A DNA stretch of 38,490 nucleotides, from the NCBI RefSeq assembly GCF_000337735.1, contig NZ_AOHX01000026.1:249154-287643 (forward strand), in the 5' to 3' direction. The position numbers and the translations under genes were made by a program. Source of the DNA: Natronorubrum sulfidifaciens JCM 14089 (GTDB lineage: Archaea; Halobacteriota; Halobacteria; Halobacteriales; Natrialbaceae). A model generated the notes under the pieces. The model had not been told where the DNA came from and made no database searches. It saw nothing but the letters and a program-made list of their open reading frames with translations. Shown in pieces: positions 1 through 38,490 of the stretch (positions within the stretch are counted from its first letter, which is position 1; every line of letters starts with the position of its first letter).

Positions 1-21
1 TAAAACGCCAGTCGCGAAATC

Positions 22-48
22 GCGGCCGTCTCCGTGGATGACGGCCGC
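22..48 (-). terminator. Hairpin after the PGF-CTERM gene
   Basis: A 9-bp perfect inverted repeat (22-30 with 40-48) lies about 50 nt past the stop of the next gene. Read on the minus strand it is followed by a short T-run (reverse complement of positions 2-5). It looks like a terminator. Archaeal termination depends mainly on T-runs, so the role of the stem is inference. Confidence 0.4.
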
Positions 49-99
49 AGTAGCGCGACCGGTCGTTGAATAGTTCTGTCCGGCAGTATCAGCAGTAGC

Positions 100-1269
100 T
101 TACCGGACGCGTGCACCGACAGCGGCGAGCAGTGCGCCGATGGCAGCGACGATGCCGAAGCCGGGCACGCTGTCGCTGTCGCCGTCGTCAGCACCGTCTT
201 CGGTGTCGCTCTGGATCGCCACCTCGCGCTCCGAGAAGTGGTCCACTGCGACGAGCACGTCGGCAGCTGCGGATGCCTCACTCGAGTGGGTCACCATATA
301 TCGCGGTTCCTCGCCGATGCCGCCCTCGAGGTCGCTGTAGGAGTCGGCTTCGGCGGCCGCCTCGCCGTCGACGGTCACCGCGAGGTCGTCGGCGCTGCCA
401 ACGGCCTCGAGTGCGGCCTCTGAGACGCTGACGATGACGACCGTCCCCTCGTGCTGGGCGCGTTCGACGGCCATCTCGAGGCGATCGGCGGCCTCATCAT
501 GGGTCTCGACGGCGACGTCCTGACCATAGGTTGCGACGTCTGCAACGCGGTCGCCGTCACGGTCGTCGGCGTAGACTTCGGCGGGCGCCGTTCCGTCGGC
601 GATCAGCCGTTCCTGTTCGGCGGCGTCGTCGTCGCGCTCGTCGTCGGCATAGGAGCGAAAGACCAGCGTCGACTCGCGCTCGAGGTCGGCAGCCACATCG
701 CCGGTGTCAGTGACGGCAACGTCGCCGTCGCCAGCGACGAGCAAGACGCCGGTTCGGTCGCCGCTGTCGACGTGGACGCGGTCGCCCTCGTCGCTGACTG
801 CGGCGGTGCTCTCCTCGGAGAGGTTCAACTGGACGTACTGGGCGTCCTCACCGGCGTTGACCGTCAGGATACCGCGGTCAGTGTCGTGGGCCGACAGCGA
901 CGCCGAACCCTCAGTGGCGATCTCAGCCCGCGTCTCGGTCTGGGCTGCGATCTCGAGGCCGATTCCGGAGAGGTTCGTTACGGCCGAGAGACCGACGTCA
1001 GCACCGATCCCAGTCTGGCTGTGGTGGGCACTTCGGGATTCGACGGAGACGTTCTCGAACACCGGCTGGCCGCCGACGCGGTAGTCGACGACGGCGTTGC
1101 TCGAGGTGGCGAATTCGATATGGCTGCCAGCGTATCCGTCGGCCTGTGCATCCGTCGCCGCCAGCGATTCGGTTGGCTGTGACGCACCCACAGCCCCGCC
1201 AGCAGCGGCGGCCGAGAGGGTCGCCGTCGTGACGAGCACTGCGAGGACGACAGCTACAGTTCGGGTCAT
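100..1269 (-). CDS. Secreted PGF-CTERM surface-anchored protein, function unknown
   Basis: This is a 389-residue acidic protein. Residues 1-25 form a Sec-type signal peptide (MTRT, then a long hydrophobic Ala/Val/Leu run). An extracellular region rich in Asp, Glu and Ala follows, then an Asp/Ser spacer and a C-terminal PGF motif (369-371), a hydrophobic helix and a short Arg-containing tail. That tripartite end is the PGF-CTERM signal, which archaeosortase ArtA processes in haloarchaea, with lipid anchoring of the protein outside the membrane. I recognise no enzymatic domain. The reading frame is open 18 codons further upstream, but I chose the ATG at 1269. A clear TATA-like box sits 27 nt before it, which implies a leaderless message, and the signal peptide begins there. 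It appears monocistronic. Confidence 0.85.
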   Translation of the reverse strand: MTRTVAVVLAVLVTTATLSAAAAGGAVGASQPTESLAATDAQADGYAGSHIEFATSSNAVVDYRVGGQPVFENVSVESRSAHHSQTGIGADVGLSAVTNLSGIGLEIAAQTETRAEIATEGSASLSAHDTDRGILTVNAGEDAQYVQLNLSEESTAAVSDEGDRVHVDSGDRTGVLLVAGDGDVAVTDTGDVAADLERESTLVFRSYADDERDDDAAEQERLIADGTAPAEVYADDRDGDRVADVATYGQDVAVETHDEAADRLEMAVERAQHEGTVVIVSVSEAALEAVGSADDLAVTVDGEAAAEADSYSDLEGGIGEEPRYMVTHSSEASAAADVLVAVDHFSEREVAIQSDTEDGADDGDSDSVPGFGIVAAIGALLAAVGARVR

Positions 1270-1291
1270 CGTACCCGGGACATTCGAGTCG

Positions 1292-1300
1292 CATATAAAG
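1292..1300 (-). promoter_or_regulatory. TATA box of the PGF-CTERM gene
   Basis: On the minus strand the sequence reads CTTTATATG, centred about 27 nt before the ATG at 1269. This is the spacing expected for a leaderless haloarchaeal transcript, and it decides the start of the gene. Confidence 0.6.
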
Positions 1301-1359
1301 TAGGTTCTGACAAAACCGTCCACACGTCCGGACGCACAGTCGGTTCGGGCTGGCGAAAC

Positions 1360-1377
1360 CGCGGGATAACGCCCGCG
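1360..1377 (-). terminator. Short hairpin behind the lipoyl gene
   Basis: A 6-bp GC-only stem (1360-1365 with 1372-1377) begins 4 nt after the stop codon of the last gene of the 2-oxoacid dehydrogenase operon. No strong T-run follows, so the terminator role is tentative. Confidence 0.25.
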
Positions 1378-1380
1378 AAA

Positions 1381-1659
1381 TCAGTCCACAGTGCCCGAGT
1401 CAGGCGTGAGGTAAGCAAGCGTGTCGCCGCGCTCGAGTTCCGCGTCTTTCTCGAGGACGATTTCGTCGACGGTCCCGCCCGTCGGGGCGGCGACCTCGAC
1501 ATCGATCTTCTCGACCTGGAACTCACAGAGCAGGTCGCCGTCGTCGACCTGGCTGCCCTCGCTGACGTACCACTCGAGGACGAGTCCCTCCGCTTCGTCC
1601 GTATCCTCGGGCCAGAAGTCGGCCGAATCGAGCGCCACGCGCGATCTGTCGTCGCTCAT
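1381..1659 (-). CDS. Stand-alone lipoyl-domain protein of a 2-oxoacid dehydrogenase
   Basis: This 92-residue protein is a single biotinyl/lipoyl-type domain. The probable lipoylated lysine is K51 in the hairpin VEKIDVEV; most lipoyl domains have Asp-Lys there, and here it is Glu-Lys. The surrounding pattern (EGLVLEWYVSEG, then AAPTGGTVDEI) is typical of E2 lipoyl domains. There is no E3-binding domain and no acyltransferase domain, so it can only be the swinging-arm carrier. Its ATG overlaps the E1 beta stop by 4 nt (ATGA), so the two are translationally coupled and it very probably carries the acyl intermediate made by that E1. A partner E2 catalytic core and E3 are not in this window. Biotin rather than lipoate is possible but less likely in this context. 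Confidence 0.85.
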   Translation of the reverse strand: MSDDRSRVALDSADFWPEDTDEAEGLVLEWYVSEGSQVDDGDLLCEFQVEKIDVEVAAPTGGTVDEIVLEKDAELERGDTLAYLTPDSGTVD

Positions 1660-2669
1660 GGCTGGGTCTTCCGAATCGCGTCTTCGATGTCGTCGCTGTC
1701 CGGGATCACCCTGTTCTCGAGCGGGCGCGCGTACGGCAGCGGGACGTCGGGGATGGCGAGCCGTTCGACGGCTTCGAGGGCATCCGGCTCGGCCTCGACG
1801 ACGCGGGAGATGACTTCGCCAGTGAGGCCGAACGAGCGGTAGTCCTCGTCGACGACGACGAGTCGCCCGGTCTTTTGAACCGACTCGAGGATCGTCGCCT
1901 CGTCCAGTGGCACGAGCGTCCGGAGGTCGATCACCTCGACATCGATGCCGTCGTCGGCGAGTTTCGCTGCGGCCTCGAGCGCGCGATGGACGTGCAAGCC
2001 GAGCGTGACGACGGTGACGTCGGCCCCCTCGCGCTTGATGTCGGCCTGTCCAAACGGGATGGTGTAGGGCTCCTCGGGAACGGCGGTTTTCGGGCCATCG
2101 GGGGCCGGCATCCAGCCGATACCCATCAGCCGCTTGTGGAACATGTAGACGACCGGATCGTCGTCCCGGATGGCGTTGTGCATCAGCCCCTTGGCGTCGT
2201 AGGCTGTCGAGGGAACGACGACTTTCATCCCCGGGAGGTGGGCGAAGGTGCCGTACAGCGTCTGAGAGTGTTGGGCTGCGTCGCTGTACGTGCCGCCGAC
2301 GGCCGTCGTCAGGACCATCGGGACGTTCACGTTCGCCCCGCTCATGTAGGTGTTTTTGGCCATCTGGTTGTAGAGCTGGTCCATACAGACGCCGAAGAAG
2401 TCGACGAACATCAACTCGGCAATCGGCCGCATTCCCGCTTGGGCGGCCCCGACCGCCGCGCCGATGTAGGCCGTCTCGCTGATCGGGACGTCCATGATCC
2501 GATCGTGGCCGAATTCCTCGAGTAAGCCGTCCGTCGAGTCGAAGATGCCGCCGTAGTCGGCGACGTCCTCGCCCATGTAGAACACCTCGTCGTTATCTCG
2601 CATCTCGGTCGCGATGGCCTCGACCATCGCCGTGCTCATCGTCGCCTGTCGCCCCTCGTCGTCGCTCAT
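1656..2669 (-). CDS. 2-oxoacid (acetoin/pyruvate/branched-chain type) dehydrogenase E1 beta
   Basis: This 337-residue protein is a transketolase-like E1 beta subunit. A pyrimidine-binding domain fills about the first 190 residues, with GEDV (33-36) and PISETAYIG (62-70); E65 would be the glutamate that activates thiamine diphosphate. An HSQ motif and a C-terminal transketolase domain follow. It forms the heterotetramer with the E1 alpha encoded just upstream and decarboxylates a 2-oxoacid (or cleaves acetoin), passing the acyl group to lipoate. The open frame extends 42 codons upstream, but the ATG at 2669 overlaps the E1 alpha stop by 4 nt (ATGA) and gives the family's normal N-terminus, so I use it. 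The substrate cannot be read from sequence alone. Confidence 0.9.
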   Translation of the reverse strand: MSDDEGRQATMSTAMVEAIATEMRDNDEVFYMGEDVADYGGIFDSTDGLLEEFGHDRIMDVPISETAYIGAAVGAAQAGMRPIAELMFVDFFGVCMDQLYNQMAKNTYMSGANVNVPMVLTTAVGGTYSDAAQHSQTLYGTFAHLPGMKVVVPSTAYDAKGLMHNAIRDDDPVVYMFHKRLMGIGWMPAPDGPKTAVPEEPYTIPFGQADIKREGADVTVVTLGLHVHRALEAAAKLADDGIDVEVIDLRTLVPLDEATILESVQKTGRLVVVDEDYRSFGLTGEVISRVVEAEPDALEAVERLAIPDVPLPYARPLENRVIPDSDDIEDAIRKTQP

Positions 2670-3721
2670 CGGTCCGCACCTCCGTTGCCGGCGAACTCGG
2701 GCGTCGGGTCCTCGTCCGTTACACCCGACGGCGGGTTCGAGAACACGTCCTCGAGGGCGGCATCCGGCTCCGGTTCGGGCTGGTCTTTGGCCCATTCGAT
2801 CGCATCGTCGACGCGTGCGTGGGCGTCCTCGCGGATCGTCTCCCGTTCGTCTTCGTCGACGCCGGCGGCCTCGAGGTCGGCCGCCAGTCGCTCGATGGAA
2901 TCTCGTTCTTGATGGCGCTGTTGGTCCGCCTCCGGTCGATACGTCTCCGGATCGCCCATGAAATGACCCATCCGGCGGTGGACCTGTACGGACATGAGCG
3001 TCGGCCCGTTGCCGTCTCGAGCGCGCCCGACCGCTTCGGCGGCGGCCTCGTAGACCGCGGTCGCGTCGTCGTGGTCGATCCGAACCCCCGGCATGTCGAA
3101 TCCGGCAGCGCGTTTTGAGCCGTCCTGTGGGACGCTGATCCGCCCTTTGGGCATGCTGATCGCCCAGTCGTTGTCCTCGACGACGAAGATTACCGGGAGG
3201 TCGTGCAGGCTCGCGAGGTTGAGCGACTCGAGGAAGGCTCCCTGACTGATCGCGCCTTCGCCGAGATAGGCGACTGCGACGCTGGATTCGTTGCGCTTCA
3301 TGGCGGCCAGCGCCGCGCCGACGGCGGGCGGACAGCCCTGTGCGATGATGCCGCTGCAGGCGAAGTTGACGTCGGGGTCAAACAGGTGCATATGCCCGCC
3401 TTTACCGGCGCTAAGCCCCGTCTCGCGGCCGAAAATCTCCGCGGTCATCCGTTTCAGGTCGACGCCTTTCGCGATGGCGATGTGGTGTGGTCGGTGCGGT
3501 GCCGTGACGGTATCCTCGTCGGTCAGATGTGCACAGACGCCGGCCGCGGCTGCCTCGTGGCCCGCCGCGAGGTGGAGTTCGCCCGGAATCGGCCCGGCGC
3601 TGATGTCGAACCCCGGCGTCTTCCCCTCCATGTACTCCTCTTGCAGGCGCTCCTCGTAGTATCGCGCCGTGACCATATCCTCGTACATCGACCGGAGCTG
3701 TGTGGTGGTGACAGTCCCCAT
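2666..3721 (-). CDS. 2-oxoacid/acetoin dehydrogenase E1 alpha (ThDP-dependent)
   Basis: This 351-residue protein shows the thiamine diphosphate motif running from GEG (154-156) to ND (184-185). It also has the AGKGGHMHL segment (105-113) and RPHH (77-80), all typical of E1 alpha of pyruvate, branched-chain and acetoin dehydrogenases. The GGHMHL version is especially common in acetoin-type enzymes. It is the first gene of a minus-strand operon (E1 alpha, E1 beta, lipoyl carrier) joined by two ATGA overlaps. A TATA-like box lies about 30 nt before the ATG. The acidic C-terminal tail (about 300-351) is a haloarchaeal feature. Haloarchaea have several such paralogous complexes, many of unproven substrate, so acetoin, pyruvate and branched-chain acids all remain possible. 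Confidence 0.9.
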   Translation of the reverse strand: MGTVTTTQLRSMYEDMVTARYYEERLQEEYMEGKTPGFDISAGPIPGELHLAAGHEAAAAGVCAHLTDEDTVTAPHRPHHIAIAKGVDLKRMTAEIFGRETGLSAGKGGHMHLFDPDVNFACSGIIAQGCPPAVGAALAAMKRNESSVAVAYLGEGAISQGAFLESLNLASLHDLPVIFVVEDNDWAISMPKGRISVPQDGSKRAAGFDMPGVRIDHDDATAVYEAAAEAVGRARDGNGPTLMSVQVHRRMGHFMGDPETYRPEADQQRHQERDSIERLAADLEAAGVDEDERETIREDAHARVDDAIEWAKDQPEPEPDAALEDVFSNPPSGVTDEDPTPEFAGNGGADR

Positions 3722-3746
3722 GATCCGTCCGCATACACCCCATCGG

Positions 3747-3756
3747 CTAGTATAAC
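3747..3756 (-). promoter_or_regulatory. TATA-like box of the E1 operon
   Basis: On the minus strand GTTATACTAG is centred about 30 nt before the E1 alpha ATG. It is the only good TATA-like element in the 195-nt gap to the next gene. Confidence 0.5.
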
Positions 3757-3916
3757 GTTGTTCACCAGCCTCAGAGCCTGACAGTCACACGACGGTATCA
3801 GAGTCGACAGTGCGCTCGAGTCGAGTGCGGTAACTGCGTCTGCCGAAGCGAGAAGAACAGCGCTTTCGAACGGGGAGTGACGAAAACGAGTCGATTAGGC
3901 AACTGGCCTGCTGTCG

Positions 3917-4870
3917 TCAGCGGGAAACCGCCGTCCCGCCCTTGGCGATGACCGCGTCGACTTCGTCTTTGGTGACCAGCGCGATGTCGCCGGGGATCGT
4001 TCGTTTGAGCGCCGCCGTCGCCGCGGCGTACTCGAGCGCAGTCGGGATGTCCTCGCCGTGGAGTCGGCGGGCGATGAACGCGCCGGTAAAGGCGTCGCCG
4101 GTGCCGATCTGTGAGACCGTCTCGGTGTCGTAGACGCCCTGTTCGTGGACGACGCCGTCGTGCCAGCCGACCGCGCCGTCGGCCCCGCGGGTGACGATGA
4201 CCGTGGTGAAGTCGTACTGGGAGCCGAGTTTGTGGGCGAGCTGTCGCGGGTCGCCCTCGAAGCCGAGGACGTCTCGGGCGTCGCGAGCGGCGATCACGAG
4301 CACGTCGATCCCCGGAAACAGTTTCGTCATCGTCTGCTTGGCCTCCTCGGGCGACCAGAGCTTGCGACGATAGTTGAAGTCGAACGCGGTCGTCGTCCCG
4401 CCCTGTTTGGCCGCCTTGAGCATGTTCATCGTCGTCTCCCGCAGCGTCGGAGAGAGCGCGGGCGTGATACCGGTCGTAAAGAAGACGCGGGCGTCCTGTA
4501 TCCGGTCGATATCGAACTCGCGGGCCTCCGCGGTCGTGACCGCGGCGTTCTCCCGGTCGTAGATGACGTTCGTCCCGCGGGGCTTGCCCCCCCGCTCGAG
4601 GTAGTACGTCCCCTGCCGGCCGCGGTGGCTCCAGACGACATCAGTCTCGATGCCGTACTGACGGAGTTCACCGACGGCGCGGCGGCCAAGCGGCGTCTCC
4701 GGCACCTTCGAGAGCCACGTCGCCGTCGCACCCAGCCGGTCCGCGGCGATCGCGACGTTGCTCTCTGCACCCGCCGCACGCACCTCGAACTCGGCGGCGG
4801 CCTCGAGGCGCTCGTTGTCCGGCGGCGACAGCCGAAGCATCGTCTCGCCGAAGGTGACGAGATCGCTCAC
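3917..4870 (-). CDS. kdgK: PfkB-family sugar kinase, probable 2-keto-3-deoxygluconate kinase
   Basis: This 317-residue ribokinase-fold protein begins with FGETMLRL. It carries RAAGAESNVAIAADRLG (31-47), the DFNYRRKLW segment (164-172), and the second PfkB signature with GTGDAFTGAF (256-265). D259 would be the catalytic base. The FGE..LR start and DFN.R..LW match KDG kinases, which phosphorylate 2-keto-3-deoxygluconate in the semi-phosphorylative Entner-Doudoroff pathway of haloarchaea. A DapA/KdgA-type aldolase lies 5.5 kb away, which fits but is not an operon. A TATA-like box about 70 nt upstream implies a short leader, unlike many neighbours. Fructokinase or another PfkB sugar kinase is the main alternative. 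Confidence 0.85.
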   Translation of the reverse strand: MSDLVTFGETMLRLSPPDNERLEAAAEFEVRAAGAESNVAIAADRLGATATWLSKVPETPLGRRAVGELRQYGIETDVVWSHRGRQGTYYLERGGKPRGTNVIYDRENAAVTTAEAREFDIDRIQDARVFFTTGITPALSPTLRETTMNMLKAAKQGGTTTAFDFNYRRKLWSPEEAKQTMTKLFPGIDVLVIAARDARDVLGFEGDPRQLAHKLGSQYDFTTVIVTRGADGAVGWHDGVVHEQGVYDTETVSQIGTGDAFTGAFIARRLHGEDIPTALEYAAATAALKRTIPGDIALVTKDEVDAVIAKGGTAVSR

Positions 4871-4939
4871 GGCTCGGCCCTCTGGACGTGCGTTTCGATA
4901 CGGTGTGTGCCGATCATACTCGGACCAACGAACGGCTAT

Positions 4940-4948
4940 CGTATAAGT
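4940..4948 (-). promoter_or_regulatory. TATA-like box of kdgK
   Basis: On the minus strand CTTATACGA lies about 70 nt before the ATG at 4870, predicting a leader of roughly 45 nt. No other good box is closer. Confidence 0.45.
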
Positions 4949-5019
4949 TGTGACGTTATGTTGGTTTCCTAGAGTGTTTGCGAGGAGCTGGCGCGTCAGC
5001 AGACGCCTCGAGCACCCGC

Positions 5020-6126
5020 CTACGCGTCGACCGTCGATTCGACCGTCACGAGCGCCGTCTCCCCCGCCTCGTCGTGTGCGACCTCGAGTTGCGCGCCGAA
5101 CGCCTCGAGGAGGTCACAGCTCGTGGCGACGTGATCCGTGACTGTGGGCACGCGTAGCTGTCCGCCCTCGAGGGCGAGATAGACGAGCAGTTGATCGGCC
5201 AGATGGCGGTCGACCGGCGACGCTGGCTCGCCCGTCGCCTCGAGGAACCGGTTTGCGGCGTCGGCGGCGTCCTCGCCGACGCGTTCGGCTGGCGTGCCTC
5301 GTTCGCCGAGTGCCGACCAGCCCGCGATGCCGGTTCCATGATCGAGTCGGAGCACGATCGCCGAGCCCGGTGACGGGCTCGAGACAGTGGATTCGCGGCG
5401 CTCGGTGAGTTCGATCCCGGTGTCCTCGAGCGACAGTCGCTCGAGTGCGCCCTCGGCCTGCCGGTGAGCCACGTCGCGATCCGAAAGCGACGCCGACTCG
5501 ACCGAGTGGAGCCGGATCTCAGCGGGCGAGCCGCGCTCGACGAGGTCGATCGACTCGAGACTCGAGGGGGCGAGATGCAGCGTTGCCCGGCCGCCACCGT
5601 TGGGATAGAACCCGCGTCGATCGACATCACAAGCGGCGGTGAGACCGAACCGGCGGAGCAGTGGGAGTTTGACATGGCGGAAATAATCCAGCGGCGGCGA
5701 CCACTTGACGTCCGTCCCGCCGGTGACCGTCACCGAAAGCTGTGAGTCGAGCACCGACGCGAGCGGGAGGAGGGTATCAAACAGCAGCGTCATGCTGCCG
5801 GCGGTGCCGATGTCGACGGTATAGCTGCCACCGGAAAGGCGGCCGCGGTCCTGACCACGCCAGCCCGTCGCATTCGCCGTCGACTCGAGGGCAGGATCGA
5901 ACGCGACCGTCTTCGAGTCGAGTTCCGCCCCCGAAACCTCGGCGTCACAGAGTTCGACCATCGTCTCGAGGACGGCCAAGTGCTGGTGGGCGAGCCCCGG
6001 ATTCGGCCGGTTGTCGCGGATTCTCTCGATTCGAACGGGTTCGTTTTCCAGTACTGACAGTGTCAGCGCGGTCCGGACGAACTGTCCGCCCGCCTCCGAC
6101 CCGTCGAGTTCGCGTACGGCGGTCAT
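5020..6126 (-). CDS. rtcA: RNA 3'-terminal phosphate cyclase
   Basis: This 368-residue protein matches the RTC family. It has the N-terminal GSEAGGQFVRTALTLS segment, the central GTAGSMTLLFDTLLP, and the active-site HLADQL with H308, the residue that becomes AMP-modified in this family (His309 in the E. coli enzyme). It converts RNA 3'-phosphate to a 2',3'-cyclic phosphate using ATP. The length is normal. The frame stays open for about 390 more codons upstream, but that part is the antisense of the MFS gene. The ATG at 6126 gives the family N-terminus, and a TATA-like GGATACTCG lies about 25 nt before it. It is divergent from the MFS transporter and no RtcB or tRNA gene is adjacent. Confidence 0.92.
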   Translation of the reverse strand: MTAVRELDGSEAGGQFVRTALTLSVLENEPVRIERIRDNRPNPGLAHQHLAVLETMVELCDAEVSGAELDSKTVAFDPALESTANATGWRGQDRGRLSGGSYTVDIGTAGSMTLLFDTLLPLASVLDSQLSVTVTGGTDVKWSPPLDYFRHVKLPLLRRFGLTAACDVDRRGFYPNGGGRATLHLAPSSLESIDLVERGSPAEIRLHSVESASLSDRDVAHRQAEGALERLSLEDTGIELTERRESTVSSPSPGSAIVLRLDHGTGIAGWSALGERGTPAERVGEDAADAANRFLEATGEPASPVDRHLADQLLVYLALEGGQLRVPTVTDHVATSCDLLEAFGAQLEVAHDEAGETALVTVESTVDA

Positions 6127-6246
6127 AGCAGCCGGTACGGCCTCGAGTATCCTACCGTTGGTGGTGTGGCCGGGTCCACGGCGACGGCGATTCACAGCGT
6201 GCCGCTTGGCCAAGTTTTTCACTCCGTCAGTAGAGACTGTCAGCGA

Positions 6247-7521
6247 ATGCGACTGTGGGCGGACCCACTCAGACGGCGCTGGCTCCTCTGGGCGACGCTC
6301 GGCGTCGTCTTTCTGCTCGTCAACATGAATCGGCTCTCCTCGGCGGTGCTCGCGGAGGAACTCATGGGCGCGTTCGGGACGACGGGCGCACAACTGGGAA
6401 CGCTGCACGCGATCTTCTTCTGGGTGTACGCCGTTATGCAGATCCCGACGGGGATCCTCGCCGACCGAATCGGGCCACGGCGAACGGCGACGGCCGGTGC
6501 GGCGGTGATGAACGTCGGCGTGATCTGGTTTGCGTTCGCCGACAGCTATCTCACAGCCATCGTGGCCCGCGGACTCGTCGGCCTCGGCGGCAGCGTGATT
6601 TTCGTCTGCATACTTCGGTTCTGTGCGAACTGGTATCGCGCCGACGAGTTCGCAACGATGAACGGCCTCACCTTCGCGTTCTCCGGGTTCGGTGGCGTCC
6701 TCGCCACCACGCCGCTTGCGATACTCGTCGACAGCGCCGGCTGGCGTACGGCGATCGGTGGCTTCGGCGTCGTCGGCCTGCTGTTTACCATCGTCGTCTT
6801 CGCGCTGGTCCGTGACACACCGACAGAAGCCGGCTTCGAGCCGCTCGAGGGGGTACCGGGACAGTCGACACTGACGAACACACAGCTCAAGACGTCGCTT
6901 TCGGACATTCTTCGAGATCCGTTGGTCTGGGTCGTCAGCGTCATGCTGTTCTGTGTCACTGGGGTGAACCTCACCCTGTTCGGCCTCTGGGGTGTCCCCT
7001 ACATCGTCCAGATATACGATGTCTCGGTCACGTACGCGTCCGTATTCACCCTGTTTGGCAGCGTCGGCATCATGATCGGCCCACCGGCAATCGGCTGGCT
7101 CTCCGATCGACTCGAGCGGCGAGTCGAGTTGATGGTCGTCGGTGGTGGCCTGTTTACGGGTAGTCTCGGCGTCATCGCCGTCGTTGGCGACCCGCCGCTG
7201 CCGATCGTTGGCCTCGTGTACTTTCTCAGTGGCCTGTTGATCGGATCGTTCCTGCTTGCGTATGCGATCGTCAAGGACCGCCACCCGACCAATGCAAGCG
7301 GGCTCTCAACGGGGACGATCAACGGCGCGAGTTTTTTCGGCGCGGCGATCCTCCCGACGGTGATGGGATGGGCACTCGATGACTACTGGGCAGGAGACCT
7401 CGTCGGCGGCACCCGTGTCTACACCGAAATCGGCTACCAGATCGCGTTTTCCATTGCGACAGCCGCCGGCGCGATCGCATTTCTCTGTGCGATCTGGCTC
7501 TATCGTCACGAGCGACGCTGA
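6247..7521 (+). CDS. Major facilitator superfamily transporter
   Basis: This 424-residue membrane protein has about 12 predicted helices in two halves. The MFS loop 2-3 signature is clear (GILADRIGPRRTATAG), and its second-half counterpart is IGWLSDRLERRVELM. The N-terminus (NRLSSAVLAEELMGAFGTT) resembles organic-anion and hexuronate/nitrate-type carriers, but I cannot name the substrate. I chose the ATG at 6247 because the helical part begins about 15 residues later; the open frame upstream overlaps the divergent rtcA promoter. It stands alone on the plus strand between rtcA and a short inverted-repeat element. Confidence 0.85.
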   Translation: MRLWADPLRRRWLLWATLGVVFLLVNMNRLSSAVLAEELMGAFGTTGAQLGTLHAIFFWVYAVMQIPTGILADRIGPRRTATAGAAVMNVGVIWFAFADSYLTAIVARGLVGLGGSVIFVCILRFCANWYRADEFATMNGLTFAFSGFGGVLATTPLAILVDSAGWRTAIGGFGVVGLLFTIVVFALVRDTPTEAGFEPLEGVPGQSTLTNTQLKTSLSDILRDPLVWVVSVMLFCVTGVNLTLFGLWGVPYIVQIYDVSVTYASVFTLFGSVGIMIGPPAIGWLSDRLERRVELMVVGGGLFTGSLGVIAVVGDPPLPIVGLVYFLSGLLIGSFLLAYAIVKDRHPTNASGLSTGTINGASFFGAAILPTVMGWALDDYWAGDLVGGTRVYTEIGYQIAFSIATAAGAIAFLCAIWLYRHERR

Positions 7522-7613
7522 TGCCCCAGTCGTCGACGGAGTGGGGTCCGTGTCGTTTGAGTGCAACGGCACGCTCGAGCAGTTCGAATCGACACGTCAC
7601 ATCGACGGCCGTC

Positions 7614-7697
7614 TATAGTAACAACTGAAACGATTTACATACGCATCGCACAGCCGTCGTGCGATGCGATGTGCATTGACTTTCAGTGGCTACTATA
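7614..7697. repeat. 84-bp MITE-like element with imperfect terminal inverted repeats
   Basis: The ends are 17-bp inverted repeats with two mismatches: TATAGTAACAACTGAAA at the left, and TATAGTAGCCACTGAAA read from the right. Inside is a second perfect hairpin with GCATCGCAC and GTGCGATGC arms around a 7-nt loop (about 7642-7666). It lies between the MFS stop and the small membrane-protein stop and codes for nothing. Size, terminal repeats and position fit a non-autonomous miniature transposable element or a dispersed palindromic repeat. No second copy is visible in this window. Confidence 0.6.
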
Positions 7698-7730
7698 CCT
7701 GTGCAGCGCGACACGTGCTGTCCGACAGTA

Positions 7731-7940
7731 TCACGCCGCTTGATCGTCCGTGCGAGAAAGGAGGGTCCAAAAGCCAAACAGGACGACAAAGAAGACAGCC
7801 CCGATCGCGACCCGGAGGATGAGCGCTTCCAGTCCGGTTGCTTCGGCGTGGACGAGAGCCGCTGCCCACCCGCCAGCGACGACGGCGAACCCAGTCGCAG
7901 CGACGAGCATCAGCAAGAGCCGATCGGTTGGGACGTTCAT
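7731..7940 (-). CDS. Small two-helix membrane protein
   Basis: This 69-residue protein has two hydrophobic helices, about residues 7-30 (LLLMLVAATGFAVVAGGWAA) and 40-62 (LRVAIGAVFFVVLFGFWTLL), and a short charged tail. I do not recognise a family. The longer open frame upstream (to 8144) overlaps the end of mutL in antisense. I start at the ATG at 7940 because a TATA-like CTTAATCTC is centred 27 nt before it, as for a leaderless gene. It lies 97 nt downstream of mutL on the same strand but has its own promoter, so a link to repair is not implied. Confidence 0.6.
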   Translation of the reverse strand: MNVPTDRLLLMLVAATGFAVVAGGWAAALVHAEATGLEALILRVAIGAVFFVVLFGFWTLLSRTDDQAA

Positions 7941-8037
7941 GACAGCCGCTCCGGCCGAGATGAGATTAAGCGAACAGCTTGAATTAGCCGACAAAAACGC
8001 ACAAACGCCAGCAGGCGCCACAGCGACGTCTGTCTGG

Positions 8038-10203
8038 TCAGCCCTGATGGCCCGGATAATCCCGTTCGAACCGGTCTTCGATCTCCGTCTGATCGAACTG
8101 GACGAGCACTGGTCGGCCGTGTGGACACGAGTAAGGGTTTTCACAGTCGTCTAACGCCTCGAGCAGGTCGACGACCGACCCTTCGGTCAGTGACGTGTTT
8201 CCGGTTATCGACGGATAACAGGCCAGATCACCGAGGAACTCGTCGGCCAGCGCGTCGACCGTCTCGGCACCCGTCTTGCGGTCGCCCTCGACGAACGACG
8301 CGAGGACGTCTCTGAGCTGTTCGGGCTCGAGCGTCTCCTCGAGCACGGCGGGCACCGTCGTCACGGCGACCGTTCGGTCGTCGACTCGGTCGGCGTAGAA
8401 TCCGAGCCGGGAGAGCGCCTCTCGGTAGCTCTCGAACGCCTCGGCTTCGACGGCAGTCAACTCGAGGTCGACCGGCGAGGCCAGCGCCTGTGCGGCGGGC
8501 TCGTCGGCAAACGCCCGCTTGAGGCGTTCGTAGTTCACTCGCTCGTCGGCGGCGTGCTGGTCGATGAGAACGAGGCCGTCGGCCGTCTCACAGACGAGGT
8601 ACGTGTCGGTGTACTGCCCCAACACGCGCAGCGACGGCAACGAGTCGAACGCGGTTTCGTCGACGGTCGCGACATCGCCCGCGAGCGTCCGCTGTTCGGT
8701 GCCGGCGTCGAACTTGCGTCCCGGCTCGCGGTTTCGACTCGAGTCAAGACTGGCTGTCGACGGCTCGGTACTCGAGCGAGCCCCGGAACGGCTGTTTGCA
8801 GACGGCGAGTCGCTCGCCGAACCGGTGTCAGACGCCGCCGACCCGTCGCTGCCAGCGTCGACTGTCGAGTGTGACTCGAGCGAGCGAGCTGTCGACTCGT
8901 CGCTGTTGGATGGCTGACTCGAGGGAGCAGTCGACCCTGCCGATTCGCGTGCGTCCGTCTCCGACGACGTCTCACTCGAGTCAGCGACAGTAGACGAGGT
9001 GTCAGCTGTCGACGACGAACGCACGTCAGGAGCCGCCTCGTCCGTGTTCAAAATCGTCTCCTGTGTGGAGGGGTCGTCGGCTGGTGGCTGGTCGACCTGC
9101 GTCCCACCGGGCTCGAGGCGCGCTTCGCCGGGTGCCGACCGGCCCCGAGGCGCACGCGAGCGAAGGAGACCGTGCTCGAGCAGCGCCGACTCGACGGCGG
9201 CGTCGACCTGTCGGCGGACGGCGTCGTCGTCATCGAATCGAACCTCCCGTTTGCGCGGGTGGACGTTGACGTCGACGGCGTCGCCGGGGACCTCGAGAAA
9301 GAGCGTAACGAAGGGGTAGCGGTCGCCACCCAGTTGAGTGCCGTAGGCACCCATAATTCCCTCGCGAACCGCATCGGCGGTGACGGCGCGACCGTTGACG
9401 TAGGTGGCGAGATACTCCCGGCTCGAGCGATTGGTTTCGGGGTGAGAGACGAGCCCGGAGACGGACTCGAGGGGGCCGGGTGGCAGGTCCTCGCCGTTGG
9501 CGTCGACGGGGATCATCGCCGACGCGACCTCGCGGCCGTAGACCGACAGCACAGCGGCCTGCAGGTCGCCCTGTCCTGTCGTCGCAAACACTTCACGGCC
9601 GTCGTGAGTCAGGGAAACGGCCACGTCGGGGTTCGCAAGCGCATACCGGGTGACGACACGATTGACGTGGGCGAACTCGGTCGCCGTCGTCTTGAGGAAC
9701 TTCCGACGCGCGGGCGTGTTGTAAAAGAGGTCGTCGACCTCGACGATGGTGCCTGCGGGACAGCCCGCTGGCTCGACGCTCGTCACCTCGCCGCCCTCGT
9801 AGACGAGTTTCGTACCCGCGCCGTCGGCGTTTCGGGGCCGGGATTCGATCGTCAGCCGTGAGACGGAGCCGATAGTGTGTAACGCCTCGCCGCGAAAGCC
9901 GAGCGTGGCGACGCCCGAAGAGAGATCCTCGAGGCCCTCGATCTTGCTCGTCGTGTGCTGGCGGACGGCAGCCCGAAGGTCGGCCTCGCTCATGCCCGCG
10001 CCGTCGTCCGCGACCCGGATCAGTTCGGCACCGCCGTCTTCGACGGTGACGTCGACGCTCGAGGCGTCGGCGTCGAGGCTGTTCTCGAGGAGTTCCTTGA
10101 CTGCGCTGGCGGGGCGTTCGACGACCTCGCCGGCGGCGATTCGGGCGACGGTGTCGTCATCGAGTTGGTGGATATCGGTCGCTGGTGACTGGTCACCGGT
10201 CAT
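8038..10203 (-). CDS. mutL: DNA mismatch repair protein MutL with intact endonuclease motif
   Basis: This 721-residue protein starts with the GHKL ATPase domain. It has KELLENSLDA (E37 and N41 are the catalytic and Mg-binding residues), DDGAGM (66-71) and GFRGEAL (102-108). A transducer domain with NVHPRK follows. Residues about 370-510 are a low-complexity Ser/Thr/Asp linker. The C-terminal dimerisation domain carries DQHA-x2-E-x4-E (548-559) and a CPHGRP motif (693-698), the metal-binding set of nicking MutL proteins, so it should be a strand-nicking MutL of the non-E. coli type. It acts with MutS, encoded 2.4 kb away on the same strand. A possible TATA (GTTTAACTT, about 10337-10345) would give a leader over 100 nt long. 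Confidence 0.97.
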   Translation of the reverse strand: MTGDQSPATDIHQLDDDTVARIAAGEVVERPASAVKELLENSLDADASSVDVTVEDGGAELIRVADDGAGMSEADLRAAVRQHTTSKIEGLEDLSSGVATLGFRGEALHTIGSVSRLTIESRPRNADGAGTKLVYEGGEVTSVEPAGCPAGTIVEVDDLFYNTPARRKFLKTTATEFAHVNRVVTRYALANPDVAVSLTHDGREVFATTGQGDLQAAVLSVYGREVASAMIPVDANGEDLPPGPLESVSGLVSHPETNRSSREYLATYVNGRAVTADAVREGIMGAYGTQLGGDRYPFVTLFLEVPGDAVDVNVHPRKREVRFDDDDAVRRQVDAAVESALLEHGLLRSRAPRGRSAPGEARLEPGGTQVDQPPADDPSTQETILNTDEAAPDVRSSSTADTSSTVADSSETSSETDARESAGSTAPSSQPSNSDESTARSLESHSTVDAGSDGSAASDTGSASDSPSANSRSGARSSTEPSTASLDSSRNREPGRKFDAGTEQRTLAGDVATVDETAFDSLPSLRVLGQYTDTYLVCETADGLVLIDQHAADERVNYERLKRAFADEPAAQALASPVDLELTAVEAEAFESYREALSRLGFYADRVDDRTVAVTTVPAVLEETLEPEQLRDVLASFVEGDRKTGAETVDALADEFLGDLACYPSITGNTSLTEGSVVDLLEALDDCENPYSCPHGRPVLVQFDQTEIEDRFERDYPGHQG

Positions 10204-10374
10204 AGCTCGGGCTGCTCGTGAACGTCGGACCGGAAGCAGGTGCTACGCTCTTGCAGTCGATCCGAGGCGGCAGTCGGCGGCCGCCCATCGGTTCCGATCG
10301 TTCGGTGCATGCGTTGTGGCTTGCGTTCAATCGAAGTTAAACTGTGGATTGGTGACCAGTGCGTTCGATGGCAG

Positions 10375-11268
10375 TTACGGTCCCGACTCGAGCAGCCCAT
10401 CGACAGCGCTGGCGATCGCCGGGCGACTGTCTTCGGAGACTTCGACGAGCGGCGGCCGGACGGCGTCGGTGGGGATCACGCCACGGTGCTCGAGGGCAGC
10501 CTTCGTCGCCGGCGCGAAGCCATAGCTGACACAGGCGTCGAACAGTGGGGCGATGGCGTCCTGTAACGCCTCGCCACGAGGCTCGTCGAACGTCTCGTAC
10601 AGGTCGCCGTACGCCTCGGGCGCGACGTTCGACAGGGCGTTCAGCCCGCCGTCAGCGCCCATTCGGAGTGCGGGGACGAGCAGGGCGTCGTAGCCCTGCA
10701 GCATGCAGAAGTCGTCGGGCGTCTGGCGCATGACCGACAGGAAGTACTCGAGGTCGCCACTCGAGTCCTTCAGGCCGACGATGTTGTCGTGGGTCGCGAC
10801 GGTCGCGAGGGTCTCGGGCTCGAGTCGCCCGCCGGTACAGACCGGGATGTTGTAGAGCAACACAGGGAGTGGAGAGCGATCTGCGACCTCCTCGAGGAAC
10901 TGCTGGTTCCCGGTGGGATCGTTTGCCGTGTGGAAGTACGGCGGTGTGACGACGATGGCGTCGGCACCGACGTCGGCGGCGTCGGCGGCGTATGCGAGGA
11001 CGTCGGAACGGCTCGTCGCGGCTGCCCCCGCGAGCACCGGCACCTCGCCGCCGACGTGTTCGACTGCGAGTTCGTGGACGCGGCGGCGTTCCTCGCGCGT
11101 GAGACTGGCGAACTCGCCCGTCGTCCCACAGGGAAAGACGCCGTCGATATCGTGCTCGAGGAGATGCTCGAGGACATCGCCGAACGCGTCGTCGTCGACC
11201 GCGCCCGCGTCGTCGAACGGCGTAACAACCGGACAGGTGATGCCCTGTAGTGCGTGTTGTAGGTCCAT
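10375..11268 (-). CDS. DapA/KdgA-family aldolase (dihydrodipicolinate synthase family)
   Basis: This 297-residue protein is a class I aldolase barrel of the DapA family. It has GTTGE (48-52), Y139 in LLYNIP, and the Schiff-base lysine K167 in VGLKDSSGD. The family includes dihydrodipicolinate synthase, N-acetylneuraminate lyase and the KDG/KDPG aldolases. No lysine-biosynthesis gene is nearby, whereas an SDR is next to it and a KDG-type kinase lies in the window, so a sugar-acid aldolase is plausible but unproven. I chose the ATG at 11268, which gives the usual N-terminus (QGITCPVVTPFD); the extra 36 codons upstream run into the promoter. Just upstream lie a TATA-like AGTATACC (about 11313-11320) and a long palindrome, a possible operator. 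Confidence 0.85.
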   Translation of the reverse strand: MDLQHALQGITCPVVTPFDDAGAVDDDAFGDVLEHLLEHDIDGVFPCGTTGEFASLTREERRRVHELAVEHVGGEVPVLAGAAATSRSDVLAYAADAADVGADAIVVTPPYFHTANDPTGNQQFLEEVADRSPLPVLLYNIPVCTGGRLEPETLATVATHDNIVGLKDSSGDLEYFLSVMRQTPDDFCMLQGYDALLVPALRMGADGGLNALSNVAPEAYGDLYETFDEPRGEALQDAIAPLFDACVSYGFAPATKAALEHRGVIPTDAVRPPLVEVSEDSRPAIASAVDGLLESGP

Positions 11269-11323
11269 ACCATGGTGATTTCGCGGCGACTGCAAAAACA
11301 TACCTGCTCGCCGGTATACTATC

Positions 11324-11387
11324 GGACGGAACTGTGTGAAGATTCTCGCCACCCCGTGGCGGCGAGAATCTTTCACGACTTCCGTCC
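11324..11387. repeat. 64-bp near-perfect palindrome between the SDR and the aldolase gene
   Basis: Two 27-nt arms (11324-11350 and 11361-11387) surround a 10-nt loop. An outer GGACGGAA/TTCCGTCC stem is separated by 3-4 unpaired bases from an inner stem of 15 pairs with a single bulged base. It begins 8 nt after the SDR stop and ends about 4 nt before the TATA-like box of the aldolase. It could be a terminator for the SDR, an operator for the aldolase gene, or a small palindromic repeat element. Confidence 0.7.
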
Positions 11388-11394
11388 GGCAGTC

Positions 11395-12192
11395 TTACTC
11401 GAGGCCCAGCCCCTGCGACATCGAGTTACCCGCGCGTGGCACGCCTTTGACGGTCACCGTCTCGCCAGTCATAAACGACGCGGCGGGACTCGAGAGGAAC
11501 TGAACGACGTCGGCGATCTCCTCGGGGTGGCCGATACGGCGATCGGTCTTCTCGCGTGGTGGCATGGATTCGCTGTCGATACCGAGCGTCTCGGCAACGC
11601 CGGGCGTCTGGATTAGACCGGGTGCGATACAGTTGACGCGGATGCCATCGTCGGCCCACTCGACGGCCAGCGTCTCGGTCAGCCGAATAATCGCCGCCTT
11701 CGACGCGCCGTAATGGCTCTCGCCGGGGGCGGCGTGTTGGCCGTTGACACTCGAAAGGGTGATGATAACGCCACCATCGCCCTCGCGCATGACCTCGCCG
11801 GCGAGTTGGGTGCAGTGGACAGTGCTCGTGAGGTTGAGATCGAGGATCGTCTCCCAGCCGTTCGCCGAGATATCCTCGAAGTTGGCGACGAACTCGCCGC
11901 CGGCGTTGGTGACGAGGATATCGATATCGCCGAACGCCTCGACGGTCTCGTCGACGAGCCGTTGGACCTGCTCTCGGTCGCGAACGTTACATTCGACGGC
12001 GAGTGCCTCGCCCGTGTTCTCGGCGTCGTTGATTCCCTCAGCCACCGGGCCGATACGATCCATCGAGCGCGAGCAGATCGCCACGTTCGCCCCGCTCGCC
12101 GCGAGCGTCTCTGCGATCGCTCGACCGATTCCTTGGCTTGCGCCAGTGACGATCGCAGTCTCACCTGCCACGCTGTAATCCGATTCGTGCAT
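11395..12192 (-). CDS. Short-chain dehydrogenase/reductase
   Basis: This 265-residue classical SDR has the nucleotide motif TGASQGIG (16-23), NAGG (96-99), N120, the catalytic S147/S148, and YxxxK with Y161 and K165. The basic residue R42 after strand 2 (CSRS) suggests NADP preference, which is inference. The C-terminus (FMTGETVTVKG) is typical of SDRs close to FabG, gluconate 5-dehydrogenase and glucose dehydrogenase, so the substrate is open. It lies directly upstream of the DapA/KdgA-type aldolase on the same strand, 126 nt away across a palindrome. The start at 12192 is supported by a TATA-like CATTATACC about 29 nt before it. Confidence 0.88.
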   Translation of the reverse strand: MHESDYSVAGETAIVTGASQGIGRAIAETLAASGANVAICSRSMDRIGPVAEGINDAENTGEALAVECNVRDREQVQRLVDETVEAFGDIDILVTNAGGEFVANFEDISANGWETILDLNLTSTVHCTQLAGEVMREGDGGVIITLSSVNGQHAAPGESHYGASKAAIIRLTETLAVEWADDGIRVNCIAPGLIQTPGVAETLGIDSESMPPREKTDRRIGHPEEIADVVQFLSSPAASFMTGETVTVKGVPRAGNSMSQGLGLE

Positions 12193-12215
12193 TATGCTAA
12201 CTCATCGCCACCACG

Positions 12216-12226
12216 GTATAATGTTA
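12216..12226 (-). promoter_or_regulatory. TATA box of the SDR gene
   Basis: On the minus strand ACATTATACCG is centred about 29 nt before the SDR ATG. It is a strong match to the haloarchaeal TATA and predicts an almost leaderless transcript. Confidence 0.55.
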
Positions 12227-12588
12227 CCGATAGTTGAGAATATCGTGAATACCTATACGACGTTTCCGAAACACTCTCTGTAGGAAAACAATGGTTATTT
12301 CGGCTGAGTGCCACTGGCCAACGCATTCAACCGCCAGCTCTCGATCAGTAGTTGACTGTCGCGACAACCCCGATTCGGCGACGAGGCAAACCGCAGGATC
12401 GGTCAGAACTGGTTCGCTCTCGAGTGTCTTGACGGAACGCACTCGATCGTCCTGCTCACGTAAAGTTTCCAGCCGATCCAAGCGGCGAGACGATCAGTGA
12501 TAATAGAGACGACGACTCCAGTTCTCAGCTCTCGTCTGCGGTCCCAGAGATTAAAATTCGCCAGTTTCTTCGCTCGATTCGCGGCCAG
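12227..12588. other. Gene-free stretch between the SDR promoter and the mutS stop
   Basis: About 360 nt of lower GC content. The only open frame of note is 12224-12481 on the minus strand. It begins with TTG, encodes 85 residues I do not recognise, and has a TATA-like TCTATTATCA about 22 nt before it. Its codon pattern is not clearly haloarchaeal, so I do not call it. The stretch may otherwise hold the mutS terminator. Confidence 0.4.
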
Positions 12589-15222
12589 TTACTCCCCTAA
12601 CTGCGCTTGCCACTCCTGGACTTTCGCGATCAACTCGACCGGCGGCGTCGTGTTCACGTCGATTCCCTCGAGGTCCTCGAGCACGGCCTTCGTCTCGGGA
12701 TCGATCGACTCGCTGCCCTCGCCTGACTCGCCGCCATCAGTGTTCGCCGGGCCGCGGAACTGACCGCTCGAGACATCGAACACCGCCTGCACGGGTTCGC
12801 TCGAGGCCCCACCTTTCGCTTCGATGGCTTTCTCCTCGCGTAGGCGTTCTAACACGTCCCTCGAGCGGTCGACGACGGGGTCGGGCACGCCGGCGAGGTC
12901 GGCGACGTGAATGCCATACGAGCGGTCGGTCGGGCCGTCCCGAACGGTGCGAAGGAAGGTAACGTCGCCGTCGCGTTCGTCCGCGGCGATGTGGACGTTG
13001 GCGACGCGGGGCAGGTTCTCGGCGAGGCCGGTCAGTTCGTGGTAGTGAGTCGCAAACAGCGTCTTCGCTTGCACTTCGTTGTGGAGATACTCCGTCGCGG
13101 CCCACGCGATCGAGATGCCGTCGTAGGTCGCGGTGCCACGGCCGACCTCGTCCAGAATGACCAGTGACTCGTCGGTCGCCGTGTGGAGGATGTTCGAGAG
13201 TTCGCTCATCTCGACCATGAACGTCGAGCGGCCCTGTGCGAGTTCGTCGAGCGCACCCACGCGGGTGAAGATGCCATCAACGAGGCCGATCTCGGCGTCC
13301 TTGGCGGGAACGAAACTGCCGACCTGTGCGAGCAGGACGATACAGGCCACCTGGCGCATGTACGTCGACTTCCCGGACATGTTGGGGCCGGTGACGACCA
13401 GAAAGCCCCGCTCCTCGTCGAGTCGAACGTCGTTCGGAACGAACTCCGTCGTCTGCTCGACGACGGGGTGGCGGCCCTGCTCGATCTCGAGGCGATCCCC
13501 ACCGTGGAGGTCGGGCTGAACCCACCGGTTTTCGGCTGCGTGCGTCGCCAGACTGGCCAGCGCGTCGACAGTCGCGAGCGTCCGGCCGACGTCCTGGAGC
13601 AGTTCGGCGTGGGCGGCGACGTCCTCACGGAGGTCCTCGAAGAGGTCGTACTCGAGGTCGCCGCGTTGCTCCTCGAGGCGCAGGATCTCGCGTTCTTTCT
13701 CCTCGAGTTCGTCGGTCGTGAACCGTTTGGAGTTTTTCAGCGTCTTGATCTGCTCGTAGTGGTCGGGGACGCCGTCGGCGGCGGACTTGCCGACCTGGAT
13801 GTAGTAGCCGTCGGTCTTGTTGCGGTCGACCGTGACGTGAGCGAGACCGTGGGTTTGCTTTTCGCGGTCTGCAAGCGTCTCGAGCCACTCGATGACCTCA
13901 TCGTGGCGCTCGATGAGCCCGTCGAGTTCCTCGTCGTACCCGTACTGGAAGAGCCCACCTTGTGTCACCGTCGACGGCGGCTCCTCGGCGATTGCCGCTG
14001 CGAGTGCGTCCTGTAGCTCCCGCGCGGCATCGCGGTCGGGTCGGTCGACGATTTCGGCGAGCGGCGAGGCCGCGAGATCGGGACTCGAGGCGATAGCCTC
14101 GGCGAGTTCGGGAAGGACGGCCAGCGTGTCCCGAACCGAGAGGAAATCCCGCGCGTCCGCGCTGCCGTGGGTCGCCTTCGAGGCCAGTCGTGCCAAATCG
14201 TACGCCTCGCTCAGCACGTCCTGAATCTGATCGCGGGCGAGTGGGGCCGAGGCCAGTGCCGCGACGCTTTCCTGGCGTCGCTCGAGGACCGAAAGCGAAC
14301 GGCGAGGTCGCTGGAGCCACTCTTTCAGGCGGCGGCCGCCGGCGCTAGTCTCGGTGTGGTCGATCGTCTCGAACAGCGAGCCGTCGCTGTCGCCCTGCAT
14401 CGTCTCGGTCAACTCGAGGTTGCGCTGGGTCGTCGCATCGAGGGTGACGTGATCGTCGCCGTGGTGGGCCTGAATGCGGGTCATCGAGGCGAGGACACCC
14501 GTGCCGGTCTCCTCGACGTAGTCGAGAATCGCTCCGGCGGCCGAAATCGTCGACTCGCCAACCGAGAGTCGATCGACCGTCTCTCGGCCGAACTGCTCGC
14601 GAGCGGTGTGGGCCGCTCGTTTCGGGGCGAAACTCTCGGTCTCGTGGAGTGTCAGCGCCGCGTCGGTGCGCTCGCGAATCAGGCTTAGCAGGTCGTCGTC
14701 GGTTCGCGTCTCGGGGCCGGGCAACACCTCGACCGGGTCGAATCGGTACAGTTCCGTCAGCGCGTCGTCGGCGTCGTCGGCCTCCGTGACGAGAAAGCGG
14801 CCGGTGGTCACGTCGGCAACGGCGAGCCCGTAGGCGTCCGAGCCACTGCCGTCGACTACTGCAGCGAGATACTGTGCGTCGGCGTCGGTCGTCTCGAGGA
14901 GCGTGCCGGGCGTGACGACGCGGACGATCTCGCGTGCGTGGCCGTCGTCGGTCTCGTACTGGTCGGCGACGGCGACGCGGTAGCCGCGTTCGACCAGCGC
15001 CTTGAGATACGGCGTGAGATCGGCGAGTGGAACGCCGGCCATCGGGTACGACGAGCCGTGGGAAGACTTCTTGGACACCTTGAGATCGAGTTCGTCGCTG
15101 ACGGTCTCGGCATCCTCGCCGAAGAACTCGTAGAAGTCACCACACTGCATCGCCAGCAACTCGGCGTCCGTCTGCTCTTTGAGTGAAAAGAACTCCCCGA
15201 CGATTCCCGTCGCCTCTGTCAT
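12589..15222 (-). CDS. mutS: DNA mismatch repair protein MutS
   Basis: This protein of 877 residues is a full-length MutS1. The N-terminal mismatch-reading motif is GDFYEFF with F30 and E32. Connector, lever and clamp regions follow, then the ABC-type ATPase with Walker A GPNMSGKS (612-619), FMVEMSE, Walker B VILDEVGRGT and THYHEL. After the ATPase comes an acidic Ser/Gly-rich segment and a short helical end (VELIAKVQEWQAQL) resembling the MutS tetramerisation helix. I start at the ATG at 15222, the eighth codon of the longest frame, because a TATA-like GGTTTTAGC is centred 27 nt before it. The first ATG (15243) would lie too near that box. It recognises mismatches and recruits MutL. Confidence 0.97.
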   Translation of the reverse strand: MTEATGIVGEFFSLKEQTDAELLAMQCGDFYEFFGEDAETVSDELDLKVSKKSSHGSSYPMAGVPLADLTPYLKALVERGYRVAVADQYETDDGHAREIVRVVTPGTLLETTDADAQYLAAVVDGSGSDAYGLAVADVTTGRFLVTEADDADDALTELYRFDPVEVLPGPETRTDDDLLSLIRERTDAALTLHETESFAPKRAAHTAREQFGRETVDRLSVGESTISAAGAILDYVEETGTGVLASMTRIQAHHGDDHVTLDATTQRNLELTETMQGDSDGSLFETIDHTETSAGGRRLKEWLQRPRRSLSVLERRQESVAALASAPLARDQIQDVLSEAYDLARLASKATHGSADARDFLSVRDTLAVLPELAEAIASSPDLAASPLAEIVDRPDRDAARELQDALAAAIAEEPPSTVTQGGLFQYGYDEELDGLIERHDEVIEWLETLADREKQTHGLAHVTVDRNKTDGYYIQVGKSAADGVPDHYEQIKTLKNSKRFTTDELEEKEREILRLEEQRGDLEYDLFEDLREDVAAHAELLQDVGRTLATVDALASLATHAAENRWVQPDLHGGDRLEIEQGRHPVVEQTTEFVPNDVRLDEERGFLVVTGPNMSGKSTYMRQVACIVLLAQVGSFVPAKDAEIGLVDGIFTRVGALDELAQGRSTFMVEMSELSNILHTATDESLVILDEVGRGTATYDGISIAWAATEYLHNEVQAKTLFATHYHELTGLAENLPRVANVHIAADERDGDVTFLRTVRDGPTDRSYGIHVADLAGVPDPVVDRSRDVLERLREEKAIEAKGGASSEPVQAVFDVSSGQFRGPANTDGGESGEGSESIDPETKAVLEDLEGIDVNTTPPVELIAKVQEWQAQLGE

Positions 15223-15245
15223 ACCCGGTGACTGTCCTTCCATCG

Positions 15246-15254
15246 CTAAAACCC
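15246..15254 (-). promoter_or_regulatory. TATA-like box deciding the mutS start
   Basis: The minus-strand GGTTTTAGC is centred 27 nt before the ATG at 15222 and only about 7 nt from the alternative ATG at 15243, so the shorter protein is favoured. Confidence 0.45.
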
Positions 15255-15362
15255 TGCGGGATCCGCGATGGACAGGTGACTGGGAGGTTGGCCGCGATGA
15301 CAGTCATCGATGGGGCTACGGAGGACTATTACGCTCCTCGACCTAGAGGCTGGTATCCCATA

Positions 15363-16193
15363 ATGGCTGCTCCCCGCGACCACCGCGTCCTCATCCCGGT
15401 CGATGTCCTCGGTGGCGAATCCGTTCCCGCGACAGTCATCGATGCGTTCGCATCTGTTCCGATCGTCTTGCTCGGCTATCGCGAACTACCCGACCAGACC
15501 GGGACGGATCAGGCCCGTGACCAGTACGGCACGCGTGCTCGAGCCGAACTCGAGGAACTTCACACCGCGTTCGAAGACGCCGGCTGTCTCGACGTCAGTT
15601 CGCGGCTCGTCTTCACCCACGATCGCCTGCAGACGTTCGAACGCATCGCAGTCGAAGCGTCGTGTGATGCAGTCTTGCTGCTCAACCCGGCCCCCGTACT
15701 CGAGTCGGTACTCGTCGCGATCCGCGGGGAGGTCAACCTCGAGCATATTGCGCTGCATCTCGAGACGCTGCTTGCTGGCACCGAGCTTACGGTGACGTTC
15801 TTTCACGTCGTCGCCGACGAGACGGATCGTGAGCGTGGCACCGAACTCCTCGATGCCGCCGTCGACGCGCTGGCCGACACCGGCGTCGACCGCGACCGGA
15901 TTGACCGCTCGCTCGTGGTCGACGGCTCACCGACGGCGGCGATTCTCGAGGCCGCGAGCGAGCACGATCTGCTCGTCGTCGGCGAGAGTCGGCCGTCGAT
16001 TCGGCGGTTCATTTTCAGAGATCGGGCCAAAACGCTGGCGAAGGGGACGGTCGATCCGGTGCTCGTGATTCGTGGAGAGTATCTCGAGGCCGATGACACC
16101 GAGCTCACGGTCGACGACACTGAGCTCCCGATCGGCGACGAGACGGACACGTCAACAGCCGACGATGTAGACGACCCTGACAACGAGTCCTGA
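15363..16193 (+). CDS. Universal stress protein (UspA)-type two-domain protein
   Basis: This 276-residue acidic protein consists of two UspA-like halves. The first (about 8-120) starts HRVLIPVDVLGG. The second (about 125-235) ends with HDLLVVGESRPSIRRFIFRDRAKTLAKGTVDPVLVIRG, the place of the nucleotide-binding GxxG...GT loop, here degenerate. The last 40 residues are Asp/Thr-rich and probably disordered. Such proteins usually regulate or protect under stress, often attached to transporters. It is clearly homologous to the protein encoded convergently at 16248-16994. I chose the ATG at 15363 over two upstream ones because the Usp domain starts right after it and a TATA-like CTATTACG lies about 33 nt before. 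Confidence 0.8.
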   Translation: MAAPRDHRVLIPVDVLGGESVPATVIDAFASVPIVLLGYRELPDQTGTDQARDQYGTRARAELEELHTAFEDAGCLDVSSRLVFTHDRLQTFERIAVEASCDAVLLLNPAPVLESVLVAIRGEVNLEHIALHLETLLAGTELTVTFFHVVADETDRERGTELLDAAVDALADTGVDRDRIDRSLVVDGSPTAAILEAASEHDLLVVGESRPSIRRFIFRDRAKTLAKGTVDPVLVIRGEYLEADDTELTVDDTELPIGDETDTSTADDVDDPDNES

Positions 16194-16247
16194 ACGCGCT
16201 CGAGGCCACGTCTCGCGGGTCACTGGCCAACATACCCCCGAAGTCGG

Positions 16248-16994
16248 TCAAGAGTCGTCGACGTCGGACGGTGACGGCTGATCGGCGGCGTCCGCCGTGT
16301 CATCGCGGTCTGCTGTGTTCCGGACGACGAGCACCGGGCCGACCGACTCGGCGGCGACGCGTTCGGTCTCCTCGCCGAAAATGAGCGAGCGAAGCGACGG
16401 CGCTCGCTCGCCCATAACGATCGCGTCGTGGTCGGCGGCGGCGTCGACGAGCGCCTCGAGTGGCGGTTCGTCGACCGCGAGTTCGGTTCGGACGTGGAGT
16501 CCCGCATCGAAGAGAGTCACGGCGGCCGCCTCGAGGGACTCCTGACCGGCGTGTTCGTCGTCGGTTGCCAGAAAGAGCGTGACACCGATATCGCGGTCGC
16601 CGACCAGTTCGGTGACGAACGAGACGATCCGATCGACGGCGACGTCGCCCGTCAGGGCCACGAGCAGTTGATCGACCGGCCCGGTTGTGCCCGGGATGGC
16701 GTAGGCATCCGATCGCATCTCCGCGGCGACCCGATCGAACGTCTGTTTTTTGTTGTGGGTGAAGACGAGCCGATAGTCGGCAGTGCCCTCGTCGGCTCCG
16801 AACTCCGCCGCGAGGTCCTCGAGTGCATCGGTTGCTCGATCTTCGAACTGCAGCCGCGCCTGATCGGGCGGCGTCTGTTCGGGCAGGACGTGATAGCCGA
16901 GTACAGTCACGTACATCGGCTCGAGCAACGTCGTGAGCCCGGCCGAGACCGATTCACCCTCGAGGATCGCCAGTGGAACGAGTATGCGTGTCAT
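16248..16994 (-). CDS. UspA-type protein coupled to an APC permease
   Basis: This 248-residue protein starts [13 protein letters not shown] and again has two UspA-like halves. The second contains DHDAIVMGERAPSLRSLIFGEE and ends VGPVLVVRN, followed by a short acidic tail. It shares with the convergent plus-strand protein the unusual segments LGYHVLPEQT/LGYRELPDQT and RLVFTHNKKQTFDRV/RLVFTHDRLQTFERI. Its ATG overlaps the permease stop by one base (TAATG), so it is translationally coupled to that transporter and probably modulates it. The frame is open upstream into the permease, but only this start fits the domain. Confidence 0.85.
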   Translation of the reverse strand: MTRILVPLAILEGESVSAGLTTLLEPMYVTVLGYHVLPEQTPPDQARLQFEDRATDALEDLAAEFGADEGTADYRLVFTHNKKQTFDRVAAEMRSDAYAIPGTTGPVDQLLVALTGDVAVDRIVSFVTELVGDRDIGVTLFLATDDEHAGQESLEAAAVTLFDAGLHVRTELAVDEPPLEALVDAAADHDAIVMGERAPSLRSLIFGEETERVAAESVGPVLVVRNTADRDDTADAADQPSPSDVDDS

Positions 16995-18415
16995 TACAGT
17001 TTCCCCTTGAGCGTCACGTCTCGGGCGTAGTAGAAATACCACCCGGCGGTGACGAGCATGATCGCGAGGCCGATGAGCTGTGAGGCGGGCTGCATGAACC
17101 CGATTAGGGCGAAGCTAGCGAGTGCCCCGAGCGCCGGGACGATGGGATAGCCCGGCACCCGAAAGTCGGGGTCGTACCAGTCGGGCTCGTTGCGACGCAG
17201 CGCGATCAGCGCAACGCAGATGAGCCCGTACATGATGAGATGCAGGAAGGAGGCGACTTCAGCGAGCAGTTCCACCTGCCCGGTCGCGGTCAAAACGAGG
17301 ATCGGCCCGCCGGCCATCCCCAGTGCGACGTGTGGCGTGCCGTAGCGAAGGTTGATCCGGCTCGCCCGTTTCGGCAACAGGGCGTCCCTCGAGACGGCGT
17401 AGATCGAGCGGGACGTGCTCAGTACCGATGCATTGGCGCTCGACATCGTCGCGAGCAGGCCACCGAAGACGATCGCGAACGCGCCGGCCGCACCGAGATA
17501 GTGGCGACCGACCTCGACCATCGCCGTCTCGCCGAGTTCCGCGAGGCGTTCGCTCCCGAGCGCGCTCGTCGCGACGAAGATCGTCACCACGTAGAGCACG
17601 CCGACGATGATCACCGAGCCGACCATCGCCAGCGGCAGGTTCCGGCCGGGATCTTTCATCTCGCCGGCGACGGTCGCCACCTGTGCGAAGCCGAGATACG
17701 ACGTGAACACGAGCGCGGCCGTCGTCAGGATGGGCATCGTCCCGAACGGCGCGAACTGCTCGGGTGCGGATGGGTCGCCGACGATTCCCGCCGCATCGAG
17801 GCCGCCGTAGCCGAGGAAGACGACCAGAATCGAGAGCAACAGGGCGACGATCCCGTTCTGGAGTTTCGCCGCGTTCTCGGTTCCGGTGACGTTCAACACG
17901 GTAAAGCCCGCACCGAACAGCACCGCGATCGGGATCACGAGCTCGTTTCCGACCGCGATCCCGAGTTCGGCGAGCGTGTCGACGGCATAGAAGCCAAAGC
18001 CGACGAGATAGAAGGCCGTCGCGAACACCAGCCCGAACCACAGCGAGAGCCCGACGACGGCTCCCGCGAGCGTGCCCAGCCCGCGCGAGATGAAGTAGTA
18101 GCCGCCGCCGCTCTTTGGCATCGCCGTCGCGAGTTCCGACGCTGGTAACGCGACGAGCAACGCGACGACGGCTCCGATCGCAAACGACGCTGCCGCAGCC
18201 GGGCCGGCGTTGCCCGCCGCAAGCCCGGGGAAGACGAAGATACCCGCACCGATCATCGTCCCGATCCCGATCGCGAGCCCGCCAGTGAGCCCGATCGTTC
18301 GCTCGAGTTCGGCGTCGTCAGTGATCGTCGCCTCATCTGTTTCGATCGTCGGCTCGACCTGCGGCGACTCGCCTTCGATGTTGGTCCCGTCAGTCGACGG
18401 CGACGTATCACCCAT
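16994..18415 (-). CDS. APC-superfamily amino acid permease
   Basis: This 473-residue integral membrane protein has an acidic cytoplasmic N-terminus (about 1-40) and around 12 helices. TM1 carries [19 protein letters not shown], the conserved unwound TM1 of APC amino acid transporters, and the family [12 protein letters not shown] segment follows TM2. Substrate specificity is not readable; cationic, neutral or polyamine substrates are all possible. It leads a two-gene operon with a UspA-type regulator, a common haloarchaeal arrangement (permease plus Usp). The ATG at 18415 is supported by a TATA-like box centred about 27 nt upstream, suggesting a leaderless transcript. Confidence 0.9.
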
Positions 18416-18437
18416 ACTGGCCGTGATTCACGCCGGG

Positions 18438-18446
18438 CCTATATTG
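18438..18446 (-). promoter_or_regulatory. TATA box of the permease operon
   Basis: On the minus strand ACAATATAG is centred about 27 nt before the ATG at 18415, the leaderless spacing. Confidence 0.55.
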
Positions 18447-18495
18447 TTACTGTTGACTACAGGCGGGGGGAAACAGTTGCCGCCGTCGTCGACGA

Positions 18496-18825
18496 TCAGA
18501 ACAGGACCCCACCGAGTGGCACGTCCGTCTCCGGCTCGACGAGGACCGGGTACCCCTCCTCGTCGGGGACGCCGACGGTCAACACCTCGGATTTGAAGCC
18601 GGCGACTCGGACCGAGCCGAGCGTCGTCGCACAGAGCACCTGTCTGCCCTCGAGATCGTCGGGCTCGTAATGATGGTCCAACTGTCCCGCCGACTGGACC
18701 TCGCCGTGGTCCTCGCCGAGGTCGATCCAGAGCTTGGTCATCTTGGGCTTGTTCGCCTCGGGGAACGCCTGCGCTTCCAGCACTTCGCCGACACGGATCT
18801 CCGTTTCAAACGGATTCTCGACCAT
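18496..18825 (-). CDS. CsaA-like tRNA-binding-domain protein
   Basis: This 109-residue protein is a single OB-fold tRNA-binding domain, as in CsaA and the C-terminus of bacterial methionyl-tRNA synthetase. It has RVGEVLEAQAFPEANKP at the start, LWIDLG, an SAGQL strand, a VLCATTLGSVRVAGFKSEVLTVG core and the end LVEPETDVPLGGVLF. The usual K in KKMAGFKSE is replaced by RVAGFKSE. CsaA has been described as a chaperone linked to export, but for archaeal members the role (tRNA or RNA binding) is not established. It is monocistronic, between a permease gene and the thiDN operon. Confidence 0.85.
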   Translation of the reverse strand: MVENPFETEIRVGEVLEAQAFPEANKPKMTKLWIDLGEDHGEVQSAGQLDHHYEPDDLEGRQVLCATTLGSVRVAGFKSEVLTVGVPDEEGYPVLVEPETDVPLGGVLF

Positions 18826-18902
18826 GTATCATGGCACTGTATGCCACGAAAATGAGCCTTCCCGTTCCGGCATCCCGACCCAAAACGGCCTGCGGACCAC
18901 CT

Positions 18903-19913
18903 TCACGCGAGCAGTTCGTCGGCCAGCAGCGCCAGACTGTCGTCGCCGTCGTCGGCCGCGGTCGGTATCGCGAGCATGACAGTCTCGATACCGACGGCCG
19001 CATACGCCTCGAGTCGCTCGCGAGCCGCCTCGGGGGTCCCCGTGGGAGCCGTCTCGAGATAGCCCGCAAGGAAGAACTCACGTGGCTCGCTGGGCTCGTC
19101 GGGCAGGACCTCACGTCGGAACTGCTCGCGCTTTCGTTCGGCCTCGGCAGTCGTCTCGCCGACGAAGACGAACAGTTCGGCGGATTTTCGGATCTCGTCG
19201 TAGCGCGCCTCGCTTTCGCAGTGCTCGCGGAGCACGTCGAGTTTCTCGGCGAATCCCTCGGGCTCGAGCGTCCCGTAGTTCCAGCCGTCGGCCAGTTCCG
19301 CCGCATACCGGAGGGTGAACTGCTCGCCGCCACCGCCGATCCAGATCGGCGGGTGGGGCTCCTGGACGGGCTGGGGCTCACAGAAGGCGTCCTCGAGGTC
19401 GACCTCGAGCTGTCGTCCCTCGTGGCTGTAGGTATCGTTCGTCCACAATCCCTGCAGGATTTCGACCGTCTCGGCGAGTCGGCGGAGTCGTTCGGCCGGC
19501 GGCTCCCGGAACTCGTAGCCAAAGCGGTCGTACTCGGCTTCGTACCAGCCCGCACCGAGGCCGAGTTCGAGTCGCCCGTCGCTTACGTGGTCGACCGTCG
19601 CGGCCATCTTCGCCAGCAACGCGGGATGACGATACGATTGGCTCGTGACGAGCGTCCCGAGTCGGATTCGGTCGGTCGCCTCGGCGATTGCACTGAGCGT
19701 CGTCCAGCACTCGTGGGTGGCTCGCCGTGGCTCGCCGATCCACGACTGGAAGTGGTCCTCGAGCCAGACGGCGTCGTAGCCACGCGATTCAGCCTCGAGG
19801 GCCGTCTCCCGAACCGTCTCGAAAGTGGTCCCGTACTGGGGGAGAATAATGCCGACGTCGAGTTCGGTTGCCGCCGCGGTTTCGATTCCACCTTCGGTCC
19901 CGGAAGCGGTCAT
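18903..19913 (-). CDS. LLM-class (F420-dependent) oxidoreductase
   Basis: This 336-residue protein is a luciferase-like monooxygenase fold. It has VGIILPQYG at the first strand, the DHF segment (YDAVWLEDHF), RIRLGTLVTSQSYRHPALLAKMAATVDHVSDGRLELGLGAGWYEAEY in the middle, and PPIWIGGGGEQ. In haloarchaea such proteins generally use coenzyme F420; the substrate is unknown. The first 18 residues are a hydrophilic extension. Its ATG overlaps the thiDN stop by 4 nt (ATGA), so it is translated with the thiamine enzyme. That suggests, but does not show, a role near thiamine metabolism. Confidence 0.88.
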   Translation of the reverse strand: MTASGTEGGIETAAATELDVGIILPQYGTTFETVRETALEAESRGYDAVWLEDHFQSWIGEPRRATHECWTTLSAIAEATDRIRLGTLVTSQSYRHPALLAKMAATVDHVSDGRLELGLGAGWYEAEYDRFGYEFREPPAERLRRLAETVEILQGLWTNDTYSHEGRQLEVDLEDAFCEPQPVQEPHPPIWIGGGGEQFTLRYAAELADGWNYGTLEPEGFAEKLDVLREHCESEARYDEIRKSAELFVFVGETTAEAERKREQFRREVLPDEPSEPREFFLAGYLETAPTGTPEAARERLEAYAAVGIETVMLAIPTAADDGDDSLALLADELLA

Positions 19914-21265
19914 TCGGTCACCTCACGATCGAGCGCCAGCACTCGCTCGGCGAGCGTCTCGGGATCGCTCGCGACGAGTTTCGTCATCGCTTCCTTCCCG
20001 ACGTCGCCACGGTCGAGGACGGCGACCGGCGGCTCCGTCCGGCCCTCGAAGACCTGGCGTGCGCCCCAGCCCATCGTGCTCCCCTCCGCGTCTTTGGTTG
20101 GCTCCTCGTCCCGGTCGTACTCGGCGACCGGCCACTCGAGTGCCTCGAGTGCGTCTTCGACATCTGGTCCGAACCGGCAGTTGACCGCGAACCGGAGGTC
20201 AGGAACGAACTCGCGTGCCGACAGCAGGAATCGGGCGACGTGGCTCGAGGCGCCGAATCGAACGCCGCGATTGGGCTGAACCCCCGACAGCGTCCGCGTG
20301 ATACGGCCCTCGACGGCCGCCGTCTCGGCGACGGACTCGGCATAGGGCGTTGCGCCGACGACGTTCATCCCGACTTCGGGAACGAGCGCGGAGACGTCGG
20401 CGTCAACGAGTCGGTCCACAATCGCCTGCACCGCTTCGGCCGTTGGCTCTCGGTGAGCGGCGTTTCGCAACTCGACCGTGTGGTTGACCGCGCCGGGGCC
20501 TTCTCCGACGTCGGCGTAGTAGCGCACCGCACGGGCGAGAAAGTCGGTCGCCCCCTCGACGGCGACCTCGAGCGGGTCGCCCTTCGCTAACCGGGCCGCA
20601 ATGGCGGCGGCGAGCGTACAGCCGGAGCCGTGGGTTGCATCGGTGTCGATCCGCGGATGCTCGAACGCGCGGGTCCCATCGTCGGTGACGAGCAGGTCAC
20701 GAACCGTCTCGCCAGGGACGTGGCCGCCTTTGAGCAACACCGCATCGACGCCCGTCTCGAGGATCGTCTCACCCGCCTCGCGAGCCGTCGCCTCGTCGGT
20801 GACATCGATCCCGGTCAGAACCGCGGCTTCGTCAGTGTTTGGCGTCGCAAGCGTCGCTTCTCCGAGTAGAGTCTCGTAGGCGTGTTCGGCTTCGGGCTCG
20901 AGCAGCCGGTCACCAGTGGTCGCAACCATCACGGGGTCGACGACCAGCGGGAACTCGAACGCTGTGGCGTGGTCGGCGACCGTTTCGACGATCTCAGTCG
21001 TCGCGAGCATCCCCGTCTTCGCCGCGCCGACGTCGAAATCGTCCGTGACAGCCTCGAGTTGGGCCTCGACTTCCGCTATCGGAAGGACGTGCGAGGACTC
21101 GACGCCGCGGGTGTGCTGGGCAGTAACGGCGGTGATCGCGGACGTCCCGAAGACGTCGTGGGCAGCCATCGTCGCGAGGTCGGCCTGAATCCCCGCGCCG
21201 CCACCGGAGTCGCTGCCGGCGATCGTCAGCGCCACGGGTCGGCTGTCGGGTGCGGGCGTTCTCAT
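19910..21265 (-). CDS. thiD: ThiDN: HMP/HMP-phosphate kinase fused to ThiN thiamine-phosphate synthase
   Basis: This 451-residue fusion has two parts. Residues 1 to about 260 form the ThiD kinase, with IAGSDSGGGAGIQADL near the N-terminus, DPVMVATTGDRLL, and the catalytic THGSGCTLAAAIA. Residues about 275-451 form a ThiN domain (VVGATPYAES, NRGVRFGASSHVARFLLSA, CRFGPDVEDAL), the archaeal alternative to ThiE that joins HMP-PP to the thiazole phosphate. Because ThiN follows a kinase rather than a DNA-binding domain, it should be the enzyme and not the ThiR regulator. The gene heads an operon with an LLM oxidoreductase. A TATA-like box lies 23 nt before the ATG, leaving no room for a TPP riboswitch. 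Confidence 0.93.
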   Translation of the reverse strand: MRTPAPDSRPVALTIAGSDSGGGAGIQADLATMAAHDVFGTSAITAVTAQHTRGVESSHVLPIAEVEAQLEAVTDDFDVGAAKTGMLATTEIVETVADHATAFEFPLVVDPVMVATTGDRLLEPEAEHAYETLLGEATLATPNTDEAAVLTGIDVTDEATAREAGETILETGVDAVLLKGGHVPGETVRDLLVTDDGTRAFEHPRIDTDATHGSGCTLAAAIAARLAKGDPLEVAVEGATDFLARAVRYYADVGEGPGAVNHTVELRNAAHREPTAEAVQAIVDRLVDADVSALVPEVGMNVVGATPYAESVAETAAVEGRITRTLSGVQPNRGVRFGASSHVARFLLSAREFVPDLRFAVNCRFGPDVEDALEALEWPVAEYDRDEEPTKDAEGSTMGWGARQVFEGRTEPPVAVLDRGDVGKEAMTKLVASDPETLAERVLALDREVTE

Positions 21266-21283
21266 GTAAGAGAGTATTCCGCG

Positions 21284-21292
21284 GTTATACTA
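21284..21292 (-). promoter_or_regulatory. TATA-like box of the thiDN operon
   Basis: On the minus strand TAGTATAAC is centred about 23 nt before the ATG at 21265, so the transcript should start at or within a few bases of the start codon. Confidence 0.5.
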
Positions 21293-21418
21293 AGCGGTGA
21301 TGGTCGGTCGGTCGGCGTCGGTCGCGCTGTCGCTTACGGTCGTTGCAGACAGCCGTGACAGTCCGGGAAACTGTGTTGTACCCCAAAGCGATATCGTTCG
21401 CTCGAGCAAACGGATATC

Positions 21419-21970
21419 ATGGGAGATGTTGTCATCGTCCTGGACATGCTAAACGACTTCGTGACCGGCGAGATCGCCGCCGACCGCGCCGAGAACATCA
21501 TTCCGACGCTCCGCGAGGAGTTGCTGCCAGCGGCGCGCGAACACAGCGTGCCGGTCGTCTACGCCAACGACGCGCATCGACCGGAGGACTTCGAACTCGA
21601 GGTCTGGGGCGAACATGCGATGCGCGGGACGGAGGGAGCCGCGGTGATTGACGACCTCGAGCCCGACGCCGACGACCACGTCTTCGAGAAGCGTTTTTAC
21701 GACGCGTTCTTCGAGACGGGGCTCGACCAGCATCTCCGCAGTCTCGGCGTCGATCGGCTCGTGATAACCGGCCTCCATACGAACATGTGTGTCCGCCACA
21801 CGTCCGCGACTGGGTTTTTCAACGGCTACGAGATCGTCGTCCCTGAGGATTGCACGGACGCGTTCACGGAAGACGAGTACGAGGACGGTCTCGACTACTT
21901 AGCGCGGGTCTACAACGCCGACCGCACGACCGCATCCGACCTCATCGAGGAGTGGAAAGCCAGCGAGTAG
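21419..21970 (+). CDS. Isochorismatase-fold cysteine hydrolase, nicotinamidase-like
   Basis: This 183-residue protein shows the family triad: D9 in VLDMLNDF, K91 in FEKRFYDAF, and the nucleophile C124 in HTNMCVRHT. D51 and H53 (NDAH) and H66 match the metal-binding set of nicotinamidases, so deamidation of nicotinamide to nicotinate (NAD salvage) is the best guess. Other amide or isochorismate hydrolases cannot be excluded. A TATA-like GCGATATCG (about 21389-21397) is 26 nt before the ATG, giving a leaderless gene. It is divergent from thiDN and convergent with the AIR-synthase-like gene. Confidence 0.85.
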   Translation: MGDVVIVLDMLNDFVTGEIAADRAENIIPTLREELLPAAREHSVPVVYANDAHRPEDFELEVWGEHAMRGTEGAAVIDDLEPDADDHVFEKRFYDAFFETGLDQHLRSLGVDRLVITGLHTNMCVRHTSATGFFNGYEIVVPEDCTDAFTEDEYEDGLDYLARVYNADRTTASDLIEEWKASE

Positions 21971-21994
21971 CCGTCGACGGAGCCGGAGTCGGCG

Positions 21995-23020
21995 TCACTC
22001 GTCGGCCTCGTCGGCCGCGTCGGCCAGTTCGGCGTAGGCGTCCCACGACGGATCGACGTCCGGATGCTCGAGTGCCTCGCCGTCGACGACCACGCCCGAC
22101 CCGGACTCGACGCGCCCGATCTCGGCGACGACGGTTCCCCGATCCTCGAGTGCGTCGCGAACGGCGTCGACACCGCCGGGATCGACAGCGAGCAACAGCG
22201 AGCCGCTGCTGGTCGCCGCCCACGGGTCGATCTCGAGGGCCGCACAGACCTCCTGTACGCCGGGACGCATGGGGACGGCGTCACGGTCGATCGTGAACCG
22301 GGCGTCCGCGCCGGCGGCCATCTCGTTGAGTGCGCCGGCGAGGCCACCCTCGGTCACGTCGTGCATCGCCCTGACGGGACCGGCCGCGGCCGCAGTGAGC
22401 GCATCGCGAACGCAGTAAACCTCCTCGAGTCGGTCCTGTGCGTCGGCGACGACGTCGTCAGAGAGCTCGAGTTGATCGCCGAAGAGGGTACTCAGGAGAC
22501 CGACGGACTCCACGGCGGGGCCGGTCGTCAGGAGCAGGCGGTCGCCCTCTCGTGCGCCGTCGGGGCGGACGATCGCGTCGTGGTCGCCGACGCCCATCGC
22601 GGTCGCCGCGCCGACCCACGGATGCGAGGGGTCCGAGTAGCGGGCGGTGTGGCCCGTAACGATGGCGACGCCGAGGTCGGCACACTCTTCGTGGATCGTT
22701 TCCCAGACCGTCGCGAACTCGTCGTCGGTCATCGTCTCGGGGAGGGTAAAACAGATCGAGAGATGAGACGGTGCGATCCCGCTGACTGCCACATCCGCGA
22801 GGATGAGATCGAGGGCGAACCGGGCTGCCCGCTCGAAGCCGAGCGCCGGCAGGATCGAGACGGGGTCGGTCGCGGTCACCAGTGCCTGCCCGTTGATATC
22901 GACGACGCCGAAGTCGACACCGTGTTGTGGGCCGACTGCGACGTCGCTGCGCTCCGCGCCGAGGTTCGGCGCGATGTGCCGGTCGAAGAACGAACGGTCG
23001 ATTTTGCCGAGGTCGCTCAC
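21995..23020 (-). CDS. AIR synthase/HypE-like protein, orphan
   Basis: This 341-residue protein has the PurM/HypE/SelD-type fold. It starts with SDLGKIDRSFFDRHI, followed by a nucleotide-binding N-domain (DFGVVDINGQALVTATDPV) and C-domain segments GDRLLLTTGPAVESVG, MHDVTEGGLAGALNEMA and ATSSGSLLLAV. No hydrogenase or selenophosphate genes are near, and the C-terminal PRYC tail of true HypE is missing. A hydrogenase-maturation role is therefore unlikely and the substrate is unknown. The longest frame starts at 23239, but the sequence before residue S2 is not conserved-looking. I choose the GTG at 23020 because a TATA-like TGCTAAGC lies 27 nt before it. Confidence 0.8.
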   Translation of the reverse strand: MSDLGKIDRSFFDRHIAPNLGAERSDVAVGPQHGVDFGVVDINGQALVTATDPVSILPALGFERAARFALDLILADVAVSGIAPSHLSICFTLPETMTDDEFATVWETIHEECADLGVAIVTGHTARYSDPSHPWVGAATAMGVGDHDAIVRPDGAREGDRLLLTTGPAVESVGLLSTLFGDQLELSDDVVADAQDRLEEVYCVRDALTAAAAGPVRAMHDVTEGGLAGALNEMAAGADARFTIDRDAVPMRPGVQEVCAALEIDPWAATSSGSLLLAVDPGGVDAVRDALEDRGTVVAEIGRVESGSGVVVDGEALEHPDVDPSWDAYAELADAADEADE

Positions 23021-23043
23021 GCTCGAGAGATCAAACTGGGTGG

Positions 23044-23051
23044 GCTTAGCA
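23044..23051 (-). promoter_or_regulatory. TATA-like box supporting a leaderless GTG start
   Basis: The minus-strand TGCTAAGC is centred 27 nt before the GTG at 23020. It decides the start of the AIR-synthase-like gene and argues against the longer upstream frame. Confidence 0.4.
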
Positions 23052-23221
23052 GTGGTGGTCCTCGAGTCGTTCGCCGGAGAACGGCGAGCGCCGGCAGCAG
23101 AGAGCGATACCGGACATATCACAGGGGTGATGGAAACACCTAACAGGGTATAGTTGAAAGAGAGAATGACTCTCATGAATATTGAATTATTTTTCACGAG
23201 AACGAGCCGACCAACCGCGTC

Positions 23222-23228
23222 GGGAGGG
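23222..23228 (+). promoter_or_regulatory. Shine-Dalgarno site of the H-NOX gene
   Basis: GGGAGGG ends 5 nt before the ATG at 23234. With an AT-rich TATA-like stretch at about 23176-23194, this suggests a message with a true leader, unlike most genes in the window. Confidence 0.5.
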
Positions 23229-23233
23229 ACCGA

Positions 23234-23866
23234 ATGCACGGGATTATTCTAAAAACGCTACAGGCGTTCGTCGTCGATACGTACGGCGAAGATGCCTGGC
23301 TTTCCGTTCAACGAGAGGCGGACATCGAGGAGAAAGTCTACGTACCGGTAACGGTCTATCCGGATCGCGACGTCTACGAACTCGCCCGTACGGCCGGCGA
23401 ACTCACCGATCAGAGTCCACGGACGATCCTGACCCAGTACGGCAAATGGGTCGTTCCGTCACTGCTCGAGACGTACGATCTGCATATCGACGACGAGTGG
23501 AACGGGCTGGAACTCATCGCGAACATCCAACAGTTTCACACGTCGTTGCGGACGCGGGATCTGACGACGCTGACGACACCGCGAATCCGCTCGGAGCGCC
23601 TCGGCGAGGACCGAGTCCGGATCACCTACGATTCGGATCGAATGCTGTGTGATGTCGCTCGCGGCGCGATCGCCGGCGTCGCAGAGCGATTCGACGAGGA
23701 CCTCATCGCCGAAGAACAGACGTGTATGCATGAGGGTGACGACGCCTGCCGATTCGATATTCGACGGGGCGGCACCGAAACGGCCACGATCGACGCCGAC
23801 GCTGAGTCGGCGGCCACCTTCGAGTTCGAGTCATCGAGCACGACCACCGGAGGGAGCGATGACTGA
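23234..23866 (+). CDS. H-NOX (heme NO/O2-binding) sensor protein
   Basis: This 210-residue protein has the H-NOX layout. It starts MHGIILKTLQAFVVDTYGEDAW, has the proximal heme ligand H102 (QQFHTSL), P116, and the heme-propionate motif YxSxR as Y132-D-S134-D-R136. These positions are almost the same as in Thermoanaerobacter tengcongensis H-NOX (H102, Y131, S133, R135). C139, C164 and C172 are also present; as I recall, cysteines at these places bind zinc in Vibrio/Shewanella H-NOX. The last 35 residues are a Ser/Thr/Asp-rich tail. Its stop overlaps the start of a chemotaxis transducer by 8 nt (ATGACTGA), so NO or O2 binding very probably signals to that transducer. I see no obvious distal-pocket Tyr, so NO sensing is favoured, as inference. 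Confidence 0.88.
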   Translation: MHGIILKTLQAFVVDTYGEDAWLSVQREADIEEKVYVPVTVYPDRDVYELARTAGELTDQSPRTILTQYGKWVVPSLLETYDLHIDDEWNGLELIANIQQFHTSLRTRDLTTLTTPRIRSERLGEDRVRITYDSDRMLCDVARGAIAGVAERFDEDLIAEEQTCMHEGDDACRFDIRRGGTETATIDADAESAATFEFESSSTTTGGSDD

Positions 23867-25478
23867 CGCCGCCTCGAGTGCGGACGATGGCTCACCGCTT
23901 CCCGGTGCGATACAGACGGCCCGACCGCTTGGGTTCGGACTGGCCGTCGTCGTCGTCGGGCTCGCCGTTGTTGGCCTCGCTGCCGTTGGCCTCGACACCC
24001 TGACGCCGGAACTGCTCGGCGTCGGTGCCGGCGGTGTCGTCGCCACCGGCGTGGCCGCCATCGCCATTGCCGCAGTCTCGGATGCCCGGACCGCACCACG
24101 CCAGCGCGACGAGCTTCGTGCGGCGATCGACGACGTCGCTGATCGGACGGCCCAACTCGAGGACGGCGACCGCGACGTCGACTTTCGAACCGACGGGGAC
24201 GACGCCGTCGCCGACCTCGAGACCTCGCTCGCGTCACTTCGCGATCAGTTGGTCGCGAGTGAACGAACCGATCAGTCGCTGAGCGATCTCGAGCGCATCG
24301 TCGAGACACACGCCGAGACGACCGGCTCGATCGCTGACGGCGATCTTACCCAGCGGTTCGAGCATCCTGCTGACCACGACGCAGTCGTGTCGTTGGCGGA
24401 CAACTCGAACGAGATGCTCGCCGAGATCGAGGAGACGTTCTCGACGCTGAAGTCGTTCTCCGGCGAGGTCGTCACCTACAGCCACGAACTGAACACGAGC
24501 ATGGAGACGGTTCAGGCCGAGGGCGACCGCACGAGCGAGGCGCTGACGACGGTCGCCGAGGACAACGAGGAACAACACGAACAGCTTCAGACCGTCGCCG
24601 CGGAGATGGAGTCGTTCTCCACGACGATCGAAGAGATCGCCGCGACAGCCTCGGAAGTCGCCGATACGGCGGACCGAACTGCACGGGCTGGCCAAGAGGG
24701 GAGTCGTGCCGCCGGCGATGCGATCGACGGGATGGACGTCATCCAGACCGAGACCGAACGCACCCTCGAGGAGATCGAACAGCTCGAAGCCGAAGCCCAA
24801 CAGATCGACGACCTCGTCGACTCGATCAGCGACATCGCCGAGCAGACGAACATGCTGGCGTTGAACGCCAACATCGAAGCGTCCCGTTCGGCCAGCGGTG
24901 AGCAAGGGTTCGGTGCCGTCGCCGACGAGATTCAGAACCTCTCCGAGCGAGTCTACGACTCGGTCAAATCCGTCGAAGAACGACTCGAGACGCTTAGAGG
25001 ACGAGCGATCTCGGCAGCCGACGAGGTCCGGACCAGCCGCGATCGGATCGAAGACAACGTCGACGACGTCGAAAACGCTGCGAACGCACTCGAGCAGATC
25101 GCAGAGCTCGCCGAGCAGACGAACAACGGCGTTCAGGAGATCTCTGCGGCGACCCAACAGCAGGCAGCCGCGACGGAGGAGGTCGTCGTGCTGGTCGAAA
25201 ACGCCGCCGAGACGAGCAATGCGACGGCGACGACGTCGGCGCAGGTGGCCCGACGGGCGGCCGCACAGGCCGATGCGCTCTCACACGTCGCCCACAGCGC
25301 GACCGTGCTGACCGAACACGCCGGCGAGTTGAACGCCCATCTCGAGCACTACGACACCGAAAGCGGCTACGAGCTGCCGGAGGCGAGAGCCGCCGACGAC
25401 GTCGACCCCGAGGCGGTCTCGACGGCCGACTCGATGTCCGACGTGATCGCCGACATCGACCCCGCCACGAGCGAGTAA
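23859..25478 (+). CDS. Methyl-accepting chemotaxis transducer coupled to H-NOX
   Basis: This 539-residue protein has two close N-terminal helices (about 24-44 and 50-73) with only a few residues between, so there is no extracellular sensor domain. Two HAMP-like helical segments follow (about 95-127 and 150-205), then a long MCP coiled coil. The tip is SDIAEQTNMLALNANIEASRSASGEQGFGAVADEI, the CheA/CheW contact region, flanked by Glu/Gln-rich candidate methylation helices. The C-terminal 40 residues are acidic. Because it lacks its own sensor and overlaps the H-NOX gene by 8 nt, its input is most likely the soluble H-NOX protein. The ATG at 23859 is preceded by GGAGGG; the longer frame upstream is the H-NOX gene in another frame. 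Confidence 0.93.
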   Translation: MTDAASSADDGSPLPGAIQTARPLGFGLAVVVVGLAVVGLAAVGLDTLTPELLGVGAGGVVATGVAAIAIAAVSDARTAPRQRDELRAAIDDVADRTAQLEDGDRDVDFRTDGDDAVADLETSLASLRDQLVASERTDQSLSDLERIVETHAETTGSIADGDLTQRFEHPADHDAVVSLADNSNEMLAEIEETFSTLKSFSGEVVTYSHELNTSMETVQAEGDRTSEALTTVAEDNEEQHEQLQTVAAEMESFSTTIEEIAATASEVADTADRTARAGQEGSRAAGDAIDGMDVIQTETERTLEEIEQLEAEAQQIDDLVDSISDIAEQTNMLALNANIEASRSASGEQGFGAVADEIQNLSERVYDSVKSVEERLETLRGRAISAADEVRTSRDRIEDNVDDVENAANALEQIAELAEQTNNGVQEISAATQQQAAATEEVVVLVENAAETSNATATTSAQVARRAAAQADALSHVAHSATVLTEHAGELNAHLEHYDTESGYELPEARAADDVDPEAVSTADSMSDVIADIDPATSE

Positions 25479-25659
25479 GCCCGCTCGGCGGTGGCGCGAG
25501 GCGAGTGGCGGTCACGAGCCGTCGACACGATGTCCCGCAGCGTCGAGGCGAGCTGACGGGACGGCGGCGGGTAACAGTATTTGCTTTCTCGAGCTGGCAG
25601 ACGTAACTGACAGCCATTACTGAAAAGAGTGAAACCGGTCGGGGCGCTATCACCCGTAG

Positions 25660-26763
25660 ATGGCGTATTCGCCCCGTTTATGGAACGCTTCCGGCCTCGA
25701 ATTCTCGACGGCAGAACTGACGGGTGCGCTAGGAGATTCAGTTACGGTCCTCCCCTTGCTTGTCGCCCTCGCAGCGACGACGAGCGTCTCGCTGCCCCAT
25801 GTGCTGGTCGGCTTCGGTGTCTTCCAGATCGTCTGGGGCCTGTATTACGGTATGCCGCTTTCCGTCGAGCCGATGAAGGCCCTGATCGGGCTGGCGATCG
25901 TCGGCTCGCTTTCCTATCCCGAACTCGCCGCCGCCGGGCTGCTCGCGGGTGGCGTCTTGCTCGCGCTCGGGAACCTCGGCCTCGTCGGTCGCATTCAGAC
26001 GGTCGTCGGCGAGCCCGTGATTCGCGGCGTCCAGTTCGCCGTTGCCCTGCTGTTGCTCGAGGCAGCCGTCGGGCTCTCGAGTGGCTCGCTCCCGACTGCT
26101 GTCGCCGGCCTCGCGGTCGTCGGGATGCTCGCCGTCGTCGGCTATCGACAGGTGAGCGTCTTGCTCGTCCTCGGTCTCGGAGGCAGTGTGGCCGTCGTGA
26201 CGGCCGGCCTTCCAGCGCCGCAGATGCCCGCACCCGTGCTCTTTCCCGCAGGCACGCCGTCGCTTTCGGGTGCGGCCCTCGAGGGCACCGTCGCCCAGCT
26301 CGGGATGACGGTCGGGAACGCGGCGATCGCGACCGCCCTGCTCTGTGGCGATCTCTACGACCGAAATGTCTCCCCCGATACCCTCTCGACGAGCATGGGT
26401 GTCACCTGTCTCGCGGCGATCCCGATCGGCGGTATCCCGATGTGTCACGGCAGCGGCGGACTCGCGGGGAAGTACGCCTTCGGTGCCCGAACCGGCGGGG
26501 CGAACATCATCCTCGGCGTCGGCTACCTCGCGCTCGCACTGGTCGCCACCGGAGCGCTGCTGGCTGCGTTCCCACTGTCCATACTCGGCGTCTTACTCGT
26601 CGTCGTCGCCCTCGAACTCGCGCGCGCGGCCGTCTCCCCCGTCGACGGCCACCGCGGGATTGCGGTCGTCGTCGGCGTCGGCATCGTCGGAGTGGCAGTC
26701 AACGTCGGCGTCGCTTTCGTCCTCGGGACCGTCGCGTTCTGGTTCGTTTCCCAGCGCGAATGA
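25660..26763 (+). CDS. MOT1-type (SulP-related) molybdate/sulfate transporter
   Basis: This 367-residue protein has about 10 hydrophobic helices. It has the two motifs I associate with MOT1 molybdate transporters: AELTGALGDSVTVLPLLVAL near residue 18, and PMCHGSGGLAGKYAFGARTGG around 262. It lacks the STAS domain of full SulP proteins. The likely substrate is molybdate, with sulfate as alternative, taken up across the cytoplasmic membrane. No molybdopterin gene is adjacent. I keep the ATG at 25660, right before the first family residues; I see no convincing TATA at leaderless distance. The 180-nt gap before it holds nothing else recognisable. Confidence 0.82.
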   Translation: MAYSPRLWNASGLEFSTAELTGALGDSVTVLPLLVALAATTSVSLPHVLVGFGVFQIVWGLYYGMPLSVEPMKALIGLAIVGSLSYPELAAAGLLAGGVLLALGNLGLVGRIQTVVGEPVIRGVQFAVALLLLEAAVGLSSGSLPTAVAGLAVVGMLAVVGYRQVSVLLVLGLGGSVAVVTAGLPAPQMPAPVLFPAGTPSLSGAALEGTVAQLGMTVGNAAIATALLCGDLYDRNVSPDTLSTSMGVTCLAAIPIGGIPMCHGSGGLAGKYAFGARTGGANIILGVGYLALALVATGALLAAFPLSILGVLLVVVALELARAAVSPVDGHRGIAVVVGVGIVGVAVNVGVAFVLGTVAFWFVSQRE

Positions 26764-26851
26764 CAGATCTGTGCCGGGCGACCAGCAGACACGACACCGA
26801 GTCCAGCAGGGAGACGGACCGTTTTTCCCCCCAGCCATCCAACAGCCGGCG

Positions 26852-26968
26852 ATGACAGCATCCTGGGACGCCCTCTTCGACCGCGCCGCGGCGTACGACG
26901 TCGACCTCGAGTCGATCCACGTGACGATCGACGAACTGGCGGCTACAGAGGATGGCGACGATGCCTGA
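26852..26968 (+). CDS. 38-residue acidic small protein paired with a PIN-like gene
   Basis: This is a short ORF starting MTASWDALFDRAAAYD and continuing with an ESIHVTIDELAATEDGDD end. The composition is acidic and the codons are GC-rich like the neighbours. Its stop overlaps the start of the PIN-like gene by 8 nt (ATGCCTGA). The coupling and coding look argue that it is real, despite the size. No DNA-binding motif is visible, and I do not know its function; an antitoxin-like or chaperone-like partner of the PIN-like protein is only a possibility. A weak T-rich box lies about 28 nt upstream. Confidence 0.6.
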   Translation: MTASWDALFDRAAAYDVDLESIHVTIDELAATEDGDDA

Positions 26969-27434
26969 TCAGCCCGACCCTGCACGCGTCGTCGCGGACG
27001 CAGACGTGCTCGCCGCCGACCTCCTCGTTGACGGCGACGCCCGCGAAGCGCTCGATCACGTCCGTCGACACTCGTGGGTCGACCTCGTCGCGAGCGATCC
27101 GCTGCTCGAGCAGACGGAACAACTGGTTGCGACCCTCGCCGATCCCGACCTTGCGGCTGACCACCGGGCGCGGCTCGAGGCCGACCGCGTCGCCGTCGAC
27201 CAGCCCGAAGGCGACCACCCGGCGCTCGCGTCGGCCTATCGCGGCGGCGCGGCCCACCTGCTGTCGTACGACGACGCGCTCGGATCGGCACGGGCCGGGC
27301 TTACGTTACAGCCTCGCGTCTCGGTCAGCGTTCGCCCGCCGGACGCGTTCGCACGGCTGTTTGATCCCGAGAGCCTCTACGCGGCCGTCGAAGGCGGGTC
27401 GTATCTGGGTCCGGATCGGGACCCGCGAGAATAG
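26961..27434 (+). CDS. PIN-like domain protein (DUF7384-like), haloarchaeal
   Basis: This 157-residue protein begins ARVVADADVLAADLLVDG, which looks like the first strand of a PIN nuclease with its catalytic Asp. Later come HSWVDLVASDPLLEQTEQL and HLLSYDDALGSARAG, the last resembling the conserved second acidic cluster, with a C-terminal FARLFDPESLYAAVEGG. I recall a haloarchaeal family (DUF7384) of this kind, but no tested function. The start at 26961 is preferred over 26952 because GAGG lies 9 nt before it. It is coupled to the 38-residue ORF, and the two could form a small VapBC-like or RNA-processing unit (inference). Confidence 0.75.
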   Translation: MPDQPDPARVVADADVLAADLLVDGDAREALDHVRRHSWVDLVASDPLLEQTEQLVATLADPDLAADHRARLEADRVAVDQPEGDHPALASAYRGGAAHLLSYDDALGSARAGLTLQPRVSVSVRPPDAFARLFDPESLYAAVEGGSYLGPDRDPRE

Positions 27435-27448
27435 GGCTCGAACTCGAG

Positions 27449-28000
27449 TTACGCCTCGCGGTCGGCGTACCACTCCACGAACGCAGCGAGCGCGCGACCA
27501 CGGTGGGAGATCGCGTTCTTTTCTTCGGTACTCATCTCGGCCATCGTCTGGCCGTTGTACTCGAAGATTGGATCGTAGCCGAAGCCACCCTCGCCGCGCG
27601 GGGCGACGAGCGTGCCGGCAACCGACCCCTCGAACGTCTCGGTGCCGGTTTCGTCCGCGTAGGCGAGGACGGTCGTGAAATGTGCGCGGCGGTTTTCTTC
27701 CTCGCGTGCGAGTCGCCAGAGCCGCTCGACGCCGACGGTGTCCTCGACGTACGCCGAGTACGGCCCCGGAAACCCGCCCAAGGCGTCGACGAACAGGCCC
27801 GCGTCGTCGACGAGCACCGGCTGTTCGCCGCCGGCCTCGTCGAAAGCCTCTCGAGCGCCGTGGGCGGCGATCTCGGCCAGCGAGTCGCTCTGGATCTCGG
27901 TGTAGTCGTAGGAAATCTGCTCGATGGGTTCGATATCGGCGAGGTACTCGCGTGCCTCCCGAACTTTCCCCTCGTTACCGGTGACGAATCGAATGGCCAT
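27449..28000 (-). CDS. XTP/dITP diphosphatase (RdgB/HAM1 family)
   Basis: This 183-residue protein has the substrate loop TGNEGKVREA at residues 7-16, the acidic VDDAGLFVDALGGFPGPYS segment, GGFGYDPIF, and SHRGRALAAF near the end. All are signatures of the ITPase family. It removes non-canonical purine triphosphates (XTP, dITP) by hydrolysis to monophosphates, cleaning the nucleotide pool. The length is typical. The ATG at 28000 has a TATA-like box 27 nt upstream, so the transcript should be leaderless. It is convergent with the PIN-like gene with only 14 nt between stops. Confidence 0.95.
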   Translation of the reverse strand: MAIRFVTGNEGKVREAREYLADIEPIEQISYDYTEIQSDSLAEIAAHGAREAFDEAGGEQPVLVDDAGLFVDALGGFPGPYSAYVEDTVGVERLWRLAREEENRRAHFTTVLAYADETGTETFEGSVAGTLVAPRGEGGFGYDPIFEYNGQTMAEMSTEEKNAISHRGRALAAFVEWYADREA

Positions 28001-28023
28001 GTACGAGGCGGGGGTCCCGGACG

Positions 28024-28032
28024 GAAAATAGG
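28024..28032 (-). promoter_or_regulatory. TATA-like box of the XTP/dITP diphosphatase gene
   Basis: On the minus strand CTATTTTCC is centred about 27 nt before the ATG at 28000, the leaderless spacing. Confidence 0.45.
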
Positions 28033-28117
28033 CGTCGGTTGCTGACGCTCGCTTCGCTCGAGGGATGGAACACTGCGGCTCACAGTTTCAGACGAGTCTC
28101 GGGAACGCACTCGAATT

Positions 28118-28136
28118 CGGGTCACACTGTGACCCG
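28118..28136. promoter_or_regulatory. 19-bp perfect palindrome (CGGGTCACA-C-TGTGACCCG)
   Basis: Two 9-bp arms surround one base. It lies 10 nt past the stop of the DUF5808-like gene and about 85 nt before the TATA of the diphosphatase gene. On the minus strand it is preceded by a short T-run, so it may be the terminator of the upstream gene; the perfect symmetry would also fit a dimeric regulator site. Confidence 0.45.
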
Positions 28137-28145
28137 TAAAAGACG

Positions 28146-28427
28146 TTAGTTGTCGTCGTCGACGATGACTTCGACGGGTTCGTCTTCGGCGTCTTGGGAC
28201 TCCTCGGACGAGCCCTGTTCTTGCTGCCACAGGAGTGCACCCGCGACGAGCACGACGACCCACGAGCGCCAGTTAGCGAGGTTCAGGGTGTAGCCGACGC
28301 CGAACGGTTTCTCGACGAGCATCCCCTCGCCGGGCTGCCAGTACGAAGAGAGCATGCTGCTGAAGTTCGGTCGTTCGAAGTTGTACGGTACCCCGAGAAT
28401 CTCTCCGGAAGTCGGCTTGTCTGCCAT
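28146..28427 (-). CDS. DUF5808-like small membrane-associated protein
   Basis: This 93-residue protein starts MADKPTSGEILGVPYNFERP and contains YWQPGEGMLVEKPFGVGYTLNLANWRSW, a pattern I recognise from the haloarchaeal and bacterial DUF5808 family. A single hydrophobic helix follows (about WVVVLVAGALLW), then an acidic tail ending VDDDN. The function is unknown. The upstream Met at 28487 would overlap the kae1/bud32 stop; I use the ATG at 28427 because a TATA-like box is 27 nt before it. Although it follows the kae1 operon on the same strand, it seems to have its own promoter. Confidence 0.75.
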   Translation of the reverse strand: MADKPTSGEILGVPYNFERPNFSSMLSSYWQPGEGMLVEKPFGVGYTLNLANWRSWVVVLVAGALLWQQEQGSSEESQDAEDEPVEVIVDDDN

Positions 28428-28449
28428 GGGCGACCGTACGGTCTCCCGT

Positions 28450-28458
28450 GATATGAGT
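28450..28458 (-). promoter_or_regulatory. TATA-like box of the DUF5808-like gene
   Basis: The minus-strand ACTCATATC is centred about 27 nt before the ATG at 28427. It supports the shorter protein start. Confidence 0.4.
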
Positions 28459-28483
28459 ATTGGGTGCTCGACTCGAGGCGTGA

Positions 28484-30157
28484 TCACGCGGTCACGTACC
28501 GGCCGCGACCCTCCACGTCCGCGAGACGCTCGAGGACGCGCTCGTCGCCGACCTCGCGGTATCCGTCCCGGACGGCCGCACGAAGCGGGTCGGGATTGGG
28601 GGCGGTGCCGACGAGACTCTGGTCGAAGACGTGCAGATCCATCGCGTAATCCTCGACGTGATCGGTGTGATAGCCGAGGCCGAAATCGATGAGATACGTG
28701 CGCGCTCGTGGCGCATCGCCACTGGAACCGTCGGATGCGCGCCGGCCGACCCTGACGTTTCGCGTCGTCGGGTCGCCGTGGACGAATCCGGCCTCGTGGA
28801 GGCGTGCGAGATGACGGCCGACATCACGCACCCGCTCGACGGAGAGCCCCTCACGGAGATCGGTCGCACCGACGTACTCGAGTTCGAGTGTCGCCTCGAG
28901 CGGGTCGACATCGGAGAGGACGGGCGTCGGCACGCCCTCACGACGGGCGAGACTCGTCAGCCGAGCCTCGAGCGTCGTTCGCTCGCGCCGAAGGCGATCG
29001 TCGAGGTCGGGGTGGCGATACCCCTTCGATTCGCGGCGTTTTCTCACGCGGCCGGCGTCGGGCTCGAGGTCCACGAGGGCTTCGGCGCCCTGTTCCGTCC
29101 CCGTCTCGCGGCCGGCGTCGGGCTCGAGGTCCTCGCTTCGCTTGGACTCCCCACGCCACGTTACGGCAACCTGATCGGGCCGGTAGTTCGGGTTCACACG
29201 CGACTCGGGGAGTGCGATCGTATCGCCGGCGTCGTACATCTTCGCGCCGAGAACGGCGATCATGCCCGCGTTGTCGCCCAGGAATCGGGGCTCGGGGGCG
29301 TGGAAGTCGGCCCCGCGTTGGTCGCACATCGTCTCGAGCATCTCGCGCAGGCGGGCGTTCTGTCCGACGCCGCCGCCGAGGACGAGTTCGTCGCTGCCGG
29401 TCAGCGAGAGCGCGCGTTCGGCGACTTCCGTGAGCATCCCGAAGATGTTCTCCTGAAGTGAAAAGCAGATGTCCTCGATGGGGACGCCGTCGTCGTGGGC
29501 CTGCTTTGCGGCGCTCATGATGCCCGAAAACGAGAAGTCCATTCCCTTGACGACGTAGGGGAGGTCGACGTACGCGCCGTCTTTCGCGGCCGCTTCGACC
29601 TTCGGGCCGCCGGGGTGTGACCAGCCGACGTGGCGGGTGAACTTGTCGATCGCGTTGCCGACGCCGGTGTCCATCGTCTCCCCGAGGACGCGATAACGGC
29701 CATTGCGATACGCGAGAAGGTGGGCGTTGGCCCCACTCGCGTTCAGACAGACCGGCGAGTCGAAGTCGGCGGTGTGGCGACCGATCTCGAGGTGGGCGAC
29801 CATGTGATTGACGCCGACCAGCGGGACCTCGAGGGCCTGACTCAGTGCCCTCGCGGCCGTCCCGACGATTCGCAGACAGGGGCCAAGGCCAGGACCTTGC
29901 GAGAAGGCGACGGCATCAACTGGTGGCTCCGTTTCCGGGCCGTCGTGGGTTTGGCGGGCGTGCTCGAGAGCCGTTTCAACGACGCGCGGGATCGCCTCGT
30001 GCATGTGTTCGGCGGCCTCTCGAGGATGGATGCCGCCGCTTTCGGGTTCGTAGGCGTCGCTTTCGATGACGACGTCGTCGGTCGCACAGTCGTACACCGC
30101 TGCGCTGGCTGCCCAGGCGGTGCCCTCGATGCCGAGAATTCGGGTGTCAGAACTCAC
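28484..30157 (-). CDS. Kae1-Bud32 fusion: tRNA t6A synthase plus atypical protein kinase
   Basis: This 557-residue protein has two domains. Residues 1 to about 330 are Kae1, with the metal ligands H118 and H122 (NHMVAHLEIGRH), the nucleotide site GGGVGQNARL (261-270) and D295. Residues about 355-557 are the Bud32 kinase, with the basic RKRRESKGYRHPDLD entry, catalytic HGDPTTRN (460-467) and DFGLGY (491-496). Together they are the core of the KEOPS complex, which makes N6-threonylcarbamoyl-A37 in ANN-decoding tRNAs. The catalytic loop has Pro where Bud32 usually has Leu (HGDLT). The linker contains the octet DLEPDAGR twice (343-350, 363-370). It follows rps24e and rps27ae in a conserved archaeal operon. 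Confidence 0.96.
   Translation of the reverse strand: MSSDTRILGIEGTAWAASAAVYDCATDDVVIESDAYEPESGGIHPREAAEHMHEAIPRVVETALEHARQTHDGPETEPPVDAVAFSQGPGLGPCLRIVGTAARALSQALEVPLVGVNHMVAHLEIGRHTADFDSPVCLNASGANAHLLAYRNGRYRVLGETMDTGVGNAIDKFTRHVGWSHPGGPKVEAAAKDGAYVDLPYVVKGMDFSFSGIMSAAKQAHDDGVPIEDICFSLQENIFGMLTEVAERALSLTGSDELVLGGGVGQNARLREMLETMCDQRGADFHAPEPRFLGDNAGMIAVLGAKMYDAGDTIALPESRVNPNYRPDQVAVTWRGESKRSEDLEPDAGRETGTEQGAEALVDLEPDAGRVRKRRESKGYRHPDLDDRLRRERTTLEARLTSLARREGVPTPVLSDVDPLEATLELEYVGATDLREGLSVERVRDVGRHLARLHEAGFVHGDPTTRNVRVGRRASDGSSGDAPRARTYLIDFGLGYHTDHVEDYAMDLHVFDQSLVGTAPNPDPLRAAVRDGYREVGDERVLERLADVEGRGRYVTA
29047..29132 (-). repeat. 26-bp direct repeat in the Kae1-Bud32 linker
   Basis: An identical 26-bp sequence occurs at 29047-29072 and 29107-29132, exactly 60 bp apart. 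It encodes the octet DLEPDAGR twice and keeps the frame. It looks like a recent 60-bp tandem duplication in the linker with drift between the copies. Confidence 0.85.
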
Positions 30158-30209
30158 GTGTGGTGTCTACAGGAATACGCGATACGTGGTGAAACCGCTC
30201 AGTGCCGGT

Positions 30210-30344
30210 TTATGCCCACTCGGTGTAGCCGCACTTGCCGCAGTGGGTGCGGTCGCCGTGGTCGGCGAGGAAGACGTCGCCACAGCGTGGACATTTTTCT
30301 CGGTCGGTCGTTCCGTCGTCGTTGTAGAGTTCGTAGCGCGCCAT
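30210..30344 (-). CDS. 30S ribosomal protein S27ae
   Basis: This 44-residue zinc-ribbon protein has C18, C21, C35 and C38 (CPRCG and CGKCG), a YELYNDD start and the GYTEW end typical of archaeal S27ae. It lies one base after the S24e stop and 52 nt before kae1/bud32. The reading frame upstream is longer, but the ATG at 30344 gives the family length. Confidence 0.95.
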
Positions 30345-30345
30345 C

Positions 30346-30657
30346 TTATGCCTCCTCCGCTTCAGCGTCTGCCTCTTCGGCACCGATCTTGTTTCGCTCG
30401 AGCATGTGGTCCTGTTCGACCTCGCGGGCGTCGTCGGCCGTGTCGTAGACTTTGGCCTCGCCGACGGTCTTTCGCATTCCGAATTTGGTGTCGAGTTTGC
30501 GGATGACAACCTCGTCGGCGTCCTTGTTCAGTTTGGCCGCGAGACTGTCGCGGACCTGCAGACGGGAGGGGGTAGCGTCCTCGTGGGTCAGTTCGAAGGT
30601 AACGTCCGCTCGATGCAACATGGGGTTCTCCGTTTCGGAGATGATGTCGACGTCCAT
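30346..30657 (-). CDS. 30S ribosomal protein S24e
   Basis: This 103-residue protein begins [19 protein letters not shown] and contains [21 protein letters not shown] and [16 protein letters not shown], the S24e core. It ends with an acidic Glu/Ala tail typical of haloarchaea. It is the first gene of the S24e-S27ae-Kae1/Bud32 operon; the next start is only one base after its stop. A TATA-like CTTTTAGGC lies about 40 nt upstream, predicting a leader of about 13 nt. Confidence 0.96.
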
Positions 30658-30691
30658 GATATCACTCAGTTACTCTACTATGCCGTGTAGC

Positions 30692-30700
30692 GCCTAAAAG
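30692..30700 (-). promoter_or_regulatory. TATA-like box of the rps24e operon
   Basis: The minus-strand CTTTTAGGC is centred about 40 nt before the ATG at 30657. Confidence 0.45.
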
Positions 30701-30829
30701 GATTTCGAAGCATGCACCCAATTGCACGGGCACTCGAGTCGGTCTCTCCCGTCGGCCGGCGAGAACGCTGCTCTGTTGAGTACGCCAAAGCTGACGGCCG
30801 CCGTTGAATTCGGCCCAAACAAATGAGAG

Positions 30830-30838
30830 TGTTTACAT
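30830..30838 (+). promoter_or_regulatory. TATA-like box of the PQQ-type propeller gene
   Basis: TGTTTACAT is centred about 30 nt before the ATG at 30864 and supports that start over the one at 30804. Confidence 0.4.
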
Positions 30839-30863
30839 GTTTTGTGGACGAACCCCTTCGGTG

Positions 30864-32096
30864 ATGCCCTCCAGACGACACGTACTCGCCGGTGGCGGAT
30901 TCGCCCTCACGGGTCTCGTTGGCGGTGTCCGGTTCCTAGACGGACAGATATCGGTCTCAGGCGTATCCGAAATCGAGTGGCCAATGGCGCGGTACGATCC
31001 CGCGGGAACCGGGTACAACCCCGATTCGAGGGGGCCGAAAGACGGCGTCGAGGTCGCGTGGCAGCGAGATACGGACTCGAGCATGCACGGGCTGACGGCA
31101 CCGATTCTCGTCGGGGAGACGTTGTACGCGACTGGCCAGCAGTCGCTCGTCGCGTTCGATCGTGACACCGGCGAGATTCGGTTCACGCGAGACGGCCAGT
31201 ACTGGTCGACTCCGGCTCGAGCCACGGCGAGCGCCTACCGAAGCGACACGCTCGCCGTCAGTGGCCGGGAGGGACTGCTCGGACTAAGCGCGGACGGCGG
31301 CTACGAGGTTTTCGGACGGTCGGTTGGCGCCGAGCGCTGGTCCAGTCACGGCCAGGAAACCCAGCGCTGGTCCAGTTCGTCTCCGCAGGAACCGTCACCC
31401 GTCGCTGCGGATGGTGCGGTGTACGCGATCGTTCCCGATACTGATCGCGTCGTCGCCGTGGACGGAAGCAGTGGCCGCGTCCGGTGGGAGCGTACGGTCG
31501 GCGACGAACAATCGAGCGGTTCGAACCGACCGGCGGTCCGCGACGGGACCGTCTTTGTCTCGAGTCGTCCCGGCGACGTCGTCGCGTTCGACGCCGAGAC
31601 GGGCGACACTCGCTGGAGCGTCAGACCCGAACCACACCCGGAGAGCACCCTGAGATACCGCAATTTCGGACCGGCAACAGCGACCGATTCGGGACTCGTC
31701 GTCCCCGACCGAGAAGGGGTCACGCTGCTCGATCCGGCCGACGGGAGCGTGCTGTGGGAGTACACTCACGACGGGAACGGCACCGACGGCAGCGCCGCCG
31801 TCGCCGACGGGACAGTGTTCGTCACCGACGGCGTGGAGTCGCTGCACGCGATCGACCTCGAGAGCGGCGAGCGAGAGTGGATCGCCGACTACAGTCCCGA
31901 CACGGACCCGGTCGTCGCCGACGGCGTCGTCTACCTCGGCTACCAGATCTCCGAACTGGTCGCGATCGACGCCGAGACGGGCGACCGACGGTGGACCTAC
32001 GAGGGGGCGACGTACTTCACGCAGCCGATCGTCGGCGACGGCGTGTTGTACGTCCTTACCGACGAAGGACTGTTGGCCCTCGAGGAGGCGAACTGA
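30864..32096 (+). CDS. Tat-exported PQQ-like beta-propeller protein
   Basis: This 410-residue protein starts with a Tat signal, PSRRHVLAGGGFALTGLVGG, with the twin arginines near residue 3. Repeated blades follow, of the kind DGTVFVTD-G-LHAIDLESGEREW and VYLGYQ..ELVAIDAETGDRRWTYEG, at least six of them. This is the PQQ/BamB-type eight-bladed propeller (as in outer-surface assembly or dehydrogenase proteins). No lipobox Cys is visible, so it is secreted or signal-anchored. It probably binds a protein or surface component, and no PQQ ligand set is claimed. It sits two bases before a membrane-protein gene, suggesting a two-gene operon. Another upstream start (30804) would add a non-signal N-terminus. 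Confidence 0.85.
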   Translation: MPSRRHVLAGGGFALTGLVGGVRFLDGQISVSGVSEIEWPMARYDPAGTGYNPDSRGPKDGVEVAWQRDTDSSMHGLTAPILVGETLYATGQQSLVAFDRDTGEIRFTRDGQYWSTPARATASAYRSDTLAVSGREGLLGLSADGGYEVFGRSVGAERWSSHGQETQRWSSSSPQEPSPVAADGAVYAIVPDTDRVVAVDGSSGRVRWERTVGDEQSSGSNRPAVRDGTVFVSSRPGDVVAFDAETGDTRWSVRPEPHPESTLRYRNFGPATATDSGLVVPDREGVTLLDPADGSVLWEYTHDGNGTDGSAAVADGTVFVTDGVESLHAIDLESGEREWIADYSPDTDPVVADGVVYLGYQISELVAIDAETGDRRWTYEGATYFTQPIVGDGVLYVLTDEGLLALEEAN

Positions 32097-32098
32097 CC

Positions 32099-32872
32099 GT
32101 GTCACACAACCGAACTGACGGGGGCGGCCGGCGGGAGTTGACCGTCGGCGTCGTCCTCTCGACGGCTGTCGGTCGGCTCCGGGAGGCTCCGGCGATGCTC
32201 GTTCCATTCGTCGCCGCAGGAATCGTTCTCGCCGTTGCCGACGCCCTCCGACGGCACGATCCCATCCCGTCCCTCGAGCGGGAGATTCCCTGGGAGAACG
32301 GCCTCTCGATCGACCTCGAGTACGCCGGCTATCCGACCGGCGTGGCACAGACGGCGACGCCACTCGAGTCGCTGGTCGGTCTCCACCCGGAGTATCTCGC
32401 CTGGGGGTTCACACTGTATCTGCTTCCCCTGGTAGCGGTCGTCCTCGCGGGAGTCATCACGATGGCTCGCGCGATGAATCGGGATGTACGGCTCGCGACC
32501 GTGGGCACCGTCTTCGGGTTCGTTATCGTGTTCGACCTCGTCCAGCGGGGGCTCGGATCGATCGACGCGCTCCAAGGGATGGGGCTGTGGGGACTGCCGC
32601 TGCTGGTGTTGTATCTCGCTGTCATCGTCCGGCTCTTTGCCGTTCCGGGCTTGCTCGTCGCGGGCCGCAGTCCGAAGCGAGCGCTGCTGGAGAGCGTCCG
32701 CCGAACGCGTGGCCACGGCTGGACGGTCTTCGGCGTGATCCTCGTCGTCGGCCTCGCCGGGTGGGCGCTCGCGAGTCTTCCCGGTGGGACGGTCGCGACG
32801 ACCGCCCTCCTGGCACCAGTCCACGCCGTCGCGATCGTCGTCCTGCTCGAGCACTCGAGCGTCGCCAACTGA
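32099..32872 (+). CDS. Multi-helix membrane protein, partner of the propeller
   Basis: This 257-residue protein has about six hydrophobic helices (for example LVPFVAAGIVLAVADAL, TLYLLPLVAVVLAGVI, GLPLLVLYLAVIVRLFAV). A charged loop with RDVRLATVG lies between. I do not recognise a named family with confidence. I start at the GTG 32099 (SHNRTDGGG), which follows the propeller stop by two bases; GGAGG at 32084-32088 is a suitable ribosome site. The close coupling suggests the two proteins work together at the membrane. The longer frame upstream is the propeller gene in another frame. Confidence 0.75.
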   Translation: MSHNRTDGGGRRELTVGVVLSTAVGRLREAPAMLVPFVAAGIVLAVADALRRHDPIPSLEREIPWENGLSIDLEYAGYPTGVAQTATPLESLVGLHPEYLAWGFTLYLLPLVAVVLAGVITMARAMNRDVRLATVGTVFGFVIVFDLVQRGLGSIDALQGMGLWGLPLLVLYLAVIVRLFAVPGLLVAGRSPKRALLESVRRTRGHGWTVFGVILVVGLAGWALASLPGGTVATTALLAPVHAVAIVVLLEHSSVAN

Positions 32873-32910
32873 CGTAATCGCGGGTTACTCGAGTGATTCG
32901 TTCGCTCGTG

Positions 32911-33924
32911 TCACGACGTCAGGACCACGATCCCGCGAGGTGTCTGGCTCTCGAGTTCCTCGTCCCAGTCGATCCCGATGCGACCCCACTCGTCGCCGAA
33001 ATCGTCGGTGACGAACAGTCCCTGGTTGTTCAGCGCGTAGACAGCGCCCTCTTCGTCGGGCGTATCGAACACCGCGCGAACGACACCGCTACCCATCGGC
33101 AGGCCACGATCATCGAGTCGTTCCCACGGCTCCCCACCCGTCTTCCGGTAGACGTATGACTCCGCGCTTTCGGCCGTGTGAGCGCTCGAGGCACCGTGTG
33201 CGCTCGAAACGATAACCGCGTCCGGATCGGCGGGATCGACAGCCAGCCCCCAACAGTAGGTGTGTGCGAGTCCGTCCTGTGAGCGTGTCCACGTCTCGCC
33301 ACCATCAGTGCTTTCGGCGTAGCCGTCGCCAGCAGCGGTGTAGACCCGGCCCTCCCATTCAGGGTGAGTCGCCAGCGTATGGTTGTCCCGACGGGAGCCG
33401 GCAGGCCGCTCAAGCCACGTCTCGCCACCATCAGGACTCAACACGAACGCTCCCGCTTCGATTCCCACGTACAGCCGCTGGGGATCGAACGGATCGACCT
33501 CGAGCCAGCGAACGTGGTGGGTGTGGGGCCGCGGCGGAAAGTACCACTCGTCGGCAGAGGAGAGGGCAGTCAGCCCCGTGAGCTGCGTCCAGCTATCTCC
33601 ACCGTCCGTCGAGCGATAGACGCGACTCGGCTCCGTCCCGGCATAGAGGACGTCCGAATCGTGCGGACTAACAGCGAGCGACATGACGGCGTCGCTGACA
33701 AACTCCGTCTCGAGGCGCTCGAACGACTCACCGCCCGTCCGGGATCGAAACAGGCCGTCCTCGAACGTCCCGACGAACACCCGGTCCGGTCGATCTGGCG
33801 AGGCGGCAACACACTCGAGCGTGTGGCCCTCGAGTGCTGTCGTCGTCGTCCACGTCTCGGGACCACGGTCGGGGCTCGAGCAGGCGAGCAAGCGGTCACG
33901 GAGGGCAGCGTAGACGGTCGGCAT
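32911..33924 (-). CDS. BNR/sialidase-like repeat protein
   Basis: This 337-residue protein has repeated Asp-box-like units: VYRSTDGGDSWTQL, VLSPDGGETWLERP, YAESTDGGETWTRS and LFVTDDFGDEWGRI, with weaker ones around. These are the S-x-D-G-G-x-x-W motifs of sialidases and photosystem-assembly-type propellers. There is no signal peptide, so it is likely cytoplasmic. The sialidase catalytic residues are not evident, and a structural or binding role is more probable than glycosidase activity. It is convergent with the propeller/membrane pair. Confidence 0.85.
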   Translation of the reverse strand: MPTVYAALRDRLLACSSPDRGPETWTTTTALEGHTLECVAASPDRPDRVFVGTFEDGLFRSRTGGESFERLETEFVSDAVMSLAVSPHDSDVLYAGTEPSRVYRSTDGGDSWTQLTGLTALSSADEWYFPPRPHTHHVRWLEVDPFDPQRLYVGIEAGAFVLSPDGGETWLERPAGSRRDNHTLATHPEWEGRVYTAAGDGYAESTDGGETWTRSQDGLAHTYCWGLAVDPADPDAVIVSSAHGASSAHTAESAESYVYRKTGGEPWERLDDRGLPMGSGVVRAVFDTPDEEGAVYALNNQGLFVTDDFGDEWGRIGIDWDEELESQTPRGIVVLTS

Positions 33925-34031
33925 ACCAGCTTAGATGGGGCGCGAGCACCTAACGATTCGGGGCACACTTGGCTGTCGACGATATGAAGGCCCAGCTTCA
34001 TGCGAGCCACCTCACAACCACTCGGGCAGCG

Positions 34032-34346
34032 ATGACTGAGCGACCACCGTCCCCAACGCTACCCGCCAGCCCCGCACTCGAGACCGATGACGACCGCGTC
34101 CTCGCGACGACCAGCCAGCTCGCCGCCCGTATCGAGGCGACGGTCGACTGCCAACTCGACGAGGCGACGCTCGAGGCCGTCTTACTCGAGTTGGATCGCG
34201 GCGGCTACGTCGACTGGACCACCGTCACCCGCGACGGCGAGTATCGCTGGGATCTCACTGAGTCACCCGAACGGATCGGTGCGGCTGTCGCAGCAGCCGT
34301 CGTCGAACGGGTCCACTGCTGGCTGGCAAGCAAGCCCGGGCGGTAA
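34032..34346 (+). CDS. Small probable winged-helix protein
   Basis: This 104-residue protein has a proline-rich start (TERPPSPTLPASP). An alpha-helical region follows (RVLATTSQLAARIEATVDCQLDEATLEAVLLELDRGG) and then a short hairpin-like strand (YVDWTTVTRDGEYRWDL), the order of a winged helix. This suggests a DNA-binding regulator, but I do not match it to a family. The start could also be the Met at 33984, which lies inside a small inverted repeat (ATGAAG...CTTCAT, 33984-34001) that may be its operator; I use the ATG at 34032. It is divergent from the BNR gene. Confidence 0.6.
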   Translation: MTERPPSPTLPASPALETDDDRVLATTSQLAARIEATVDCQLDEATLEAVLLELDRGGYVDWTTVTRDGEYRWDLTESPERIGAAVAAAVVERVHCWLASKPGR

Positions 34347-35448
34347 TCGGTGCTCGAGTTGTCACCCGTACTCCTGACCGATTGCGACCGGTTGGCCCGC
34401 AACTGCTGGCCCCTCGAGCGCAAAAAACACGGACGGAGCCACAACGCAGTCTGAACGTCGGACTGGAGTTCAGTACCACCTACCGCTCCAGCCAACTGCA
34501 TACTTCTCCGTCTGCATCTATAATGGTTCTGCATTACTCGAGTGCGGAGTCGCCCGACAACGGCCGGCCAGTGCAGAGAGAAACCGGCTGGGCGCGTCCG
34601 ATCGTGTGATAGAGACTGGTGTCTCGAGTTCCCGCCGATCGCCAGCCACGGATCGGCGATCAGCGGTCACTGCCGACAGCAATCCCTCTGACTCGCCGCT
34701 CGTGAGATCAGCCATGCTCCCGCTTCGAAACGGCCCATCGTGTGATTAAAGAGTCTGGTTCATGAATCCAAATGTGGGCTGGGAACGAACCACCACCTAC
34801 CGCTCCAGCCCTTTCGACGGACTCGAGTCACTATTTCTGGTTCGCAGTCATTCGGATGGTTCGTGCGGCCGAACGCCGCTCCTCCGGTGGCACAGCAACG
34901 GCGACCACCGCGGGACTCAACAGGCGAGGATCGCGATCGATTCTATCGTTTGACAGAGATACAGCAGCAGGTTCACCTCATCGTACATAATTTTGATTCG
35001 GTCCCGCGCTGCTCGAGTGTCAAATATCCCGCTCGAGGACCGGCTGACTAGCACGGCCGACGTGTGGGACGGCATCGCAGGCACTGACCACGACCGTTGT
35101 CCTGTTGCCGTCGGAGACACCAACTGCTCGTTCGATTACGTCTGTCGAGACGCGTAGTCGCCGTCGGTTCTGATTCGCACGCTCGTATACACGACCCCCG
35201 AAGTCCTCGGTTTTCGGCTCACGCAACGGCCTATCTCGGCCCAAAACGAGAGTGGTCTGTCAGGCCATGATCGATGACTCCCGACTCGAGGTGGCGATCG
35301 ACTCGCAATGTGAACACGGCGGTTCCGATCTCGTGTGCAGATTTGGGGCATGGATTCTGCCGACGTACAACCCCGAGGAGGTAGCTCCGGACAAAAGAGA
35401 ACAGTAACGGCAAATGAGCAATTCGTACAGAAAAGATCAAAAGGAGTT
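34347..35448. other. Gene-poor boundary segment with degenerate repeats
   Basis: About 1.1 kb without a convincing gene. Open frames exist, for example 35267-35407 (plus, 46 residues, MIDDSRLEV...). They are short, unrecognised and not supported by promoters. A TATA-like CTATAATGG occurs at about 34518-34526, but no ORF follows it. Two degenerate repeated segments are present (see the repeat at 34475). I take it as decayed or intergenic DNA between the core chromosome and the AT-rich island. Confidence 0.5.
34475..34810 (+). repeat. 19-bp direct repeat with degenerate flanks
   Basis: ACCACCTACCGCTCCAGCC occurs at 34475-34493 and 34792-34810, 317 bp apart. The bases after each copy remain partly alike (CTATAATGGTTCTGCATTAC against CTATTTCTGGTTCGCAGTCA). 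A second pair, ATCGTGTGAT at 34601 and 34737, lies in the same stretch. Together they suggest an old duplication or two copies of a decayed repeat element. Confidence 0.5.
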
Positions 35449-35460
35449 AACACTAGTGTT
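35449..35460. promoter_or_regulatory. 12-bp perfect palindrome upstream of the OLD-like gene
   Basis: AACACTAGTGTT lies 10 nt before the GTG start. Its position between the upstream sequence and the gene fits a repressor site for the island gene, which is inference. Confidence 0.45.
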
Positions 35461-35470
35461 CGAAATATGA

Positions 35471-37084
35471 GTGGAGATAATAATGATTGAAGGCGGGACT
35501 ACAAAGAGTGGAGAGTTCGTCGAGTTCAGTGATTTCACCATTCTTGTCGGGCCGAATAATACTGGGAAATCACAGACATTAAGGGATATAAGAGAGATTA
35601 TGACAACTAGTTATAGGAACGAACCAGAAACCATACTTATTCAAGATATTGATCTGCTGGATGTTACCTTTGACGAATTTGTGGACCAGTTAGATGAGAC
35701 GGTCGATCAGAGAGGGCGGACACAATTCCGCAGTATGGGTCCAGAGGTACAGGGTTATCCCGCTGTCACGGTCAAGCCGGCTCATGAAAACAAAGTGGAG
35801 AACGCAGATTCACTTTTCGAACTAGAGATAAGAAATCTGAATTTTAGGCAATTCGCTATATCATATCTTGATGCTGGTTCACGCCTTGAAATAGCAGAAT
35901 CAACCAACTCATACGACGTAGAGTCTGATTTTGCTACAGATCCTGTTCAAAAACTCTATGAAGAAGAAGAGGCCCGGAAAGAGATGCGAGCTGCCTTTAA
36001 ACAGATTTTCAATAAGGACGTAATATTAGATATAAGAAGGCTACAGAAATTCCAACTATTGGTGCATGACGAATTTGGAGACGTAGAAAACAATCTTATA
36101 GGCCCGAATGATGAAATCGAGGATTATCGTTTGTTAGATAAGCAAGGAGCAGGATATCGAAGCCTTGCTGGAGTTGTATTAAGCCTCTTATTAAGCCAAA
36201 ACCGAACAGTATTACTCGATGAACCTGAAGCATTTTTGCATCCTGCACAGGCCAGAGAGTTTGGCGGTTGGTTAGCAGATCATGTCGACCAAATACCTGG
36301 GCAGGTTATTATATCAACTCATAACTCTAATTTTCTTCGGGGAGCCTTCTCAAGCAGCCCTGATATTACGGTACACCGTCTGAATCGCAGAGATGATCAG
36401 ACTACTTTTAATGAAATGTCGATTGAAACGACTCAAGAACTTTCTTCTGATCCACTTTTATCTTCTCAACGAGTCATTGAGGGTATATTTCACGAGGGTG
36501 TTGTAGTCTGTGAGGCAGACTCAGATGCTACTGTGTATCGCTTCGTTGCGAGCGAAAATTTAGATGAGCGAGATATCCTGTATACGTATGGTCAAAACAA
36601 ACAGACAATTAAAAAAATAACTACAGTTCTTACTGAAGCAGATATACCGAGCGCTGCTATTGTCGACCTTGACATAATACGGAATCCACAGGACCTGGTT
36701 GGCCTTGTTCGCTCATATAGCAGCCATTCTGAGTCACAACCAATAAACCGAAAATGTGATGAAATAAACACATTAATGGGAGAAGACGATTATGTTGGCC
36801 CAGATTGGGAGGAATTGAAAGATGAAGGTGTTGCTGCTGCTAGTGGCGAGGTGGAAAATCTGATAGGAAACATCATAGACGATTGTAAAAAATTTGGTAT
36901 ATTTATTGTCCCTGTTGGAGAGTTAGAGGAGTGGATAGATTTGGGTGTGCGAAAAAATCGCTGGGTGGGTGAAGCTCTAGAGGAAATAAATGAAAGTGGT
37001 GGTGAGCCAGAGTTAACTGAATTTGTACGTCACTGCCATGATTACCTTAGAGAAGAATATCAAAGGCTAGTCATGCCCGAATAG
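35471..37084 (+). CDS. OLD-like ATPase with C-terminal TOPRIM nuclease domain
   Basis: This 537-residue protein has an N-terminal ABC-type ATPase (about 1-320). It has Walker A GPNNTGKS (27-34), a signature-like region (221-240), Walker B TVLLDEPEAFLHP (246-258) and the switch ISTHNSNFL (281-289). A TOPRIM domain follows (about 340-490), with E348 in CEADSD, D399 and D401 in VDLDI, and GELEEW (483-488). This is the overcoming-lysogenization-defect (OLD) layout, often part of phage defence. No Gabija-type UvrD helicase is next to it. The base and codon composition is AT-rich, unlike the core, pointing to transfer. The start is the GTG at 35471, which keeps the first strand; ATG 35483 has a GGAG 6 nt upstream and is a close alternative. 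Confidence 0.85.
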   Translation: MEIIMIEGGTTKSGEFVEFSDFTILVGPNNTGKSQTLRDIREIMTTSYRNEPETILIQDIDLLDVTFDEFVDQLDETVDQRGRTQFRSMGPEVQGYPAVTVKPAHENKVENADSLFELEIRNLNFRQFAISYLDAGSRLEIAESTNSYDVESDFATDPVQKLYEEEEARKEMRAAFKQIFNKDVILDIRRLQKFQLLVHDEFGDVENNLIGPNDEIEDYRLLDKQGAGYRSLAGVVLSLLLSQNRTVLLDEPEAFLHPAQAREFGGWLADHVDQIPGQVIISTHNSNFLRGAFSSSPDITVHRLNRRDDQTTFNEMSIETTQELSSDPLLSSQRVIEGIFHEGVVVCEADSDATVYRFVASENLDERDILYTYGQNKQTIKKITTVLTEADIPSAAIVDLDIIRNPQDLVGLVRSYSSHSESQPINRKCDEINTLMGEDDYVGPDWEELKDEGVAAASGEVENLIGNIIDDCKKFGIFIVPVGELEEWIDLGVRKNRWVGEALEEINESGGEPELTEFVRHCHDYLREEYQRLVMPE

Positions 37085-37352
37085 CTATTGGGGATCACTG
37101 TAGGACCGAACAGGCGACGATCTCAATTGATCCGATTTTCTGACCCTCGCCTAAGCGCTTCCGCTAGTTCCGGTTAGCATGGTCTCACACCCATCTACCA
37201 CTGCTGCAACATCTCTGTACTGTCCGGCATCGGCCAGTTTGTCTTATCCTCAGCGCGGCGCGTGTTCTGCGCGCCGTGCAATTGCCCTGCCCCCTTAGGA
37301 GCAAATGCCTCTAACCGTTACACATTATGTGGACTAACTGAACGCATTTGGT
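37085..37352. other. Non-coding gap with a GC-rich hairpin
   Basis: A 268-nt gap between the OLD-like and membrane genes without a credible ORF. It contains a 10-bp hairpin with one mismatch (37253-37262 with 37270-37279, loop TGTTCTG) of almost pure G/C in otherwise mixed DNA. It could be a terminator or a small structured RNA. Confidence 0.4.
37322..37330 (+). promoter_or_regulatory. TATA-like box of the membrane-protein gene
   Basis: ACATTATGT is centred 27 nt before the ATG at 37353. It implies a leaderless message and a promoter independent of the OLD-like gene. Confidence 0.5.
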
Positions 37353-37817
37353 ATGAACACAGAATTAGCCAAAACCGCCACTGAGGGTAAAGAAGAAATG
37401 GCTTTCTGGACTGTAGCATCTCTCGGTTACTTGTACACTGTTTCGCCAGAAATATGGAAGCTAATAGCGACGTGTGTATTAATCCCACTAGCATCTGTTT
37501 CCTACTACGAATTGGAGAACCTGAGGGAGAAGATTAGAGGATTACAGAGTGAGATCAAAACCAGAAATCGAAATACGAGAGAGGATGTGAATCCTTGGGA
37601 AATTCTTTTAGATTTAATATGGCCGCAAAACAGAATGCGGTTTTTTGGATACACAGTCACTGTACTTAACGGTATCGCGGGGGCTGCGATTTATTACCAT
37701 CTACTAGATTATCTTCGATCAAGTAGTGAACCAGAACTAATAGCAATGATTCTTTTTGCACTTCCTCTGATTTACTTTTGGACTTTGTTTTGGACAGTGA
37801 TACGGCACAAAGGATAG
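37353..37817 (+). CDS. Four-helix membrane protein in the AT-rich island
   Basis: This 154-residue protein has predicted helices at about 16-32, 35-52, 97-118 and 127-149. Between helices 2 and 3 is a basic, coiled-coil-like cytoplasmic segment (ELENLREKIRGLQSEIKTRNRN). It matches no family I know. It shares the AT-rich composition of the OLD-like gene next to it, but has its own promoter. Small multi-helix proteins often act as membrane-disrupting effectors in defence systems, so an effector role is possible; there is no sequence motif for it. Membrane accessory of a mobile element is the alternative. Confidence 0.65.
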   Translation: MNTELAKTATEGKEEMAFWTVASLGYLYTVSPEIWKLIATCVLIPLASVSYYELENLREKIRGLQSEIKTRNRNTREDVNPWEILLDLIWPQNRMRFFGYTVTVLNGIAGAAIYYHLLDYLRSSSEPELIAMILFALPLIYFWTLFWTVIRHKG

Positions 37818-37849
37818 CTACCTATATTTCGAGTGGATCAACTGGAGTT

Positions 37850-37985
37850 CTGCGTGCGGAGGCGGGGCGGGGGCGTTGTAATTTTTTGGCTCAGTCCCCT
37901 TGGGGACACCCGCCAAGGGGGCTTTCGCACGCAGCGCGAAACGACCCCGCAGCTGTTGCGGTGCGATCGCAGTGCCGACCCCGCC
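37850..37985. ncRNA. GC-rich, self-complementary segment; candidate structured RNA or palindromic element
   Basis: Inside AT-rich DNA this stretch is strongly GC-rich and full of complementary arms. CTGCGTGCG (37850-37858) pairs with CGCACGCAG (37926-37934). GTCCCC-TT-GGGGAC (37894-37907) overlaps an alternative CCCCTTGG/CCAAGGGG stem (37896-37903 with 37913-37920). GGCGGGG (37861-37867) can pair with CCCCGCC (37979-37985). TGCGATCGCA (37962-37971) is a 10-bp palindrome. No ORF or IS end is recognised. It may be a non-coding RNA, a terminator cluster, or a palindromic transposable remnant (IS200/IS605-derived). Confidence 0.4.
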
Positions 37986-38089
37986 CTCGAGGAACAAACA
38001 ACAACCACAGTTGGACAATAACACCTCTAACACAATCTGAATTGCTGAAAAGAAGGGGCGAGCGAGTGTTGCCACTCAGAGGGACAGCG

Positions 38090-38308
38090 CTACCAGTCAG
38101 GCGCGAGCTTCCCAAGCGGACGGGCCGCGGTGTCGCCTTCCGGTGACTGCCAGACCATGTGGATTCTCGCGAAGTCGGCTGGATCGTTCCCCGACTTGCG
38201 CCACTTCTCGATCGCCTCTCGAGCGACCCGTTGTGCGTTTTCATAGTTGTCGTGCTTCAGCGTCGAGAAAATCGTCAGCCAGTGCAAGATTGAATCCCGA
38301 ACCGGCAA
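38090..38308 (-). pseudogene. 72-residue ORF, probably the 3' end of a truncated gene
   Basis: The frame reads ILHWLTIFSTLKHDNYENAQRV...AIEKWRKSGNDPADFARIHMVWQSPEGD and ends KLAPDW. The codons are GC-rich and the protein looks like real haloarchaeal coding sequence. However, the only start is TTG at 38308, directly after an in-frame TGA, and no TATA or ribosome site is near. I read it as the C-terminal part of a gene cut by recombination next to the tRNA. A genuine small gene with a TTG start is the alternative. I do not recognise the family. Confidence 0.45.
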
Positions 38309-38392
38309 TCATTCAACTTCGAGAGAGTGTTTGTACGATCGAATCGCTACAGAAGCGACTCTCGAGGTGCTCGAGACGGGACACACTGTCGA

Positions 38393-38407
38393 TGGACTCG
38401 CCGGGAT
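38393..38407 (-). repeat. 15-bp copy of a tRNA 3' end (candidate att site)
   Basis: TGGACTCGCCGGGAT is identical to the last 15 bases of the window, which read as a tRNA 3' end on the minus strand. The sequence departs from a tRNA after these bases. An 8-bp perfect hairpin with a GAA loop (38411-38429) lies between the copies. Such duplicated tRNA tails mark the ends of integrated elements. Confidence 0.65.
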
Positions 38408-38475
38408 TGAGCAAACGCGAAGCGTTTGCGATGTTCGGCGAGTCACGACTGAACGAGCGAAGCGATGTGAAGGAG

Positions 38476-38490
38476 TGGACTCGCCGGGAT
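38476..38490 (-). tRNA. 3' end of a tRNA gene cut by the window edge
   Basis: Read on the minus strand the last 15 bases are AT-CCCGG-CGAGTCC-A. That is the end of the T-loop, the 3' half of a T-stem, a 7-nt acceptor strand and the discriminator base. The 5' acceptor should begin GGACTCG. The gene body lies beyond position 38490, so the amino acid cannot be told. Confidence 0.6.

Follow-up and report, generated by a model that had tools for sequence, protein, structure and literature searches.

A gene pair encoding a predicted archaeal H-NOX protein and a sensor-less chemotaxis transducer in Natronorubrum sulfidifaciens

Described H-NOX and chemoreceptor systems

H-NOX is an NO receptor module of bacteria and animals. 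In the sensory rhodopsin II-HtrII system of haloarchaea, a separate sensor gene lies beside the gene of a transducer that spans the membrane with two helices and lacks an extracellular domain. Two arrangements of H-NOX are already known, as fusions to chemoreceptors (MCPs) and as stand-alone proteins with kinases. The H-NOX-MCP fusion of Caldanaerobacter (Thermoanaerobacter) tengcongensis (Tt/Cs H-NOX, 1u4h) is a single O2-binding chain with a distal tyrosine, Tyr140. The NO-sensing H-NOX proteins of Shewanella oneidensis, with HnoK, and of Vibrio are soluble and stand-alone, and their partner is a histidine kinase or a c-di-GMP enzyme (4u99, 4u9b; PMC7108781). Among archaeal che clusters, the Methanosarcina che2 regions lack CheF, and no H-NOX is mentioned there (PMC2666748).

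The locus described here lies in a 38,490-nt stretch of the N. sulfidifaciens JCM 14089 genome (the window) and shares features with each of these systems. As in the Tt fusion, an H-NOX appears to feed an MCP, but the two are separate archaeal chains and Val141 takes the place of Tyr140. The Shewanella and Vibrio proteins share its fold, its Cys trio and the lack of a distal Tyr, whereas its partner is a chemoreceptor. The gene layout resembles that of sensory rhodopsin II-HtrII, in which the sensor is a membrane-docking rhodopsin and not a predicted soluble heme protein. The first-pass annotation had described H-NOX as little known in archaea. This agrees with the open literature, in which we found no study of an archaeal H-NOX (most subscription journals were outside our coverage); as far as that literature shows, the combination of stand-alone H-NOX and separate transducer is undescribed as an archaeal chemosensory module. 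We propose, with moderate confidence, that the pair works as a cytoplasmic gas receptor in two parts, in which a heme-containing H-NOX, most likely responding to NO, signals to a co-translated transducer with an output other than the archaellum.

The H-NOX and transducer genes

The features of the locus in window coordinates are listed below.

23222-23228, + strand: GGGAGGG, read from the sequence as a putative Shine-Dalgarno-like element 5 nt 5' of the H-NOX ATG
23234-23866, + strand: H-NOX (heme NO-binding) ORF, 210 aa (PF07700, AlphaFold2 fold, 29-sequence alignment)
23537-23539, + strand: His102 codon, predicted proximal heme ligand (35/35 transducer-linked, 0/66 prs-linked proteins)
23579-23581, + strand: Pro116 codon, predicted proximal proline against the heme (invariant)
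23627-23641, + strand: Tyr132-x-Ser134-x-Arg136, predicted to clamp the heme propionates (unchanged in every transducer-linked protein)
23648-23650, + strand: Cys139 codon, first of the conserved Cys trio (invariant; place of an S. oneidensis zinc ligand, PMC7108781)
23654-23656, + strand: Val141 codon, counterpart by alignment of the O2-stabilising Tyr140 of Tt H-NOX
23723-23749, + strand: Cys164 to Cys172 codons (CMHEGDDAC), with Cys139 a predicted zinc or redox site
23849-23854, + strand: GGAGGG within the H-NOX 3' end, read from the sequence as Shine-Dalgarno-like, 4 nt before the transducer ATG
23859-23866, + strand: 8-nt stop/start overlap, ATGACTGA, common to the H-NOX end and the transducer start
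23859-25478, + strand: transducer (MCP) ORF, 539 aa (MCPsignal; PDB chemoreceptor matches)
23925-24077, + strand: two adjacent hydrophobic helices, residues ~23-44 and ~50-73, with a loop of ~5 residues (low-confidence AlphaFold2 model, hydropathy)
24708-25208, + strand: MCP signalling region, residues 284-450, including the kinase-control tip (PF00015)

Judged by profile match and predicted fold, the first protein is a genuine archaeal H-NOX, and it is predicted to bind heme. Residues 2-157 match the PF07700 profile with 112.8 bits (curated cut-off 25.5; E 2e-32). An AlphaFold2 model, predicted using 29 relatives, has a mean pLDDT of 83 and comprises an H-NOX domain (residues 1-178) followed by a low-confidence tail of ~30 residues. 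H-NOX and soluble guanylate cyclase structures were the top matches in a Foldseek search with this model, the best being the S. oneidensis H-NOX structures 4u99 and 4u9b (target-normalised TM 0.86-0.90; for 4u9b, TM 0.90 and E 1e-14). His102, Pro116, Tyr132/Ser134/Arg136, Cys139, Cys164 and Cys172 are invariant among the 29 aligned haloarchaeal H-NOX proteins. Both the profile match and the way the pair is conserved, described below, go far beyond chance. The first-pass annotation, made from the sequence, had named the protein an H-NOX, listed these residues and suggested structure prediction and alignment to PF07700 as a check; both recovered the H-NOX, with every listed residue in place.

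The 8-nt overlap, also noted in that annotation, and its surroundings support translational coupling of the two predicted genes. Most Natrialbaceae relatives have a purine-rich stretch, GGAGG or GGGG, at a similar position. The transducer ATG is at -8 relative to the H-NOX stop in 17 of 21 Natrialbaceae pairs and at -4 in 2; for the remaining 2, and also for family f7, GTG at -8 or ATG at +1 could serve as the start. Across all 33 pair-bearing genomes the start lies between -8 and +1 in 25. The two genes are separated by ~120 nt or more in families f4 and f6 and two f3 genomes, where the pair is inside a longer operon.

The second protein matches MCPsignal (E 4.3e-27) and, in the PDB, chemoreceptors (best 2ch7, E 3e-18). 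Its AlphaFold2 model has a pTM of 0.33, too weak for a fold search. In the model, a long cytoplasmic hairpin follows the two hydrophobic helices, and neither its secondary structure nor hydropathy revealed an extracellular domain, as the first-pass annotation had described. The HAMP-like segments that it also proposed stood only in part: the low-confidence model contains helix-connector-helix units at ~79-130 and ~139-190 that are no closer than HAMP-like, and the Pfam HAMP score of 11.6 bits is under the cut-off of 25. Two H-NOX-linked transducers of 459-462 aa (L069:5646-7025 and L071:5632-7011) have no membrane helix at all, which makes the proposed input through a soluble heme protein plausible.

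The pair is flanked by genes for a molybdate-transporter-like protein downstream (25660-26763; PF16983) and an AIR-synthase-like protein on the opposite strand (21995-23020). Neighbours of similar size recur in many Natrialbaceae relatives, indicating local synteny.

Distribution of the pair, its paralogues and che operons

We searched 391 Halobacteria genomes for PF07700, retrieved the DNA around the matches, predicted its genes with a codon-usage script and sorted the 115 H-NOX-like proteins by their partner gene. PF07700 was present in 85 of the genomes. A transducer lies directly downstream on the same strand of 35 H-NOX genes in 33 genomes from five families, so the two genes are kept together in relatives, one of the points on which the first-pass annotation had hung its proposal. 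Tandem H-NOX genes are found at two of the transducer-linked loci. A search among close relatives gave 12 named Natrialbaceae loci in Natronorubrum and Natrinema species.

All 35 transducer-linked proteins keep His102, Pro116, YxSxR and the Cys trio. A further 66 H-NOX-like paralogues adjoin, in a housekeeping block, a prs-like gene (ribose-phosphate-pyrophosphokinase-like, ~285 residues), which was identified by eye in a single sequence and assigned elsewhere by length and strand; none of the 66 has His102. N. sulfidifaciens itself carries one copy of each kind. The heme His thus tracks transducer linkage. Of the sequence evidence, this speaks most strongly for heme use by the transducer-linked proteins; the prs-linked paralogue probably has the H-NOX fold without being a heme protein. 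In the paralogues (L058:5008-5559, in the source genome C33:29410-29889, and ~66 loci), Tyr, Val, Ala, Thr and other residues replace the proximal His, with YxSxR or YxTxR and the Cys trio mostly kept. Among the 43 His-bearing haloarchaeal H-NOX proteins, eight have no adjacent transducer (L035, L047, L074, L055, L056, L063, L033 and L048). The L055 gene is flanked by two PAS histidine kinases, and genes resembling those of oxidoreductases, cupins or NifU lie near the others.

Distances between H-NOX proteins and between their partner MCPs are correlated (r 0.95, 30 pairs; 0 of 2000 permutations as high), in part because of shared species history. On the H-NOX tree, which cannot be rooted safely given its long branches, transducer linkage requires ~5 changes. 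It may therefore be old with losses, or have been gained repeatedly.

The pair is part of che operons in three families, whose members were assigned by Pfam for representatives and by resemblance for the others. In f4 (L158), H-NOX and transducer are followed by CheW, CheY, CheA, CheX-like, CheC and CheD. In f6 (L161, L162), CheY, CheA and CheC precede two H-NOX genes, the transducer, CheW, CheC-like and CheD. The f3 operons (L163, L164) run H-NOX, transducer, CheW, CheY, CheA, followed in L163 by CheC and CheD. No CheF match was found in these f4, f6 and f3 operons; CheF is encoded at other sites in the f4 and f6 genomes, next to archaellum genes in the case of G078. In two genomes of one genus (G276, G182), the H-NOX-linked MCP is the sole MCP and all CheW domains are within the H-NOX che operon. 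Within this genus, che genes occur in all three genomes that encode an H-NOX, and no CheW domain is found in the three that lack it; G633 was left out as a near-duplicate of G276 (same H-NOX and CheW coordinates; 9% contamination). Family f16 (MAG-like, GC ~0.41), which belongs to a different class of the phylum, also has a che operon with H-NOX, in the order transducer, CheW, CheY, CheX, CheB, H-NOX, CheA.

Tandem H-NOX genes before one transducer (L161, L162 and G276:C1:2619202-2620258) make heteromeric or dual-range sensing possible. Divergent to the H-NOX che operon in f4 and f6 is a gene for a truncated globin (L158:8856-9221, L161:6060-6422, L162:5788-6147), matched by PF01152 upstream of the operon in L158, which fits the NO theme.

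Ligand, output and alternative readings

The mechanism that we infer, from heme binding and the NO ligand to physical contact, the sign of the CheA effect and the output, would run as follows. The soluble H-NOX would hold heme through His102 and sense NO, possibly CO, but not O2. NO would displace His102 and rotate the two halves of the protein, as H-NOX biochemistry describes for the proximal His and the subdomains, where the distal subdomain contacts the kinase (PMC7108781). Direct contact would carry this change to the co-translated transducer, a protein that lacks a ligand-binding domain and would form an array with CheA and CheW. The transducer would then alter CheA activity, with CheB, CheR, CheC and CheD providing adaptation and phosphorylated CheY as the output. 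In the source organism, CheY may act on type IV pili or adhesion, or on another CheY-binding protein; as no archaellum was detected, a target other than the archaellum is more likely.

Evidence on the ligand comes from the distal pocket. In our alignment, Tyr140 of Tt H-NOX presumably falls opposite Val141 of the window protein; the YxSxR conserved in relatives in the PDB gives the same register. At this position all 35 transducer-linked proteins have Val, Ile, Leu, Phe or Trp, never Tyr. A distal Tyr is described as requisite for O2 binding in H-NOX, and proteins without it as excluding O2 (PMC8738867). Its absence favours NO (or CO), and from these sequences the ligand is most likely NO, possibly CO, and not O2. 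An O2 sensor for aerotaxis-like control, which the transducer partner would recall through the O2-binding Caldanaerobacter fusion, is thus most improbable, and O2 can be dropped from the first-pass proposal of NO- or O2-guided movement. That proposal also implied swimming, which we consider unlikely for either gas, the missing Tyr speaking further against swimming on O2. In its favour, ArlD/E is present in 9 of 18 tested pair-bearing Natrialbaceae, so about half have archaellum markers, and family searches of the source genome found a full che set, its single complete che cluster (G000:C39, locus L166: CheW, CheY, CheB, CheA, CheC-type, CheC, CheD, CheR). The genome has five MCPs. However, the same searches detected no CheF, archaellin or ArlD/E (PF04283, PF01917, PF04659) in the source genome, nor in its congeners G292 and G329 (99-100% complete), while these models match in Haloferax volcanii. 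CheF is essential for relaying taxis signals to the motor in Halobacterium salinarum (PMC2666748), and the H-NOX che operons of other families are without CheF even where the genome has it elsewhere. Archaellum-driven guided movement is therefore unsupported in the Natronorubrum source. Four other Natrialbaceae (G116, G143, G233, G328) have archaellins and ArlD/E and no CheF match.

The main rival with real support is heme-independent redox sensing, in which oxidation of a zinc site at Cys139, Cys164 and Cys172 would signal to the transducer, as proposed for a heme-free Vibrio cholerae H-NOX. These cysteines match zinc ligands of the S. oneidensis protein (PMC7108781), are invariant in the linked proteins and persist in most paralogues that lost the heme His. 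However, the fourth ligand position, 161, is His in S. oneidensis (His/Gln) and Glu in the window protein, as in most or all of the 35 transducer-linked proteins. Pure redox sensing would not need the invariant heme pocket, and the che-operon H-NOX of f16 has no Cys139. We regard redox sensing as a fairly unlikely account of the pair. It is very improbable that the two genes are merely co-transcribed neighbours, with H-NOX acting on another partner. The eight His-bearing proteins without an adjacent transducer would allow this, but the pair is kept despite different flanking genes in five families, lies inside che operons in three and is the sole receptor module of one genus.

On the output side, a T2SSF (type II/IV secretion F) protein and small pilin-like membrane proteins (DUF7288, DUF7289) are encoded at L166:2-5062, convergent with the source che cluster, and a similar arrangement is found in L167 and L168. 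We take these pilus genes as a weak lead to the output, as the operon is convergent. Assignment of the source CheA to the type found in H-NOX operons was dropped, its BLAST scores being nearer to the archaellum-type CheA of G078. NirK co-occurrence was likewise set aside as uninformative about NO production (22 of 33 pair-bearing genomes against 208 of 391 overall, only slightly commoner).

The two-piece gas receptor that we prefer is supported by the PF07700 and predicted fold matches, by His102 occurring with the transducer and not with prs, and by the presence of the pair in five families and in the che operons of three. The sole-receptor genus, the f16 operon and the source che cluster without archaellum markers also argue for it. 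Against it, a family search found no NirK in the source genome, leaving no NO source by that route, and the conserved Cys trio may also allow redox sensing without heme. More tentatively, and with somewhat less than even confidence, we suggest that archaea have a dedicated NO-sensing chemosensory pathway, running from a stand-alone H-NOX through a sensor-less transducer to a Che system that is without CheF and drives no archaellum; in one haloarchaeal genus, it would be the whole chemosensory repertoire, with one receptor.

A heme-competent archaeal H-NOX linked to chemosensory arrays would add archaea to the organisms with NO signalling. The pair would be a case of gas receptor and chemoreceptor as separate proteins, and the single-receptor genomes would offer a simple test system for a chemosensory role in cells without detectable archaella.
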